Shown here piece after piece: positions 1 to 64,000 of a stretch of DNA of 64,000 bases (positions are counted from its first letter, which is position 1; every line of letters begins with the position of its first letter). The notes beneath the pieces were generated by a model that was given only the letters and a program-made list of their open reading frames with translations, searched no databases and was not told the origin of the DNA. The position numbers were made by a program, and so were the translations under genes. The DNA is from Haloarcula taiwanensis (GTDB lineage Archaea; Halobacteriota; Halobacteria; Halobacteriales; Haloarculaceae), in contig CP019154.1 in assembly GCA_002844335.1 (NCBI GenBank), positions 1,550,001 through 1,614,000 of the forward strand. Direction: 5' to 3'.

Positions 1-139
1 CGAACGTTTCCGAGTACGTGACGGCAGTGAACAACAGCAGTACCGTGCCGATGAGAAACGCGGCCGTTACGGCGACGACGACGACCGTGAGCCGATCCCG
101 TCTGGACCAGCGAAACAGGAGGGCGTTTCGGTATCCCAT
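1..139 (-). CDS. ABC transporter permease, FtsX/MacB type (5' part only)
   Basis: Only the first 46 codons are inside the window. Reading back from ATG at 139 gives MGYRNALLFRWSRRDRL, then a hydrophobic stretch of about 22 residues (VVVVAVTAAFLIGTVLLLF). A short basic cytoplasmic start followed by a first membrane helix is typical of FtsX-like permeases. It starts 7 bases after the stop of the ATP-binding gene at 147-848, so the two are surely one transcription unit encoding a LolD/MacB-like exporter. The assignment rests mostly on this context, because the periplasmic and C-terminal membrane domains lie outside the window. Confidence 0.7.
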   Translation of the reverse strand, partial: MGYRNALLFRWSRRDRLTVVVVAVTAAFLIGTVLLLFTAVTYSETF

Positions 140-146
140 CGGTTCG

Positions 147-848
147 TTAGTTCGTCTCCGTGGACGGGCTCGCGTCCGGCGTCGAGGCGGTATCAGAAAC
201 GAGCGTGCCGCCGCGGATGAACAGCCGTTCGTCGAACCGTTGTGCCAGTTGCGGGTCGTGGCTGATGACGACGAGAGCGGTTTCCGTCGATTCCTTCATG
301 CTGAACAGGAGGTCTAGCACCGACTCGGCTGTGTCCGGGTCCAGCTGCCCGGTCGGCTCGTCGGCGAGGATAATTTCGGGGCGGTTTGCGAGCGCGCGCG
401 CAATGGCGACGCGCTGTTTCTCGCCGCCGCTCAGCGTCGCAGGATACTGGTGTTCAAGCCCGGTGATTCCAAGGCGCTCAAACAGCGTGTCCAGCCAGTC
501 TGAGTCGCGGTCACCCGCGTGCTCCTGCGGGAGCGACGCGTTCTCGCGGGCGGTCAGGTCGCCGATGAGCTGGAAGTCCTGAAAAACGAACCCGAGCGTT
601 GTCCGCCGAAGGCTCGCGCGCTGGCGTTCGGACAGGGTGCTCGCGTCCCGACCGTCGACTTCCAACCGTCCGCTAGACGGGGGTTCTAGCAGCCCGAGGA
701 CGTTGAACAGGGTCGACTTCCCGGCCCCGCTCGGTCCCTGAACGAGCAGTGCCGCGTCGGACCCGACCGTGAGTGAGACGCCGTCGAGAATCGTTGTCCC
801 CCGTCGTGTGACACACAGCTCCGAGCCGACGAGGACGGGGTCAGTCAT
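147..848 (-). CDS. ABC transporter ATP-binding protein (LolD/MacB family)
   Basis: A 233-residue nucleotide-binding subunit that would power an FtsX-type permease on the cytoplasmic face of the membrane. Walker A GPSGAGKST is at residues 38-46, the Q-loop in FVFQDFQL is near 89, the signature LSGGEKQRV near 138, Walker B IILADEPTG near 158 and the H-loop in VVISHD near 193. Family members usually have 220-240 residues. I chose ATG at 848 (MTDPVLVG) because the upstream extension to 938 would add 30 residues unlike the family and overlap the next gene. The substrate cannot be told from sequence. The partner permease follows after 7 bases. Confidence 0.9.
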   Translation of the reverse strand: MTDPVLVGSELCVTRRGTTILDGVSLTVGSDAALLVQGPSGAGKSTLFNVLGLLEPPSSGRLEVDGRDASTLSERQRASLRRTTLGFVFQDFQLIGDLTARENASLPQEHAGDRDSDWLDTLFERLGITGLEHQYPATLSGGEKQRVAIARALANRPEIILADEPTGQLDPDTAESVLDLLFSMKESTETALVVISHDPQLAQRFDERLFIRGGTLVSDTASTPDASPSTETN

Positions 849-931
849 TGTCGGCCTTTCTGCCGGCCTCGTATTGTATGCCACGGTTACATACCCGGGA
901 GAAACAGGGACGGGGGCCAAGCCATGTGCGC

Positions 932-2620
932 TCAGCAACTCGTCTGGTTCCCGCCAGGCCGAACGAGGTACACCGAGTCGAGACCGCGCGTGTCATAGAC
1001 CACGTCGTTCTCGTAGCGCCACTCCTCCAGCGCCGCGGGCGTGGTCTTCTCGCTCCCTGCTGGGAACAGGTGCGCTCCGGTCGTCCCCCACGACGCCCGC
1101 GATAGCGTCGGGCAGTTAGGTTCCGCACCACCACCGAGCCACCGAGCAGTCGGCTGGTACGTTCCGTTGGACGCACCCGGATAGTACAAGTCGACGATAC
1201 GGCTGAACGGGTGGTCGGACGCCCACTGCTCGTCGACGTGGTCCGCAGTAAACGTCGCGGCCGCGAACTGCGATTCGGTCGCTCCGGTCGGGAACGCCAG
1301 CGTGTCGAGATTGACGAACGCGATGGGCATCGTCGCAACTGCAGCAACCACGACGATGATCGTCACAACGGTTGCGAGTCGGTGGCTGTGTGTCCGTGCC
1401 GTTCTAAGCCCGCCGTCCGGTGACATCGACCGCCGATAGGCGACCGACGCGACGCCGATGCCGGCGAGGACGAACAGAGGGAGATGGACGAAGGTCTGTC
1501 CGCGAAGCGCTGTCCCGTAGTACTCCGGCGTCAGCGAAGCGGTCAGCGAAAAGTACACGATGACGATTGGCGCCAGCAGCAACGCCAGTACGACCGGGCC
1601 GATCAGTCGACGGTCGCGGCTCGCACGCGGCAGGCCGACGACCGCAAACACAACCGGAACGGCGAAGGCTGCGACTAATATCAGGAGGCCAGTCGGCGTG
1701 GTCTGTGTCCCGGGAAACACGGTCTGTACCGCGTTCGCACCGAGCGTCAGGAACCAGAGCCCGACCGCGCCGCCGATCGTCACCCGCTGGAGGCGAGCGC
1801 TCGTCCGCTGGAACCAGACCAGCGTCGCCACGAGGAGGACGACCCAGGCCAGGAACAGGCCCGGATACGCGCTGACGCGGTCGACGTACGGGACCTCGAG
1901 AAGCGAGCGTTCTGCGATCCGATAGTACCCCCACATGTACACCCAGAAGCCCGCGACGACAGCGAGGGCAGTAACAGCGTCACGGCGGGTCGGAATCCGG
2001 GCAAGATGGGCGGCTAACACCCCCGTCAGCACCAGCGCAGCGATGAGTGAGCTAAACGTATGCAAGAGCGGGAAGACAGCGAACAGGACGACCACAACCG
2101 CCCCCCATCGACGTCGGTATCGCTCCGTCGTGAGCAACCGGTGGACGGCAATCGCAAACAGCGGGAGCAAGAGGAACGCCAGCGCCTCCTCGTCCGTCTG
2201 TCCGGTCCGTCGGAGATAGATGCCTTCCAGCGCGAGCCCCATCCCGACCACGCCCATCGCCAGCGTCGTCCGCGAATAACGCCAGCGACCCGTCTGCGCG
2301 AGGCGTTTGACTAGCGCCATCGCGGTCAGACAGGACGCTGCACCGGTGACCGCGACGACCGGCTGGGCGATGTACAGCGGCCGTTCACCGGTGAGTGCGC
2401 CGACGACCGTCAGCACAGCGGTAAATACGATGTTGTCCGCGCGGAACCGTGTAAGCGGAAAGCTCCCCGTCCGAAGTGTGTCTCTCGCCAGAGCGACGTA
2501 GCCGAATCCGTCTAGCGTCGAGGGCAACGGTGTCCAGTGCAGCGTCGTCAGTCGGGCCGCGACTGCTACGGCCAGCACAGCCACGATGAGCAGCACTCGC
2601 CCCGTCCGGCCGTCACTCAT
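932..2620 (-). CDS. Polytopic membrane protein, GT39/oligosaccharyltransferase-like architecture
   Basis: A 562-residue protein with about 12 predicted membrane segments and a soluble C-terminal domain (from about residue 430) that is extracellular in such designs. The first segment (VLLIVAVLAVAVAARL) is followed by a loop holding LDGFGYVALARDTL, the place where GT-C glycosyltransferases and related proteins carry acidic catalytic residues. This resembles archaeal mannosyltransferase or oligosaccharide transferase-like membrane proteins, but I see no diagnostic WWDYG-type motif, so enzymatic activity is unproven. The start is ATG at 2620, with a weak TATA-like ACTATCTTAC about 30 bases upstream. 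An 83-base gap separates it from the ABC ATPase gene. Confidence 0.6.
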   Translation of the reverse strand: MSDGRTGRVLLIVAVLAVAVAARLTTLHWTPLPSTLDGFGYVALARDTLRTGSFPLTRFRADNIVFTAVLTVVGALTGERPLYIAQPVVAVTGAASCLTAMALVKRLAQTGRWRYSRTTLAMGVVGMGLALEGIYLRRTGQTDEEALAFLLLPLFAIAVHRLLTTERYRRRWGAVVVVLFAVFPLLHTFSSLIAALVLTGVLAAHLARIPTRRDAVTALAVVAGFWVYMWGYYRIAERSLLEVPYVDRVSAYPGLFLAWVVLLVATLVWFQRTSARLQRVTIGGAVGLWFLTLGANAVQTVFPGTQTTPTGLLILVAAFAVPVVFAVVGLPRASRDRRLIGPVVLALLLAPIVIVYFSLTASLTPEYYGTALRGQTFVHLPLFVLAGIGVASVAYRRSMSPDGGLRTARTHSHRLATVVTIIVVVAAVATMPIAFVNLDTLAFPTGATESQFAAATFTADHVDEQWASDHPFSRIVDLYYPGASNGTYQPTARWLGGGAEPNCPTLSRASWGTTGAHLFPAGSEKTTPAALEEWRYENDVVYDTRGLDSVYLVRPGGNQTSC

Positions 2621-2895
2621 TGGCGGGTCCTACAGCGGGTGGGTGTAAGATAGTTACCGCATTTCGTCGGCCCCGTCGTGTTTACTGTCCTCGTCTGAGT
2701 TTACATGGGCGTCCCTAGGTTGTCGGTAGCGATGGCCGCCGACCCGTCGACCCCGACACCAACGAACCACGACTGCCGGGTTGCCACTATCAGATTCAAC
2801 AGTTCGTACGCGTACTCGTTTCCGCTGGTGCGCGCTGAAGACAGCAGTTCCAAACAGAATTCGGACCACAGCAACGAAGGCCAGGGACTGGACGG

Positions 2896-5001
2896 TCAGC
2901 GGTCCCCGTTCGACTTGATCTCGCGGGCGCGGTCCACAGCCGCTTCGGCCTGTGACCGGTCGACTGATGTCGGCGCGAACGCTGCGGTCTCGAAGGTTTC
3001 GACCACTGTTTCGAGATCTGCCATCCGGTCCTCTGGAACGCCGTGCTCCTGGCTCCGCTGGAGGAGTTCCCAGTGCGTTGCCCCTTCGTCAATCCCGTTT
3101 TCTACTGCTAGCACGTCGTGAACGGCGGTGTACGCGACCATCGCTGCGGCGTCGTAGTTCCCGCTGTCCAGATACGATTCGGCGCGGTCCTCGAACGTCG
3201 GCGTCGTTTCGTCTGACGACGTCGCCGATGGGTTAGGGTCAGTCATTGACGTGTCACCCGTCTCCGTCGGGACAGGCGAGTCCGTCTCCCGGGATTGGCG
3301 GACCCGTGGCACGACAAACCAAGCGGCGACGACAACCGCAAGCGCTACCCCGCCGCCGAAGACGGGCAGCCAGCTGGAGCCCATAACCGCGTTCCCGAAG
3401 GCTGCTGCCGGGTTCCCGTCTGAGCCAACCGGTGGGTTGCCGCCGCCGGACCCGGCCGCCAGCGTCGCCGTTGCAGTCGCGTTACCGAGGTTTGTCCTCG
3501 GCTCGTCGTACGTGGCCGTAACAGTAACGGACTCGTTGCTCTGCGGATTCTCGAAAACGGTCTGGAACGACCCGTTCCGGTTCGTCTCGACCCGCTGTGT
3601 TCCGCCAGCACCGATCTGCAGGCGTACCGGGCGACCAATCACAGGGTCTCCAGCAACGGTCTGGAGTTGCCCTCTGACGAGAGCCTCGCCATCCGTGCGT
3701 GATGCACTCACTGAGAGGTTCGTTCGAGTCTCGACGACGACAACAGGGGTCTCCGACTGGACGCCTGCAATCGCTCGGTCTGCATACGGAACCCGGGCGA
3801 CGACCTGACGCTCCCCGTCGTTTACCGTCGTCGGGAGTCGGATCGTTTCTGTGACGGTGCCGTTCGGTCCGGTCGTCGTCCGTGCAATGACAGTGTCACC
3901 AATAGCAAACTCAACCGGGACCGCATCGACACCGTCCGACGCGACTATCACGGACGCCGTGGCGTTGAGTTGGTCGCCATATCCCACCACGTCCGGTGCA
4001 ATGTCGCTCGTCACGTCCGGGGTTACCTGTTGTACCTCAATGGTGAACGTGGCGTTGTCGGACAGGTACACCGAGTCAGCGTCCGGAACGTACTCGATTG
4101 CGATGGGCTGTGACCCGAGCCTGGCTGAGCGTGGCTGGTACCGCGTTTCAAACACGCCGCTCGAATCAGTCTGCACAGTCCGTGTCCGGTTCTCGATCCT
4201 GAGTTCGATTGCTTCGTCGTCGATGACCGTGCCGTTCTCAGTCTGTATCCGCCCGGAGACCGTTCCGGGGTCGCGAAAGGATGCAGTCGCATCTATCGCC
4301 TGAACCGTGAGCGTCGTGCCGACGAGTGTCTCTTCACGGATCTCCGCCTGCGTTGCCGCAATGTTCTCTGTCGTCTCGTTAATCTCGCTCTGTCCTGAGG
4401 AGAGGTCGACAGACGTGGCGTTCTCAATCTGTTCAAGGTTCTGGGTCAGTTCTTCGCTCCTGTCACTAATGCTCGATGCTGTTCGCTCCATCGCACGCGC
4501 GGTGATGCGGGCCTCGCGTTCGTTACCGCGTTCGCGTGCCGTCTGATACGCCGCGTACTGTTGCCGATACCGTTGGACCTCGTCCGTGAGATTCCGCTGG
4601 TTCTCGCGTGCAGCCTCGAACTCCCTCGCAGCGGTATCATCCGTATCCGACGAGGTGTCTCCGGCGACTTCGACGTACTGCTCCAGACGTTTGTCGTAGT
4701 CGTTGCCGAGGACTGACCGAGCACGGTCGTACTGGTCGTTCGACAGCGCAATACTGCTGTCTTCCAGCCGTCCGCCCAGCGTCTGCGCTAACCAGGCAGC
4801 CGTTTCGTCGCTGTACTCCCCGTCAGATACCGAATCCGGGTCTTCCTGTTGCGTCTTATTGTTGTCCGCTGGCGTCTCTACCTGACGGTCCAGAACCGGA
4901 CCCCCGTCGTTGGCTTGCACTGCTGTCACCCCACCAACGCCCGCTGTAAGTCCCATAATTGCGAGGGTGATGAACACGGCCCACGACTGGCTCCGGAACA
5001 C
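2896..5001 (-). CDS. Secreted/anchored coiled-coil, Ig-like repeat protein with C-terminal DUF4129-like domain
   Basis: A 701-residue envelope protein. Residues 1-30 (MFRSQSWAVFITLAIMGL) form a signal peptide. Residues about 60-215 are Gln/Arg/Glu-rich and likely coiled coil. Residues about 225-510 hold several beta-sandwich (carboxypeptidase-regulatory or Ig-like) repeats with phrases such as VSGRIQTENGTVIDDE. A single membrane helix follows near 545-565 (LPVFGGGVALAVVVAAW), and the cytoplasmic tail ends in a roughly 90-residue helical domain like DUF4129 (AESYLDSGNYDAAAMVAYTA). It starts with GTG at 5001, exactly 25 bases from the centre of an ATTTTATCAA box, so the mRNA is leaderless. It is divergent from the DUF1616 gene, which suggests a shared envelope role. 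No enzyme signature is seen. Confidence 0.75.
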   Translation of the reverse strand: MFRSQSWAVFITLAIMGLTAGVGGVTAVQANDGGPVLDRQVETPADNNKTQQEDPDSVSDGEYSDETAAWLAQTLGGRLEDSSIALSNDQYDRARSVLGNDYDKRLEQYVEVAGDTSSDTDDTAAREFEAARENQRNLTDEVQRYRQQYAAYQTARERGNEREARITARAMERTASSISDRSEELTQNLEQIENATSVDLSSGQSEINETTENIAATQAEIREETLVGTTLTVQAIDATASFRDPGTVSGRIQTENGTVIDDEAIELRIENRTRTVQTDSSGVFETRYQPRSARLGSQPIAIEYVPDADSVYLSDNATFTIEVQQVTPDVTSDIAPDVVGYGDQLNATASVIVASDGVDAVPVEFAIGDTVIARTTTGPNGTVTETIRLPTTVNDGERQVVARVPYADRAIAGVQSETPVVVVETRTNLSVSASRTDGEALVRGQLQTVAGDPVIGRPVRLQIGAGGTQRVETNRNGSFQTVFENPQSNESVTVTATYDEPRTNLGNATATATLAAGSGGGNPPVGSDGNPAAAFGNAVMGSSWLPVFGGGVALAVVVAAWFVVPRVRQSRETDSPVPTETGDTSMTDPNPSATSSDETTPTFEDRAESYLDSGNYDAAAMVAYTAVHDVLAVENGIDEGATHWELLQRSQEHGVPEDRMADLETVVETFETAAFAPTSVDRSQAEAAVDRAREIKSNGDR

Positions 5002-5020
5002 ACCGAGTTATTCCGCTGGT

Positions 5021-5030
5021 TTGATAAAAT
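5021..5030 (-). promoter_or_regulatory. TATA box for the 2896-5001 gene
   Basis: On the minus strand this reads ATTTTATCAA, centred 25 bases from GTG 5001, which is the archaeal TATA-to-start distance for a leaderless mRNA. Confidence 0.6.
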
Positions 5031-5094
5031 GCGTTCGGTTGACTCACCGGAGGCAGTTCCAGTCGGGTACTGCGACAGAAAGCAAAGCAATCAG

Positions 5095-5107
5095 CTATTT
5101 TTTTACC
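5095..5107 (+). promoter_or_regulatory. TATA box for the DUF1616 gene
   Basis: CTATTTTTTTACC is centred about 29 bases before ATG 5130. With the opposing box at 5021-5030 it makes a compact divergent promoter region of 128 bases. Confidence 0.55.
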
Positions 5108-5129
5108 GTGCCGACATGACTCATTGGCA

Positions 5130-6143
5130 ATGGCTGAAACCCGGGCGTGGAAACTACTGCTGCCGCGCCAACTCCGCCACCTTCCGGCCGATCTAGCAGG
5201 CGTTATCGGCGTGGTGATTCTGACGAACCTAGCTGCCCTCCTGCCGGTCGTCTCCGACACCCCAGTCCGCATCGTCGCAGGACTCGTGTTCGTCCTCTTC
5301 ATTCCCGGCTATGCGTTCATCGCGGCGCTGTTCCCGGAGGCCGGAAGCGGCCCGACGGCTGATGAGGAGAACGGTACGAATCCACAAGCCGACGGAATTG
5401 ACGGTATCGAACGGACTGCACTCTCATTCGGCCTCAGCATCGCGCTCGTTCCGCTGGTCGGTCTGGTGTTGAACTTCACGCCGTGGGGCATCCGCCTGCT
5501 TCCGATTCTCGTCTCGCTCAGCGGACTGACGCTCGTGTTGACTGCTGTCGCGGCTGTTCGACGCTGGGCATTGCCCGCTGACGAACGGTTTCGCGTCCCG
5601 TACCGTACGTGGCTCAGTGCCGGCCGTGATGAACTGTTCTCGCCGGCTTCACGGACAGACGCAGTCCTGAACGTCCTGCTGGTCCTGAGCATCCTGCTTG
5701 CGGCCGCCAGCGTCGGATATGCCATTACGGTGCCGAAAGACGGCGAGCGGTTCAGTGAGTTCTACCTGCTGACAGAGGACGAAGACGGCGAACTCGTCGC
5801 TGACGGCTATCCGACGGAGTTTCGCCAGGGCGAGGGCCGCTCGCTGATTGTCGGTATCGGCAATCAGGAACACGAACGGACAGAGTACACCGTTGTCGCC
5901 GAGTTACAGCGCGTCGAGCGCGTCGGCAACGAGACGCAGGTCCGGGAGCGGTCGGAACTGCGACGCTTCCAGCCGACGCTAGGTCACAACGAGACCTGGC
6001 AGCGCCAACACGAGGTGACTCCCGGGATGACTGGCGACAGGCTTCGGCTCCAGTACCTGCTGTACCGTGGCTCACCGCCTGCCACCGTGGACCAGTCGAC
6101 CGCATACCGGGAAGTCCATCTCTGGGTGAACGTAACCGGCTAA
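5130..6143 (+). CDS. DUF1616 family membrane protein
   Basis: A 337-residue protein of the archaeal DUF1616 family. Four hydrophobic segments lie in the first 150 residues (for example LAGVIGVVILTNLAALLPVV and IVAGLVFVLFIPGYAFIAAL). A further helix is near 185-205 (VLNVLLVLSILLAAASVGYA), followed by an extracytoplasmic beta-rich domain of about 120 residues holding FSEFYLLTEDEDGEL, a typical DUF1616 ectodomain start. The biochemical role of the family is unknown. I prefer ATG 5130 over TTG 5124 because ATG fits the TATA spacing. It is divergent from the Ig/DUF4129 gene and probably co-regulated with it. Confidence 0.85.
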   Translation: MAETRAWKLLLPRQLRHLPADLAGVIGVVILTNLAALLPVVSDTPVRIVAGLVFVLFIPGYAFIAALFPEAGSGPTADEENGTNPQADGIDGIERTALSFGLSIALVPLVGLVLNFTPWGIRLLPILVSLSGLTLVLTAVAAVRRWALPADERFRVPYRTWLSAGRDELFSPASRTDAVLNVLLVLSILLAAASVGYAITVPKDGERFSEFYLLTEDEDGELVADGYPTEFRQGEGRSLIVGIGNQEHERTEYTVVAELQRVERVGNETQVRERSELRRFQPTLGHNETWQRQHEVTPGMTGDRLRLQYLLYRGSPPATVDQSTAYREVHLWVNVTG

Positions 6144-6220
6144 CCCGTGTTCTCGTAGAACCCATGTAACTCGGGACTGTCCCACTGCCTGCCGCTTGAA
6201 CACCGAACCCGGCGAACAGC

Positions 6221-6229
6221 TTTTATTTT
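6221..6229 (+). promoter_or_regulatory. TATA box deciding the GTG start at 6250
   Basis: TTTTATTTT is centred at 6225, 25 bases before GTG 6250. A start at TTG 6196 would place the box inside the gene, so it decides the start. Confidence 0.6.
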
Positions 6230-6249
6230 CCCGGACCGTTCGCTTCACG

Positions 6250-6783
6250 GTGTACCCCGCAGGCCACTTCCTCCTCGCAGCCATCCCGTTGACAGTGTAT
6301 ACGGTGGCCCGGTGGCGTCGCCTCCCGTCCGGGCCGATGGTACTCCTCTTGCTTGTCGCGACGCAACTCCCGGACGTAATCGATAAACCGCTCGCGTGGA
6401 CGTTCGCTATCCTTCCGAGCGGGCGAATGCTGGCCCATTCGCTGGTCGTCTCGCTACCCATCCTCACCATTGTTGTGCTGCTGGCTGCACGTTGTGGCTA
6501 TGTGCGGTACGCTGTGGTGTTTTCGGCCGGCTACCTCTCACACATCGCCGGCGACTTCTACCCCATCGTGCGGCTCGGGACAGAGTACTACTTCTTCCCG
6601 AACCTGTTCTGGCCGCTGTTGGCGGCGAACCCAGATAAAACGCCGTCGTTTGCGGCGCATTCACCCGACAGTCTGCTCTCGTTTGCTGTCCCTGTGGCCG
6701 TCTTCGGACTGGCCGTCAGCTACAGTCTCGTGACGGTATACCGAAGAGACGACCGGTTCCCCGCCGGAGTGCCACCGCGATAA
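6250..6783 (+). CDS. YdjM-like membrane protein (putative metal-dependent hydrolase)
   Basis: A 177-residue membrane protein. The start is GTG 6250 (YPAGHFLLAA), not the longer TTG frame from 6196. It aligns by eye with the gene at 27815-28336: both have a GHF or EHF at the start, QLPDVIDKP or QFPDLIDKP near residue 45, PSGRMLAHS or PSGRVFMHS near 60, and LSHIAGD or LSHLVAD near 100. The conserved His and Asp residues (HF, D-x-x-DKP, HS, H-x-x-D) are the metal-ligand pattern of the YdjM (DUF457) family, whose hydrolase activity is inferred rather than shown. About four membrane helices are predicted. No operon partner is evident. Confidence 0.75.
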   Translation: MYPAGHFLLAAIPLTVYTVARWRRLPSGPMVLLLLVATQLPDVIDKPLAWTFAILPSGRMLAHSLVVSLPILTIVVLLAARCGYVRYAVVFSAGYLSHIAGDFYPIVRLGTEYYFFPNLFWPLLAANPDKTPSFAAHSPDSLLSFAVPVAVFGLAVSYSLVTVYRRDDRFPAGVPPR

Positions 6784-6903
6784 CACTTCGTTCAACAGTC
6801 GTCGCCTGCCAGAATGGCGGCTCTCCGGCGACGGAAGGCAAGTTGTCAGTCAGATATTGTCGCTGCCGTTCCCAACGCTACGGGCAAAAGGACAGCGACC
6901 GTC

Positions 6904-7044
6904 TTAGGATGGGGCCACGGGTTCGATCGGCGCTTCGCCGCAGTTGACACAGATGTACTCCTCGTCAACAGTGCGTACGACCGGTGAATTGCACGTGATG
7001 CACTTGAGTTTCGCCGCACGAGATGGCTTTGCGTAGTCCCCCAT
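6904..7044 (-). CDS. Small zinc-ribbon protein, 46 residues
   Basis: ATG at 7044 opens a 46-codon frame ending at TAA 6904. The product starts MGDYAKPSRAAKLKC and carries two knuckles, CITC (residues 15-18) and CVNC (32-35), separated by 13 residues, which is a treble-clef or ribbon spacing for one zinc ion. Small proteins of this kind are abundant in haloarchaea and mostly lack a known function. An AT-rich stretch with a TATA-like core (TTTTATATTATTTTA on the minus strand, about 7075-7090) lies about 35 bases upstream. The rest is acidic and proline-rich. It could act as an RNA-, DNA- or protein-binding adaptor; nothing in the sequence decides. Confidence 0.75.
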   Translation of the reverse strand: MGDYAKPSRAAKLKCITCNSPVVRTVDEEYICVNCGEAPIEPVAPS

Positions 7045-7226
7045 TGTGTGTACCTTACAGACACATGTTATTTGTAAAATAATATAAAATTACCCCTTAC
7101 AGCAATATTGTATCAGCAGCCGCTGGTGACCGGATAATGCAATGACTCGTGCCCTCGGTGGGGACACCGCAGGAAGAGAGCCGTGGCAGAGAATAGACAA
7201 AACCGCCGGTAAACTGTGAGGGTTCG

Positions 7227-8891
7227 TTACTCCCGGCGTGCCAGGAATCCGGCACCTAGCAGTGCTAGCACCGCGACAAGTACGGTGAAACCGGGACCGC
7301 TCGAACTCGTGGTCTCGACCGAACCCTCGGTGCCAGCTGTTGCCGTGTCGTCGGGTTGCTGGGCACCACCACCACCTGCGGTCGTGGCCGTTTCCGTCTG
7401 CTCATCGTCGTCTTCTGTTTCGGTGCTGTCGTCCGTGGTAGTCTGGTCCTCAGTATCGGTCGTCGGTTCGTCCTCAGTGTCCTCACTATCGGAGTTGTCG
7501 TCTCCGCTATCGCTATCGTCACTCCCGTCGTCGCCACCGCCACTGTTGTCGCCATCGTCGCCACCGCCACTGTTGTCGCCGTCGTCGCCACCGCCACTGT
7601 TATCGCCGTCGTCGCCACCGCCACTGTTATCGCCGTCGTCACCACCGCCACTGTTATCGCCGTCGTCGCCATCGGTTTCATTCGACTGCGACAGTGTGAT
7701 TGTCCCGGTGGCGGAGTTGATTTCGTTGGAGTCCTCGCCAACGGCGATGTGAACGTATGTGTAGGTCCCGTTTGGCCAGGAGTCCAGTGTTTCGACATCG
7801 ACAGTGGTATCGGAGGCGTCGGACACCGTCGTCGCCGAGGCATGCAACACGTCGTCACCGGTCGGCTCTGGTGATGCTTCGGAGAGAACGAATCCGAACA
7901 GACCGACTAGCCCCGCAGACGGCATCGCTCCCGCTGCCGTCGAGTCCCCAACGGGGAGGGTGGCGTCATCATCGGCCGACGAGACGCCGTTGACGCCATC
8001 AAAGGAATTCTCGACCGTGACCTGCTCTTCCGAGAAGTTCTCATCGATGTCGCCGGTCACGCGAACGGTGCTCGTTCGCTGTTGGAGTTCGTCCTCGTCG
8101 AACAACAACACGGCGTGCGTGACAGAGTCATCGTCCAGTCCGGTCTCGATATCGAGCGACACGTTGTCACCAGCAGCGACATCGTTGGCGGTCGCATTGA
8201 CTGTGGCTGGGCTTTCCTGAACCAGCGTCTGTTCGACGCCGACAACGGTCACGTTTCCATCGGCCGAGACGTTGTTATCCGAAACGGACAGGCCCTGCCC
8301 GTCATCGACAGTGACCAGAATGAAGCCGTACGCGCCACCCGAGTCAGGTGTGTAGGAGGTTTCGAGCACACCGTTGTCATCTATCGAGTCGACCCCCTCG
8401 GCATCGTCTAGCAGTTCGACAGAGTTAGCGTTGGAGTCATTCGTAAAGATATCAGCTAGATCGGTTCTGACGCTGCCTTCACTAAACCCGGCCGCAGTTG
8501 GGTCCTCAGAGAGACGGACAGCGAGCAGTTGCGCCTCGTCGCCGGCAAGTCCCGTGGTTCCAGCCCCTGTCGTTGATTCGAACGTGAGATCAACTGATTC
8601 GCCTGCCTGGTGAATCGTGTACTCTTCCCTGTTGAGGGGGACGTCACCGGTCTGGGCGGACTCAATGTTGATGTACGTCTGTGGAGCGGCTATCGCCGTG
8701 GGGCCGGTAGAGGATGTCCGAAGCGGGAGCAGTGACCGCTCCCAGACATCTACGTTTTCCGTCACTGCCGTCGTTTGTCCGTCATCCACTGGCGTTGCCG
8801 CTGCTGATGTTACCGACATGGGAGCGGCTAACACCAGCAGCACTGTAATCGCACAAATTACAGTGTGTTTCCCGTTTGGTGTTTTATACAT
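7227..8891 (-). CDS. Secreted surface protein with Ser/Asp-rich stalk and PGF-CTERM anchor
   Basis: The start is ATG 8891 (MYKTPNGKH), giving 554 residues; the frame extends to 8951 but a TATA box lies in that extension. A signal peptide covers residues 1-32. The ectodomain (about 35-400) is acidic with many N-x-S/T sequons and is about half identical by eye to the product of the gene at 9197-10531. Five GGGDDGDNS repeats and a Thr/Asp/Glu-rich stalk follow. The last 24 residues (SGPGFTVLVAVLALLGAGF, then ARRE) are a PGF-CTERM signal, processed and lipid-anchored by archaeosortase A in haloarchaea. It is probably an S-layer-associated glycoprotein; its ligand is unknown. Confidence 0.85.
   Translation of the reverse strand: MYKTPNGKHTVICAITVLLVLAAPMSVTSAAATPVDDGQTTAVTENVDVWERSLLPLRTSSTGPTAIAAPQTYINIESAQTGDVPLNREEYTIHQAGESVDLTFESTTGAGTTGLAGDEAQLLAVRLSEDPTAAGFSEGSVRTDLADIFTNDSNANSVELLDDAEGVDSIDDNGVLETSYTPDSGGAYGFILVTVDDGQGLSVSDNNVSADGNVTVVGVEQTLVQESPATVNATANDVAAGDNVSLDIETGLDDDSVTHAVLLFDEDELQQRTSTVRVTGDIDENFSEEQVTVENSFDGVNGVSSADDDATLPVGDSTAAGAMPSAGLVGLFGFVLSEASPEPTGDDVLHASATTVSDASDTTVDVETLDSWPNGTYTYVHIAVGEDSNEINSATGTITLSQSNETDGDDGDNSGGGDDGDNSGGGDDGDNSGGGDDGDNSGGGDDGDNSGGGDDGSDDSDSGDDNSDSEDTEDEPTTDTEDQTTTDDSTETEDDDEQTETATTAGGGGAQQPDDTATAGTEGSVETTSSSGPGFTVLVAVLALLGAGFLARRE
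7531..7665. repeat. Five tandem 27-bp repeats (GGGDDGDNS coding)
   Basis: Five contiguous copies start at 7531, 7558, 7585, 7612 and 7639. They differ at single positions (g/a in the Asn codon, a/g in the Asp-Gly join, one g/a at the start of copy five). They lie in frame inside the surface protein gene and form a flexible acidic linker before the anchor. Copy number is likely to vary between strains. Confidence 0.9.
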
Positions 8892-9196
8892 TACTGAATT
8901 TTTTCGAAAGGGCACGGTATAATTCTTATGCAGTGACATTCGACGATACACGGTGTCATATGAAGGTTGGAAGACATGTAGACACCGTTCAAAGTTATAG
9001 TATGCGAACGCTGAGTCTGTGTCTCGGTACGTGCCTGTTTACCCGGTAAGAGCTACCAGAAGAGTGACTGTTCGACGCCGTCCAACTGACAGCGCACCAG
9101 TTCGCGGTATCAGGTTGGCACTATATCGCCGTGGGACCGGTATGTTCAGTGACGTTCGGTGACGGAATGTGTGCCTTGTTCGGCACCGCCGATCAG
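8892..9196. other. Intergenic spacer between the two paralogous surface genes
   Basis: It holds the promoter of the downstream paralog (8916-8927). The rest, 8940-9196, shows no coding pattern, no RNA signature and no sign of a lost PGF-CTERM anchor for the upstream gene in any minus-strand frame I read. Confidence 0.5.
8916..8927 (-). promoter_or_regulatory. TATA box of the PGF-CTERM surface gene
   Basis: The minus strand reads AAGAATTATACC, centred 31 bases from ATG 8891. The same core (AAGAAATATACC) at the same distance precedes the paralog at 10531. Confidence 0.65.
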
Positions 9197-10531
9197 TTAT
9201 TCTGCGCCGTCTTCGTCGTCATCACCAGTGCTATTCGGTCCACCAGCGTTATCTGGGGGCCCGCCGCCGTTGCCCGGACCATTGCCGTTGCCCGTCCCAC
9301 CGTTGTCAGAGCCGCCACCCGGACTCACTGTCACTGTACCGGTGTCCGAGTTGATGGTGCCAGTTTCATTACCAACTGCGACGTGGACGTACTGGTATGC
9401 GCCGTTTGGCCAGGACTCCAGCGTCTGTACCGTTACATTGGCGTCAGAGTCAGCGCTGACGACCGTTGCTGAAGCGTGGATAACGTCGCCGTCGGCATCT
9501 GATTCAGCTTCAGAAACCACCACGCCGAATATACCCTGTAACCCGATTGCGGGTAGCGACTGGTTTTCGGAGAGGTTGATACCTGCGAGACTGGTGTTGT
9601 CGCCGACTGTCGCAACACCGCTGACGTTGTCAAAGGAATTTTCCACAGTGATCTGGTCCTGACTGAAGCTCTCATTTAGCTCGCCAGACACGGTCACCGT
9701 GCTTGACTGCCGCTGAAGTTCGCCTCGCCTCACCAGCATCACTGCGTGCGTGGCGTTTTCGTCCTCCATCTCGGTGTCGATATCTAGCGTAACGTTGTCA
9801 CCTGGATTGACCGGATTCTGAGTCGGCTCGACGGTCGAAGCGTTGTCCTGTACAATCGCTTGCTCGACACCGACGACAGTCACGGTCCCGTTGACGGAGA
9901 CGTTGCCGTCCGACACCGACAGGCCCTCGTCACCCTCGTCGACAGTCACCAGAACGAAGCCGTATGCACCGCCCGATTCAGGGGTGTAGGACGCATTCAG
10001 TTCGCCGTTCTCGTCTATCGTGCCGACGCCGTCCGCGTCATCAAGCAGTTCCGACGACGTGGTGTCGGAGTTGTTTTCAAAGACATCCCCGAGGGACGCG
10101 GTAGAGATGTTGCTGGCGTTTATCCCTGCCGTAGCTGGTACTTGATCAAGTTTGACAGCGAGCAGTTGCGCCTCGTCGCCGGCGAGCGACCGCGTTCCGG
10201 CACCGATCCGTGGTTCGAAGGACATGTTGATCGACTCGTTGCGCTCGTGGATCGTCACCGTCCGTTTGTTAAGCGGTAGGTTGCCGGTTGCAGCCGATTC
10301 GACGTTGATGAACGTCCGCGGTGCCACTATCGTGGTCGGCCCTTCTGATGTCGTTCGGAGCGTGAGTGGAGACCGTTCCCACACGTCGACGTTTTCGGTT
10401 ACCGAGATCGATTGACTCTCGGCGACAGGAGTTGCCCCGACAGTGGACATCACTGATAACGGACCAGCCAACACGAGTGCGACTGCCATTACGAAGACGA
10501 CAGTCGGTTTTATTATTGGCGTTTTTACCAT
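9197..10531 (-). CDS. Secreted surface protein, paralog lacking the PGF-CTERM anchor
   Basis: 444 residues from ATG 10531 (MVKTPIIKPT). A signal peptide (VVFVMAVALVLAGPLSVMS) is followed by the same ectodomain as the 7227-8891 product: shared landmarks are TENVDVWERS, LAGDEAQLLAV, YTPESGGAYGF or YTPDSGGAYGF, and LESWPNGAYQYVH or LDSWPNGTYTYVH. The C-terminus is a Gly/Asn/Pro-rich tail ending GDDDEDGAE, with no hydrophobic segment or PGF motif. It should therefore be released, or held only by the S-layer or by its partner. The two genes read the same way 305 bases apart, each with its own promoter. Confidence 0.85.
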   Translation of the reverse strand: MVKTPIIKPTVVFVMAVALVLAGPLSVMSTVGATPVAESQSISVTENVDVWERSPLTLRTTSEGPTTIVAPRTFINVESAATGNLPLNKRTVTIHERNESINMSFEPRIGAGTRSLAGDEAQLLAVKLDQVPATAGINASNISTASLGDVFENNSDTTSSELLDDADGVGTIDENGELNASYTPESGGAYGFVLVTVDEGDEGLSVSDGNVSVNGTVTVVGVEQAIVQDNASTVEPTQNPVNPGDNVTLDIDTEMEDENATHAVMLVRRGELQRQSSTVTVSGELNESFSQDQITVENSFDNVSGVATVGDNTSLAGINLSENQSLPAIGLQGIFGVVVSEAESDADGDVIHASATVVSADSDANVTVQTLESWPNGAYQYVHVAVGNETGTINSDTGTVTVSPGGGSDNGGTGNGNGPGNGGGPPDNAGGPNSTGDDDEDGAE

Positions 10532-10555
10532 TACTGAAATATTACTGAGGGCTTT

Positions 10556-10567
10556 GGTATATTTCTT
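10556..10567 (-). promoter_or_regulatory. TATA box of the anchor-less surface paralog
   Basis: The minus strand reads AAGAAATATACC, centred 31 bases from ATG 10531. Surrounding bases (TGCACAAG before it, TTCAGTA directly before the ATG) are also shared with the paralog promoter. Confidence 0.65.
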
Positions 10568-11042
10568 GTGCAATGATACTATTTGGGTAGCCCAAAACAC
10601 CCCTCTGGAAGCATACAATGCACAAACTGGGATTTAACTGACTGTATTGTTTCAATTATTTCTTTTTGATAAGTATCAAGTAATAAGATGATAGCTAACC
10701 AGTGGTAAACAGTCTATATAATAACATCGTACCTGTAACTGCATCTGCTGCTATAACTACAGAAAATCCGAGGCGAAAGCCTCGTCGTTTACCACGTGAC
10801 AACCGGAGTTAGAGTCCAGTCAGGACGACCGCACAGCGGAACCAGAGCACGGCGATCCTCATCGCAGATAGACATCTCTGTCACATCGGGTCGGAGAATT
10901 GCGAGGGAAGATCGCTCCGTGCGAGTCTTCCAGCACCGATCGGCCCTCGTCTGTTCCGCGAGATACCACCGGGGTCGGCGGCGTACTCGCGACCGTGACG
11001 ATGGCCGCTCACTGTTTGTGAGGGACCGTGTCGGTCCAACAG
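10568..11042. other. Non-coding region: AT-rich part, then GC-rich structured part behind tRNA-Leu
   Basis: 10568-10765 is AT-rich with no gene. 10769-11044 is GC-rich, begins and ends with strong hairpins (10769-10784 and 11010-11044) and contains a further stem (GGAAGA at 10905-10910 with TCTTCC about 15 bases on). I find no credible reading frame, and no SRP or RNase P RNA signature that I recognise. It may be a transcribed trailer or an ncRNA. Confidence 0.4.
10760..10784 (-). terminator. Hairpin plus T-run, possible end of the tRNA-Leu transcript
   Basis: The minus strand reads CGAGGC-TTTC-GCCTCG followed by GATTTTCTG. This is a perfect 6-bp stem with a T-rich tail, about 260 bases downstream of the tRNA 3' end. 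Confidence 0.45.
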
Positions 11043-11044
11043 TG
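11010..11044 (-). other. Strong hairpin at the 3' end of tRNA-Leu
   Basis: The arms CACTGTT (11010-11016) and AACAGTG (11038-11044) enclose a second stem, GGACCG (11023-11028) with CGGTCC (11032-11037), and a 3-base loop. It overlaps the last two bases of the tRNA. It may affect 3'-end processing or be the first helix of a downstream RNA. Confidence 0.5.
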
Positions 11045-11126
11045 CGAGGGAAGGGATTTGAACCCTTGGACCCCTACGGGAGCGGATCTTGAGTCCGCCG
11101 CCGTTTCCTGGCTTGGCTACCCTCGC
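11043..11126 (-). tRNA. tRNA-Leu (anticodon CAA)
   Basis: An 84-nt cloverleaf on the minus strand. The acceptor stem pairs GCGAGGG with CCCTCGC and the discriminator base is A at 11043. The anticodon stem GCGGA/TCCGC frames the loop CTCAAGA with CAA at 11089-11091. The long variable arm (CTCCCGTAGGGGT) is typical of class II tRNA-Leu, and the T-arm holds GGTTCAAATCC. CCA is not encoded. A TATA-like TTTATACC lies near 11160-11170, about 39 bases upstream. It decodes UUG. No intron is seen. Confidence 0.95.
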
Positions 11127-11320
11127 ACGTGTATTGCATTACGGTACACACGGTGGTGCGGTATAAATGTCGTACGGAAGCGACTCGGGTCCAGACGGTA
11201 GTGACAATCAGACATACTGAGCGCGGGTGCTGTCGCGCGAGCAGGTGTACACCACATTCGAGGACCTCACGTAACCGACAGAACCGGTGGTTTGACCCGC
11301 CCTGAACCAGTAGTGGAGGC

Positions 11321-11803
11321 ATGGACGACCACACGCGTGACCCGACCGTCGAGGCCCCTGACGGGAACCCATCGGGATGGCGAACCGACGGCCAGTGGGA
11401 ACACGAGACGCTCAGACGGGCCGTGGTCCACGGCGTCCGCCTGTACAACTCCGGGGAGTTCCACGAATCACACGACTGCTTCGAGGACGAGTGGTACAAC
11501 TACGGCCGTGGGAGCACGGAAAGCAAATTCCTCCACGGGATGGTGCAGGTCGCCGCCGGCGCGTACAAGCACTTCGACTTCGAGGACGACGACGGGATGC
11601 GGTCGCTGTTTCGCACGTCGCTGCAGTACTTCCGTGGCGTCCCCAACGACTACTACGGCGTCGATTTACTCGACGTGCGCACCACAGTAACGAACGCACT
11701 GTCGGACCCGTCGGCACTCCATGGATGGCAGATCCGATTCGACGGCGAGTACCCGACGTGTCGCCCGGAGGACATCGAGTTCGCGGAGTCGCTCGAACAC
11801 TGA
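11321..11803 (+). CDS. DUF309 domain protein
   Basis: 160 residues. The core from about 27 to 120 matches the DUF309 helical family: [19 protein letters not shown], then [12 protein letters not shown] near 50, [16 protein letters not shown] near 68 and the PNDYYGVDL segment near 108. The H-E-x-H-x-x-x-E-x-x-W pattern is the family hallmark. Family members are small all-alpha proteins of unknown activity. It starts at ATG 11321. It lies 45 bases upstream of the frameshifted AstE-like gene on the same strand, so the two may have been cotranscribed. Confidence 0.85.
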
Positions 11804-11848
11804 CTGAATCCGGATAATTCTAAAGGCTGGAAGTGTTAGCACGGGTAG

Positions 11849-12636
11849 ATGCGAATCGAGCAACTGGGAGACGGGGATCCAGAGGTGGCCGTCGTGGGAA
11901 GCATCCACGGCGACGAACCGTGTGGCCGAGACGGGATCGAAACCGTCCTTGCCGACCCGCCTGCGGTCGAGCGACCTGTCAAGTTTATTATCGCGAACGA
12001 AGCCGCCCTCGAGGCAAACAAGCGGTATCTCGATACTGACCTCAACCGCTCGTTCCCCGGCGACGCCGACAGCGAGTCTCGCGAAGCACGGTTAGCCGCA
12101 ACTATTACGTCTGAACTCCGTGACTGCACGTCCTTTCGCTGCACTCCACGCAGTCCTACGACGGGATGTTCGCCCTCGTCGACGAGCTCACGCCGGAGAT
12201 GGAAGCCCTCTGCAGTGTGCTTTCCGTAGACGCCGTCGTACAGACGAAGGGCGCAAACGAGGGCCGAATGATCGCAACAGTCGACTCTGTTCTCGAAGTC
12301 GAGTGTGGCTATCAGGGCTCTGCTGAAGCCGCCGAGAACGCAGCGCAGGTCATCCGGGAGTTCCTCGCCGCGACCGGCGTTACCGCTGAGTCTCCCCCAC
12401 AGCGAGAGACGTCACTGCCAGTGTTCCAGCTCGGCGAGCCGATTCCGAAGGCAGCGGCCGAGCAGTACGAAGTGTTCGTCAGGAACTTCGAGCCGGTACC
12501 CGAAGGCGACCCTGTGGCAGCAGCCGACGACGAAACCGTCGTCGCAGAGGAGCCCTTCCACCCGGTGTTGCTCTCAGCCTACGGCTACGAGGACGTGTTC
12601 GGCTTCACCGCGGACCGAATCGGAATGCTAGACTGA
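11849..12636 (+). pseudogene. Succinylglutamate desuccinylase/aspartoacylase-family hydrolase, frameshifted
   Basis: The first frame (from ATG 11849) encodes VVGSIHGDEPCGRDGIE with the HGDE zinc motif, and LDTDLNRSFPGD, both typical of the AstE/AspA (M14-like) family. After LRDC near 12127 the reading continues one frame over with LSLHSTQSYDGMFALVDEL and on to EDVFGFTADRIGMLD, ending at 12636. One base appears to be missing between about 12124 and 12132 (TGCACGTCCTT; an extra G would restore the frame). The joined product would be about 262 residues, a normal family length. Either a recent mutation or a sequencing error is possible; nothing else in the gene is damaged. Confidence 0.8.
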
Positions 12637-12777
12637 GACAGATTGCTGATCCGCTGAGTTAGACGGCAAACGCCTTTCGGAAGACCGAACAGAACCCGCA
12701 TTGTCTTCCGGGAGTCAGTTGTCACACGCGTTTCCCTCTCAGTTGCCGAGAGTCCATTCAATGGTTTGGAAAGAAGC

Positions 12778-13686
12778 TCAGGCAATCCGATTGTAGAGAC
12801 TGTCCGGTACGAAATTTCCCAGAACACTGCGAGCCTCGTATATCGATCCGCCTTCGCGGTTTTCTCTGTACCAGAACGGCGGCTCAAGTTTCCTGATCCG
12901 CTGCATGTCGCGGTCAGTGAGTTCGAAGTCAAAAACGTCAATGTTCGCTTCTATGTGTTTCGGCGTCGCCGCTTTCGGAATCGTGACAACATTCTCCTGT
13001 TGTATCAGCCACCGGATAGATACCTGCGCTGCCGATTTGCCGTACCGATCTCCAATCGAACGCAAGACATCGTCTTCAACAGCTCGCCCCTCCGCAAGCG
13101 GACTATATGCGGTAACTGTGACATCGTTGTCCTGGCAAAATCTGACGAGTTCCTCGTCACCCCAGTAAGGATGGTATTCAATCTGATTCGTCGCAATAGG
13201 AGCGTCCGAAAGTCGCATCGCCTGCTTGAGCTCCTTGATAGAAAAGTTACTCACCCCGATCTGATTGACCAACCCGTCATCGACGAGTGTGTTGAGCGCG
13301 TTGACTGTTTCTTCCATATCGGCCAGCGGATTCCACCAGTGGACCAATAACAGATCCAGATACTCCGTTCCCAGCCGTTCGAGACATCCCTTCGCGGCCT
13401 CTATCAAGCGTTCATACTCGACCATTTCGGGATATCCCTTGATTTTCGTCGTCAAGAAGATGTCTTCCCGGTCAACGCTGGATTGTTCGATTGCGCGACC
13501 GACGGCCGCTTCGTTTTCGTATGCCATCGCAGTGTCGATATGCGTGTACCCACAATCAAGCGCATTCTTAACCGCGTTGTAGCATTTGTACCCTCCGGTT
13601 CGGTAGGTACCGAACCCGAGAGTAGGGACCGTGGTCGTACCATTCTGCTCGGGAGCCATGTCGGCTGACTGCTGTGGTCGCTTCAT
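12778..13686 (-). CDS. Aldo/keto reductase
   Basis: 302 residues, a complete (beta/alpha)8 NAD(P)H-dependent reductase. The catalytic tetrad is visible: Asp in THIDTA (near 50), Tyr in AMAYENE (55), Lys in TTKIKG (80) and His in LLVHWWNP (near 114). The nucleotide-binding end carries IPKAATPKHIEANIDVFDF (near 240-258). Physiological substrates of this group are usually small aldehydes or keto acids; the actual one cannot be told. The start is ATG 13686; an alternative ATG at 13659 would remove nine polar residues. It stands alone, with AT-rich DNA upstream. Confidence 0.9.
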   Translation of the reverse strand: MKRPQQSADMAPEQNGTTTVPTLGFGTYRTGGYKCYNAVKNALDCGYTHIDTAMAYENEAAVGRAIEQSSVDREDIFLTTKIKGYPEMVEYERLIEAAKGCLERLGTEYLDLLLVHWWNPLADMEETVNALNTLVDDGLVNQIGVSNFSIKELKQAMRLSDAPIATNQIEYHPYWGDEELVRFCQDNDVTVTAYSPLAEGRAVEDDVLRSIGDRYGKSAAQVSIRWLIQQENVVTIPKAATPKHIEANIDVFDFELTDRDMQRIRKLEPPFWYRENREGGSIYEARSVLGNFVPDSLYNRIA

Positions 13687-14023
13687 TTTCCTCAGTTGTA
13701 TCCGCTACAATCATGCCGGTAGAACGGGGCCTGTATTGGTATGAGCTTTATAATTCAACTGATTCAGATATGGACTGAGGAAGTGAAATATTAGTGATGT
13801 GATGTTGGAGATATGATTTACAGCTCTGTGCTACGATTTCATCGGAACCATGCTGAAACGAAGTCCCCGCGATTCGATTGGCTTTACACAGGGGTTTACT
13901 TCGTTTCTGTAGCGTGTGTAGCTGGGAAGAGATGATAATCTGTGTGGCATAGCAGCCAGACGACTCGTTACACTTGGTACCGAAAAGAAAGCCACGCAAC
14001 ATCAGGCTGAGACCATCACAAGA
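13687..14023. other. AT-rich intergenic region with a 10-bp inverted repeat
   Basis: There is no convincing gene. A minus-strand 84-codon frame at 13748-14002 has no family resemblance. The notable element is the inverted repeat at 13855-13907. Confidence 0.5.
13855..13907. repeat. Inverted repeat GAAACGAAGT / ACTTCGTTTC
   Basis: Perfect 10-bp arms at 13855-13864 and 13898-13907 are separated by 33 bases. A CCCC directly inside the left arm pairs with GGGG at 13891-13894 near the right arm. It could be an RNA stem or a protein-binding pair. The arm resembles the GAAACGAAG core of archaeal origin-recognition boxes, but that is only suggestive. Confidence 0.5.
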
Positions 14024-15007
14024 CTACGAATGATATCCGAGGTCAGACAACCGGTCGCGGATCTCGGTAGAGCCGTGTTCGACGCCGGACTCAAGTGGAC
14101 GGTCCGATTGAATTGATATCCGCTCATCGGCATCGAAAACCAACCACGGTACTTCAATGAGTTCTGGGACACGAAGTTCTCCGGGATGCCCATATTCTCG
14201 TACGGGGAACGGCCACAACCAGTCTGCAACTAGGTTCCCATGATCTGACGTGACCACTGTTTTGCCATCAACAGTGTCAAGCAGTTCTCGAAGATGTGGG
14301 AACAGCAGTTTGAGGTTTTCCCGATACGCTTCCCAGACACGTTGTTCTGAGACATCTCCCTGTCTCAGCCGTGCCCAGATTTTCTGTTCATCATCCGCTG
14401 AACTACCAACGTCTGCTCCTTTCGCTTTCTCCCGACCTTGCATTCCGGAATCAACCATTTCTCTGCCTGTTGGGCCGATAAATGGATGATGAGGCTGAAT
14501 AAAATGTGCGAGTATCCGCTTGTTCGGATACGTTTTTCTGGCCGTTTTAACAGCAGCTACCATGTCTTCTGGGGGCACTGTTCCGATGTCCTCATCCCAC
14601 TCTGTCTCCCACACGTTGATGACAGAATGAAAAACAGTGTCGAGTTCGACGGTACACCACTCGTCAACTGAGTGCATCGGATTGGCGGTTACGTACACTG
14701 TGTCGTAATATCTTCCCGCAGAGAAGTGCGCCTCAAGGAAACCGGGTGTACTAGACGCCTGGGATAGCCGCCGTTTCAATTGCCCTTCAAAAGGCTGCAG
14801 ATCCGCAAACATATCGTATCGGCAGGCATCAAGAAGATAGCAATTATCCCAGTCCTCGGCCATCAAATCAAAGCCACTCGGTGAAACCGTGTCGAAATAC
14901 TTGTTCACGATACCGTCAAAAATCCCATCATTTGTATATTGATATTGTGAGGCAATCAATTGGTTTGACCTCCAGATGTCCGGTATGTACCTCTGCAGTT
15001 TGGTCAT
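14024..15007 (-). CDS. Sulfatase-like protein (alkaline phosphatase superfamily)
   Basis: 327 residues from ATG 15007 (MTKLQRYIPD; an upstream GTG at 15019 is possible). The N-terminal metal-site strand reads NCYLLDACRYDMF (near 54-66), with the leading Asp as ligand. AHFIQPHHPFIGP is near 165-177 and VVTSDHGNL near 250, the usual Asp-His pair. The canonical C/S-x-P-x-R activation site of true sulfatases is not obvious, so it may be a phospho- or sulfo-transferase or hydrolase acting on surface glycans. It ends in RLSDLGYHS, a tail shared with the 30959 and 36601 genes. It sits upstream of an ABC exporter gene and a GT2 gene. Confidence 0.75.
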   Translation of the reverse strand: MTKLQRYIPDIWRSNQLIASQYQYTNDGIFDGIVNKYFDTVSPSGFDLMAEDWDNCYLLDACRYDMFADLQPFEGQLKRRLSQASSTPGFLEAHFSAGRYYDTVYVTANPMHSVDEWCTVELDTVFHSVINVWETEWDEDIGTVPPEDMVAAVKTARKTYPNKRILAHFIQPHHPFIGPTGREMVDSGMQGREKAKGADVGSSADDEQKIWARLRQGDVSEQRVWEAYRENLKLLFPHLRELLDTVDGKTVVTSDHGNLVADWLWPFPVREYGHPGELRVPELIEVPWLVFDADERISIQSDRPLESGVEHGSTEIRDRLSDLGYHS

Positions 15008-15444
15008 GGTAGTATACACTTCTACGCATCACTTAGCGATAAGCTGCCTAACTGGTGGTAGAGAGTTTTTACCAGTATTTTGGATAGGTGATTCGGGTAT
15101 GCTGCTACGGTTTTTCGAAAGTCAGAATCAGTGTTAGTCGTGATGCCTGACCCCGTCTTGCAGCCAGATAGAGTTCCTATTGTTTATTTTCCGGATCAGC
15201 TACAAGTCTGGGGCAGCAACTTGCGATTGTAAGGTTGTGTTCATATTCCGTGAGAGTGGAGTCTAAATGCCCGCCTGGTGAGCCGAGATCAAAAGGTGGA
15301 ATCTGTTCTGCGTATCATCGCACGTGATACTTAGACGAAGCGATGCCAGTGAGTAGTTTCAGCATCCAGTTTGACACTAGGATAGAGAAGTACCAGCGAT
15401 AGCTTTCTTGAGCTGTGTCTGCGGTAACACCGAGTACAGTCCAG
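15008..15444. other. Intergenic region between sulfatase-like and ABC exporter genes
   Basis: No intact gene is present. The part next to the exporter gene holds a possible transposase remnant (15315-15437). The rest is AT-rich and featureless to my eye. Confidence 0.45.
15315..15437 (-). pseudogene. Possible C-terminal remnant of an IS4-like transposase
   Basis: A minus-strand frame ends ESYRWYFSILVSNWMLKLL followed by TGIASSKYHVR and a stop. The pattern YRW-x-F-x-I-x-x-x-x-x-MLK recalls the Y-R-x-R-F-x-I-E segment of IS4-type transposases, with the catalytic Glu lost. Only about 40 residues remain and no terminal repeats are seen, so this is tentative. Confidence 0.25.
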
Positions 15445-17250
15445 TTACCCACCTGACTGTATCGCATACAATTCAGCGTATTTCCCTTCACTTTCAACCA
15501 GTTCGTCGTGACCGCCACACTCGGAAATCCATCCGTCTTCCATCGTATAGATCCGATCAGCATTCTCGACAGTTGAAAGGCGATGAGCGATAGCGATAAT
15601 CGCATAATCTCGCTCCATCGCTTCGATTGCCGCCTGCACTTCCTTCTCAAGGTTCGAATCCAGGTCGCTCGTTGCTTCGTCTAGAATTAACAGGTCCGCG
15701 TCTTTCAGAATCGCTCGCGCAAGAGCGACGCGCTGTTTCTGCCCACCCGACAAGCGGACACCGTCGTCACCCAGTTGAGAATCGAGTCCGTTCGGGAGGT
15801 CCGTGATGAACTGGTCCACCTTCGCGATTTCGCAAGCCCGTTTGATCTCAGCGTCCGTCGCATCCCGATTGCCGACGGTGAGGTTATGTCGAAGCGTGTC
15901 GTTGAACATATACGGGTTCTGGCGGACTATCGAGATTCGGTCACGCCACTCGCTGATATCCATTTGGCCGATTGGGTTCCCATTTGCACGTATCTGACCG
16001 CTGTCTGGCTCATAGTAGCGAGCCAACAGGGAGACTATTGTCGACTTCCCGGCACCGGACTGTCCAACGAAGGCGACGAACTCGCCTTTCTTGAGTTCGA
16101 AATCGACCTCCCGAAGAACGACCTCGTCGTCCGTATATGAGAACGTGACATCGTCGAACTCGACTGTTTCGACCTCTTTCGGGGTCGGTTGCTCTCCGGT
16201 GTCCGGTTCTTCCCACTCTTCGAGATCCCGCATGAATGACTGTGTCCGAACCAGATGGGGAAGGTTCTCTTCGACTTTGTAGAACCGCTTGTTAATCCCG
16301 CTTGCTTTGGGACCGAGCTGAAACATGAGAAACAAGAACAGGCCGAGTTCACCGAACGAGAGATTGGTGAATGTCAGCGCCACGTAAATAAGTGCGAAGA
16401 TGAGTACGGAGACGACGAGATTCTGTGACTTCTTGATCGCTGCCCGATTCCGGCGGTTCGCGACTTTCGAACGCGTGTACTCTTCGAGGGCGTCCTCATA
16501 CTCGCCATAGATTTCTGTTTCGAGATTAAACACCCGGATGTCTCGAATGCCAATCATGCCGGCCTGAACCACTTGTTGCATCCGTTCGTTTGCCGCTGCA
16601 ACGCGATCACCCAGATCGTATCCTGAGCCGATGAGATGTCGCAGACCGAGTCCCACACCACCGATGATAAAAATAGCAAATGCTGTGAGTTGCGGTGAGA
16701 TCCACGTTGCGAGAGCGAGATAGGCAACAGTGAGTAGTAGCAGATCGAACAGCTTCACGAACCGCTTGATGACTTTTGAGGCTGCTTTCGACTCGGTGAC
16801 AATCGCGTTCAAGATGTTGTCCGACCCCTTTCGGTCGAGAAATTCCATCTCCGTCTCCAGAGCGCTATCGAAGAGGTTCTCGCGGATGTGGCGCTCGTAG
16901 GAAAGCTGGAGTACATCGCGTAGCCACGTGAGGAGAAACGACGACGTATAGCGCAGACAGGTCGCTAACGCCACTCCGCCAATGACGTACTCGATCGTGA
17001 ACGGAATCCCGAGTGTCTGATAAACGGTGAAGAAAATACCCGCTATGCCATCAGCCTGTGTCACCGGTTCTGATGACTGCATGAGTTCAATGATAGGGAT
17101 GATAAACGTCAGTCCGACGCCTTCTAATACGGCCGTTACCAGACCGAGCCCGACGATCATCACAGTGAATTTTGGGGCATATCGGGCCGCATAGAGAAGC
17201 GCGTCAAGTTTCTCCTGCCGTGAAATGGTGTCTGAGTTTCTGTCGGTCAT
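15445..17250 (-). CDS. ABC exporter, fused membrane and ATPase domains (MsbA/PglK-like)
   Basis: 601 residues, the usual length of a half-size type IV exporter that works as a homodimer. Six membrane helices lie in residues 30-330. The ATPase domain starts near 355, with Walker A GQSGAGKST near 398, Q-loop SIVRQNPYMF near 443, signature LSGGQKQRV near 498, Walker B LLILDEATSDLD near 518 and H-loop AIAHRLS near 552. In a glycan locus the best guess is a lipid-linked saccharide flippase, like PglK of bacterial N-glycosylation. Drug or lipid export cannot be excluded. ATG 17250 (MTDRNSDTI) is the start. Confidence 0.85.
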   Translation of the reverse strand: MTDRNSDTISRQEKLDALLYAARYAPKFTVMIVGLGLVTAVLEGVGLTFIIPIIELMQSSEPVTQADGIAGIFFTVYQTLGIPFTIEYVIGGVALATCLRYTSSFLLTWLRDVLQLSYERHIRENLFDSALETEMEFLDRKGSDNILNAIVTESKAASKVIKRFVKLFDLLLLTVAYLALATWISPQLTAFAIFIIGGVGLGLRHLIGSGYDLGDRVAAANERMQQVVQAGMIGIRDIRVFNLETEIYGEYEDALEEYTRSKVANRRNRAAIKKSQNLVVSVLIFALIYVALTFTNLSFGELGLFLFLMFQLGPKASGINKRFYKVEENLPHLVRTQSFMRDLEEWEEPDTGEQPTPKEVETVEFDDVTFSYTDDEVVLREVDFELKKGEFVAFVGQSGAGKSTIVSLLARYYEPDSGQIRANGNPIGQMDISEWRDRISIVRQNPYMFNDTLRHNLTVGNRDATDAEIKRACEIAKVDQFITDLPNGLDSQLGDDGVRLSGGQKQRVALARAILKDADLLILDEATSDLDSNLEKEVQAAIEAMERDYAIIAIAHRLSTVENADRIYTMEDGWISECGGHDELVESEGKYAELYAIQSGG

Positions 17251-17736
17251 CTATTCAATTGTTATCCTCGGGACCGTTGGAACAGACTGTGCCATCTTTG
17301 GCTACAGCGGTTCGGCCAGTACACGCCAACGATTGCCATCTGCACATTGATATAGTGAAAAAGGACGATCTGCTTCCCTTGTTATAAGCTTACTACTGTA
17401 TTTTCAGCTGTGAGGGAGGACAATTCCACCAGCAGCGGTTCTACGTACGGGTTTGTGTGATTTGACTGACTGTAATGGAGAGTACCCGTTGTTAAGCGGA
17501 TATTCCGAGAGGGACTCGCAAATGAATTTGCGCGACGTGGTCACGGCGCTTCCTGGGTATCTCTGCGTTTGTACCGAGTGCTCATAGCGGAGAGGTGAGA
17601 CTCAGCAGCAAAGGGACGACCAGACTTTCAGAATGATCCGATCGGGGATCCAGTATCAAACAGCAGCGCTGTAACGTATCGCCCAACGTCTGTATACACC
17701 TCTTAACAAAAAATATTCACTCAGAATACACTTCGC
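17251..17736. other. Intergenic region with divergent promoters
   Basis: 486 bases between the divergent exporter and GT2 genes. It holds the GT2 promoter at its right end. A 21-codon frame from ATG 17522 is the only start-stop unit I noted, and it looks incidental. No repeats or RNA were recognised. Confidence 0.4.
17708..17717 (+). promoter_or_regulatory. TATA box of the GT2 gene
   Basis: AAAAATATTC is centred about 24 bases before ATG 17737, consistent with a leaderless transcript. Confidence 0.55.
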
Positions 17737-18669
17737 ATGGGCAGAAAAATATCGGTGATTATCCCCACTCACTACCGAAATGACCTCCTCCCCACAGCGA
17801 TCGAAAGCGTGGCCCGACAGGATTACGAACCCGTCGAGCTGATCGTAGTTGATGACTCGGGCGAAGGGTACGCCGAACCGGTGCTTGCAGAGTACGACGA
17901 GGTGATAGACAAGCCGATAATAAAAGAGGAGAACGAGGGGTGGCAGGCAGCCTACACGACTGGAATCGAGCAGTCGACCGGCGAGTACATCCAGTTTCTG
18001 GACGACGACGACTACCTCTACGAGACGAAACTGAAAAAAACGGCGAACGTTCTCGACCAGAACCCGGAGGTCGGTGTTTCGTACTGCGGCGTAGTCCGTG
18101 GTGATGAGGGGGATTTCTACCCAAAACAGGAGGTGTCAGGCCATTTTCTGGAACCAGCGCTCCGGTTCCAGACGTTTCCCATGTGGACAGGCTCGATGTT
18201 GATGGAACGAGAAGTACTGTGTGACTGCCTCCCAATGGCTGGGATGGGTGAGGAAGACGACTTGGACATCGAACTGGGCGACACAGACCTCAAAATAGAG
18301 CTCGCGAAGCGGACGAAAGCCGACTACGTCGACGAGTGTCTGACGTTCTATCGTCAAGAAGGAAACAAGTTATGGACCGGAAAACGGAGGTTTAAAAAAA
18401 TACTACAGAACATTCGTCATCAAAAAGACATATACAATCAGTATCCAGAGATACGTCGAGACCTCCTTGCAGAGTGGTACGAGCGTCAGGGACGGAACTG
18501 GCTTGACGAACAGATCTGGTCAGCGAAAGCGATACAGTGTTTTATTAAATCTGCCTACTATGAGCGGAAACAAAAGTTTCCGAGGATAATCGAGACGCTG
18601 GCCGCGATCCTCGGCCGACCTGGTGTGATGTCAGCGGTGCGCGTGAAGCGAACCTTGCTTGACGGGTAA
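17737..18669 (+). CDS. Glycosyltransferase family 2 (GT-A fold)
   Basis: 310 residues. The N-terminal GT2 signature is clear: SVIIPTHYRNDLLPTAIESV (residues 5-24), VELIVVDDSGEG near 33-44, and the DxD-type metal site in YIQFLDDDDYLYE near 86-98. TKADYVDECLTFYR near 195-208 is the usual acceptor-side beta strand. No membrane segment is seen, so it probably works at the cytoplasmic face on a nucleotide sugar and a lipid-linked acceptor. It is divergent from the ABC exporter, with a leaderless promoter. Donor sugar is unknown. Confidence 0.88.
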   Translation: MGRKISVIIPTHYRNDLLPTAIESVARQDYEPVELIVVDDSGEGYAEPVLAEYDEVIDKPIIKEENEGWQAAYTTGIEQSTGEYIQFLDDDDYLYETKLKKTANVLDQNPEVGVSYCGVVRGDEGDFYPKQEVSGHFLEPALRFQTFPMWTGSMLMEREVLCDCLPMAGMGEEDDLDIELGDTDLKIELAKRTKADYVDECLTFYRQEGNKLWTGKRRFKKILQNIRHQKDIYNQYPEIRRDLLAEWYERQGRNWLDEQIWSAKAIQCFIKSAYYERKQKFPRIIETLAAILGRPGVMSAVRVKRTLLDG

Positions 18670-18836
18670 TAAACGGACATCCAACGCCCAGTTGTGACAC
18701 AGATGGGTTCGTCGGTGGGACTTGGCGGTGGAACTGAGGCACGCATCGTGGCGGACTTCCACTTGTGCAGGGCGACGACTAGAACGGTTCGATCCACGCT
18801 ATGATTTATTCTCCCGTAGACCGTGCTTGAGAATGT

Positions 18837-20141
18837 ATGTCAGAGCAAATCCAGCAAGAGCTCGATGTCGACCGGTTTACACTGGGGCTCGTTGGGCCGG
18901 AGCAAGAATGGGCGGGCACAGTCGCCGATGGCGGGACCGTTCGCACACATACGCCCCCTGCGTGCTGGGGCCCGATGATTACCCCCGAGTTCCGCGGCGG
19001 CCACGAGGTAACGCGACCGATCCGAGTCGAGAACGCTGAACCCGGTGACGCGCTCGTCGTCCAGATCAAGGACGTCGAGGTGACGAGTGTCGCGACAAGC
19101 ACGGGCAGCATGGCCGAACGCGAGGACGCCTTCGGGAGCGACCCGTTCGTCGACCATCGGTGCCCGGAGTGTGGGACCGAGTGGCCCGACAGCGTCGTCG
19201 AGGGCACCGGCGAAGACGCGATTCGATGTGCGGACTGTGGGGCCAACGCTTCGTCTTTTGGCTTCGAGTTCGGCTACACCGTTGCCTTCGACGAGGACCG
19301 CTCCGTTGGGCTCACCGTCGGCCCCGATGGTGCTGCGGACCTCGCAGAGCGCGCCGACGAGGCGATGGCGCTGCCCGACAACTCCCGGCAACACCCGATT
19401 CTGTTGTACAAGCCCGACGAAATCCCGGGAACGCTCGGCCACCTCCGCCCGTTCATCGGGAACATCGGGACGACACCGTCGGTAGAGTTCCCCGATTCAC
19501 ACAATGCCGGTGACTTCGGCCAGTTCCTCATCGGGGCCGACCACGACTGGGGCCTCGCCGACGAAGCAGCGCTGGACGCCCGGACGGACGGTCATCTAGA
19601 CTCGAACGACGTCCGCCCGGGAGCGACGCTCATCTGCCCCGTCGAGATCGACGGCGCGGGGCTCTACGTCGGTGACTTGCACGCCAACCAGGGCGACGGC
19701 GAGCTCTCGCTTCACACAACCGACGTGAGCGGTCGCACCGAGCTCGAAGTGAGCGTTATCAAAGATCTCGATATCGACGGCCCGCTCCTGCTCCCGAACG
19801 AGTCGGACCTGCCGGATATCGCCAAGCCGTACACGGACGCCGAGCGGGAGGCGGGTGAGGCCCTCGCCGCCGACCACCACGTCGACGACGTCGTCGATGC
19901 AGCGCCGCTCCAGATAATCGGGTCCGGTGCCACGATCAACGACGCCACCGAGAACGCGTTCGCACGGGCTGGGACGCTCTTCGATATGTCAGAGGGAGAG
20001 GTCCGAGCGAGATGCACGTTCACTGGCGGTGTCGAGATCGCCCGACTGCCCGGCGTCGTACAGCTCTCGATGCTCGCCCCGATGTCCCTCCTCGAAGAAC
20101 GGGGACTGGCCGATACCGTCCGCGAACAGTACAACCTCTAG
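18837..20141 (+). CDS. Acetamidase/formamidase family protein with inserted zinc ribbon
   Basis: 434 residues. Family marks are TPPACWGPMITPEF near 40, VENAEPGDALVVQIKDVEV near 64-82, the metal-site segment YVGDLHANQGDGELS near 281-295, and RCTFTGGVEIARLPGV near 392. Known members hydrolyse formamide or acetamide to the acid and ammonia. Unusually, CPECG (near 110) and CADCG (near 129) form a four-Cys zinc ribbon inserted in the N-terminal half. A TATA-like GATTTATT is centred 30 bases upstream of ATG 18837. It has no operon partner; the SAMP-like gene converges on it 21 bases away. Confidence 0.85.
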   Translation: MSEQIQQELDVDRFTLGLVGPEQEWAGTVADGGTVRTHTPPACWGPMITPEFRGGHEVTRPIRVENAEPGDALVVQIKDVEVTSVATSTGSMAEREDAFGSDPFVDHRCPECGTEWPDSVVEGTGEDAIRCADCGANASSFGFEFGYTVAFDEDRSVGLTVGPDGAADLAERADEAMALPDNSRQHPILLYKPDEIPGTLGHLRPFIGNIGTTPSVEFPDSHNAGDFGQFLIGADHDWGLADEAALDARTDGHLDSNDVRPGATLICPVEIDGAGLYVGDLHANQGDGELSLHTTDVSGRTELEVSVIKDLDIDGPLLLPNESDLPDIAKPYTDAEREAGEALAADHHVDDVVDAAPLQIIGSGATINDATENAFARAGTLFDMSEGEVRARCTFTGGVEIARLPGVVQLSMLAPMSLLEERGLADTVREQYNL

Positions 20142-20162
20142 CAGCACAGCGTCCGTCTGTGT

Positions 20163-20423
20163 TCACCCGCCGCGCATTGCGGGAAAAATCTCGACTGACG
20201 CGCCGGGCGGAACTCGGTCCGAGTACTCAGCGTTGTCGCCGTCGACCATCACACGGACGCTTGGTCTGAGTTCGCCGGCGTCGTTGACCAGTTGGGGCTC
20301 CGCACGCGGGTACGCGTCAATGAAGGCCGCAATTACAGCCTCCACCGTGTCGCCGTCTACCGGAACTTCGACTGTCTTCGACCCCGTCGCCGCCCGAAGC
20401 GGCCCGTACACAGTCACATCCAC
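20163..20423 (-). CDS. Ubiquitin-like/MoaD-family small archaeal modifier protein
   Basis: 86 residues with a beta-grasp pattern: MDVTVYGPLRAATGSKTVEV at the start, an alpha helix around AVIAAFIDAYP, VRVMVDGDN, and a C-terminal tail EIFPAMRGG ending in Gly-Gly, the conjugation or thiocarboxylation end of MoaD, ThiS and SAMPs. It could deliver sulfur to molybdopterin or tRNA thiolation, or be conjugated to lysines by the E1-like UbaA known in haloarchaea. Several such proteins occur per haloarchaeal genome, so I give no specific symbol. No E1 or MoaE gene is nearby. Confidence 0.82.
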   Translation of the reverse strand: MDVTVYGPLRAATGSKTVEVPVDGDTVEAVIAAFIDAYPRAEPQLVNDAGELRPSVRVMVDGDNAEYSDRVPPGASVEIFPAMRGG

Positions 20424-20561
20424 ACTGCTCAGTCACGTCCCAGTCCTCAAAAAGACCGGGCCCCGTCTCGAAATCGCTGCCAGATAAGACCTGATTCACC
20501 GGCAAGCGGAGGTCACGGACGTGGGCGGCTCTGTGGAACAGCCAGTGGCGGTGAGGGCGTG

Positions 20562-21377
20562 TCACATAACAACCGTGGTGTCGGTGAGAAATTCTCGCTT
20601 CGCTCGTTTGGCCTCTGGCCCCTCGGACACGAGCCCGGGTTCCGATGCGGTGTCATCAAACCGGTTCGGATCCGGCGAGACGGCCTCGAGAATCTCGGTG
20701 AATGTTGCGCCCTGTCTGCCAGTGATATGGACGAACCCGCCACGTCGGCGCTGCTCAAACGGCGTCGTCTCCGGATCCGGGAATGCGTCCCGAATACAGC
20801 TGACGTTCTCGCGGAGGTACGCCGAAGCGTCGTACTGGGAATACTGACAGTCGGCATAGAGCTGCTCTTTGTTTCGCTCGTTGAGGTCAGCCTCGACGTG
20901 CTTGGATGACTCGTACCGCACCCCCACGGGGGAGATATCGCCAGTGAGGAAACTGAGGTTGACAGTGAAGCAATCCGGGTATCGGAGAATCAGTAGAAAG
21001 AATATCTGCTCGTCAACGGTGTAGCGTTCCTGCAAGCGATAATAACACTCCAAGTAATACGCCGCGAGCGCCCCGATCCAGTCGTCACGCTCACCGTTGA
21101 GATACGCGGTTGCGACTTCATAATAGTCCTCGCCAGCGACCTGCTGTAGGCGATGCTCGAAGCTCTGTCTCATTTCGTCCAGTTCGTCCTCGTACACTTC
21201 CGTCAGGGGCACGTCTGGGTCGTCGAGTAACTCGCTCTTTCGCTCGCCGGCCGCCGCAATTCGCATCATATTCTCGTGTACGGATCGCTCCGCCTCCACA
21301 TCTGGGAGCGGGACTCGAACAGCCTGTTGGCGAAGGATCTCCGAGCCGGACTCCATACGCTCACGCCAGTCAGTCAT
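20562..21377 (-). CDS. Uncharacterised haloarchaeal protein, soluble and mostly helical
   Basis: 271 residues from ATG 21377 (MTDWRERMESG), with a TATA-like GATTAATACT centred 29 bases upstream. I do not recognise a family. It is acidic, rich in Glu, Arg and Tyr, without signal peptide or membrane helix. A Tyr-rich stretch (EDYYEVATAYLNGERDDW, then AALAAYYLECYYRLQER) near 90-125 suggests amphipathic helices. VHITGRQG near 225 is a short motif with possible loop function. The C-terminal 50 residues look disordered. An extension to TTG 21401 would lie across the promoter and is unlikely. Confidence 0.6.
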   Translation of the reverse strand: MTDWRERMESGSEILRQQAVRVPLPDVEAERSVHENMMRIAAAGERKSELLDDPDVPLTEVYEDELDEMRQSFEHRLQQVAGEDYYEVATAYLNGERDDWIGALAAYYLECYYRLQERYTVDEQIFFLLILRYPDCFTVNLSFLTGDISPVGVRYESSKHVEADLNERNKEQLYADCQYSQYDASAYLRENVSCIRDAFPDPETTPFEQRRRGGFVHITGRQGATFTEILEAVSPDPNRFDDTASEPGLVSEGPEAKRAKREFLTDTTVVM

Positions 21378-21494
21378 AGATGTATGTCTGGTTGCTTCCA
21401 AGTATTAATCATTTGTAGATACCCCAGAGTTGTAACCGATGACAAGCACCCAGAAGAAGTTTACAAGCCGAGTAGAAACTAGCGTGACGCTACT

Positions 21495-22061
21495 ATGCCC
21501 TCCAAGCAAGCCGTCAGTAGCCTCGGGAGTCTGCTCGCCGTACTCGGACTCTCCAGGGTCGCAACAGCACAATCTACAGCCCCTGGTGGCGTCGGTGATC
21601 CGGCCCTCAACGTCGTCATCCGGTTCGGTGTCGGGTTCATCATTCTCGCGGTGTTGGGCGCCGCAGCCGCCGCCATCGGCCCGACGTACACGACGAATGC
21701 CGTGCGAGAGATTCAGGACGACCCCGGCGGGGCAATCGGCTGGGGCGTCCTCGTCGGCATTCTGGTCCCTATCGGACTGGTACTGCTCGCACTGACCGTC
21801 ATCGGCGCGCTGATCTCGATTCCCGGGTTGCTCCTTCTCGGCGTCCTCGGTATCGTCGGCACCGGGATTACCGCCGTCTGGGTCGGCAACTCGGTCATCG
21901 GCGACGACGGGACCGTCAGGGCGACGGACGGGGTCGCCGGCGGGTTGTTACTGGCCGTCCCCTTCGCGATTCCAATCGTCGGCGGCCTCCTCCTCAACCT
22001 CATCACGCTCGTCGGTCTGGGCGTGGTCGGCCGGGACCTGTACGAGAGTTGGACGGACTGA
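21495..22061 (+). CDS. Small polytopic membrane protein
   Basis: 188 residues. An apparent signal sequence (about residues 1-26, ending SRVATAQS) is followed by a helix (FGVGFIILAVLGAAAAAIG), an extramembrane segment with NAVREIQDDPGGAIGW, and three to four further Gly/Leu/Val-rich helices up to about 175, ending RDLYESWTD. This layout resembles haloarchaeal cytoskeletal-like or DUF-type membrane proteins without a known role. It starts at ATG 21495. It is divergent from the uncharacterised gene at 20562-21377 and stands alone. Confidence 0.65.
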   Translation: MPSKQAVSSLGSLLAVLGLSRVATAQSTAPGGVGDPALNVVIRFGVGFIILAVLGAAAAAIGPTYTTNAVREIQDDPGGAIGWGVLVGILVPIGLVLLALTVIGALISIPGLLLLGVLGIVGTGITAVWVGNSVIGDDGTVRATDGVAGGLLLAVPFAIPIVGGLLLNLITLVGLGVVGRDLYESWTD

Positions 22062-22205
22062 ACGGTTTCTCGGGTTCTACCGCAATGGTCCGCAGGACAC
22101 GCTCACAAACACATCCTCGATAACGGGTGAGCTGTCAGGTACCAGCGTGTACCGGTCCGATACGGGTCGAACAAACTGAGAACGCTCGCTATTCATCCCA
22201 GACGA

Positions 22206-22712
22206 TCAAACCTCAGTGTCGGTTTGTTCCTGGTTATTGGAGCAATTTACAAGATACTCGATGGTGCGAGACGTCGTCGTTTCGGCGGTGACACCTGCGC
22301 CGGTAGCAGTGACATCGAACGCGACGGTCGCGCGGTGTTGTCCGGGTGACTGGCAAGCTATTGTCGCCGGCACGTCGAACGCGTCACCAATACCGGCTGA
22401 AACACTGGTCGTCTCCATCGCGTCTGCCTTGACGGTCAGCCCATCGCCGGCAGTAACGGTGACTGTGACAGCAAAGTCGACCGGTTGTGTGAAGCGATTA
22501 CGGACAGTTACGACCGTCACTTCGTGAGCACCACTCCCCTCAAGACGAACGGTATCATCGGAGTAGAGCAGCGACATGTACGCGTCTTTGTCGGCGACGA
22601 CATTGACCGTCGCATCGCGCTCGACTGACGCCGCACTGTAACTCCCAGTTCCAACAGCGAAGCTTGCAACGACCACCAGCGCACACAGAACCAACACCCG
22701 TCTACGCATCAT
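22206..22712 (-). CDS. Secreted TasA/DUF1102-like protein
   Basis: 168 residues. A signal peptide (RRRVLVLCALVVVASFAVG) runs straight into GTGSYSAASVERDATVNVVA, the start signature of DUF1102/camelysin-type proteins that are cleaved by SipW-like signal peptidases. A beta-sandwich with VTVVTVRNRFTQPVDFAVTV follows and one Cys pair (CQSPGQ, VNCSNN) could form a disulfide. It overlaps the stop of the upstream membrane regulator by 11 bases (22702-22712), so the two are cotranscribed and likely coupled. Partners in the same locus are the second DUF1102 protein, the signal peptidase and DUF5305. It may be a structural surface or fibre protein. Confidence 0.7.
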   Translation of the reverse strand: MMRRRVLVLCALVVVASFAVGTGSYSAASVERDATVNVVADKDAYMSLLYSDDTVRLEGSGAHEVTVVTVRNRFTQPVDFAVTVTVTAGDGLTVKADAMETTSVSAGIGDAFDVPATIACQSPGQHRATVAFDVTATGAGVTAETTTSRTIEYLVNCSNNQEQTDTEV

Positions 22713-23349
22713 CTACCTCCGGTGGAACGGCGTTCGAACCGATACGCATCTGGCGTGAGAGGACGTAGTGACACGCTGATGAGACGGTAAACACAGCGAT
22801 CAGGAACACAGTCCACCCAACGAACGGGACAGCCGCGAACGGCTTGATACCCGCGTAGGCTAGCGATGTAAGGACGATTCCGATACTGCTGAGGCCCACG
22901 TAATAAAGACTCCAAGGAATATCGTAGCGGTCGACGAGTTCGAGATATATGTCGAGGTCGGCTGCGGACTCGGTGAGTCGCACGTCCCCTTCCCGCTGGT
23001 CAAACTCTATAACGCCCATATCAGCCATTTTAGGCAGATGAAACTGCTGGAGTGAGGTGTACACAGTCTTGCGCTCACTCGCCGAGATTTCGGCCACGCT
23101 GGTCTCGTTCTCCCAAGCGGCAACTTGCTCGGCGAGATCCGAGAGCGAAGTAGGGTCTGGCGTGCCGCTCAGGAACTGAATAGCATATCGTCGCCGCCGA
23201 TTACTGAGCATCTCAAATGCGTCGTCTCGCGACAGTTCATCCGGTTCTGTGTCCGACTCGATAGCGGTGTCCGATCCGGTCTCCGTCGAAGCATCTCCAA
23301 ATACGTTTGTAGACTGGTCACCAGCCGCCCTTGTCGATGTCTTGCTCAT
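22702..23349 (-). CDS. Winged-helix regulator with two membrane helices (DUF7344-like)
   Basis: 215 residues. A disordered acidic N-terminus (1-38) is followed by a winged-helix domain starting SRDDAFEMLSNRRRRYAIQF (near 40), with LSDLAEQVAAWE and ASERKTVYTSLQQFHLPKM as the helix pair and GVIEFDQREGDVRLT as the wing. Two hydrophobic helices follow (SLYYVGLSSIGIVLTSLAYA; FVGWTVFLIAVFTVSSACH). The fold is ArsR-like and common in haloarchaea. Membrane attachment suggests it senses envelope state and represses or activates at the membrane. It is cotranscribed with the TasA-like gene and divergent from the DUF1102/SipW operon, which is the natural target. Confidence 0.8.
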   Translation of the reverse strand: MSKTSTRAAGDQSTNVFGDASTETGSDTAIESDTEPDELSRDDAFEMLSNRRRRYAIQFLSGTPDPTSLSDLAEQVAAWENETSVAEISASERKTVYTSLQQFHLPKMADMGVIEFDQREGDVRLTESAADLDIYLELVDRYDIPWSLYYVGLSSIGIVLTSLAYAGIKPFAAVPFVGWTVFLIAVFTVSSACHYVLSRQMRIGSNAVPPEVDDA

Positions 23350-23767
23350 ATTATCCCCAGCCCCTTGCTTAGATACCGGTCGTTGCCGACGACACGACCA
23401 TGTCGTCTAAGCATTACTTTTCATGTTATGTTATAATATTATCGACTGTTTACGTATTAGTCGTCGTTTATACTTTGATACGTACAGTGACGAGTGGTAA
23501 ATTGGCAGGGTTTGTCGTGTGATCTCCCGCAAATGGCAATGTAAAACATCTAAATACCGCTATAACGGTTTGCTCTCTCAAACACAGGGTAGAAGAGACT
23601 GTATAACACCAGCCGCTGGGTCGCAAAGACCCATATCTGTGCTTCAAACACTGCAACCCGTCCTGTCAAAGAGCGGAATACAATGCCCTTGTCAGTGGTT
23701 GCATCAACTGTCACGTCCGGCCCACGACACGTGGGGGGTGGGCGTGCACGAACAAGGTGCAAAACTG
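23350..23767. other. Divergent control region of the SipW/TasA-like locus
   Basis: 418 bases. 23414-23460 is very AT-rich (TTATGTTATAATATTATCG) and suits TATA boxes for the regulator gene. 23366-23413 holds an inverted repeat. 23519-23767 is open in frame with the DUF1102 gene but reads as non-protein and precedes the signal peptide, so I treat it as a long 5' leader. Confidence 0.45.
23366..23413. promoter_or_regulatory. Inverted repeat TGCTTAGA / TCTAAGCA, possible operator or leader stem
   Basis: Perfect 8-bp arms at 23366-23373 and 23406-23413 are 32 bases apart, with partly complementary inner sequence (CGGTCGT, ACACGACC). It lies between the AT-rich promoter and ATG 23349 of the membrane regulator, so it could bind the regulator dimer or fold in the mRNA leader. 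Confidence 0.4.
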
Positions 23768-24367
23768 ATGCAACGACGCAAATTCCTGATCGGTTTAGGA
23801 TCGCTCGCGGCTGGTACAGCTGCTGCAACTGGGACTGGTGCGTTCAGCACCGTTCAAGCATCTCGTAACTTTACTGTGGGCACCACAGGTGACGCAAGTG
23901 CAGAGTTAGCACTTGAAGGAGCCAACAACGAGTATGTGACCGATGATGGGGTGGATGGTGAACTCGAAATTACTTTCGACAATCTCAACCCGGATGCAGT
24001 TACGGGTGTCAACGAACTATTCACAATCAAAAACAACGCCGATCACTCGGTAGAGGTCTGGGGAGATCCGGATGGTCCACATGCAGATAAGGTCGTCTTC
24101 GTCCGTAACGGGTACACGAATGATTCACAGGCGACGCTTCGACAATCTGATCCCCCGTCAATTAACGCTGAAATACTTGATGCAGAAGATGAAAACGGCG
24201 CTGTTGCATACACCAGCGGGACAGTCGGAAAGAATTCTGGTGGCCGGATAGAATTTGGTCCCGGTAAGCAATGGTCTTTTGCCATGATTGTTGATACGCG
24301 AGGTATCGACCCTAACGAGGAAATCCTTGACAGTGTCACTGTGTTCGCAGACAATTTTGACTCCTGA
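23768..24367 (+). CDS. DUF1102/TasA-like secreted protein with twin-arginine start
   Basis: 199 residues from ATG 23768 (MQRRKFLIGLGSLAAG). The RRKFLIG motif and Ala-rich segment suggest Tat export, as is common for folded haloarchaeal proteins. The mature start GTGAFSTVQASRNFTVGTTG matches the start of the 22206-22712 product. A beta-sandwich then carries FTIKNNADHSVEVWGDP and a C-terminal VFADNFDS. DUF1102 proteins occur next to SipW-type peptidases, which probably cleave after TGA or SFS. The gene is followed by signal peptidase and DUF5305 genes in the same direction. The role may be a fibre or matrix subunit, by analogy with bacterial TasA. Confidence 0.8.
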   Translation: MQRRKFLIGLGSLAAGTAAATGTGAFSTVQASRNFTVGTTGDASAELALEGANNEYVTDDGVDGELEITFDNLNPDAVTGVNELFTIKNNADHSVEVWGDPDGPHADKVVFVRNGYTNDSQATLRQSDPPSINAEILDAEDENGAVAYTSGTVGKNSGGRIEFGPGKQWSFAMIVDTRGIDPNEEILDSVTVFADNFDS

Positions 24368-24458
24368 GACCGCTCTCAGATAGCTGATTATTGGACCTCT
24401 TCACCTCAGTGACCGAAACTTTCGATGTAGTACTTGCCGATCACTGTCTAGCCACCAA

Positions 24459-24466
24459 TTTATTAA
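24459..24466 (+). promoter_or_regulatory. TATA box of the signal peptidase gene
   Basis: TTTATTAA is centred 27 bases before GTG 24490, which supports GTG rather than ATG 24496 as the first codon and gives this gene its own promoter. Confidence 0.55.
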
Positions 24467-24489
24467 TGTTCCTTTAGAGATAAAGCATA

Positions 24490-25647
24490 GTGTCAATGGA
24501 TCGGCTAAAAAAGTGGTTGGAGACCGCGCTTGAATCGGGGGTGATTATATTTCTCATCGCGATGGTACTCGGCCAGATACTGGGCCAACCCGTCCTCCTG
24601 GGATTTGTCACGACCGGCAGCATGCAACCGACGCTGGAACCGGGCGACGGGTTCGTCGCGATCCCCGCGGACCTCGCTGGCTCCGTTGAAGAAGGGGACG
24701 TTGTTACGTTCCGGGCCGAGGAAATCCAAGGGGGTGGACTGACAACTCACCGGGTCGTCGACAATACTGACCGCGGATACATAACACGCGGTGACAACAA
24801 TCCCTTCACCGATCAAGATAGCGACGAGCCCCCTGTAACCAACGCACAGATTGTCGCTGTCGCCTGGCAACCAGGTGGGGAAGTTGTTGCAGTTCCGGGA
24901 GTGGGGACACTCGTCAACGGAGTCCGGAATGGCCTGTCGTGGGTACAGCAACGAGCGGCATCGATATTTGGAGTGCGTTCGCTGCTGGGGACACAAGGGC
25001 TGGCATACTTGCTTCTCGGAGTCTCAGTCGGTGCGTACGTGCTCGACTTCGTGTTGAGTGGGAACCGTGATCGTGGCCGACGGGACAGCTCACGGGACAC
25101 GGGGACGAGCGTCAGGCTACTGATCGGAATCTTCGCAGCGGCGATAGTGTTGTCAGCAACAGCGACGATGGTCGCGCCGGCGGGCCCACAGGAGTTCGGC
25201 GTGGTCAGTGCTGAATTCGACTCACCGGGACCGCGCGTCATCGAACAGGGAACGACGGAGTCAACGCAGTATCGGCTCGGTAACGGTGGGTACGTTCCTG
25301 TCGTGACATATTTTGACCCTGCAACAGATGGCATCGCTGTCGAACCAAACGAGACGGTGATACCAGCCCGTTCGACAGTCAATGCGACGCTGTCGCTGAC
25401 AGCACCGCCAGAGAGGGGCTATTACCGAAAGTTCGTTGTTGAGCACCGATACCTCCTGATCCTCCCACAGTCGACGATCCGATCGCTGTATCTCGTCCAT
25501 CCGTGGCTCCCGATTATTACCATCGACGCGCTTCTCGGAGGCGCGTTTTACGTGCTCGGGACGGTGCTTGTCGACACCGGCCGTGTCAGGTCGCGGTCTC
25601 GCGATAGTCCATCCAAAATTCGTCGGCTCCTTACGCGGTTGAGATAG
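24490..25647 (+). CDS. Signal peptidase I, SipW/ER type, with extra C-terminal domain
   Basis: 385 residues. An N-terminal helix (VIIFLIAMVLGQILG) precedes the catalytic core: Ser44 in TTGSMQPTL, His87 in LTTHRVVD (in place of the bacterial Lys) and Asp102 in ITRGDNNPF. This Ser/His/Asp set is that of archaeal and SipW-type enzymes, which cleave signal peptides outside the membrane. Beyond residue about 150 lie a second helix (LAYLLLGVSVGAYVLDFVL), another near 210, an Ig-like segment with EQGTTESTQYRLGNGGYVPV, and a final helix. That is about 200 residues more than a minimal SipW, possibly to hold its substrates. It is followed after 48 bases by DUF5305. Confidence 0.88.
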   Translation: MSMDRLKKWLETALESGVIIFLIAMVLGQILGQPVLLGFVTTGSMQPTLEPGDGFVAIPADLAGSVEEGDVVTFRAEEIQGGGLTTHRVVDNTDRGYITRGDNNPFTDQDSDEPPVTNAQIVAVAWQPGGEVVAVPGVGTLVNGVRNGLSWVQQRAASIFGVRSLLGTQGLAYLLLGVSVGAYVLDFVLSGNRDRGRRDSSRDTGTSVRLLIGIFAAAIVLSATATMVAPAGPQEFGVVSAEFDSPGPRVIEQGTTESTQYRLGNGGYVPVVTYFDPATDGIAVEPNETVIPARSTVNATLSLTAPPERGYYRKFVVEHRYLLILPQSTIRSLYLVHPWLPIITIDALLGGAFYVLGTVLVDTGRVRSRSRDSPSKIRRLLTRLR

Positions 25648-25695
25648 TGTTATAACCCAAATAATTACCAATAAGACTCCATTATATCTTACACA

Positions 25696-26892
25696 ATGGA
25701 TGGTGGGGGCCGGACAATCAGACAGGACATCGCTGCTAATTACGTGTTAGTGGTTCTCTGCGTGGTACTTATAGGGGCCGTCGGTGGCTATCTCACGTAC
25801 ACAACACACGTCGAACCGGGAACCACGACGGAGATCAAGGAGGTTTCGTCCTGGCAATCGAGCGGGGCGTTCTCCCATCAGGCCACGGTCGTCAACGGAA
25901 CGACCGCGTTCGACGAGGGGACAGTCCTGCAAAACCGATCCGTGTACTTCCGGGGGGTGAGCCCAAAGCTGAACGGCACGTTCAGGTATGCGTACGAGGC
26001 CCAGGAAGGGAACCTTACGACAGAGACGACAGTGTTACTCAAGTATCGCTCTGTTGAACCGGCCGATGACGGCAACGGGACGACGTACTGGGACGTTACC
26101 CGCCCAGTCGCGCAGGATCGAACCGAGGCGCTGAGACCAACCGAGCGCGCGACGGTGCCCTTCTCCACGAACGCAAGCGCGGCCATTGAGCGGGCACGGC
26201 GTATTGACGCGGAGCATGGCAACACGCCCGGGCAACTCGAAATCGCGTTCATCGCCCGCGTAGACGTGTCGGGGACGCGAAACGGCCAGCGAGTCGACAC
26301 CACAAACACGTACCGACTCCCCATCATCCCCGGTGACAGCGTCTACCGAGTGGCAGACCCCGGCGTCGATACTGCGTCGGGGTCACAGACTGAACAGGTA
26401 TCTGTCCTCGTAGAGTACGGGGCCCTTCGCCGTGTGGGCAGTCCGCTGCTACTCTTGCTCGCAGTCGGTTCACTGCTTGGCTTGCTGTATGCCCGCCAAA
26501 CTGGCCGCCTGTCAGTTTCCGAGGCCGAGCGCCGGTGGGCTGATTATCGAACAGCCAGAGCAGAGTACGATGATTGGATCACGATTGGTCACCTGCCGTC
26601 AGATACTGATAAGATGCCGGCGATAACGGTCGATAGTCTTGAGGGACTGGTTGACGTAGCGATCGATACGAACAACCGCGTCATTGAGAATGTATCGTGT
26701 AACCAATACGTCGTGTTCGTTGACGACCGTTTGTATCGGTATGAGCCACCGTTAGAACCCACCGCCAAAGGTGATGACGAACGTGCCAGCGACGAACAAG
26801 GTAGTTCAACTGACCAAACGAAGGATGGGATGACGGTGCCCTCACAGTTACAGGCAAATACGAACCATTCTGATAACCCGAAAGACCACTGA
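25696..26892 (+). CDS. DUF5305 family membrane-anchored protein
   Basis: 398 residues. An N-terminal helix (NYVLVVLCVVLIGAVGGYLT) is followed by an extracytoplasmic beta-rich domain (about 45-235) with VNGTTAFDEGTVLQNRSVYF and many Thr/Asn, a second helix near 240-262 (SPLLLLLAVGSLLGLLYAR), and a cytoplasmic domain with VDSLEGLVDVAIDTNNRVIE and a disordered acidic tail. This is the layout of haloarchaeal DUF5305 proteins, which accompany SipW-type peptidases. It may help fold, anchor or present the TasA-like proteins. The biochemical role is unknown. Confidence 0.8.
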   Translation: MDGGGRTIRQDIAANYVLVVLCVVLIGAVGGYLTYTTHVEPGTTTEIKEVSSWQSSGAFSHQATVVNGTTAFDEGTVLQNRSVYFRGVSPKLNGTFRYAYEAQEGNLTTETTVLLKYRSVEPADDGNGTTYWDVTRPVAQDRTEALRPTERATVPFSTNASAAIERARRIDAEHGNTPGQLEIAFIARVDVSGTRNGQRVDTTNTYRLPIIPGDSVYRVADPGVDTASGSQTEQVSVLVEYGALRRVGSPLLLLLAVGSLLGLLYARQTGRLSVSEAERRWADYRTARAEYDDWITIGHLPSDTDKMPAITVDSLEGLVDVAIDTNNRVIENVSCNQYVVFVDDRLYRYEPPLEPTAKGDDERASDEQGSSTDQTKDGMTVPSQLQANTNHSDNPKDH

Positions 26893-26989
26893 TCCGCCAT
26901 CAATCAACTGTAGAATTCCTGTCGGCTTTCTGGTTCTAATCTGAGCCAGTGTTACCGAAACGACTTCTCGCCGTTACTGACGGACGGAG

Positions 26990-27757
26990 TCAGCTGGCCC
27001 CGGGACATCCGAGTTCGTACGGATCCTTGTACACGCCCTGCGGAATCGAGACCGAGGTTGGCTCGTCGTAATCAGTGTACTGGACCGTAATCGTCGCGGT
27101 TGCGGTCGCTCCCCGCTGTGAGATCTCGATGTCGAGTTCCGACTGGACAGGGCGATTCGTCTCCGGGTCAAGCCACAGTCGCGCCGTCGCGTTCTCAAGC
27201 GAACCGCGGTTTAGATCCATGCCACCAGCCTGTCGGCGATCGATAAGTGATTCGATAGTCTCGGCGCTCGGGGAGGCCGTGGCGAGGACAGTCCGGTTGC
27301 CGTCACGCGTCTCATTGCCCTGCCAGTAAACATTCGAGCGTTCGAAAAGCAGTAGTTGCCGATGGAGCGGCGTCGCGGTCGCCCACGGTTCGGAGCGAGA
27401 GACGTTCTCGACAGCGTAGCCGCCCCAGGGATCCTGACAGCCCTGGTACGCTCTGTAGCCGTCGATGTAGGACTTGACCGTCTGGCCTCGCGTCCGTGTC
27501 GTCGCTTGCATTCGTCGTGTGGAGACGTTCACTGCACCCTCTCCGTCGACCCGTACGGTCCGTGACTGCTCGCCATCCGACGCGGTCACGTGCATGTCCA
27601 TCTCGAACCGGTACGCTTCGACGGCGGCGACAGTGCTGTTCGCCTCCTCGACGGCCGCGACGGCGCGTTCGTCGCTAGGCGGCGGACTATCACCCACGAA
27701 TGTGCCACATCCAGCGAGGAGGGAAACGAAGCAGACGGCGAGGACCAATCGTCGCAT
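26990..27757 (-). CDS. Haloarchaeal lipoprotein (LppX-like fold suggested)
   Basis: 255 residues. The lipobox LLAGC places the lipidated cysteine at residue 17 after a short signal peptide beginning MRRLVLAVC. The mature part is an alpha/beta domain with repeated VEAYRFEMDMHVTASDG and TRTRGQTVKSYIDG segments and a C-terminal strand VSIPQGVYKDPYELGC. Such curved beta-sheet lipoproteins bind lipids or polymers in other families; here that is inference only. It is convergent with DUF5305. Ser/Thr-Asn sequons are present (ENATARL, GNETRDGN). Confidence 0.75.
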   Translation of the reverse strand: MRRLVLAVCFVSLLAGCGTFVGDSPPPSDERAVAAVEEANSTVAAVEAYRFEMDMHVTASDGEQSRTVRVDGEGAVNVSTRRMQATTRTRGQTVKSYIDGYRAYQGCQDPWGGYAVENVSRSEPWATATPLHRQLLLFERSNVYWQGNETRDGNRTVLATASPSAETIESLIDRRQAGGMDLNRGSLENATARLWLDPETNRPVQSELDIEISQRGATATATITVQYTDYDEPTSVSIPQGVYKDPYELGCPGAS

Positions 27758-27814
27758 ACGATACCGTCGTTCCCCGTCGGTCTAAAACATCATGGATCCG
27801 ACTGGTGATGTCCC

Positions 27815-28336
27815 TCACAACAATCTGGAGTCGAGTTGGGTCTGTAAGTCCACCACTAGAATGTACGCCGCCAGTGCGAGAACGAGCACCGAAAACCCGG
27901 TCCAGAGGTGGAGATTCACTGCACCCTCTCCGACCCACTGTGGGACTGCCGGGCGCATAACGGGCGGCTGGAGCGGCCAGAGCAAGTCCGACGACACGTA
28001 CGGATCCGGGGGGAGGATACGTTGGTTGTCGGCTACCAGATGTGAGAGATGGGCGAACGCAAACGCCGCCCCGAGTCTGGTCCGGTTGGTTCGGGCTGCG
28101 TACGCGACGACGGCAATCGAGAGCGGAATCGCGAACGGAAGCGAGTGCATAAACACCCGCCCGGAGGGAATCAAATGGAGTTCGTACGCTAATGGTTTGT
28201 CGATGAGATCCGGGAACTGGCTGCCGAAAAACGTGACTGCGACTAGCTGGAGCGACGGGAGGTGTCTGTCCCGGAGAAGGGCGTATCCTGCAACGGGGAG
28301 AAGGGCGATGATGAAGTGTTCGCTCGGGAGGACCAT
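27815..28336 (-). CDS. YdjM-like membrane protein, paralog of 6250-6783
   Basis: 173 residues with four to five membrane helices. The conserved His/Asp pattern is EHFIIALLP at the start, QFPDLIDKP near 39, PSGRVFMHS near 57, and LSHLVAD near 95, identical in order to the 6250-6783 product. This identifies the DUF457/YdjM family of putative metal-dependent hydrolases in the cytoplasmic membrane. Substrates are unknown; lipids are often suggested because of the membrane location. ATG 28336 is the start. It lies between the lipoprotein gene and the decayed orc1/cdc6 gene and shows no operon. Confidence 0.78.
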   Translation of the reverse strand: MVLPSEHFIIALLPVAGYALLRDRHLPSLQLVAVTFFGSQFPDLIDKPLAYELHLIPSGRVFMHSLPFAIPLSIAVVAYAARTNRTRLGAAFAFAHLSHLVADNQRILPPDPYVSSDLLWPLQPPVMRPAVPQWVGEGAVNLHLWTGFSVLVLALAAYILVVDLQTQLDSRLL

Positions 28337-28507
28337 TCTCTATCCTGGTAGTGTGTCAAGTCGACGTGCGAGCAAATACCTTGTGTGGGATGGGGCTCTG
28401 CGTGTCGCATAGTATTCCGGTGAAGAGTCCATCGTGGACTGCATGCCTTCCCGCGCATGACTTCAACTAGCCTAGTGTGGGCAGTAGGCGATTACACTCG
28501 GTAGAGG

Positions 28508-29502
28508 GTGTGTGTGTCTCGTGAGGCTCACTTCGAGGCACAGGCAAACTATATCTCGTTTCAGCAGGCGTACGTTGACTGCTCCGATTATCAGACCGAC
28601 GCAAAGGCAAGCCGAGAGATGGCACGCAAACTGGTGGCGAGCCTCGACGCGGATATCGACGTCCCGCGTGTCGGAATCGGAGCCGCCGACTACCGTGACA
28701 TCACTTGGGACCTGCTTGCGGAGTACGATATTAACTCACTGGTCGTCATTCTCGATGAAATCGACAAGTTAGACGACGACGAGCTGTTACGCAGCCTCTC
28801 GCAGGCTCGAGAGAGCGGGAAGGCAGAGACACACGTCGGCGCCATCTGCATCAGCAACAGGATCGAATATCGCGAGCAGTTGAGCGAACGCATCGACTCC
28901 AGTCTTCAGGAGAACGAACTCGTCTTTGACCCCTACGATGCCGGCCAGTTACGGCGATCCTCGAAAACCGAATGGATGCCTTCGAACCAGACGTGTTGGA
29001 GCCCGACGTGATCCCGAAGGTCGCGGCCCTCTCAGCCAAGGAACACGGGGATGCACGGAAAGCGATCGATACGCTATACGAAGCTGGTCGTCTCGCTGAG
29101 AAACAGGGGACAGGAACAGTCACAGTCTCACATGTCGATGACGCCGTCCAGCGAGCAGAAGTGAACCGTTTCGAGAAACTCGTTCGTGGGACGACGCCAC
29201 ATATGAAATACATTCTCCGAGCGCAGGCGCTACTTACTGTCGACAACCCAGAACAGGAGGCGTTTCGAACCCATCAGATATACACGCTCTATCTGAAGGT
29301 CGCGGAGCAGGCTGGAGCGGATCCGCTCTCCGAGGATCGCGTGTACCGGCTGCTGAAAGAACAGTCGTTTCTCGGGGTGACTGAGTCGAATCACACAGGG
29401 GGTGGACAGGGTGAAGGGAGCTACCTGGAACATCGACTGCTTCGGGATCCAGAGGTCGTCATTCAGGCCATTGATAGCTCAACGAAGGGCGGGGACCCAT
29501 GA
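28508..29502 (+). pseudogene. Orc1/Cdc6 replication initiator, truncated and frameshifted
   Basis: 28508-28950 encodes YVDCSDYQTDAKASREMA, VGIGAADYRDITWDLL, Walker B VVILDEIDKLDDDEL and SNRIEYREQLSERIDSSLQ, all typical of haloarchaeal Orc1/Cdc6 AAA+ domains. After FDPYDAGQLR near 28950 the reading jumps frame: AILENRMDAFEPDVLEPDV and EHGDARKAIDTLYEAGRLAE continue to the winged helix with YRLLKEQSFLGVTES and HTGGGQGEGSYLEHRLL, ending at 29502. One base is missing near 28951. The N-terminal 100 or so residues, including Walker A, are absent, so no ATP can be bound. It is not functional as an initiator. No obvious origin repeats flank it. Confidence 0.88.
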
Positions 29503-29596
29503 CGGCACTTCACTCGTTACAGGGTGTGTGGGTCGGCTTCGATATTAAACCGCAGAGGGGAGCCAAAGCGCAGTTCCGTTTCCGATAGAGTTCATG

Positions 29597-30736
29597 TTAC
29601 CACGACCCGTCAATAGCTCGCTGATAGACGGTTTCGGCCTGATCTGCAACCGCATCCCAGTCGTATTGCTGCGCACGTTCGACGGGATCCGTCGCTGGGC
29701 GGTCACCACCTAAAACATCGTCGAGTGTTTCTGTGAGGGAGTCAACAGTAGGATCAACGAGGAAGCCCGCACCATCGATGACTTCGTCCGCTGCCGAATC
29801 CGGGTGGTCAGCAGCAATCACGGTGCAGTCGGCGGCCATCGCCTCGACGAAGGTAATTCCGAATCCCTCTCTCGTTGAGGGAGACGCGAATATGTCTGCA
29901 GCCCGCATATGGCCGAGAACATCCTCGTACTCTTCAAGAAAGCCTAACATCGAAACGCGGTCGGCGTGTTCCAGTGATTCGCGTTTGGTATCCAGCCGGT
30001 CACGCTCCGGGCCGTCACCGATGATCCCCAGCGTGACGTCATGCCTGTCGGCGACTGCATCGAAAGCCTCTAGCAGAATGTCAACGTTCTTGTGCTCGAT
30101 CAGTCGACCTGCGAAGACGATGTCGTAGCCGGTGTCGGGGCGGGGGGCCGTCTGGACCTGCTCGGTATCGAGCCCGTTGGGCACGACCTCGATATGCTCG
30201 CGATTCGGGCCGATGTCAGCGAGGTTGTCCGCAGTGATGCCTGAAACAGCGATCGGATGCTGGGGCGTCTTGGCAGTGAGTTGTTCGACGAGTTTGCCAC
30301 CCGGAGCGAGCAGGCCAAGGTACTCCTCCCAGTAGTCGCCCCAGACCTCGTGCCAGGTCGTGACCACTGGTGTGCTAGTCCCGAGGCTAGCAAGCTTCGT
30401 CGAGAGAACTGGAAAATACGGGAAGACGCTAGCGATCGCAAGGTCGTGTTCATCGTCGCTGAGACGTCGGCGGAGCGGTGGAAGTGCTCGGGCGGCAAAA
30501 TCGATGGCCTCGGTGATGGACCGGCGGTCGTCTTCGTAGAGCTCTGCTTCGGGGGCGACCGCACGGAGGGTCATTCCCTCGTGTGTGGTCTCTGCCGGTC
30601 CGTCCCAGAAATGTCGGCCGTAGATCGTGATATCGTGGCCTTCGTCGGCGAGGCGGGTGCCGATTTCGTGGATTCGCTTTTCTGCACCGCCGGTTATGAA
30701 GGGATAGATGACATTGCTCACGAAGCAGATATCCAT
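29597..30736 (-). CDS. Glycosyltransferase family 4 (GT-B fold)
   Basis: 379 residues from ATG 30736 (MDICFVSNVIYPF). The N-terminal Rossmann domain has GGAEKRIHEIGTRLADEG (near 17-34). The C-terminal domain has IVFAGRLIEHKNVDILLEAF near 200 and the E-x7-E donor-binding site in REGFGITFVEAMAADCTVIA near 285-304. These enzymes transfer a hexose or other sugar from a nucleotide donor, usually on the cytoplasmic face, with retention. No membrane helix is seen. It stands divergent to the sulfatase-like gene at 30959 and opens the main glycan locus. Confidence 0.9.
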   Translation of the reverse strand: MDICFVSNVIYPFITGGAEKRIHEIGTRLADEGHDITIYGRHFWDGPAETTHEGMTLRAVAPEAELYEDDRRSITEAIDFAARALPPLRRRLSDDEHDLAIASVFPYFPVLSTKLASLGTSTPVVTTWHEVWGDYWEEYLGLLAPGGKLVEQLTAKTPQHPIAVSGITADNLADIGPNREHIEVVPNGLDTEQVQTAPRPDTGYDIVFAGRLIEHKNVDILLEAFDAVADRHDVTLGIIGDGPERDRLDTKRESLEHADRVSMLGFLEEYEDVLGHMRAADIFASPSTREGFGITFVEAMAADCTVIAADHPDSAADEVIDGAGFLVDPTVDSLTETLDDVLGGDRPATDPVERAQQYDWDAVADQAETVYQRAIDGSW

Positions 30737-30958
30737 CACTACGTGAATGCCACTTCCCATAGAACCATCTTTAATACTCTGTTTCAGTCAAAGGCGTGGG
30801 CTGACGTAAGAGAGACACCTAAACGCCATAGCCATACGAATTCGGTGATGACCCAGAGAGCCGATTGGTTGTTTTCGTGTTCAATCGTTTGGTACCCGGG
30901 ATGCAGAAATCACTAGCTTCGGAAGAATAAAATCATATCCAGAAAAATAGTCGGATAC

Positions 30959-32224
30959 ATGACTGCTTCCCCGCGGAACATAATCTTGCTTTCTGCGGAC
31001 GCACTCCGAGCGGACCACCTCTCGTGTTATGGCTACCATCGAGAGACCTCACCTGTCCTCGATGAGCTGGCCGAGGAAAGTATTCGGTTCACGAATGCCT
31101 ACAGCGCGAGCTCACACACACGCGAAGCGGTTCCTGCGCTGCTGACCGGGGAGTACCCCGATGTGGCGATCAACGATAGCTACCGGCTTGCTACGGAAAC
31201 GATTGCCTCTCGTCTTTCGGAGGCAGGGTTCGCGACTGGCGGATTCCATTCCAATCCGTTCGTTTCGAGAGCATATGGATTCGATCAGGGCTTCGATACG
31301 TTTGACGACGATCTTCATTTCGGCCAGCACAAACTCGTCGCCCTAGCCCAGCGCGCACTTGACAAACTACGAAATCGCCATTATGCTCGGGCCGAAGAGA
31401 TCAACGAGCGGTCGCTGTCGTGGATTGATTCGCTGGATTCTGACGATCCGTTCTTCCTCTGGAGCCATTACATGGACACCCATGGACCGTACGAGCCACC
31501 AGGTGAGTACGCGACGCTGTATGCAGACAAGAAATTGTCTGGCCGCGACGCCCAGTCGCTGTACCAGCGTGCTATTGATAAGCCGGAATCGATTACCGAG
31601 GAAGAACGTCAGCTGTTGATTGATCTGTATGACGCTGAAATCCGTTACAACGACGAGCATATCGGTGAGTTCCTGAACGAACTCCGAAGCCGGGATTTGC
31701 TGGAGGATTCGCTACTGGTGGTCACCGCTGACCATGGGGATGCGTTCGGTGAACACGGCTACTACGAGCACCCGCGATATCTCCACGATGAGATAACGCA
31801 TATCCCGCTGTTCGTTCGGGAACCCGACGGGGCTGATAGAACAGTAGAGACGCCGGTAAGCACGTTAGATATCGTGAGTACATTCAAACGGATTGCAGGG
31901 CTGGATATTGATTCTGAACGTGTATCGTTGCTAGACCAATTGGATGCTGACCGAACGGTGTTTCTCCAAGCCCGCGGTGAGGACGAACACAGCCACATTC
32001 GCCGATACGCGCTTCGGACGCAGGAAGGTTCCTGCTTCTGTGAACGTGATCGAGAGAGTGGTTCGATTGAGTTCGAGGAGTGTTCAAGCCGCTCACTCCG
32101 TGAAGATCTTGAGACACACGTTAACGAGCGTGTTCGAATGGAAGGTGGCGAAGATGGAGACGACGAGGGCGAGGTAGATGAAGAAATCGAGCGTCGGTTG
32201 AATGCACTGGGATATAAGAGCTGA
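30959..32224 (+). CDS. Sulfatase-like protein (alkaline phosphatase superfamily)
   Basis: 421 residues. Metal-site strands: IILLSADALRADHLSCYGYH (near 8-27) and VVTADHGDAFGEHGYYEHP near 255. The activation region reads SSHTREAVPALLTGEYP, where a Ser stands in the position of the sulfatase formylglycine Cys/Ser, so it may be a sulfatase or a phosphatase or transferase. WSHYMDTHGPYEPPGEYA near 165-182 is the common sulfatase loop. The C-terminal tail is acidic and ends ERRLNALGYKS. No signal peptide is present, so a cytoplasmic location is likely unless exported otherwise. The next gene, a GT4, starts 6 bases on, so they share one transcript. Confidence 0.82.
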   Translation: MTASPRNIILLSADALRADHLSCYGYHRETSPVLDELAEESIRFTNAYSASSHTREAVPALLTGEYPDVAINDSYRLATETIASRLSEAGFATGGFHSNPFVSRAYGFDQGFDTFDDDLHFGQHKLVALAQRALDKLRNRHYARAEEINERSLSWIDSLDSDDPFFLWSHYMDTHGPYEPPGEYATLYADKKLSGRDAQSLYQRAIDKPESITEEERQLLIDLYDAEIRYNDEHIGEFLNELRSRDLLEDSLLVVTADHGDAFGEHGYYEHPRYLHDEITHIPLFVREPDGADRTVETPVSTLDIVSTFKRIAGLDIDSERVSLLDQLDADRTVFLQARGEDEHSHIRRYALRTQEGSCFCERDRESGSIEFEECSSRSLREDLETHVNERVRMEGGEDGDDEGEVDEEIERRLNALGYKS

Positions 32225-32230
32225 TCGAGC

Positions 32231-33373
32231 GTGAAGATATCAGTACATACGTCCCATTTTCCGTACGGTTCCAACAGAGAGGGGTATGTAAGTGGTGGCG
32301 GAGAACAAGTCGCACACCGTGTCTCAAAGGGGCTGGCAGGTCGTGGTCATGAAGTAACGGTCTTCACTGCGTCGGATGATGAACGCTCGGTCTCGACTGA
32401 AGATGGGATGAAGATCGTCCGGTACAGGTCATTCGGATCTATCGGAAATACATCTGTAGCCCCAGAACAATTTGTTCCCAATTCCACTGAGACAGATCTA
32501 ATTCACATTCATAATACTACTCCCCCGGGTGTTATCTCCGGCCTGCTCCATTCGATGGGGTCTGAGGCCCCCGTAGTACTCACACATCATGGGAACGATC
32601 GGTTTGTCGCAGACGGAACAGTAATTAAAATGGCCATTGACTACGCGTACGCAGAGGTCATCTTAGATCATATATTAGACTGGGTTGATCAAATTACAAT
32701 CCCCTCAAAGTCATATGTGCAGGGGTCAGACAGACTCTCTCGTTACAAGTCGAAGATGATAGAGATACCCAATGGGATTGATATGGATGATATACATTCA
32801 CCTGAGTCAGCTACCTATGCGGAGGAGACATTCGACATAGCCTCTGACCGGCCGATGGTGTTTTTTATAGGCGATATGATAGAGAAAAAAGGCCCAGATA
32901 TTCTCGTGGAAGCGGCTAACCGTTTGGATAATAGCATACAGTTTGTTATCGCAGGGGATGGCCCCTTGCTCAGTGATTTGAGGGAGAGCGGCAATCCGCA
33001 GATCAAGTTTACCGGGTATATTTCCGAAAAACAAAAAGTTGCCCTATTTAATAGGGCCGATATTTTTTGTCTCCCCTCTCGAACACATACAGAAGTCTTC
33101 CCTCTGGTAGTGCTAGAGGCTTATGCATCAGGGACTCCGGTAATTGCCAGTGATTTATCCACTTTTGATAGGTTTGTCACTGATCAAGTCACTGGACTTC
33201 GTTTTAAGACTGATGACGCTCAAGATTTGTCTGAAAATATAGAAAAGATTGTGAGTGACTGTTCAAAGTTGAGTGCCTTATCTGACAACGCGTATCAGGC
33301 AGCAAAGGAGTATCAATGGAACTCAATTATTGACCAGTACGAAGAGGCATTCAGAGAGGTTAATCGCATTTAA
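32231..33373 (+). CDS. Glycosyltransferase family 4
   Basis: 380 residues from GTG 32231 (MKISVHTSHFPYG). GT-B marks are YVSGGGEQVAHRVSKGLAGR (near 18-37), VFFIGDMIEKKGPDILVEA near 208, and HTEVFPLVVLEAYASGTPVI near 285-304 with the E-x7-E type donor site. It follows the sulfatase-like gene by 6 bases and is convergent with the flippase gene. Base composition drops sharply here: the second half is AT-rich, unlike the upstream gene, suggesting that the left edge of the acquired segment lies within or just before this gene. Donor and acceptor sugars are unknown. Confidence 0.9.
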   Translation: MKISVHTSHFPYGSNREGYVSGGGEQVAHRVSKGLAGRGHEVTVFTASDDERSVSTEDGMKIVRYRSFGSIGNTSVAPEQFVPNSTETDLIHIHNTTPPGVISGLLHSMGSEAPVVLTHHGNDRFVADGTVIKMAIDYAYAEVILDHILDWVDQITIPSKSYVQGSDRLSRYKSKMIEIPNGIDMDDIHSPESATYAEETFDIASDRPMVFFIGDMIEKKGPDILVEAANRLDNSIQFVIAGDGPLLSDLRESGNPQIKFTGYISEKQKVALFNRADIFCLPSRTHTEVFPLVVLEAYASGTPVIASDLSTFDRFVTDQVTGLRFKTDDAQDLSENIEKIVSDCSKLSALSDNAYQAAKEYQWNSIIDQYEEAFREVNRI

Positions 33374-33400
33374 TTGGCTAGTTGCCATTGTCTATCACAT

Positions 33401-34861
33401 TCATATTATTTCTGAAAAAACCTCTTGAACCTCGGATCGACTAACTGAACCAAAAAGTAGTACAAGAGTAGCATAGATTACACCACCAACCACGGCCACA
33501 ATCATTATAGACAGAATATTATTGCTTATGAGATTATTCAAATTATCTAATACAAAATACGTTATTGCTCCAGCACCAATCGTTCTTAATGCCCTAATAT
33601 CGGAAAGAGGATTGTATCCCATTTTCAGCGCAGCCAGAGTGTGGAACAATATCATTGAGCCGTAACTAATAGAGGTGGCAACACCTGCGCCAACAATACC
33701 CAACCGCGGAATTAGCAAAAGATTAAGTACAAGATTTAGGACTGCCGCCGAAAGTGTAGCTAATACTAATATTTTCATATCACCTTTTCCTTGCCCGACT
33801 GCAAAGATAGGTCGTGAGAGTGAAAAGAACAATACTCCAGGAAGCAATATCTTTAGCGGCACTACTGTAGGAGTGAAATCCACCCCAAAGTATACTGTTA
33901 CAAACTCTTCAGATAATATAAATAACCCAATGCTACATAGCAGTGTTATGATTAGCGTAAAGCGAGTTGCTTTTGAGGTTAAATTCGTAATCCTATCAAA
34001 ATCTCCCTCCTTCCAGATAGCAGACGTAGAATGGACTAGAACAGTTTGAACGGAGTGTGGAATGAACCACAGTAGTTCGGCAACCGTTAGCGCTGCCTTA
34101 TAATACCCCAGTTCGTCACTCGGTCCATAATTCCCCAAGATAAGAACGTCTACATGGTATAGCGAGGTAGTCAATAATCCCAGTGCGAAACTCCAAATCC
34201 CATATGTGAGCAGTTTTTGCCTTTTAATGTGTAGATTGGGCTTATCCTGCAGAGTTGAGTTTCTAATAACATATAGCGAAACAAACCCAAGTGGCAATAC
34301 AGACAGTAAGTGGCCAGCTAAGACGCCAGAAACTCCAAAGCCGTACGCAGCTAATCCAATCCCGATTCCTGCGGATCCCAGCTTAAATAAGACATTCAGT
34401 GATTCTGAATATCCTTCTTTACCCAATCCCATTAAGCCGTATCTTGAAATCTGGAATAGTTGGTTAGATACTATTATAAGACATAGTATCGGGACATATT
34501 TTGTATATTTTTCAGATATGAGTAGTTCGGCATTTAATTCAGTCAACAAAAATAAGCAACTAGCAAGGATAGTTGAAGTAATTAGGCCAGATTTTAAATA
34601 ATATTTATGTATCTGAAATGCCCGTCCCCTTTTCTCTGGTATTTCAGCAATGAATTTTCTAACCCCGTCATTAAATCCAAAGTTTGCAACCAGAGTTAAC
34701 ACAGACACAAGCGAGATCGCGTACGCATAGTTTCCATATAATTTAGCGCCTAATATTCTCACGATAATAGGGGTGAAGAAAACACTAATAGCAATTATTC
34801 CAAGCTTCCCAAATAAGATTGATACGAACCCCTTTATGATACCTGAATCATCTCTACTCAT
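33401..34861 (-). CDS. Flippase, polysaccharide biosynthesis (Wzx/MVF type)
   Basis: 486 residues with 12-14 predicted helices and the typical start IIKGFVSILFGKLGIIAISV, then FFTPIIVRILGAKLYGNYAY and NFGFNDGVRKFIAEIPE (near 60-76). It belongs to the polysaccharide transport or MATE-like superfamily; AglR of haloferax-type N-glycosylation is of this class. It is expected to flip lipid-linked sugars across the membrane. No signal peptide or other domain. The gene is AT-rich by eye (about 40% GC in sampled lines). It is followed by the membrane protein gene on the same strand, 133 bases upstream. Confidence 0.85.
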   Translation of the reverse strand: MSRDDSGIIKGFVSILFGKLGIIAISVFFTPIIVRILGAKLYGNYAYAISLVSVLTLVANFGFNDGVRKFIAEIPEKRGRAFQIHKYYLKSGLITSTILASCLFLLTELNAELLISEKYTKYVPILCLIIVSNQLFQISRYGLMGLGKEGYSESLNVLFKLGSAGIGIGLAAYGFGVSGVLAGHLLSVLPLGFVSLYVIRNSTLQDKPNLHIKRQKLLTYGIWSFALGLLTTSLYHVDVLILGNYGPSDELGYYKAALTVAELLWFIPHSVQTVLVHSTSAIWKEGDFDRITNLTSKATRFTLIITLLCSIGLFILSEEFVTVYFGVDFTPTVVPLKILLPGVLFFSLSRPIFAVGQGKGDMKILVLATLSAAVLNLVLNLLLIPRLGIVGAGVATSISYGSMILFHTLAALKMGYNPLSDIRALRTIGAGAITYFVLDNLNNLISNNILSIMIVAVVGGVIYATLVLLFGSVSRSEVQEVFSEII

Positions 34862-34994
34862 TGAGATACCACTTGTAAGATTTTACGCTCGTAATTGACC
34901 ACAGGTACCAAAGTACGACTTCCATTATGATAGCTTTTAGGTTAATTATTTTCCTCTAATCAATAGAAGTCACTTTGTGAACGCCGCAATTGTG

Positions 34995-36596
34995 TCAATC
35001 TTCATGGACATACAGCACCCTACCGTTTGAATATACTAAGTCGGATCGGTTCGTGACATTTCTGAATGCCCCGTTTGGCATTGGGCCATTTGCTCCTGCT
35101 GCTCTGACACCATACTCTTTCATACCTTCTGAGACTAGGACTGGGCCGGTAGCATGCCTGCTAAATTCGGTATAGTTATGAGGATAAAACAGACCTTGAG
35201 TCACTTCAGCTTCGTCTTTAGGATACATGACATCAAAGTTGCCCTCAGCAGCGAAGGGTGCACCGAGTTTGTGATCTGTAATTACAGTTTCGTCTGAATA
35301 CTCACTAGCCCATTTTGATCCATCCTCTATTCCTGGCTCATAAGTATGTAAGTGGATTAGAGGTACAGTCAGTTGGAGTAAGACAGAAAGAAGCACCAAC
35401 GACAACAGCAGCCCAGACATCAAGTATTGTAGGGGTTCCTGAATCGTTTTTATATACCTTGCGTATCCAATCATCATAACAGGCACGGCAAATGTGTAAC
35501 TACGACCCGCAAGCCAACCTGCAGATGCAATCATAAACACAATAGAAAGTAGCGCCGCGATAATACCCCATGACACAGCAATTAAAGAAATATGTCTCTC
35601 TTTTGAAAGAGTGTCTGTCAGCGCATAGAACCCACCGATAGCTGATAGAGGGAGCAATACTGGCAAAGAAATGAGCGAATAGAATGCACGGCCTTGTCCA
35701 CCACCTCCGCCACCACCACCCCCTCCAGCGTATGCATTCAACGGATTTGAGAAGTCAAGAGTAAAAAATGCCAAGATCGAAGACTGCAGTTGGGCTATGT
35801 ACGGTATGAGTGGTAGTTCAAATATTTGAATAAATAAGAGAGCAGAAATTGATAATAATATCAAACCAGATATTGCCTTTTTTCGATGTTGGGTGTACAA
35901 GAGTGCGAATAGAAACCCAAGGATACCAGAAAGTATAAAGAATTTCTCTGGATCCCAATAAAATAGAAACGCGAGGAATGTGGACAAAATAACCAAATTT
36001 CTTATTTTATTGATGTGTCCGGCTGAGTTACTTCTAATTTCTATCTGAAGTACAACAATGCCGAGGCACATAACTCCAGTAACAGTTGCATACAGCTCTA
36101 TTGGATAGCGGGGGGTAGCCGGAACTGCAAATCCTGCCGTAACGGCTAAAATGATAGCTGTAAGACCGGAAACACCCATCTTATCGAATAATATATAGAA
36201 GGAAGCCATTATTATCAAAATGGATGGGAAAGTGGTGTATGAAGCACTAAAAGGTACGTTTGCGGTAATTTTCAGGATTGAAAGCATCAACGGCAAAAGC
36301 GGGAGTTTAATTTTCGAGTTGATTTTCCCCCAGTACTTTGTTACATCAAACGAGTTGTCAGTAGGAACATTCCCAGTGGCAACTATCTGATCACCGACAA
36401 AGTAGTCCGCATAAAAAAAGGTATTTCTTGCATAGTCTGTCGGTATCTGTTCACCAACCCAGTATAGATATATCGAAATAGATATTAATGCTACTACTAG
36501 CCCTGTTTTAATTTTGATTTTTCTTGATATCTGGATAGAATTGTCATATGATAGTGCTTGCCTGAGCAATCGTTGAGTAGCAGAGTTTGAACTCAT
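34995..36596 (-). CDS. Large membrane protein of the glycan locus, with a ten-glycine run
   Basis: 533 residues from ATG 36596 (MSSNSATQRL). About 12 helices in residues 30-430, with an external loop near 45-75 (VGDQIVATGNVPTDNSFDV), recall GT-C glycosyltransferases, oligosaccharyl- or polymerase-type proteins. A run of ten Gly (AYAGGGG to GGGQGRAF, near 300) lies in a loop between helices. The C-terminal 100 residues are soluble, with VTQGLFYPHNYTEFSRHATG. No certain catalytic motif is found. A 4-base gap to the sulfatase-like gene (stop 36601) shows cotranscription. A TTG at 36614 is possible but overlaps that stop. AT-rich. Confidence 0.65.
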   Translation of the reverse strand: MSSNSATQRLLRQALSYDNSIQISRKIKIKTGLVVALISISIYLYWVGEQIPTDYARNTFFYADYFVGDQIVATGNVPTDNSFDVTKYWGKINSKIKLPLLPLMLSILKITANVPFSASYTTFPSILIIMASFYILFDKMGVSGLTAIILAVTAGFAVPATPRYPIELYATVTGVMCLGIVVLQIEIRSNSAGHINKIRNLVILSTFLAFLFYWDPEKFFILSGILGFLFALLYTQHRKKAISGLILLSISALLFIQIFELPLIPYIAQLQSSILAFFTLDFSNPLNAYAGGGGGGGGGGQGRAFYSLISLPVLLPLSAIGGFYALTDTLSKERHISLIAVSWGIIAALLSIVFMIASAGWLAGRSYTFAVPVMMIGYARYIKTIQEPLQYLMSGLLLSLVLLSVLLQLTVPLIHLHTYEPGIEDGSKWASEYSDETVITDHKLGAPFAAEGNFDVMYPKDEAEVTQGLFYPHNYTEFSRHATGPVLVSEGMKEYGVRAAGANGPMPNGAFRNVTNRSDLVYSNGRVLYVHED

Positions 36597-36600
36597 ATAC

Positions 36601-37992
36601 TTAGAGATACCCAAGGTCAGACAGTCGGTCTTTCATATCGTCGTCCAACTCAGCATCACTATTCACATTTTGATCTCTAGAGAACTCTCTGAGTCTGGAG
36701 TCCAATTCGTTACTGAGTCGTGCTTTTACATCGGGTTTGTGTTCACTGATGTCTTTAGCTTCGTCAGGAAGCTCATACAGTTCTGTGCGGTCATTGGAAG
36801 ATATCAGTTTATGTGTTTTAGTTCGAATTCCGTGCGTGTCTGAGGGATGAAACTGGTCAGTCTCAAGAGCTGAACCATACTTACTAAGAATGTGTTTTGT
36901 TTTTTCGAAATAATCACTACTGCGGTGAATGATAGCTTTCTCTCTGTTTCCAGGAGTGGTTCCTTGGAACTGCTCATCGTCACAGCCTGCACGGCGGGCC
37001 AACTCCTTTGTAATATCAATGTGCTGAACTAAGCTATCAGTCTTTTCACAATCTAGACCGTGAGTAACGAGGGGGACACGTACTAAACCGTCATGAGTGG
37101 ATAGTTTGTGTGATAGAACGCCCATCTCTCCTAATAGGTCTCCGTGGTCTGACGTGATGATTAAAATTGTGTCACCAACGTCAGAGTTCGTCAGAAGATC
37201 AAATATTTCACCGATCTGAGAGTCAAGGTAGTGAATCAATCCATCATACGCAGCAATGAGCGCTTGAGATTCATCATCAGAGAAATCAAGTCCGGTTGCC
37301 ATATGCTCATGAAGATTAGCTCCAACATCCTTAGCGAACGTTCGCGCTTTTTTTGCAGACATGTCTAACTCATCTGTGAACCGATTGTGGTGGCCGGTAG
37401 GGGGATAGTATGGTGTGTGCGCTCCCTCGGTGTGTGCGTAAATGAAAAATGGTTCATCCCCGTCTTGCTCACGTATCCATTGTTTGACCATGGCATTTGC
37501 CAAGAAATCAGTACAGTGAGCACCGGTGTCAAGTGTGTATCCTGCCGAGTGCCTTCGAAGATTTAATACAAACTTCAGAAACGGTCCTACACCGGCAGAG
37601 AGAAGATTGTCCTTAGATATATACTCAAATGTCCCAAAACCGCGGTTCATATCAGTTGCATCTGAAAACCATGGATTCCCTGAAACACCATATGTTTGAT
37701 AGCCTGCTTCGGACAAGAGCTCAGGCAATGTTGTAATATCTTCAGGGATCATATCTCCTTCAGCCACAGTGTTGTGATACACCGGGTACGTACCCGTCAA
37801 TATTGAGGTTCCCACTGGGAGAGACCAAATGCCTTCAGAGATGCAATTATCAAATGCAGAACCATCATCACTGTTTGCGATGCGGGAAAGATTTTGAGTT
37901 GTCGCCCGGGAGTAACCGTGAACGGATGTATGATCTGCCCGAATGCTATCTATAGTAAGCCAGACAATGTTCGGTCGATTTGGTTTCACCAC
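36601..37992 (-). CDS. Sulfatase-like protein (alkaline phosphatase superfamily)
   Basis: 463 residues from GTG 37992, which is 24 bases from the centre of the TATA box CTTTTATTTG; the frame's TTG at 38013 would put the start inside that box. Metal-site strands are NIVWLTIDSIRADHTSVHGY near 6-25 and IIITSDHGDLLGEMGVLSH near 258-276. The activation-site segment IWSLPVGTSILTGTYP has no Cys or Ser in the C/S-x-P-x-R context. FFIYAHTEGAHTPYYPPTG near 172 is the second conserved loop. It ends MKDRLSDLGYL, the same tail type as the other two sulfatase-like proteins. It is the first gene of an operon with the membrane protein gene. Confidence 0.82.
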   Translation of the reverse strand: MVKPNRPNIVWLTIDSIRADHTSVHGYSRATTQNLSRIANSDDGSAFDNCISEGIWSLPVGTSILTGTYPVYHNTVAEGDMIPEDITTLPELLSEAGYQTYGVSGNPWFSDATDMNRGFGTFEYISKDNLLSAGVGPFLKFVLNLRRHSAGYTLDTGAHCTDFLANAMVKQWIREQDGDEPFFIYAHTEGAHTPYYPPTGHHNRFTDELDMSAKKARTFAKDVGANLHEHMATGLDFSDDESQALIAAYDGLIHYLDSQIGEIFDLLTNSDVGDTILIITSDHGDLLGEMGVLSHKLSTHDGLVRVPLVTHGLDCEKTDSLVQHIDITKELARRAGCDDEQFQGTTPGNREKAIIHRSSDYFEKTKHILSKYGSALETDQFHPSDTHGIRTKTHKLISSNDRTELYELPDEAKDISEHKPDVKARLSNELDSRLREFSRDQNVNSDAELDDDMKDRLSDLGYL

Positions 37993-38010
37993 TGCCGGAT
38001 ATCGAACCCG

Positions 38011-38020
38011 CAAATAAAAG
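38011..38020 (-). promoter_or_regulatory. TATA box fixing the GTG start at 37992
   Basis: Minus strand CTTTTATTTG, centred 24 bases from GTG 37992. Confidence 0.55.
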
Positions 38021-38113
38021 TCTTACTGGGATGCTGGACAGTCTAGCAAATTGTGCATACTTCAAGATATCATAAACATATATCATCCGTGCTCTGAAAA
38101 TAGGTGTACCTGA

Positions 38114-38833
38114 ATGTCTGATCCAACACTGTCCATTGTTACGATAGCAAGAGACAAAAAAGAGTTTGAGGCATGGCGTCAAAGACTTTCTGAACAAACG
38201 TTTGACGATTATGAGATTTGCTACTCAACCACAGATGGAATTCCACAGGCTTGGAACGAGGCAATATCTAAGGCAAACGGCCAAATAATACTGTTCACCG
38301 AGACAGATACGTACCCTCTACATGACGATTGGCTGGAGACGGTAGTGGACCAGTACTCGGATAACGCCGATAATGTGGTTCATTTTGGAGAGTTCAGAGG
38401 CTATAACCCGTTCAATTTCTCAAATACTGCTGTATCTGCAGATCTGATGAAACAGTATAGTCTAAATGAAAGCTACGCGGTAGGAGAGGATAGTGAATTG
38501 TTCGCACGGATGGACAAGGAGGGTGTAGAATTTGAACACGATCTCAATGTTCCTGTTTTTCATGAATCTAAATCAACCGACAAAGTGTTATCTCGGAGTT
38601 TCGACTACGGTCGAGTGAAAGCGAGGTGTGCTATAAATCACGGCCGACTTGGGCCAAGTAAAAATACTGACAATACGACGTATAACAGCAGCAATAGAGA
38701 CAGGGTCTTGTTCTTTGTCGAGCGAATCAAGCAAGTCATTATGAGCCAACTTGCCAGCGTTTTGTTTTTTATTGGGTTCGGTATCGAATACATTTCTCAC
38801 TTGATTAGCGGAACAAATAGGGAGACAGAGTGA
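38114..38833 (+). CDS. Glycosyltransferase family 2-like (short GT-A)
   Basis: 239 residues. It begins TLSIVTIARDKKEFEAWRQR; the metal-site segment is IILFTETDTYPLHDDW near 59-74, with E-T-D where DxD is usual. VGEDSELFARM near 130 and the C-terminal membrane-proximal segment (VIMSQLASVLFFIGFGIEYI, near 210-230) follow. It is shorter than the usual GT2 and its nucleotide-binding loop is less typical, so it may be a sugar transferase with unusual donor or a partial fold. It overlaps the next ORF by one base (TGATG at 38831-38835). AT-rich. An AT-rich TATA-like CATATATCATC lies about 30 bases upstream. Confidence 0.78.
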   Translation: MSDPTLSIVTIARDKKEFEAWRQRLSEQTFDDYEICYSTTDGIPQAWNEAISKANGQIILFTETDTYPLHDDWLETVVDQYSDNADNVVHFGEFRGYNPFNFSNTAVSADLMKQYSLNESYAVGEDSELFARMDKEGVEFEHDLNVPVFHESKSTDKVLSRSFDYGRVKARCAINHGRLGPSKNTDNTTYNSSNRDRVLFFVERIKQVIMSQLASVLFFIGFGIEYISHLISGTNRETE

Positions 38834-38982
38834 TGGATCTCTCGGTGAGTGATAAAATCAAGCGTTTATTGTTGGTATACCATTACAAGAAACTTAAAAA
38901 AATAACAGGTCGGAGTATGAGAAACCCGTATAAGCCTTCCAACCAATTCCTGTGTCCAGACCATTCTGGACCAAACCGATAG
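38833..38982 (+). CDS. Small 49-residue ORF between two glycosyltransferases
   Basis: ATG at 38833 overlaps the TGA of the GT2 gene and the TAG at 38980-38982 ends two bases before the ATG of the GT4 gene, so the frame exactly fills the gap. The product starts MDLSVSDKIKRLLLVYHYKK, is basic in its first half (KKLKKITGRSMRN) and ends FLCPDHSGPNR. There is no membrane helix. It could be a real small protein translated by coupling, or a remnant of a longer gene. I recognise no family. Confidence 0.5.
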   Translation: MDLSVSDKIKRLLLVYHYKKLKKITGRSMRNPYKPSNQFLCPDHSGPNR

Positions 38983-38984
38983 TA

Positions 38985-40139
38985 ATGAAGATACTGCACA
39001 TACAGCATCCCTTTGTCCCAAACCAAGGCTATCAAGAGAATTATCTTCCGAGGAAGCAAGCCGAACTTGGGCATGAGGTTACGATGGCAACATCTGACGT
39101 TCTTCCCGAAAAATTCACAGAACAGGCGAATGAATCTGAGTTTAGCTGTGGCGACTACGAATATCATGATGTGGAAGTAAGAAGGTTGCCGTCGCTTTCC
39201 GTTCACGACGCTGCCACCTTTACCCGAGGGATTAAAAAGTTGGTTCGTAAAGAGGATCCAGATGTCATACATTCTCATCGCTTAATCAGTTTGCATACCG
39301 TACAATCATTGCTTGGGAGCAGAGGAGTTGACTCGAAACTATTCTTCGACGCACACGTCGACAACGATAATTTTCATCTTGATACAGTGGGAAAATCTAT
39401 AGCATTTAATCTCTCGAAGAGAACAGTTATTCCAGCGGTTCAGCGGAGCGCAGACGGCATAATAGCTGTAAATCCTTATTGTGAGATCTTCTTGAGAGAT
39501 AGATGTGGTATTCCCGCGGATGACATAGACTTTCTTCCATTAGGTGCAGATACTAACAAATTCTTCAGTTCGGAAGATGCTCGCCAGTCAACTCGAAACG
39601 AACTAGGCTACGACGATGAGATCGTGTACATATTTGCTGGCAACGTACTACCGACTAAAGACTTGGAAAACCTGATTGAGGCATTTGCGACTGTAGACAC
39701 CCCGCAAAAGCAACTACTGATTTTAGGGGAAGGGAACACAAAGTATGTAGAACGATTGCGGAGACTGGCCAATAATTTAAACGTATTTGACAAGATTACG
39801 TTCCATGATTTTGTTCCACACTCTGAGCTGTATCGATATTATAATGCTGCTGATATCGGGGTTTGGCCCGGAAAGCTTGGTATAACAATAATTGAAGGGA
39901 TCGCTTGTGGGCTGCCTGTAATTCTCCCGAAATCGCCGGCAACAGAATTCCTAATAGAGGGGAATGGGTCATCATACCACAGGGGTGACGTAAGTGAATT
40001 AGCCAATCAGATGGAAACATATGGATATAATGAACATATGCGTATTAAAGCTGCTAATGCCGCAGAAAGAATTGTAGATGAAAAACTGTCTTGGGATAGA
40101 ATCGCTAGCAGAAGTATTGAAATATATACAAGTTTCTAA
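38985..40139 (+). CDS. Glycosyltransferase family 4
   Basis: 384 residues from ATG 38985 (MKILHIQHPFVPNQGYQENY). GT-B motifs: HEVTMATSDVLP near 30, IVYIFAGNVLPTKDLENLIE near 211-230, and GVWPGKLGITIIEGIACGLP near 296-315 with the E at the donor site. It begins two bases after the 49-residue ORF and is cotranscribed with the GT2 gene. The downstream region is non-coding. AT-rich like its neighbours. It probably adds one sugar of the surface glycan. An in-frame upstream ATG at 38952 lies inside the small ORF and is unlikely to be the start. Confidence 0.88.
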   Translation: MKILHIQHPFVPNQGYQENYLPRKQAELGHEVTMATSDVLPEKFTEQANESEFSCGDYEYHDVEVRRLPSLSVHDAATFTRGIKKLVRKEDPDVIHSHRLISLHTVQSLLGSRGVDSKLFFDAHVDNDNFHLDTVGKSIAFNLSKRTVIPAVQRSADGIIAVNPYCEIFLRDRCGIPADDIDFLPLGADTNKFFSSEDARQSTRNELGYDDEIVYIFAGNVLPTKDLENLIEAFATVDTPQKQLLILGEGNTKYVERLRRLANNLNVFDKITFHDFVPHSELYRYYNAADIGVWPGKLGITIIEGIACGLPVILPKSPATEFLIEGNGSSYHRGDVSELANQMETYGYNEHMRIKAANAAERIVDEKLSWDRIASRSIEIYTSF

Positions 40140-40568
40140 ACCAATAACTAAGCAATCACGCCATTGAGTGCAGTGGCAGGGTCGCCGCGATCAGGTGACC
40201 ATCGAATCTCATCGTATGGATTCAAGCGATGCAGCCAAATTATGAACTAAGGGAGGAGATGTGAACTTACATCTACCTGTGACCATCGTCGCTTCAGTAT
40301 AAACTCCAACCACATCTACCTTGGACTCATTGTACCATTAGCGGCCGATATCAGTAAACAGAGGCTAAGACGGGATAAAGCTCTTGAATAAGCTAATCGA
40401 AAACATCCTAATCGAGTTTTGAACCCCGTTTGCGTAACCTGCTTGACCCGCACAGTGTTGTGCTCTCGATCTCCTTGTCACGGAAATCAAAAATATCTGG
40501 ACAGTCACAATGCATTCGTCTCGTTGACAAGTATATGAAAACAATACACACCGTAACAACGAGTGGCT
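40140..40568. other. Non-coding segment at the right edge of the AT-rich glycan locus
   Basis: 429 bases without an intact gene. A short palindrome AGATGT-GAACTT-ACATCT is near 40256. On the minus strand a fragment reading IWLHRLNPYDEIRWSPD followed by ATALNGVIA and a stop may be the decayed end of a gene, but an in-frame stop precedes it. This could mark the junction of the inserted segment. Confidence 0.35.
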
Positions 40569-41021
40569 TCAACTCTCCTCAGCCGCTTCCAGCTCCACTA
40601 GCGTCAAATCACGATCTAGCATACAGTAGTCATGCGGCGGGTCACCAACAATCTCGGATATCCGATATTCCTCATCAAACTCAGCCCCAGCAGGCTCACA
40701 GTAGGGGTGGCTGGGACATTCGGTGTGTGGACAGGGGCCCGGCAGCGACGCCTTACTCCCAGCGTACGCACCCTTCGAGGGGACGTTGGCCTGAATCGGT
40801 GCGGGCTCAACCTCGACGGCCCGAACGCCGTTTTCATGCACGGCACAGTCTAGCGTTTGCCCGCTCTGGCGGACGTTGGTGATCCGGTAGCGGTTTCCGG
40901 TCGTCAGATTGAGACATTGGTCGCGGTAGGGACAGCCCTCACAGCCGCTGGCTTCGCCGCGGTAGACGAACTCCGCGCCGACCTCGGCGAGGCGCGTCCC
41001 GACGAGCGTGACAGTGGTCAT
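40569..41021 (-). CDS. UPF0179 family protein
   Basis: 150 residues, the usual length of this archaeal family. It starts TVTLVGTRLAEVGAEFVYRG and carries three Cys clusters: SGCEGCPYRDQC (near 26), DCAVHENGVRAVEV near 58, and GPCPHTECPSHPYC near 95, which fit a zinc or iron-sulfur site. The function of UPF0179 is unknown. It is GC-rich, in contrast to the AT-rich region 430 bases away. The neighbouring gene at 41054-41431, 32 bases upstream, is on the same strand and may be cotranscribed. Confidence 0.88.
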   Translation of the reverse strand: MTTVTLVGTRLAEVGAEFVYRGEASGCEGCPYRDQCLNLTTGNRYRITNVRQSGQTLDCAVHENGVRAVEVEPAPIQANVPSKGAYAGSKASLPGPCPHTECPSHPYCEPAGAEFDEEYRISEIVGDPPHDYCMLDRDLTLVELEAAEES

Positions 41022-41053
41022 ACCGGGCTATAGAACGCCGCCACGGTAAAGTA

Positions 41054-41431
41054 TCATGACCGCCCGGTCAGTTCGTCCAGTTTGTCCAGATATGCCTCGC
41101 GGGGCACCTGATACAGCGAGCGGTGGTCTAGGTCGCCGTCGGCGAACTGGGTCGCCAGCTCCACCGCTCCCTCGACGGCAGCGTCGCGGCGTTCGTAGGA
41201 GTCGGCGTCGCGCTCAACGTCGGGTTCCAGATAGAAGGTGACGTACCAGCGCTCCCCGGTCCGGTCAGCGCCGGGGCGGCGGGTCCGCTTCCCGCGCGTG
41301 AGATAGATGGTCGGGAGACACGGGGCCGGGAACTGCTCGGAGTCGAAGACGTCCGGACGATATGCGAGGATGAGTTTGTCGTCGGTCTCGTTCCACACCG
41401 TCCAGTCGTCAGGAAGGCCCGACAGGTCCAT
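41054..41431 (-). CDS. Conserved haloarchaeal protein (DUF5820-like)
   Basis: 125 residues: MDLSGLPDDWTVWNETDDKL at the start, a beta-rich middle with CLPTIYLTRGKRTRRPG and RWYVTFYLEPDVERDAD, and a C-terminal helix pair ending EAYLDKLDELTGRS. It is acidic, soluble and without a recognisable catalytic motif. The length and composition fit a family restricted to Halobacteria; I place it near DUF5820 from memory, without certainty. It lies 32 bases upstream of UPF0179 on the same strand, so one transcript is likely. Function unknown. Confidence 0.65.
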   Translation of the reverse strand: MDLSGLPDDWTVWNETDDKLILAYRPDVFDSEQFPAPCLPTIYLTRGKRTRRPGADRTGERWYVTFYLEPDVERDADSYERRDAAVEGAVELATQFADGDLDHRSLYQVPREAYLDKLDELTGRS

Positions 41432-42042
41432 ATCGTCGAATTAGCGCGGACCGCCAAGAATCCGCTGGTCCGTCCCAGAGTTCGCCAGCTCTGGATACCG
41501 ACAATCAGTGGCGCGGCGGAACGTCAAAGCGTCACGTTGCACTACTACGTGTCACGTTCTCAGCCGCCAATCAATCCGGCAACAGATTCACATCAATCCA
41601 GCGCTAAACACTGGCCGACACACCGAAGAGAACAGTTGACAACCGACACAGTATATAAACCAGCGAAAAAAATAATGAGATGTGCTAACATACGTGTGGC
41701 CCGCCATCCCCGAGTTCGGCCGACCAGCGCACCGAAATTTATCGGCGGTATGCCCACAAGAGGGCAAAGTTCTTATATGAACAGAACTCGTACGGTAAAT
41801 AGTATCGGAAACAGTTCGACACTGATTCCCGTTACCAAACCAGGTCGGAACAGTCCCCGTGTTCCGCCCGGCAGGTCAGCCATGGAAGGGTACACGCGCC
41901 ACCCTGCAGTGAAGGGGTATTCAGCGGCTGTATGCGGTCACATCTGTAGCGGGCAGCACCGAGGACGAGCGGACACACAGCCCAGAGGCCAGCCCGCAAC
42001 GGCCGGCGGTCGCCTGCAGCCACGACGGATTACTGAGATAGC
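41432..42042. other. Long upstream region of the PrkA operon
   Basis: 611 bases. TATA-like cores are GTATATAAAC at 41651-41660 and TCTTATATGA at 41771-41780. Both are more than 240 bases before ATG 42043, so the operon probably has a long 5' leader, unusual here where most genes are leaderless. A 169-codon frame (41537-42046) runs through it but has no protein-like composition. Confidence 0.45.
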
Positions 42043-44115
42043 ATGAGCAAGAACAAAGAGACACTTGAAGCGCTGAGCAAGGAGTACCGTGACACGATAC
42101 CGGCGGACCTCCGGAAGACGAACACGTTCGACTGGTATCTGCAACAGTTGTACGACGAACCGAAGATCGCCCGCAACGCCCACCAGCGCGTGGCGGATAT
42201 GTTCGACTACTACGGCAAGTCCTACGACGAGGAGGCCGGCGTGGTCGAGTACGAACTGGCGAGCGAGGACCCGCTGAACGACGGCGAGAACACCTTCTAC
42301 GGCCGGGTCATCCACGAGGCGATCCACGAGTTCGTCAACAAGGTCAAATCCGGCGCTCGCGGGCTCGGCCCCGAGAAGCGCATCAAGCTACTGCTGGGGC
42401 CGGTCGGGTCGGGCAAGTCCGACTTCGACCGGCAGGTCCGGCGGTACTTCGAGGACTACACGAGCCGGGACGAGGGGCGGATGTACACGTTCCGATGGAC
42501 GAACCTCTGTGACGTGATTCACGACCAGGACCCGGCCGACGACGTGGTCCGGTCGCCGATGAACCAGGACCCACTCGTGCTCCTTCCGCAGGCACAGCGG
42601 GACAAGGTCATCGAGGACATCAACGAGGACCTCGATGCGCCCTACACCATCCGGAACGAGCAGTCGCTGGACCCCGCCTCGGAGTTCTACATGGACCGCC
42701 TGCTGGCCGAATACGACGACGACCTCCAGGCTGTTCTCGAAAACCACATCGAAATCGTCCGCTTCGTCGCTGACGAGAACCAGCGGCGCGGTATCGAGAC
42801 TTTCGAACCGAAAGACAAGAAAAATCAGGACGAGACGGAACTGACCGGCGACGTCAACTACTCGAAGATAGCCATCTACGGCGAGAGCGACCCGCGAGCG
42901 TTCGACTACTCCGGGGCGTTCTGTAACGCCAACCGCGGGATATTCTCCGGTGAGGAGCTGCTGAAGCTCCAGCGGGAGTTCCTCTATGACTTCCTCCATG
43001 CCAGTCAAGAACAGACAATCAAGCCCAAGAACAACCCCCGCATCGACATCGACCAGGTCATCGTCGGCCGGACGAACATGCCCGAGTACCGGGACAAGAA
43101 GGGCGATGAGAAGATGGAGGCGTTCAACGACCGGACCAAGCGCATCGACTTCCCCTACGTCCTCCAGTACGAGGCCGAGGCCCAGATTTACCAGAAGATG
43201 CTGCGCAACGCCGACCTGCCGGATATTCAGGTCGAGCCTCACACCCTGGAGATGGCGGGCCTGTTCGGCGTGCTGACCCGCATAGAGGAGCCGGACAACG
43301 AGTCCATCGACCTCATCCAGAAGGCGAAAGCCTACAACGGCGAAATCGACGAGGCCGACGACGTGGACGTGAAGAAACTCCGCGAGGAGGCCGAGAAGAT
43401 GGCCGACATCGGCGAGGGGATGGACGGCGTCTCCCCGCGGTTCATCGGCGACGAGATCGCCGAGGCCATCATGGACTCGATGCACCGCAGCCGTGACTTC
43501 CTCTCGCCGCTGACGACGTTCAACCACCTCGAAGGCAACCTCGAAAACCACGGCTCCATCGACGAGGAGTCGTTCAGCAAGTACTACCGCTTCCTCGAAC
43601 TCGTCCGCGAGGAGTACAAGGAGCGGGCCATCGAGGACGTGCGCCACGCGCTGGCCTACGACATGGACGAGATTCAGCGCCAGGGCGAGAAGTACATGGA
43701 CCACGTCATGGCCTACATCGACGACGCGACCGTCGAGGACGAACTCACCGGCCGCGAGCAAGAGCCCGACGAGCAGTTCCTCCGGTCGGTCGAGGAGAAG
43801 CTCAATCTCCCCGAGGACCGCAAGGACGACTTCCGGCAGGAAGTGTCCAACTGGGTGTCCCGGCGCGCCCGCGAGGGTGACACGTTCAATCCGCAGGACA
43901 ACGACCGCCTGCGCCGGGCGCTGGAACGCAAGCTCTGGGAGGACAAGAAGCACAACATCAACTTCTCGGCGCTTGTCTCCAGTTCGGAGATGGACGACGA
44001 GGAGCGCAACCAGTGGATCGACGCCCTCATCGAGCAGGGCTACTCCGAGGAGGGGGCCAAGGAAGTGCTCGAGTTCGCCGGTGCGGAGGTCGCCAAAAGC
44101 GAGATGGAAGAGTAA
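42043..44115 (+). CDS. prkA: PrkA-type serine protein kinase (AAA ATPase plus kinase-like domain)
   Basis: 690 residues. The N-terminal AAA domain has Walker A LLGPVGSGKSDF near 117-128, a motif YTFRWTNLCDVI near 147, and RNIFS-like NRGIFSGEELLKLQREFLYD near 290-310, all typical of PrkA (YeaG). The C-terminal kinase-related region (about 400-690) is rich in Glu and Arg, with DIGEGMDGVSPRFIGDEI near 458 that matches the PrkA sensor segment. Bacterial PrkA acts in stress and nutrient adaptation and may phosphorylate Ser/Thr; its kinase activity is debated. The stop (TAA 44113-44115) overlaps the next start by one base. Confidence 0.93.
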   Translation: MSKNKETLEALSKEYRDTIPADLRKTNTFDWYLQQLYDEPKIARNAHQRVADMFDYYGKSYDEEAGVVEYELASEDPLNDGENTFYGRVIHEAIHEFVNKVKSGARGLGPEKRIKLLLGPVGSGKSDFDRQVRRYFEDYTSRDEGRMYTFRWTNLCDVIHDQDPADDVVRSPMNQDPLVLLPQAQRDKVIEDINEDLDAPYTIRNEQSLDPASEFYMDRLLAEYDDDLQAVLENHIEIVRFVADENQRRGIETFEPKDKKNQDETELTGDVNYSKIAIYGESDPRAFDYSGAFCNANRGIFSGEELLKLQREFLYDFLHASQEQTIKPKNNPRIDIDQVIVGRTNMPEYRDKKGDEKMEAFNDRTKRIDFPYVLQYEAEAQIYQKMLRNADLPDIQVEPHTLEMAGLFGVLTRIEEPDNESIDLIQKAKAYNGEIDEADDVDVKKLREEAEKMADIGEGMDGVSPRFIGDEIAEAIMDSMHRSRDFLSPLTTFNHLEGNLENHGSIDEESFSKYYRFLELVREEYKERAIEDVRHALAYDMDEIQRQGEKYMDHVMAYIDDATVEDELTGREQEPDEQFLRSVEEKLNLPEDRKDDFRQEVSNWVSRRAREGDTFNPQDNDRLRRALERKLWEDKKHNINFSALVSSSEMDDEERNQWIDALIEQGYSEEGAKEVLEFAGAEVAKSEMEE

Positions 44116-46397
44116 TGACAGGCCAGGAGTACATCGACCGCGCGGACGAGTCTCTCGACGCCGCCTACGAGGCCCCGATGAGCCTCGCGGAGTACGTCGA
44201 CACCGTCCTCGAAACGCCCCAGGTCGCGGCGCATGCCTCAAAGTACCTGCTCGACGCCATCGAGGACGCGGGGACCCGGATGGTCATCGAGGAAGGCGAC
44301 GAGAAGGAGCGCTACCGCTTCTTCGACGACCCGTACAACGACGGCGAGCACGCCATCCTCGGCAACACTGAGGTGCTGAATGCCTTCGTCGACGACCTCC
44401 GCTCGATCGCCGCGGGTCGCGGGAAAGACGAGAAGATAATCTGGCTGGAGGGGCCGACGGCGACTGGCAAGTCCGAACTGAAGCGCTGTCTCATCAACGG
44501 CCTCCGGGAGTACTCGAAGACGCCCGAGGGCCGGCGCTACACCGTCGAGTGGAACGTCGCCGGGGCCGGCGGCAGCGCCACCAGCATGACCTACGGGAAC
44601 GCGGCCATCGAAGACGAGGACGACTGGTACGAAAGCCCCGTCCAGGCCCACCCGCTGACGGTGTTCCCCGACGACGTGCGGGCGGACCTGCTCGCCGAGG
44701 TCAACGAGCGGCTGGACGACCACATCCCCATCCGCGTCGAGGGCCAACTGGACCCGTTCTCGCGGGAGGCCTACGACTTCCTCGAAGAGCAGTACCGCCG
44801 GCAGGGCGAGACGGACCTGTTCTCCGCGGTGACACAGCCTGCCCACCTCCGGGTGAAGAACTTCGTCGTGGACGTGGGCCGGGGCATCGGCATCCTCCAC
44901 TCCGAGGACGAGGGCACGCCGAAGGAACGGCTCGTCGGCTCGTGGATGCACGGCATGCTCCGGGAACTGGACTCGCGGGGCCGGAAGAACCCGCAGGCGT
45001 TCAGCTACGACGGCGTCCTCTCTCAGGGCAACGGTCTGCTTACGGTCGTCGAGGACGCCGCCCAGCACGCCGACCTGCTCCAGAAGCTGCTGAACGTCCC
45101 CGACGAGAGCCACGTCAAACTCGACAAAGGCATCGGAATGGACGTGGACACCCAGCTGGTCATCATCTCGAACCCAGACCTCGAAGCCCAACTGAACAAG
45201 CACGCCGACCGCGAGGGCCAGGACCCGCTGAAGGCGCTGAAACGCCGGCTGGACAAACACGAGTTCACGTACCTGACGAACCTCTCGCTGGAGGCGCAGT
45301 TGCTCCGGCGCGAACTCACGAACGAGACGGCGGTCTGGGACCCCGAGTCCTGGGACGAACTGGAGACGTGGATTCAGGAGCCACTGACCATCTCGGTCAG
45401 AGACGAGGTGGCCTCGGCCACCGAGAAGGAGCTGGCTCCACACACCGTCGAGTCCGCCGCGCTGTACGCCGTCGTCTCGCGGCTCGACAGCGCCGAGATC
45501 CCCACCGGGCTGGACCTCGTGGACAAGGCCCTGCTGTTCGACCGCGGCTACCTGATGGAGGGCGACGAGCGCGTCGACATCGACGACTACGACCTGGAGA
45601 CTACCGCCGAGGACGGCGACCACGGCATCCCGGTCACCTACGTCCGTGATATCATCGCCGACCTGCTCCACGAGCCACAGGACCGACATCACTCCGACCT
45701 TCCGGTCGAGCACGTGCTGATGCCACGGGACGTGCTCAACGCCGTCGCCGAGGGGCTCGAAGACGCCCCCGTGTTCTCGACCGGTGAGGCCACGGAGTAC
45801 GAGGAACGCGTTGTGACTGTCAAGAACTACATCTTCGGCCAGCAGGAACAGGACGTACTCGACGCGATGATGCGGGACAAGCGCGTCGACGAGGCGACCG
45901 TCGAGGAGTACATCGAGCACGTCTACGCCTGGGAATCGGACGACCAGATAGAGAACGAGCGGGGCGAACTCGTCGACCCCGACCCCCTGAAGATGAAGGT
46001 GTTCGAAATCGAGCACCTGGGCCGGTTCGACGAGAAGAACTACGACGGCAACGAGCCCGACCACGCCGTCGAGCAGTTCCGCACCGACAAGATAATCACG
46101 GCGCTGAACCGCCACGCGTGGCAGCGCCGCGACGAGGAGTTCCGCGTCGGCGACGTCAACCCCAAGGAGATTCCGGTCATCAACACGGTCCTCGGGAGCT
46201 ACGACTGGGACGATATCAAGCGGACCTACGAGGACTTCGAGCCCGGGCAGTGGGACAACCCGCCGTCCGGGACCGAGACGGCCCGCCTCAAGGCCAAGAC
46301 GCTCTCGAACATGGTCGAGATGTTCGACTACACCGAGGCGTCGGCCGAACTGACGAGCAGGCACGTCATGAGCCAGGTGAGTTACAGATGGGACTGA
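44115..46397 (+). CDS. Second PrkA-type kinase paralog
   Basis: 760 residues from ATG 44115 ([13 protein letters not shown]). The AAA domain has Walker [15 protein letters not shown] near 111-124, [14 protein letters not shown] near 145, and [20 protein letters not shown] near 305-324 in place of the GIFSGEE motif of the first kinase. The C-terminal half carries [15 protein letters not shown] near 510 and ends [13 protein letters not shown]. Haloarchaea typically encode two such proteins side by side; the second may form a heteromer with the first. It overlaps the DUF444 gene by 10 bases. The longer frame from 44013 runs through the end of prkA and is not real. Confidence 0.9.
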
Positions 46398-47704
46398 AAG
46401 ACGACCTCGAACGGTACCGCGACGTGGGCGAGGAGCGCCGTCAGGACCTCGCCGAGTTCATCCAGTACGGCGACCTCGGCCAGTCGCGGGGCGACTCCGT
46501 CCGCATCCCGATCAAGATTGTCGACCTGCCGGAGTTCGAGTACGACCAGCGCGATCAGGGCGGCGTCGGCCAGGGCGAGGGGGCCGAAGAGGGCGACCCG
46601 GTCGGCCAGCCACAGCCCCAGCCCGGCGACGGCGACGACGGGGAGGACGGCGACCCCGGCGAGGAAGGCGGCGAACACGAGTACTACGAGATGGACCCCG
46701 AGGAATTCGCCGAGGAACTCGATGAGCAACTCGGGCTCGACCTCGAACCCAAGGGCAAGAAGGTCATCGAGGAGAAGGAGGGCGACTTCACGGACATCAC
46801 CCGGACCGGCCCCTCCTCGACGCTGGACTTCGAGCGACTGTTCAAGAAAGGACTCAAGCGCAAGCTCGCGATGGACTTCGACGAGGACTACGTCCGCGAG
46901 GCGCTGAAAGTCGACGGCTGGGGGCCGGCCACCGTCTACGAGTGGACCCGCGAGCAGAACATGCCCGTCTCGAAGGCGTGGATAGACGACGCCTACGAGG
47001 AACTGCCCGCCGACGAGCGGGCCGTCTGGGACTCCATCGAGGAGATGGAGGACAACGTCGAGCGCGTCGAGACCTCCCAGCGCATCCGCCGGGAGGGCGT
47101 CGACCAGATTCCATTCCGCCGCGAGGACGAACGCTACCGCTACCCCGAAATCGTCGAAGAGCGGGAGAAAAACGTCGTCGTCGTGAACATCCGGGACGTG
47201 TCGGGGTCGATGCGCCAGAAGAAACGCGAACTCGTCGAGCGGACGTTCACGCCGCTTGATTGGTATCTCACCGGTAAGTACGACAACGCCGAGTTCGTCT
47301 ACATCGCCCACGACGCCGACGCCTGGGAGGTCGAACGCGAGGAGTTCTTCGGCATCCGCTCGGGCGGGGGCACGCGCATCTCCAGCGCGTACGAACTCGC
47401 CGCGGAGGTCCTCGAAGAGGAGTACCCCTGGAGCGAGTGGAACCGCTACGTGTTCGCGGCGGGCGACAGCGAGAACTCCTCGAACGACACCGAGGAGAAA
47501 GTCATCCCGCTGATGGAACAGATTCCGGCGAACCTCCACGCGTACGTGGAAACCCAGCCGAGCGGCAACGCCATCAACGCCACCCACGCCGAGGAGGTCG
47601 AACGCTCCTTCCGCGACGCCGACAACGTCGCGGTCGCGTACGTCTCCTCGCCGGAAGACGTGGTGGACGCCATCTACGACATACTCAGCACGGAGGACCA
47701 ATGA
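46388..47704 (+). CDS. DUF444/YeaH-like von Willebrand factor A protein
   Basis: 438 residues from ATG 46388 ([10 protein letters not shown]). The first 55 residues are helical, then come an acidic Gly/Pro-rich linker ([20 protein letters not shown] region, 55-100) and a conserved core. The vWA domain starts with [20 protein letters not shown] near 261-280, giving the MIDAS motif D-x-[23 protein letters not shown] near 326 supplies the remaining metal ligands. DUF444 proteins are encoded with PrkA and SpoVR in bacteria (yeaG-yeaH-ycgB) and link to stress response. Both ends overlap neighbours (46388-46397 and ATGA at 47701-47704). Confidence 0.92.
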
Positions 47705-49740
47705 ACAACGACAGATTCGCGAAACAGCGCGTGGCCGACGACCTCGACGAGCCCGTCGAGGAGGCCGGCAATCTCGCCAGAAAGCTCGGCCTGAAGCCGT
47801 ACCCGGTGAACTACTGGATCGTCGACTACGACGAGATGAACGAACTCATCGCCTACGGTGGGTTCCAGCAGCGATACCCCCATTGGCGGTGGGGAATGCA
47901 GTACGACCGCCAGCAAAAACAGGGCCAGTTCCTCGGCGGGAAGGCCTTCGAAATCGTCAACAACGACGACCCTGCTCACGCCTTCCTCCAGGAGTCGAAC
48001 ACCCTGGCCGACCAGAAGGCCGTCATCACCCACGTCGAGGCCCACGCGGACTTCTTCGCCAACAACGAGTGGTTCCGCATGTTCACCGACGGCTCCTCGC
48101 GGACGACGACCGATGCCTCCGGCGAGGACCGCCGCCGCGGCCCCGACGCCGCCGGAATGTTAGCCCGCCACGGCGACACCATCCAGGAGTACATGCAGGA
48201 CCCCGACATCGAGCGGGCCGAGGTCGAGCGGTTCATCGACCACGTCCTCTGTCTGGAGGACAACATCGACCAGCACGTCCCCTACAGCCCCGTCGAGACG
48301 GTCCCCGAGGAGTTCGAGGACATCGAAGGGGCCGACGTGACCGACCAGCTGGATGACCTCGACCTCTCCGAGGAGGTCAAACGGCAGGTGTTCGACGAGG
48401 AGTGGCTGGACGCCCAGCGCGACGACGACGAGAACGTCACGTTCCCCGCCGAGCCCGAGAAGGACGTGCTCGGCTTCCTCCGGAAACACGGCATGCAGTA
48501 CGACGAGGACGCCGAACGCGCCACGGAGATGGCGGACTGGCAGAAAGAACTGCTGGAGCTGCTCCGCCGCGAGGCCTACTACTTCGCCCCCCAGAAGATG
48601 ACGAAGGTGATGAACGAGGGCTGGGCCTCCTACTGGGAATCCCTGATGATGACCGGCGAGCAGTTCGCCGGCGACGACGAGTTCATCCTCTACTCCGACC
48701 ACATGTCGAAGGTGCTGGGCTCGGGGGGGCTGAACCCCTACAGCCTCGGCCTGGAGATCTGGGAGTACGTCGAGAACACGGAGAACCGCCGCGAGGTCAT
48801 CGAGCGCCTACTCCGCGTCGAGGGCATCACCTGGCGGAACTTCGACGACAGCGTCGACTACGAGATGGTTCAGGACCACCTGGAGCCGCCCGAGTGGCTC
48901 ACCGATGTCCCGGGCCACCTCGACGACCTCGACCCCGAGGACCCGCGGGTCGACGCAGACGGGCTGGCGGCGGCCCGCGACGGCGCGTTCGATGTCGAAC
49001 AGTACCCTTGGAAGGTGCTGACTTACGAGGGGCTGGCCCAGCGCCACTACTCGCTGGTCAAGCCCCAGTACCGCGGGTTCGTCTCCCGGGTCGGCCAGGA
49101 GGAACTGGAGCGGACCGCCCGCTACATGTTCGACGACTCGCGCTACGACAGCGTCACGGACGCACTCGAGGACGTGGACTACACCCGCGGCTGGGAACGA
49201 ATGCGAGAGATTCGGGAGAGCCACAACGACGTGACTTTCCTCGACGAGTTCCTCACCCAGGAGTTCGTCGACGACAACGACTACTTCACCTACGAGTACA
49301 CCCACGCCTCCGGCGACTACCGGGTGACCTCGACAGACCACGAGGACGTCAAGAAGAAGCTGATGTTGCAGTTCACCAACTTCGGCAAGCCCACAGTCGT
49401 CGTCGAGGATGGCAACTACCAGAACCGTAACGAACTGCTACTGGCTCACCGGTACAACGGCGTGATGCTCGACATCGGGCAGGCCAAGGAGGTCCTGAAG
49501 CGCACCTTCGAACTCTGGGGCCGCCCGGTGAACCTCCTGACGATCGTCAAGGAGTTCGACGACCATGACGTGGAGGTCGCCAAACGGCGCGACCGCGAGC
49601 CCGAGCCCGAGGAGGTCGGCAAGCGCATCCGATACGACGGCGACGAGGTCACCGTCACCGACGTGGACTGGGCCGAGGTCGAACACCTCACGGCGACCGA
49701 CATCGACTACAACACCAAGCCCGACGAATGGCTGGCCTGA
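47701..49740 (+). CDS. SpoVR family protein
   Basis: 679 residues. The family signature is [18 protein letters not shown] near 112-129, and [17 protein letters not shown] near 303-319; [20 protein letters not shown] near 346 and [19 protein letters not shown] near 600 complete the match. Bacterial SpoVR (YcgB) is about 470-510 residues, so this version carries about 170 extra, mostly an acidic insertion with [20 protein letters not shown] near 215. SpoVR is tied to spore cortex in Bacillus and stationary-phase stress in enterics; in archaea its role is unknown. Its ATG overlaps the DUF444 stop. It ends the operon. Confidence 0.92.
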
Positions 49741-49872
49741 GTGCTGTGGGGCACTCTCGGCGCAGGCGGAGAACCGCCCTACGACACTGACAGGCAGTTT
49801 CTCGTTACAGCCACCCAAATCATAGATAATAAATGTCCTATCTTCACATAGGTCCGGGGAGTGGCATTCGAT

Positions 49873-50265
49873 ATGAGCGCGACTCGGTTCACTGTCAAAA
49901 GCGATGCACACACCGATGTAGTGGATATTACCGAGCAAGTCCGGGAGGTAATCCCCGCAGACGCAGAGGGAACCTGTACCGTGTTCGTCCGCCACACCAC
50001 GGCGGGCATCACAGTCAACGAGGCCGAGCCGCGGTTGCTGGGAGACCTCAGCGACGCACTCGGTGACCTCGTCCCGGACAGCGGGTGGGCCCACGACGAA
50101 CTGGACGGCAACGCGGATTCACACGTCCGGGCGATGTTCGTCGGGCCAAGCGAGACGATTCCCGTCCGCGACGGGGACCTCGATATGGGGACGTGGCAGT
50201 CCGTGCTGTTCGTTGACTGTGACGGGCCGCGCGAACGAGCGGTTGACGTGGTCGTTACCGACTGA
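49873..50265 (+). CDS. YjbQ/UPF0047 family protein
   Basis: 130 residues from ATG 49873 (MSATRFTVKSDAH); a GTG at 49861 is possible. Family marks are CTVFVRHTTAGITVNEAEPR near 36-55, GNADSHVRAMFVGPSETIPV near 81-100, and GTWQSVLFVDCDGPRER near 108. The conserved His and Glu/Asp residues fit the metal-binding trimer known from structures. YjbQ has been described as a secondary thiamine-phosphate synthase, a side activity; the main role is unclear. It lies 133 bases after the PrkA operon, with an AT-rich TATA-like ATAATAAAT about 45 bases upstream. Confidence 0.9.
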   Translation: MSATRFTVKSDAHTDVVDITEQVREVIPADAEGTCTVFVRHTTAGITVNEAEPRLLGDLSDALGDLVPDSGWAHDELDGNADSHVRAMFVGPSETIPVRDGDLDMGTWQSVLFVDCDGPRERAVDVVVTD

Positions 50266-50287
50266 ATCGGAGTGCAGGTGATCCCGG

Positions 50288-52270
50288 TCAGGCCGCTTCG
50301 ACCTGCTGCTCGCCGTATATCTCGGCGATTTTTTCACGGTACGCGCTGCGGATGTTGCGGCGCTTCTTTTTCATGGACGGCGTAAGCAAGTCGTTCTCCG
50401 CGGTCCACTCCCGGGAGACAAGCGCAAAGGACTTGATACGCTCGACGCGTTCGAGTTCCTCGTTGACCGCGTCGACGGCGGTCTGGACCCACGCGTGGAC
50501 GCGTTCATCATCGACCAGTGCTTCGGGATCGGCGGGAAGGTCGACGCCCTCGCTGTCGGCCCACCGGCGGAGTTCCTCGAAGTTCGGAACGATTATCGCG
50601 CCGACGAACTTCTGGTCGTCGCCGACGACCATGACCTGGTCGACTCGGTCGCTCGTCGCGAACTGGTCTTCGATGGGCTGTGGCGCGACGTTCTTTCCGG
50701 TCGAGAGGACGAGCAGTTCCTTGAGGCGGTCGTGGTAGATGAGGAAGTCGTCGTCGGTCCGCTCGACGATGTCGCCGGTTCGGAACCACTGGGTGCCGTC
50801 GATCTCCGTGAAGGCCCGCGTCGTCGCATCGGGCGCGTTCCAGTACCCCTGCGTGACGTTCGGGCCGTCGACGAGCAGTTCGCCCACGTCGCCAGTGACG
50901 TCATCGAATTCGCTGGCGTCGACGACACCGGTGTCGATGTGAATGTCGACAGCAGGTAGCGGGGCTCCCAGCGTTCCGGGACGGATATCTTCTGGCGGAT
51001 TCACCGTCAAAACCGGCGACGTTTCCGTAAGCCCGTATCCTTCGAGAATCGTCAGCCCCATGCCGAGGAACGTCTCACAGAGCGTTTTCGAAAGACTGCC
51101 GCCGCCGCTGACCATGAACTCGATGTTCCCGCCAAGCCGTTCTTTGACGGTGCTGTAGACGAGGCGGTCTGCGAGCGAGTGTTTCGCTGTGAGTATCGGT
51201 CCAGGGTCGTCGGTTCGGGCGTAGTCGCGGGCTACGTCCATCGCCCAGTCGAAAATCCGCTTTTTGAGCGGGGACTCGCTGGCCTGCGTTCGCATGTTGT
51301 CGAAAATACGCTCGTAGACTCTGGGGACACTCAATCCGGTCATCGGTTGGACGGTCTGGAGGTCGTCGGCCAGCGTATCCGGGCTTTCGGCGTAGCTCAC
51401 AGCCGCGCCGGAGGCGTACATGAAGAAATGACCCGCGAGGCGCTCGAATACGTGTGCCAGCGGGAGGAACGCTATCGAACGCGTCTCGGCGGTAACGGTC
51501 GGCAGGTCCGACGACTTGTCCGGTCGTGGCCCGATTCGCCTGCGCGTCTGGTTGACGTTCGACCGGAAGTTGCGGTGAGTGAGCCGGACCCCTTTCGGTT
51601 GGCCTGTCGTTCCGGAGGTGTAGATGAGGCTCGCAAGGTCGTCGGGGTCGCGCTCGTCAAGCCAGGACTGGTACGCCGACTCGCTGAACGTCTCCTCGCC
51701 GCGCTTGTACACTGTATCGAGTGTGTACACGTCTTCGCGGTCCACATCGATATCGTCCATGACGACGATGAACGAGAGCGAGAGAGCGTCCTCGACAGCA
51801 AGAACGCGGTCCAGCATCGCAGCGTTCTCCACGACGACAGCGCTCGCCTCCGGGTCCGACAGTAGATACTGGACCTGGTTCGGTGAGGAATCCGTATACA
51901 CTGTCGTCACCACCCCGCCCGCAGAGAGAACGGCAAAGTCGCTCAGCGCCCACTCCATCCGCGTGTTGGCCAGAATACCGACGCGGGCGTCCGGGCCGAC
52001 ACCGAGGTCACGGAACCCTGCGGCCAGGTATTTGACCAGGTGATGCATCCGCTCGTAGCTGATCTCGGCGTAGTCGCCGTCGGGAGCCGCCGGTATCACG
52101 TCGCCAGTCAGTGACCGGTCGTAGACACCACCCTTGTACAGTTGGGCGGTCGTGTCAGCGTTCCGGGCCGCGCTTGCGGCAAACATTTCGCCCAGCGTGT
52201 CGTCGCCGATGACTTCGTCAGTATACGCTTCCTCGGCCTGACGCCAGTCAGAGTGATTGCCTGCGGTCAT
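50288..52270 (-). CDS. Long-chain acyl-CoA synthetase (AMP-forming)
   Basis: 660 residues. The AMP-binding signature LIYTSGTTGQPKGVRLTHRN is near 215-234, EGYGLTETSPVLTVNPP near 411-427, GDIVERTDDDFLIYHDRLKE near 493-512 and the catalytic Lys in LVLSTGKNVAPQPIED near 515-530. The enzyme activates fatty acids to acyl-CoA with ATP at the cytoplasmic side of the membrane. Length and motif order fit the FadD15/FACL bacterial-archaeal long-chain type. It stands alone, convergent with the YjbQ gene, 22 bases away. Together with the beta-oxidation genes at 56.7-59.9 kb it suggests fatty-acid use. Confidence 0.92.
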   Translation of the reverse strand: MTAGNHSDWRQAEEAYTDEVIGDDTLGEMFAASAARNADTTAQLYKGGVYDRSLTGDVIPAAPDGDYAEISYERMHHLVKYLAAGFRDLGVGPDARVGILANTRMEWALSDFAVLSAGGVVTTVYTDSSPNQVQYLLSDPEASAVVVENAAMLDRVLAVEDALSLSFIVVMDDIDVDREDVYTLDTVYKRGEETFSESAYQSWLDERDPDDLASLIYTSGTTGQPKGVRLTHRNFRSNVNQTRRRIGPRPDKSSDLPTVTAETRSIAFLPLAHVFERLAGHFFMYASGAAVSYAESPDTLADDLQTVQPMTGLSVPRVYERIFDNMRTQASESPLKKRIFDWAMDVARDYARTDDPGPILTAKHSLADRLVYSTVKERLGGNIEFMVSGGGSLSKTLCETFLGMGLTILEGYGLTETSPVLTVNPPEDIRPGTLGAPLPAVDIHIDTGVVDASEFDDVTGDVGELLVDGPNVTQGYWNAPDATTRAFTEIDGTQWFRTGDIVERTDDDFLIYHDRLKELLVLSTGKNVAPQPIEDQFATSDRVDQVMVVGDDQKFVGAIIVPNFEELRRWADSEGVDLPADPEALVDDERVHAWVQTAVDAVNEELERVERIKSFALVSREWTAENDLLTPSMKKKRRNIRSAYREKIAEIYGEQQVEAA

Positions 52271-52401
52271 GTCATACCGCAGTGTTCACTAGGCCATCCC
52301 AAATATGTGCAGGGTGTTAACACTCAATTGGTTTGTCGGAGTTGATTCCGTCAACGGTTTTAGACGAGGAGGCGACGAGTGAGGGGCAAGGTGTCGCACC
52401 A

Positions 52402-52411
52402 AGATTTTATC
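52402..52411 (+). promoter_or_regulatory. TATA box of the 69-residue ORF
   Basis: AGATTTTATC, centred 27 bases before ATG 52434, fits a leaderless mRNA. Confidence 0.55.
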
Positions 52412-52433
52412 GCGGCCACAGCATAATTGACCT

Positions 52434-52643
52434 ATGGTCATCTCGACGGAACCAGCCTGGGGTGAAGCCGTGGAGCAGTTCGTCAAAGAGCACAAGAGCG
52501 CGATCGTGTACGCCGATATCGAGCAAGAGACAGTCCTGCACGAGGGAGCGGTTCGCGTCCTCGCAAACGGCTGGGTCGAACTACCAACGGGGCGACTCCT
52601 CTCGCCAGACGCTGTCCACCACATCGATACGCAGAGCGGCTGA
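52434..52643 (+). CDS. Small conserved haloarchaeal protein, 69 residues
   Basis: The product starts MVISTEPAWGEAVEQFVKEH, continues with IVYADIEQETVLHEGAVRVL and ends LLSPDAVHHIDTQSG. An amphipathic helix is followed by four short strands, which could be a compact alpha/beta domain. The codon use is haloarchaeal (GC at third positions) and the start sits exactly 27 bases from a TATA box, both arguing for a real gene. I do not recognise the family. It is divergent from the acyl-CoA synthetase gene and has no partner. Confidence 0.7.
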   Translation: MVISTEPAWGEAVEQFVKEHKSAIVYADIEQETVLHEGAVRVLANGWVELPTGRLLSPDAVHHIDTQSG

Positions 52644-52749
52644 AAGGAACTGAGTAAGGTGTTGTTGGCGAGGGAAGTCCACAGACCTATCGCGCGAGCG
52701 AACTCATCGATTGGTGGTCACTGCCCAGAAGACAGCTAGAGCAGACGCC

Positions 52750-52929
52750 TTATTGCCACTCTAGCCGGCAGTCCTCGTTGCAAAAGTGGGCGGTTTCGAC
52801 GCCGCCGTCCTCTATCCATGTGATGACGCGGTGAGTCACTTCGTTGGCGATAGCGTCACCGCAGGTAGCACACTCCGGTGCCTCGTCCTCGTCGATATCT
52901 TCGTGGTGATCTGATGTCGGGTCGACCAT
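52750..52929 (-). CDS. Small zinc-binding protein, 59 residues
   Basis: ATG at 52929 opens a 59-codon frame ending TAA 52750. The N-terminal 18 residues are acidic (MVDPTSDHHEDIDEDEAPE), followed by CATC at 20-23, a strand-turn with RVITWIEDGGVETAHF, and CNEDC at 50-54. The C-x2-C and C-x3-C pair is a zinc-site layout of small haloarchaeal proteins (DUF7576-like in my memory). A TATA-like GATTAAGT is centred 30 bases upstream. Function is unknown; DNA, RNA or protein binding are all open. Confidence 0.78.
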   Translation of the reverse strand: MVDPTSDHHEDIDEDEAPECATCGDAIANEVTHRVITWIEDGGVETAHFCNEDCRLEWQ

Positions 52930-53068
52930 CTTATTTGAGAGTGTCTTTCACGCCACTTAATCTCACATACTTACACTGAACATCACGAACATACACGAAT
53001 GTCGAACCGGTAACAGAAGGCTAGCGACACGTAGTTACCGCAGACAGACGCTCGATAGAAGATGCCCG

Positions 53069-54250
53069 CTATCGGTCCCGGGTAACGGACTCTCCGGGGG
53101 TCGTCGTCGCGCCCGTCGAAAGGACGACACCGGCGTTCAGACTGGTGTTGATGGCCGTCTTCGCACCGTCGCCCGCGACGACACCGAACTTCCGTCGGCC
53201 CGTCGAGACGCGGTCGCCCTTCACCGTCATCTGGACCGGGTCGCCGTCGTGGCGGAGGTTCGCCACCTGCGTTCCCGCGCCGAAGTTGACCTCGCGACCG
53301 ATGACGCTGTCACCCACATAGGAGACGTGGGGAACGTTCGAGTCCGCCATCAGAACGGTGTTCTTGAGCTCGACGCCGTGGCCGACGTGGGTATCCTCCC
53401 CCAGAAGGGTCGCCCCACGGACGTATGCGTTCGGACCGACGTGTGCGCCCGAGCGGACCAGCGCCGGTCCCTCGATGACGACGCCGGGTTCGATGACCGC
53501 GCCGGTCTCGACGACGACTTCGCCGCGCAGGTCAGCATCGCCACGCACCTCTCCGTCGAGTCGCCGGTCCAGTTGCCCCAGTTTCCACTCGTTGGCCTCC
53601 AGTAGCTCCCAGGGCCGGCCCACGTCCAGCCAGCGGTCGACTTCGACGGCAGTGACCGTCGACTCCTCAATGACTCTCGCAAGGACATCTGTGATTTCGC
53701 GCTCCCCGCGGTCGCTGAGCGGCACGTCCAGCCAGTCCCGCGCTTGCGCCGGGAAGACGTACGCTCCGGCGTTCGCCAGGTCCGTCGGTGGGTCGTCGGG
53801 CTTCTCGACAATGCCGGTGACAGTGTCACCATCGGCCGACAGCACGCCGTAGCTCGTCGGATCGTCGACGCGGTACGCGGCGACCGACGGTGCGGCGTCA
53901 AAGAGGGCGTTCAGGCTCTCGGCGTCGTAGAGGTTGTCGCCGTTGAGAACTGCAAAGGGGCCGTCGAGGTGGGCCTTCGCGGCGGCCACTGCGTCGGCGG
54001 TCCCCAGTTGCTCCTCCTGAACGGCAAAGCTGACCGGGACGCCGCTGTACTCGTCGCCGAAGTACGAGCGGACCGCCTCGGCCTCGTAGCCGACGACGAA
54101 GATGAGTTCATCGGCCCCCGCCTGGATTGCCATGTCGGCGGTGTGTGCCACCAGCGGCCGGTCCGCGACCGGGAGCATCGGCTTCGGTGTGTGGTCTGTC
54201 AACGGCCGCATACGCGTCCCCTGGCCTGCCGCGAGTACGACTGCTTGCAT
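53069..54250 (-). CDS. Bifunctional sugar-1-phosphate nucleotidyltransferase/acetyltransferase (GlmU-like)
   Basis: 393 residues. The N-terminal pyrophosphorylase carries VLAAGQGTRMRPLTDHTPKP (near 5-24), FAVLNGDNLYD near 98 and VEVDRWLDVGRPWELLEAN near 198. The C-terminal left-handed beta-helix starts near 235, with repeats such as GAVIEPGVVIEGPALVRSGA and GREVNFGAGTQVANLRHDG near 318. This two-domain layout is that of archaeal GlmU-like enzymes that make UDP-GlcNAc or dTDP-glucose. It would feed the glycosyltransferases of the glycan loci with donors. The start is ATG 54250; there is no operon partner. Which sugar and nucleotide are used is not decided by sequence. Confidence 0.9.
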   Translation of the reverse strand: MQAVVLAAGQGTRMRPLTDHTPKPMLPVADRPLVAHTADMAIQAGADELIFVVGYEAEAVRSYFGDEYSGVPVSFAVQEEQLGTADAVAAAKAHLDGPFAVLNGDNLYDAESLNALFDAAPSVAAYRVDDPTSYGVLSADGDTVTGIVEKPDDPPTDLANAGAYVFPAQARDWLDVPLSDRGEREITDVLARVIEESTVTAVEVDRWLDVGRPWELLEANEWKLGQLDRRLDGEVRGDADLRGEVVVETGAVIEPGVVIEGPALVRSGAHVGPNAYVRGATLLGEDTHVGHGVELKNTVLMADSNVPHVSYVGDSVIGREVNFGAGTQVANLRHDGDPVQMTVKGDRVSTGRRKFGVVAGDGAKTAINTSLNAGVVLSTGATTTPGESVTRDR

Positions 54251-54360
54251 GGTCGGTCCGTTGCTCGGGCCCGAAAAATACCTACCGCTGTTGACTCGTT
54301 CGGGAGGCGGATTATCGAGAAGTCACGCTGATTCGGTCGTGGAGAAAGCCCTATCTACAC

Positions 54361-55608
54361 CTATTCCACGGCCTCGAACGTCCACTCTGCCCCGAATGGC
54401 GTCGTCCGGTAGTCCCACCGCCTGTCCGCGTCCGGTTCCGTCACCAGTTCGATAGTTCTGGTTTCCCCAGCAGGAATCCGCTGCGTGTAGGGGCCATCAG
54501 AGTCAATGTACCACGTATCTGCGGAATAGCCGGCAAATATACCTGGTTCATCTGGCGTCTTGAACTCGAAGATGGACTTGAACATCCCCGCACTGTCGCC
54601 CACGTTCTCGACCTCCATTTCGACTATCGCTTCATCGCCCGTGACGTCCTCCGGCGGAACATCGATGTTCGCCAGTTCGAATTCGGGGAAGCCACCGGGT
54701 GACTGAAGCGGGATTTCGACATCAGCGACTGCACTCCCTTCTGCGAGATTTATGCCGAACGCGAGGTCGTCAATCTTGGCCTTCGGGACAGCGTAAATCA
54801 GATGGCCGCTGTAGGTCTGCCCTGGATTGATGTTCTCCCCGGCTGCGTTCGTTCCGTCACGGCCTGCGGCCGACTCGCTCACGAAGCTCGACTCAGGAAC
54901 GACAAAGTCGTCTTTCGACACTGTCTTCGCCTCGCCAGTTCCGTTCTCGAACGTCACGCTCAGAATCAGGAGGATATTATCTGAGACCGTTTCGCGAATG
55001 GCATGGACGGTGTTATCTCCCAAAGCCCGTTCGCCAGAGGGCAGTTCGTAGGCGATCATCTGTTCGTAGGACATATCAGACACTGTGGCCTGAACGCCGC
55101 TCGCAAGTTCGATGGTTTCCCCAGTACTCCCCCGCTTCGGGAGGACCGACACGGTTGACGTGACCGTATCGTCGACGGCGTAGAAGTCCGACGACGGTTC
55201 AAACGCCCAAGCACCGGCGTACTCGGCGTCGACACGATAGCTATGCGAGACTTCTTCGCCGGACGCCAGTCCGTCAGCGTTGACTGTGACTGTCTGTGGC
55301 TCAGTGTCAGCTGATTCTGAGTGGACGAACTCAATGGTTGCATCCCCGGAGATCGGCTCACCACCGACGTTGACGGCAGTCACGTCACCCTTGACCGTGT
55401 CACCGAACGCGACCTCTTTTGGCCCACTCACGGAGAGCAGTTTCAGCCGTGCCGGTGCCTCTTGATCTACTTCATACGTTGGTTCCGGCGTTGGTGTCGA
55501 CTCACTGGTTCCGCCTCCGCCGTCTCCTCCGTCGCTCCCACTACATCCTGCAAGGCTGAGTGCAGCGATGCTGCTTCCGATCGTACTTACGTATGTTCGC
55601 CGTTTCAT
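54361..55608 (-). CDS. Tat-type lipoprotein with beta-sandwich domains
   Basis: 415 residues. MKRRTYVSTIGSSIAALSLA carries a twin-Arg and the lipobox LAGC with Cys22. A Gly/Ser/Pro/Thr linker (GGDGGGGTSESTPTPEP) follows. Two or three beta-sandwich (DUF4352- or CARDB-like) domains come next: AFGDTVKGDVTAVNVGGEPI near 70, VTFENGTGEAKTVSKDDFVV near 215, and VGDSAGMFKSIFEFKTPDE near 335. It is a cell-surface lipoprotein. Ligand and role are unknown. An AT-rich promoter (TATATAAATATG type) lies directly upstream at about 55620-55645. Confidence 0.75.
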   Translation of the reverse strand: MKRRTYVSTIGSSIAALSLAGCSGSDGGDGGGGTSESTPTPEPTYEVDQEAPARLKLLSVSGPKEVAFGDTVKGDVTAVNVGGEPISGDATIEFVHSESADTEPQTVTVNADGLASGEEVSHSYRVDAEYAGAWAFEPSSDFYAVDDTVTSTVSVLPKRGSTGETIELASGVQATVSDMSYEQMIAYELPSGERALGDNTVHAIRETVSDNILLILSVTFENGTGEAKTVSKDDFVVPESSFVSESAAGRDGTNAAGENINPGQTYSGHLIYAVPKAKIDDLAFGINLAEGSAVADVEIPLQSPGGFPEFELANIDVPPEDVTGDEAIVEMEVENVGDSAGMFKSIFEFKTPDEPGIFAGYSADTWYIDSDGPYTQRIPAGETRTIELVTEPDADRRWDYRTTPFGAEWTFEAVE

Positions 55609-55800
55609 ATACTACTGGCTTCATATACATATATAAATATGTGTTCTTTTATCCATATAATTGTCAGATATTAATACACAGAGCGGCGACACTGCGAAGC
55701 TCGGAGGTTGAATTCGCGGCTACGTACCGGCCGGTCAGAATATTGACGCGTCGAGTAGCGGGCACAGCAGTCGCTCACTGGTTTGCTTACGACAGTAATG

Positions 55801-55875
<75 letters not shown>

Positions 55876-55896
55876 GTACTCATTCGTTCCGGGTGG

Positions 55897-55908
55897 ACCA
55901 ATTTAACC
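55897..55908 (-). promoter_or_regulatory. TATA box of tRNA-Glu
   Basis: Minus strand GGGTTAAATTGG, centred about 28 bases upstream of the tRNA 5' end. Confidence 0.5.
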
Positions 55909-55982
55909 CCATCGAAATAGACGCTACCTGAGGATGCGTACCATTCCCAGAGACATCCAGATTGGGTGACAACTGTCGTCAC

Positions 55983-55990
55983 ACTTTATC
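55983..55990 (+). promoter_or_regulatory. TATA box of the DUF502 gene
   Basis: ACTTTATC, centred 27 bases before ATG 56014. It rules out the longer frame from 55966. Confidence 0.55.
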
Positions 55991-56013
55991 GGTCAGACCG
56001 ACTGTCCCACGAT

Positions 56014-56664
56014 ATGTCGGTCAGTTCGTTCGTCAAGAGCAACTTCTTGGCCGGGCTCGTTCTCGTTGGTCCGCTTGTGGCAACCATCGCTATCGTCCGC
56101 ATCATCCTGGGCTGGGTCGGGGGGTTCCTCGACCCGCTCATCCGCGGGACGCGGCTGGCGGCGCTGACGGCGAACAACGTCTTGCTTGCCCAGTTGCTGA
56201 CGCTCTCGGTTCTCGTCGCGCTCGTTACCGTTCTGGGCTATCTCGCCCAGCGAAGTATCGGCCAACAGCTCTTCGGGAAGACGGGCCAACTGGTCACGTT
56301 CGTCCCTGTTGTTCGGACCATCTACGGCAGTATTCGGCAGATGACCACCTCCGTGGTCAATCGGCAGTCGGACTTCGAGTCCGTCGTGTACGTGGAATAC
56401 CCTCGGGAGGGTGTCTACCAGCTTGGGCTGAAAACAGGGACAAGCCCCGCAGATGTCTCCGAGGCAGCCGATGAACGCGCATCGAGCCTGTTCATTCCCG
56501 GAAGCCCTAACCCGACCCAGGGGATGCTCGTGATGGTTCCCGAAAGCCAGACCTACGAGTCCGACCTCAGCGTTCGGGCAGCCATCCGCCTGCTGATGAC
56601 GACCGGCATGGCACAGTCCAACGACGCCATTCCACTCGACGACCCGAGGTCAGCAGCGGAGTGA
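56014..56664 (+). CDS. DUF502 family membrane protein
   Basis: 216 residues from ATG 56014 (MSVSSFVKSNFLAG). Two membrane hairpins: GLVLVGPLVATIAIVRIILG near 14-33 and QLLTLSVLVALVTVLGYLAQ near 60-79. The DUF502 core follows, with TFVPVVRTIYGSIRQMTTSV near 101-120, VYVEYPREGVYQLGLKTG near 131 and the C-terminal PGSPNPTQGMLVMVPES near 170. Family members are conserved in bacteria, plants and archaea; plant relatives (LCV/COV) affect membrane trafficking, the microbial role is unknown. A leaderless promoter is present. It converges on the fused hydroxyacyl-CoA dehydrogenase gene. Confidence 0.88.
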   Translation: MSVSSFVKSNFLAGLVLVGPLVATIAIVRIILGWVGGFLDPLIRGTRLAALTANNVLLAQLLTLSVLVALVTVLGYLAQRSIGQQLFGKTGQLVTFVPVVRTIYGSIRQMTTSVVNRQSDFESVVYVEYPREGVYQLGLKTGTSPADVSEAADERASSLFIPGSPNPTQGMLVMVPESQTYESDLSVRAAIRLLMTTGMAQSNDAIPLDDPRSAAE

Positions 56665-56708
56665 CCGACGCCGGGTAGGGCGGCGACGGCGCTGCCGGTC
56701 CCAGCAGC

Positions 56709-58673
56709 TTACTTCCCTTCGAAGTCCGGTTCTCCGTCGCCCATGAACGCGTTGATGCCCTCCATCACATCGTCGGTGCCGATGAGATGACCGAAAGCCT
56801 GTGATTCGACTTCGAGGCCGGCGTCGATGTCGTCGCGGCCGGCGAGCATCGCGCGCTTGGTGAGTTTCTGTGCGACCGGCGGGCCGGCGGCCATGTCCTT
56901 CGCCAGTTCGAGCGCGTGCTCGTGGAGGGCGTCGTTGTCGACGACCTCGTTGATGAAGCCGTATTCGGCCATCTCGTCGGCGTCGTAGCGGTCGCCCGTG
57001 AAGATAATCTCCTTGGCGCGGCCTTCGCCGACGATGCGGGCGAGGCGCTGTGTGCCGCCCCACCCCGGCAGGAGGCCGAGGTTGTGTTCGGGCTGGCCCA
57101 GTTCGGAGCGCTCCGAGGCCACGCGGAGGTCGGCACAGGTCGCCAGTTCCATCCCGCCGCCCAGCGCGTAGCCGTCGATCCCGGCGACGACCGGCATCGA
57201 GCATTCCTCAAGCTTCCCGAAGGTTTGCTGGCCCTTGCGGGAGAGTTCGATAGCGTCCAGCGGCGTCGCGTTCGAGGCCATCGCCTGGACGTCGGCCCCC
57301 GCGGAGAACGCCTTGTCGCCGGCCCCGGTCAGCAGGATAGCACGCACCTCGTCGTCTTCTTCGAGCAGGTCGACGGCGTCGGCGAGGTCGTCCATCAGCT
57401 CCGGGCTGACAGTGTTCATCCTGTGTGGGCGGTCGAGTTCGATGTGGCCGACCATCTCGCCGGGGTACTCGACGGTGACGTTGTCGAACTCTGCCGGCGC
57501 GTCGTCTTCACTGCCGTAGAAGCCACCGTCCTCTGCGGCCTCTCGGAGGCCGTCGGAGACGGCGTAGCGCTCCGCGCCGGTCTCCTCGTGGGTTTCTTCG
57601 AGTGTGTCGACGAGCGTCTCAAGACCGGTCTTGTCGGCGATTTTCGCGGGACCGTCCGGGAAGCCACCGCCGAGCTGGACAGCCTGGTCGATGTCCGCGA
57701 CGGGGGCCACGTCGTTCTCGACGAGCTTCCCGACTTCGTTTGCCATCACGGCGATGAGGCGGTGCTCGACATCTTCGCGGCCGGCATCCGTCGGAATGTC
57801 GACGCCGCCGTTCTCGTAGTCGTAGAAGCCTTTCCCGGTCTTCTTCCCGAGTTCCTCGTTCTCGACTTTCTGTTCGAGTAGCGGACACGGGGCGTAGGGC
57901 TCGCCCAGCACTTCGTGCATATATTCGAGGACGTGGAGGCCGACATCGTTCCCCACCTGATCGGAGAGTTCGAACGACCCCATCGGCAGGCCCATGTCGA
58001 ACTTCGTCGTCGAGTCGACCTCGGCGATGGTCGCCTCATCGCTGTGGACGAGCCACGCGGCCTCGTTCATCAGCGGGACGAGGATGCGGTTGACGATGAA
58101 CCCCGGCGAGTCCTTGCGGACGCGGACCGGTGTTTTACCGAAGTCCTCCGCAAGCGCCTCGATAGCGTCCAGCGTGTCGTCGCCGGAGTGTGCGCCGGAG
58201 ATTACTTCGACCAGTTGCATTCGCACCGGCGGGTTGAAGAAGTGCATCCCGCAGAACTGCTCGGGCCGTTCGGTGACTTCCGACAGTTCCGTGATGGAGA
58301 GGCTGGACGTGTTCGTGGCGAAGATGGCGTCTTCGGGGGCGTGTTCTTCGACCTCTGTGTACACGTCTTTCTTGATCTCCATCTTCTCCGGCACGGCCTC
58401 GATGACCACGTCGACGTCGCTGACTGCTTCCTCTACATCGACAAGCGGCGTCACGCGGTCCAGCGCCGCGTCAGCCTCGTCCTGTGTGAGCTGGTCCCGC
58501 TCGGCCAGCTTGTTCAGCGACCATTCGATGTTGTCGTAGCCGTCCTCGACAAACTCGTCTTTGATGTCTCGCATCCGCACGTCGTAGCCTGCGAGTGCGG
58601 CCACTTCGGTGATTCCATGGCCCATATTCCCGGCACCGAGCACGGCGATAGTGTCAATATCCTCGAAATCCAT
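56709..58673 (-). CDS. 3-hydroxyacyl-CoA dehydrogenase/enoyl-CoA hydratase fusion
   Basis: 654 residues from ATG 58673 (MDFEDIDTIAV). The N-terminal dehydrogenase has the NAD site GAGNMGHG at 13-20, FATNTSSLSITELSEV near 110 and CGMHFFNPPVRMQLVEVI near 138. The C-terminal hydratase (about 395-654) has FSAGADVQAMAS near 460, IDGYALGGGMELATCADLRV near 508 and ELGQPEHNLGLLPGWGGTQR near 535, with the catalytic Glu pair. Dehydrogenase-first order is the archaeal arrangement, opposite to bacterial FadB. It does two steps of beta-oxidation. It is divergent from the acyl-CoA dehydrogenase gene; the 113-base gap may hold a shared promoter. Confidence 0.93.
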   Translation of the reverse strand: MDFEDIDTIAVLGAGNMGHGITEVAALAGYDVRMRDIKDEFVEDGYDNIEWSLNKLAERDQLTQDEADAALDRVTPLVDVEEAVSDVDVVIEAVPEKMEIKKDVYTEVEEHAPEDAIFATNTSSLSITELSEVTERPEQFCGMHFFNPPVRMQLVEVISGAHSGDDTLDAIEALAEDFGKTPVRVRKDSPGFIVNRILVPLMNEAAWLVHSDEATIAEVDSTTKFDMGLPMGSFELSDQVGNDVGLHVLEYMHEVLGEPYAPCPLLEQKVENEELGKKTGKGFYDYENGGVDIPTDAGREDVEHRLIAVMANEVGKLVENDVAPVADIDQAVQLGGGFPDGPAKIADKTGLETLVDTLEETHEETGAERYAVSDGLREAAEDGGFYGSEDDAPAEFDNVTVEYPGEMVGHIELDRPHRMNTVSPELMDDLADAVDLLEEDDEVRAILLTGAGDKAFSAGADVQAMASNATPLDAIELSRKGQQTFGKLEECSMPVVAGIDGYALGGGMELATCADLRVASERSELGQPEHNLGLLPGWGGTQRLARIVGEGRAKEIIFTGDRYDADEMAEYGFINEVVDNDALHEHALELAKDMAAGPPVAQKLTKRAMLAGRDDIDAGLEVESQAFGHLIGTDDVMEGINAFMGDGEPDFEGK

Positions 58674-58786
58674 GACATATCGTTCCACTGCCGGCCGAGG
58701 CTTCAACGTTTCTCTCATTAGAAAACCACTTTCGAGTTTATTTCGGATTACAAACCATTAATGCAGTTCACGTCAACACACCACAT

Positions 58787-59944
58787 ATGGACTTCCAACT
58801 AACGAAAGAGCAGCGACAGATAAAAGACGAGATTGCCCGGTTCGCGGAAAACGAAATCAAGCCCGTCGCGACCGAGTACGACACGGAAGAGAAGTTCCCC
58901 CGAGAGATCGTCGAGAAGGCCGCTGAGATGGGGCTGACAGGTGCGAACATCCCGATGGAGTACGGCGGCGCAGGCTACGATACGCTGACGAACGCCATCA
59001 TCGCCGAGGAGCTGTTCGCGGCCGATCCCGGCATCGGTCTGAGCATCCAGTCGGCCGCCTTCGGCGCGGACGCACTCATTGGATTTGGCTCGGAGGCCCA
59101 GAAAGAGGAGTACTTGGAGCCGGTGGCGACCGGCGACGCCATCATGGGCGCGGCCATCTCCGAACCCGACACCGGTTCAGATGTGTCGTCGGTGTCGACA
59201 CAGGCGCGCAAGGAGGGCGACGAGTGGGTCATCAACGGCAACAAGATGTGGATTACCAATGGCTCGGTCGGTGACTACTTCGTCGTGCTCTGTGAGACCG
59301 ACCCCGACGCAGAGGGGCGGTACAACGGCTTCTCACAGATTCTCGTCGAGTCCGACCGCGACGGGTTCGAGGCAGAGAAGATTACGGGGAAGCTCGGCAT
59401 TCGCGCGTCGGACACGGCAGAGCTCATCCTCAACGACGTGCGCGTCCCCGAGGACAATCTTGTCGGTACGCGCGGGGCCGGCTTCCTCCAGATAATGCAG
59501 TTCTTCGACGAGACCCGGACCGGCGTGGCCGCACAGGGTGTCGGTATCGCCCGCGGGGCCGCCGAGCGTGCCCTGGAGTACGCACAGGACCGCGAACAGT
59601 TCGGCCAGTCCATCTCGGAGTTTCAGGCCATCCAGCACAAGCTCGCCGAGATGTTCACCGAAATCGAGGCGGCACGGCAGCTCACGCATAAATCCGCATG
59701 GAGCGTCGACAACGACGCCGACCGGCTCACCGAGTTGGCGTCGATGGCCAAAGAAAAGGCCTCCCGCGTCGCCGTCGAGACGGCCGACGAGGCCGTCCAG
59801 ATCCACGGTGGCGCTGGCTACGTCAACGACTTCGACGTCGAGCGGTTCTACCGCGACGCAAAGATTACCCAGATCTACGAGGGAACGACCGAGATCCAGA
59901 AGAACATCATCGCCCGGGAACTGCTCGGAAAGGGCATGACCTGA
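58787..59944 (+). CDS. Acyl-CoA dehydrogenase
   Basis: 385 residues, the full family length. Substrate and FAD marks: [18 protein letters not shown] near 120, [20 protein letters not shown] near 147-166, [20 protein letters not shown] near 238, and [20 protein letters not shown] near 364-383, where the Glu of YEGTTE is the catalytic base. The enzyme oxidises acyl-CoA to enoyl-CoA, passing electrons to an electron-transfer flavoprotein. It is divergent from the dehydrogenase/hydratase fusion, which does the next steps. Starts at ATG 58787. Chain-length preference cannot be told. Confidence 0.93.
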
Positions 59945-60210
59945 GCAGTCCCCGGTTGTCGACGTGAGACACCCGTCTCCCGAGGGTGCGCTCGTTGAGT
60001 GAGGAACGACAGCAGTCCAACCGCTGCTTTTTAAGCCGCCGAGTAACGTAGAGTAGCCAACTATGGGCGACCGAGTCCCACGCCGTGCTACTCGCCCGCT
60101 CCGGACCGTAATCAGTGGTTGCTCCCCCCGCCGCCGTTGTTGTCCCCGGTGACTCGGACCACGACCGACTGTCTCGTGTGCAGACGATACGCTCCCCCCA
60201 CACTACACTA

Positions 60211-60768
60211 ATGTTCGACCGACTGAAAGCGGATATCCGTACAGCACTCGCAAAGGACCCGGCGGCGACCAGTGCCATAGAGGTCGCGCTCACCTATCCC
60301 GGCCTGCACGCGATCTGGGCCTACCGGGTCGCGCACTGGCTCTGGACCAACGACTGGACGCTGCTCGCCAGACTCGTCTCCCACATCACGCGGTTCCTGA
60401 CAGGCGTCGAGATTCATCCCGCCGCGGAGGTCGGCGACCGCGTATTCATCGACCACGGGATGGGTATCGTCATCGGTGAGACGGCCGAGATCGGCGACGA
60501 CGTGCTCCTGTACCACGGCGTGACGCTCGGCGGCACGTCCATGCGACGGGAGAAGCGCCACCCGACAGTCGAAGACGGCGCGACCGTCGGTGCTGACGCC
60601 TCGATAATGGGACCGATTACCGTCGGAGAAAACGCCTCCGTCGGCGCTGGCGCTGTCGTCGTTGACGACGTGGCGCCGGAGACGACAGTCGTCGGCAACC
60701 CGGCGGAACCAGTCGGTGCGGACGGTGTCACTTCACCGAATCCAGACCCTATCATCGCCGACGGGTAA
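60211..60768 (+). CDS. cysE: Serine O-acetyltransferase
   Basis: 185 residues from ATG 60211 ([19 protein letters not shown]). The N-terminal helical part has [17 protein letters not shown] near 29-45; the left-handed beta-helix has [20 protein letters not shown] near 69-88 with the catalytic His, [20 protein letters not shown] near 91-110, and a tail [11 protein letters not shown]. It makes O-acetylserine from serine and acetyl-CoA for cysteine synthesis. The long N-terminal domain of bacterial CysE is shortened, as in the compact CysE forms. A frame from 60115 would extend it, but the extension is not family-like. It is followed by the glycosylase gene 45 bases on. Confidence 0.9.
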
Positions 60769-60813
60769 CAGGGACAGACACGTTCTTTTCGGTCGAGCTA
60801 GTACCACAGCAGC

Positions 60814-61425
60814 ATGAGTGACTCGCCACACGAGGCGTTACGTGCGGACCCCGACATCGGGCCGCTGGTCGCGGCACACGGCGAACTCACGCTTGACCCC
60901 GCATCAGACCTCTTTGAGCGACTCGTCGTTTCGATTCTCCGCCAGCAAGTGTCGATGGCGTCGGCCGCCGCAACGCGAGAGCGGCTGTTCGACGCCGTCA
61001 CCGTGACGCCGGCGGGCATCAGAGAGGCAGATGACGAGGTGCTCCGGGATGCTGGTCTCTCGCGGCAGAAGACTCGTTACGTCAACGAGGTCGCCGACAC
61101 GTTTCTGGACCATGGCTACTCGCTGGAGACGTTCGCGGACGCCAGTGACGAGGAGATCCGCGAGGCCCTGACAGCGATTACGGGTGTCGGCGACTGGACT
61201 GCAAATATGCAACTCCTGTTCGCGTTCGGCCGCGAAGACGTGTTCCCGGTCGGCGACCTCGGCATCCGCAAGGGGTTCGAAGCCGTCGTCGGAGAGGGGT
61301 ACAGCCGCGCAGAGATGCGCGAGTACGCCGAGCGGTGGTCGCCGTATCGGAGCTACGCGAGCCTGTATCTGTGGCGGGCCAGCGAGGATATCTCCGAGAG
61401 CGTCGCCGAAGTGCGCGAGGACTGA
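60814..61425 (+). CDS. DNA-3-methyladenine glycosylase II-like (HhH-GPD)
   Basis: 203 residues. Helix-hairpin-helix LRDAGLSRQKTRYVNEVA near 80 is followed by ALTAITGVGDWTANMQLLFA near 120-139 (the HhH with G-V-G-D-W) and FPVGDLGIRKGFEAVVGEG near 145, in which the Asp of VGDLG is the catalytic residue. AlkA-type enzymes remove alkylated bases, starting base-excision repair. No iron-sulfur Cys set is present. It follows cysE by 45 bases, possibly on the same transcript; the pairing has no functional logic that I can see. ATG 60814 is the start. Confidence 0.9.
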   Translation: MSDSPHEALRADPDIGPLVAAHGELTLDPASDLFERLVVSILRQQVSMASAAATRERLFDAVTVTPAGIREADDEVLRDAGLSRQKTRYVNEVADTFLDHGYSLETFADASDEEIREALTAITGVGDWTANMQLLFAFGREDVFPVGDLGIRKGFEAVVGEGYSRAEMREYAERWSPYRSYASLYLWRASEDISESVAEVRED

Positions 61426-61451
61426 GCCGGTTCGGAATCTGGTGCGAACGG

Positions 61452-62804
61452 TTACTCCTCGCTCTGTTCCTCTTCTTCGGTCTCCACGTCTGACTCGTCG
61501 TCGGCACGGCGGGTCACGTCGACCTGATAGTGCTTGAGGATGTCCCGTCCCAGCAACAACGGGTAGTCCATGTGCCCGCGGTCTTCGACGCTTGCGGTGA
61601 CGGTGTGCTGGGTCCCGCCAACACCGACGACAAGGTCGACGACCGGGCGCGACCGACCGGACTTGAGGCTCCCGGACTTGATTTTCACGATGTCGAGAAT
61701 CGGTCCCGTTCCGATTTCCGCGGCGAGTTTGGCGTCGATACTAGTTCTGGTCGCACCCGTGTCGGACTTCGCGAGGACGGACTTGGTCCCCTGGGTCCCG
61801 GTGACGACGACCTCCTCGATGTAGCCCACGACGACGTTCTCCTGCGCCTGCGGCTGTGGCTTTTTCGGCGTACACGCGGGCTTGGAGTCGTCGAGTCGGT
61901 CCGAGAGCCGTTCGACAGTTTCGTCGTCGACACTCCCGCCAGCGCGCTCGATGGCGAGCTGGGCGATATAGGGAGCGGGGCTGACACCACTTGCCTTGAA
62001 CAGGCCGCGGAATCCGGCGGTGGGGTTGACTTCGAGCACGTAGTACCCGTCGTCGCTTTGCACAATGTCGACGCCGGCGTAGTCCAGCCCGATTGCCTCC
62101 ACCGAGTCGAGGGCTATCTCCCTGACCCGCTCGGGGAGCTTGCCGGTCATGTCCTCAACGTCGCCGCCCAGCGCGACGTTGGTCCGCCACTCGCCCTCGG
62201 GCGCGTAGCGGTTCATCGCGCCGACGATCTGGTCGCCGACGACGTACACGCGGAGGTCGTGGTGGCGTTTCTCGTCGTGTTCCATGTACTCCTGTAAGAA
62301 CGCGTAGCGGCCCCCGACCTGTGCGTTGACCTGGTTTTCGATGTCGACCATCCACGTTCCGCCGCCGTGAGTGCCGATGGCCGTCTTGTACACCGCGCGG
62401 TCACCGAAGCGGTCCCGCTCCTCGTTTAACATATCGCTCGACAGCGCGAGCAACGCGTCCGGGACCGGGACGCCGGCGTCGGCCAATGCGGCAGCGCTCG
62501 CAAACTTGTGTAAGGCCGTCGTCGCCGCCATTGGCTCGTTCAACATCGGTGCGAGCCGGCTGATGGTCATCCCCAGTCCGATCCCTTCGGCAGGGTGTTC
62601 GCTGCTTGACAGCAGCAGTCGGTTCGCAACGACGTCGACACTTGGGTTGAGTGTCATCTCGCCGTCAGCAACGCTGACCGCAGTGTTTTCCGCGCGAAGC
62701 CACTCCGTTCCGTAGCCCATCTCGTCGACCGCGTTCAGAATCGCCTTCGATTCTTTGCTTGAGTGGAGACTGAGAACACCCACTGTGAGGTCTTGGTCGC
62801 TCAT
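61452..62804 (-). CDS. RimK/LysX-type ATP-grasp ligase fused to retropepsin-like (RimB/DUF785) domain
   Basis: 450 residues from ATG 62804 (MSDQDLTVGVLSLHSS). The ATP-grasp domain (about 80-300) has KTAIGTHGGGTWMVDIEN near 142, RVYVVGDQIVGAMNRYAPEG near 188 and the Mg-site YYVLEVNPTAGFRGLFKASG near 258-277. The C-terminal domain (about 330-430) has VLAKSDTGATRTSIDAKLAA near 352, a D-T-G-A active-site type of pepsin-like ATP-dependent zinc proteases (RimB), and YPLLLGRDILKHYQVDV near 416. An acidic tail ends it. RimK adds Glu or other amino acids to peptides or ribosomal protein; the protease domain may trim them. Divergent from the AstE/AspA gene. Confidence 0.88.
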   Translation of the reverse strand: MSDQDLTVGVLSLHSSKESKAILNAVDEMGYGTEWLRAENTAVSVADGEMTLNPSVDVVANRLLLSSSEHPAEGIGLGMTISRLAPMLNEPMAATTALHKFASAAALADAGVPVPDALLALSSDMLNEERDRFGDRAVYKTAIGTHGGGTWMVDIENQVNAQVGGRYAFLQEYMEHDEKRHHDLRVYVVGDQIVGAMNRYAPEGEWRTNVALGGDVEDMTGKLPERVREIALDSVEAIGLDYAGVDIVQSDDGYYVLEVNPTAGFRGLFKASGVSPAPYIAQLAIERAGGSVDDETVERLSDRLDDSKPACTPKKPQPQAQENVVVGYIEEVVVTGTQGTKSVLAKSDTGATRTSIDAKLAAEIGTGPILDIVKIKSGSLKSGRSRPVVDLVVGVGGTQHTVTASVEDRGHMDYPLLLGRDILKHYQVDVTRRADDESDVETEEEEQSEE

Positions 62805-62886
62805 GTTGTCGCCTTCTGCCGGCCCCAGTATAGGTGTACGGATGCGGCATGCGGCACGGCCAGTCCGGACCTGCCTCGCCGGAGGG

Positions 62887-62894
62887 GTTTTATC
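62887..62894 (+). promoter_or_regulatory. TATA box of the AstE/AspA-like gene
   Basis: GTTTTATC, centred 26 bases before ATG 62917. It shows that the longer frame from 62755 is not the start. Confidence 0.55.
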
Positions 62895-62916
62895 AGCCGC
62901 CTCGTGTTGTGAGTGC

Positions 62917-63939
62917 ATGGGCAAGGCCGAGCCGTTCACCTACGACGGGGGAATTGTGTCGCCGGGGGAGACCCGCAACATTCGCTATACGGTCAGCGAG
63001 ACGTATCTGGGGGATGCCGTCCGAATGCCGGTTACCATCGTCAACGGGGAACGGCCCGGTCCGACAGTGTTTCTCACCGCAGCGGCACACGGCGACGAAC
63101 TCAACGGCATCGAGGTCGTCCGGGAAGTGGCCCACGAGTGGGACCACGAGGGGCTGGCGGGGACGCTAATCTGTCTCCCGGTGCTGAACGTCCCTGCGTT
63201 TCTGGCACAGGAGCGATACCTGCCCATCTACGACAGAGACCTGAACCGCTCGTTCCCCGGTGACCCCGACTCGACGAGCGCCAAGCGGATGGCACACAAG
63301 ATTTTCCGGAACTTCCTGGCCCCCTGTGACGTGGGCCTCGATTTCCACACGTCAACACGCGGGCGAACTAACATGCTCCATGTCCGGGCAGACATGGACG
63401 ACCCGTCAGTCGCGCGGGTCGCGAACGCCTTCGCGTCGAACGTCATCATCTCCTCTGACGGCCCGTCAGGGTCGCTCCGGCGGGAACTGAGCGATTCGGG
63501 CGTCCCAACGATCACGATAGAGATGGGCGAAGCCCACCGGTTCCAGCGACCGCTTATCGACTCGGCACTGGAGAGCGTCCGGTCGGTGCTCGCGGAGTTT
63601 GGCCTCCGTGACTCCGATACGGTCCGGTGGCCGGGCTGGCGGACAGTCATCGACGACAGTGGCGAGAAAACCTGGATACGGGCGGACTCGGGCGGTTTAG
63701 TGGACATGCACTACGACCGCGGCGACCTGGTGTATGAAGACGACGTGATCTGTACGATCGCGAACCCGTTCAAGACGGAGAACACGCTGATGCGTGCGCC
63801 GTTTACCGGCCTGCTGGTCGGCATCCTCGAGAATCCACTGGTGTATCCCGGGAACCCCCTCTGTCACCTTGTCAGACTTGATGACCGGACACAGCGCGCA
63901 ATCGAGTGGAACCGTCGGACGGACGACGACGATTGGTAA
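62917..63939 (+). CDS. Succinylglutamate desuccinylase/aspartoacylase family hydrolase
   Basis: 340 residues from ATG 62917 (MGKAEPFTYDGG). Zinc-site motif AAHGDELNGIEVVREVAHEW near 50 (His and Glu ligands), YLPIYDRDLNRSFPGDPDS near 100, and VGLDFHTSTRGRTNMLHVR near 138 (third His). A C-terminal beta-barrel from about 250 has WIRADSGGLVDMHYDRGDLV and PFTGLLVGILENPLVYPGN. The family cleaves N-acyl amino acids or related amides. RimK-type ligases in bacteria associate with RimA (AstE-like) and RimB; this gene sits divergent from a RimK-RimB fusion. It is intact, unlike its relative at 11849-12636, and longer. Confidence 0.9.
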   Translation: MGKAEPFTYDGGIVSPGETRNIRYTVSETYLGDAVRMPVTIVNGERPGPTVFLTAAAHGDELNGIEVVREVAHEWDHEGLAGTLICLPVLNVPAFLAQERYLPIYDRDLNRSFPGDPDSTSAKRMAHKIFRNFLAPCDVGLDFHTSTRGRTNMLHVRADMDDPSVARVANAFASNVIISSDGPSGSLRRELSDSGVPTITIEMGEAHRFQRPLIDSALESVRSVLAEFGLRDSDTVRWPGWRTVIDDSGEKTWIRADSGGLVDMHYDRGDLVYEDDVICTIANPFKTENTLMRAPFTGLLVGILENPLVYPGNPLCHLVRLDDRTQRAIEWNRRTDDDDW

Positions 63940-63950
63940 CTGCGGAGTAG

Positions 63951-64000
63951 TCAATTGACGAACGTCTTCGGGCAGGATTCCGGCGATACGCGTCCGTTGT
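63951..64000 (-). CDS. Possible 3' end of a convergent gene (partial)
   Basis: The minus strand reads in frame from the window edge through NGRVSPESCPKTFVN to TGA at 63951, 11 bases after the preceding stop. Such a short piece cannot be identified; it is simply the most plausible frame at the edge. Confidence 0.3.
   Translation of the reverse strand, partial: NGRVSPESCPKTFVN

Follow-up and report, generated by a model that had tools for sequence, protein, structure and literature searches.

A compact, divergent and probably Tat-fimbria-like locus of Haloarcula taiwanensis

The closest described system is that of the recently described haloarchaeal Tat-fimbriae, or tafi (Galeva et al. 2025, iScience 28:111793, here as cited in PMC12687288). 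NCBIfam models exist for the Tat-fimbria proteins TafA, TafC, TafE, and TafF, and the PDB holds a tafi pilus of Natrinema sp. J7-2 (9P0A), for which we found no descriptive publication. More distant systems comprise the Bacillus subtilis fibre, in which TapA, the initiator of TasA, has an N-terminal strand in common with the pilin and is cut by SipW (PMC9674648), and the donor-strand filaments of archaea, namely, the bundling pili (7UEG) and the Sulfolobus thread (7PNB) (PMC9715654).

We analysed a window of 64,000 nucleotides from Haloarcula taiwanensis (contig CP019154.1, positions 1,550,001 to 1,614,000) and describe here a group of five genes lying in it (Table 1). The locus is of a known kind, tafi/Taf, and not an unnamed TasA system. 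In our judgement it probably represents a compact, divergent Tat-fimbria (tafi-like) locus that would operate by the mechanism proposed below.

Table 1. Features of the locus (positions are those of the window)
Feature	Position	Strand	Description
P0001	22206..22712	-	168-aa secreted TafC-N-like accessory protein; GTGSYS motif; Ig/PapD-like sandwich (model)
P0002, DUF7344 winged helix	22702..23349	-	two C-terminal membrane helices (hydropathy); presumed regulator
Candidate operator/promoter of P0003	23643..23685	+	TTCAAAC-N16-TCAAAGAG..TACAATG; 22 bp between repeats
P0003	23768..24367	+	199-aa tafi-like pilin, twin-arginine signal
P0004, SipW-like S26 signal peptidase	24490..25647	+	extended at the C-terminus by a membrane/ectodomain part; ATG at 24496 as another possible start
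P0005, DUF5305 membrane protein	25696..26892	+	extracytoplasmic domain between two membrane helices

Genes of the locus and their family and fold matches

All five open reading frames were intact, and the catalytic residues were kept. P0002 matched Pfam DUF7344 (7e-30), and P0005, placed behind the peptidase gene as the first-pass annotation had it, matched Pfam DUF5305 (3.8e-51). P0004 passed the cut-off of the archaeal signal peptidase model TIGR02228 narrowly (4e-14; 52.8 bits versus 51.85) and stayed far below that of the Bacillus SipW equivalog NF046067 (36.6 of 190 bits). Its catalytic residues are Ser44, His87, and Asp102 when counted from the GTG start and residues 42, 85, and 100 when counted from the ATG six bases later. 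With the Ser, the His, a conserved Asp, and TIGR02228 over its cut-off, P0004 fits a SipW or ER-type (Ser-His) signal peptidase. About 200 residues, including three more hydrophobic segments, follow the catalytic part. Both the catalytic residues and this extra length had been recognized in the first-pass annotation; the extension turned out to be normal for the family, since near-whole-length matches to P0004 were obtained in most of the genomes with such a peptidase (221 of the 292 sampled across the class, in 63 of 77 genera). The same distribution indicates that the system is widespread.

The P0002 and P0001 genes overlap by 11 bases and lie on the same strand, P0002 being divergent from P0003. 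The overlap and the two membrane helices of the winged-helix protein had thus been read correctly; the divergence described for its gene holds against P0003 and not against the overlapping P0001. The gap between P0003 and the peptidase gene is only 122 bases, and no TafF or TafF-like gene was found between or beside the five genes. The flanking genes P0006 and P0007 were considered as members of the locus and rejected, as no homologues of either lay near any related cluster.

The two secreted proteins have a common mature start, GTGSYSAASVERDATVNV in P0001 and GTGAFSTVQASRNFTVGT in P0003, which had been pointed out before. The shared GTG(A/S)(F/Y)S..(A/V)(S/E)R motif takes in the last residues of the signal peptide together with the opening strand of the mature protein, and related pilins keep it almost unchanged. 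G24, A25, and R33 were invariant across 47 pilin relatives and the consensus was identical in the TafC-like set, so the motif is family-wide and no chance likeness. The signal of P0003 is of the Tat type (twin arginine RRKFL, low hydropathy), unlike that of Bacillus TasA, so that the earlier likening of the protein to TasA fails on this point. That of P0001, with a hydropathy of 3.12, is far more hydrophobic and Sec-like. Among relatives, the TafC-like signal was very hydrophobic and Sec-like in Haloarcula and Halapricum (L012 1250-1765, L013 3497-4267) and twin-arginine, Tat-like in the Halorubrum genes (e.g., L021 205-1008), the cleavage motif being the same in all of them.

We then compared the secreted proteins with known families and folds. 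P0003 scored below the NCBIfam equivalog cut-offs of TafE (2.6e-19, 69.6 of 155 bits) and TafA (8e-9, 35.8 of 190 bits), and P0001 matched TafC in its N-terminal part only, again below the cut-off (5e-8, 32 of 410 bits). In a PDB sequence search, the sole significant match was 9P0A (3.5e-11 with P0003, 4e-32 with the family profile). The AlphaFold model of P0003, built from 47 sequences, had a pLDDT of 73, low-confidence loops, and strands from residue 33 on. Its best fold match was also 9P0A (Z 8.2, rmsd 2.8, 120 residues); a Z near 8 is modest and would be weak on its own, but the sequence search had singled out this chain as well. The archaeal thread 7PNB (Z 7.0) and the bundling pilus 7UEG (Z 6.8, just under an unrelated ciliary protein) followed. 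By these best fold matches, P0003 has the beta-sandwich fold of subunits in donor-strand fibres. The model of P0001 (pLDDT 80) gave generic Ig/PapD-like matches. Since the fold matches differ, one secreted protein is pilin-like (P0003) and the other is an accessory domain (P0001). Of the two TasA-like proteins originally proposed, structure prediction therefore upheld a pilin-type fold for P0003, with 9P0A as its counterpart, and a TasA-like identity was rejected for P0001, whose matches were generic only. TasA was absent from the sequence matches and from the fold matches listed for P0003, an absence that excludes nothing. P0003 and the linked peptidase, DUF7344 regulator, and TafC-like gene make this a tafi-like locus in the wider sense; it is not a canonical taf locus, as TafF is missing and the equivalog cut-offs are not reached.

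We counted neighbourhoods in 38 related loci, each no shorter than 11 kb. A pilin gene lay near the peptidase gene in 35 of them, a winged-helix gene in 34, and a DUF5305 gene directly after the peptidase in 32; all three were present in 31, so that the neighbourhood which the first-pass annotation had suggested looking for does recur in relatives. SipW relatives in Firmicutes also process non-fibre substrates, and the fold of P0001 is only generic Ig-like. Both points would agree with a SipW-type locus that secretes soluble or otherwise non-fibrous proteins, such as enzymes or signalling proteins, rather than a fibre. We hold this to be very unlikely, given that P0003 matches a solved pilus subunit in both sequence and fold and that pilin-type genes were linked in nearly all of the loci counted.

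A second taf-type cluster in the genome and its candidate operator

The same genome carries a canonical taf locus (G000:C1:226-234 kb), 1.34 Mb away, composed of DUF5305, TafF, TafE, TafA, a winged helix, TafC with LamG (Laminin_G_3, 2.6e-24), and SipW. Its TafA, TafC, TafE, and TafF were all over the cut-off, and its peptidase, regulator, and DUF5305 protein are homologous to those in the window. The cluster in the window is therefore a second, divergent taf-type locus. The only TafF detected in the genome sits at the canonical locus, as does the sole detected copy of a family of rhomboid-type membrane proteins. A genome-wide search for a second TafF with a divergent TafF-like query, which was possibly too distant, gave none.

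Four layouts (A to D) were distinguished within the genus, A being canonical taf. In layout B, genes for a TafC-like protein and a winged helix are followed divergently by those for pilin 1, pilin 2, a TafF-like protein, a rhomboid-type membrane protein, SipW, and DUF5305. Layout C is layout B without the TafF-like and membrane proteins and with one or two pilins, and layout D in addition has no DUF5305 gene close by. In the trees built from SipW and from the winged helix, the window fell in clade B with support of 100/99, its winged helix being on a long branch. The DUF5305 tree was compatible with clade B, had lower resolution, and grouped some of the canonical copies together with it. The five-gene set of the window was also found in Halapricum (L013) and in the type-C clusters L096 and L099, all in genomes without canonical TafF.

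Pilin 2, the TafF-like protein, and the rhomboid-type membrane protein were kept in all eight other B clusters and were absent from the window copy. As the latter combines a type-C gene set with type-B ancestry, its reduction looks independent. Each of the eight lies beside mutS, and in seven of them the stretch covered also includes a thioredoxin gene (trx) on the opposite flank. The window copy lies elsewhere, and because trx (C1:2761k) and mutS (C1:175k) are far apart in this genome, a clean empty trx-mutS site could not be demonstrated in it. The closest mutS orthologue (G000:C1:174936-177764, outside the window) is 83% identical and has one in-frame TGA within the match, reflecting either a pseudogene or a sequencing error. 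Within the window, two overlapping frames at 28508-29502 correspond to pieces of Cdc6/Orc1 (the AAA part, then the lid and C-terminal domains) and are probably a frameshifted, truncated gene.

Canonical TafF was over the cut-off in 12 of 32 genomes of the genus, and a B/C-type SipW (at least 61% identity) was likewise present in 12. Both kinds of cluster occurred together only in the window genome, i.e., in 1 of 32 versus about 4.5 expected by chance with kinship ignored. This sole co-occurrence and the placement of the only TafF and the only membrane-protein copy at the canonical locus would suit an accessory subunit module, in which the pilin and the TafC-like protein are processed here and then either become part of the canonical fimbria or are anchored by it, with TafF and the rhomboid-type protease provided in trans. 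Such a division of labour seems unlikely to us: the cluster has kept its own peptidase, regulator, and operator, the same gene set stands in Halapricum and type-C genomes devoid of canonical TafF, and the identity of P0003 to TafA and TafE is low. As for the first-pass annotation of the locus as a self-contained fibre export system, the dedicated SipW-like peptidase and the membrane-anchored regulator stood, whereas the term self-contained is doubtful with three genes missing and canonical taf in the genome.

All nine B clusters carry, with minor changes, the tandem element TTCAAAC-N16-TCAAAGAG..TACTACAATG in front of the pilin gene. Among these nine, pairwise ungapped identity was 64% in the element block, a figure slightly raised by anchoring the rows on the ACAAT end, versus 38% just upstream. 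The repeats follow each other at 21 to 22 bp, or two turns of the helix, and a third copy occurs in some clusters. The repeat pair of the window is unique in the genome, and the chance expectation for it in the window was 0.01. Because it is sited between divergent genes, one of which encodes the regulator, the tandem element is a likely operator, and its conservation lends support to the presumed control of the locus by P0002.

On another reading, the locus is a decaying remnant: a taf-type cluster, made redundant by the full taf locus of the genome, would have moved, then lost three genes, and would no longer make a fibre. The loss of genes kept in all eight clade-B relatives, the long winged-helix branch, and the unique co-occurrence of both cluster kinds agree with decay. 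We nevertheless find it improbable, considering that the five reading frames are intact with their catalytic and family-invariant residues, that the promoter element is retained, and that Halapricum and the type-C clusters stably maintain this reduced set of genes. The tafi-like reading is favoured by the Taf matches, 9P0A, the canonical taf locus in the genome, the neighbourhood, the trees, the intact frames and catalytic residues, the promoter element, and the gene sets of Halapricum and type C. Against it speak the scores of P0003 and P0001 below the cut-offs, the lack of a TafF-like protein and of a second pilin, and the Z of 8.2 and pLDDT of 73. Judged from sequence, the locus is real and functional looking and very probably would work like tafi.

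Putative anchoring genes and possible pilin exchange in relatives

In the rhomboid-type membrane protein (e.g., L012 5003-5932, L056 3954-4844), H75xxxN79, G133xS135G136, and H282xxG285 were invariant in 18 of 18 relatives; these residues are the catalytic signature of rhomboid proteases. The rhombosortase model matched all 18 weakly (best 5e-5) and Pfam Rhomboid matched 4 (best 2.5e-4), while a PDB sequence search with the protein gave nothing significant. The C-terminus of most type-B TafF-like proteins is a GlyGly-type tail, consisting of ELGG and a short membrane helix. The window, type C, and type D lack both the TafF-like and the rhomboid-type gene. The two products may reasonably be regarded as a putative enzyme-substrate pair. 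Haloarchaeobius has a TafF-like gene without a rhomboid-type membrane protein nearby, so a strict dependence between them is disfavoured.

The signal peptides of the pilins follow the cluster phylogeny better than the mature domains do, as their rank correlation with SipW was 0.72 versus 0.40. Between the pilin pairs of Halorubrum salsamenti (L026 1886-3058) and Haloarcula amylovorans (L092 8238-9425), the mature pilin 1 proteins are 85% identical, compared with 54% for the peptidases of the two clusters, and the similar stretch covers both pilins with about 70% DNA identity, which points to an exchange of pilin genes between families. Mean GC3 was 0.64 for pilin genes versus 0.87 for the peptidase, the pilin value being lower in 84 of 88 cases. 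In the window, the GC3 of P0003 was 0.45 versus 0.60 to 0.66 for its cluster neighbours. Its signal is 96% identical to that of one B pilin 1, and its mature domain is 30 to 35% identical to all B pilin 1 proteins and 44% to that of Haloarchaeobius. For the weaker cases of pilin exchange, fast divergence is an alternative.

We tentatively propose that haloarchaeal fimbria loci are modular, with a fixed core (peptidase, membrane-anchored regulator, DUF5305, and 22-bp tandem operator), exchangeable pilins, and an anchoring module that can be detached, in which a TafF-like protein bearing a GlyGly-type tail is joined by its own rhombosortase-like protease. The window would then hold the core alone, possibly sharing the canonical anchor.

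Proposed mechanism and comparison with known fibre systems

The family relations, the fold match of P0003, the clade, the gene losses, and the conserved promoter element are computed results, and we infer from them how a tafi-like locus of this composition could function. P0003 would be exported folded through Tat, and P0004 would cut its signal near GTG|AFS. The N-terminal strand thus freed could be donated to the next subunit, giving a thin fibre. P0001, with the same N-terminal strand and an Ig/PapD-like body, would probably start, cap, or adapt the fibre, a role proposed because TapA likewise has its N-terminal strand in common with the pilin TasA. The DUF5305 protein may be a membrane accessory, perhaps in assembly or anchoring, and the DUF7344 winged helix would control the divergent pilin promoter, presumably by binding the 22-bp tandem element. 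The locus probably arose from an eight-gene cluster by loss of the second pilin, the TafF-like anchor, and the rhomboid-type protease. It would either work as a minimal set of pilin, initiator, and peptidase or draw on the cell's canonical taf locus for what it lacks.

New here are the reduced variant, the candidate operator, the signs of pilin exchange, and the TafF/rhombosortase-like pair in relatives. The relatives show which tafi parts can be lost and which stay together, and they contain the likely anchor/rhombosortase pair. With tafi so recently described, a natural minimal version and a full one in one cell allow a clean test of what gene set is enough to build a fibre, and the single-copy candidate operator is on offer for a membrane-anchored archaeal regulator. 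The apparent exchange of pilins among distant haloarchaea, with the export machinery fixed, would make surface-fibre variation in archaea directly testable.

Like canonical taf and 9P0A, the locus has a Tat-type signal that terminates in the G(T/S)GAF motif, and it resembles them in pilin sequence and fold. It also shares with canonical taf a DUF7344 winged helix and the TafC-like partner cotranscribed with it, a SipW-like peptidase with a C-terminal extension, and DUF5305. It differs in that TafF is missing, the TafC-like protein has no LamG, there is a single pilin in place of TafA and TafE, none of the Taf models reaches its cut-off, and gene order and orientation are not the same. The type-B Haloarcula clusters (e.g., H. 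amylovorans L012/L092 and Halomicroarcula rubra L011/L090) have the same peptidase and regulator clade, order, divergent promoter, and operator element, but they keep pilin 2, the TafF-like anchor, and the rhomboid-type protease and adjoin mutS. The 7UEG and 7PNB filaments belong to other archaeal classes and show 2 to 10% sequence identity to P0003. Like tapA-sipW-tasA of B. subtilis, the locus combines a single pilin with a single minor partner and a SipW peptidase of their own, whereas the Bacillus pilin is a Sec rather than a Tat substrate and its operon has neither DUF5305 nor a membrane winged helix.
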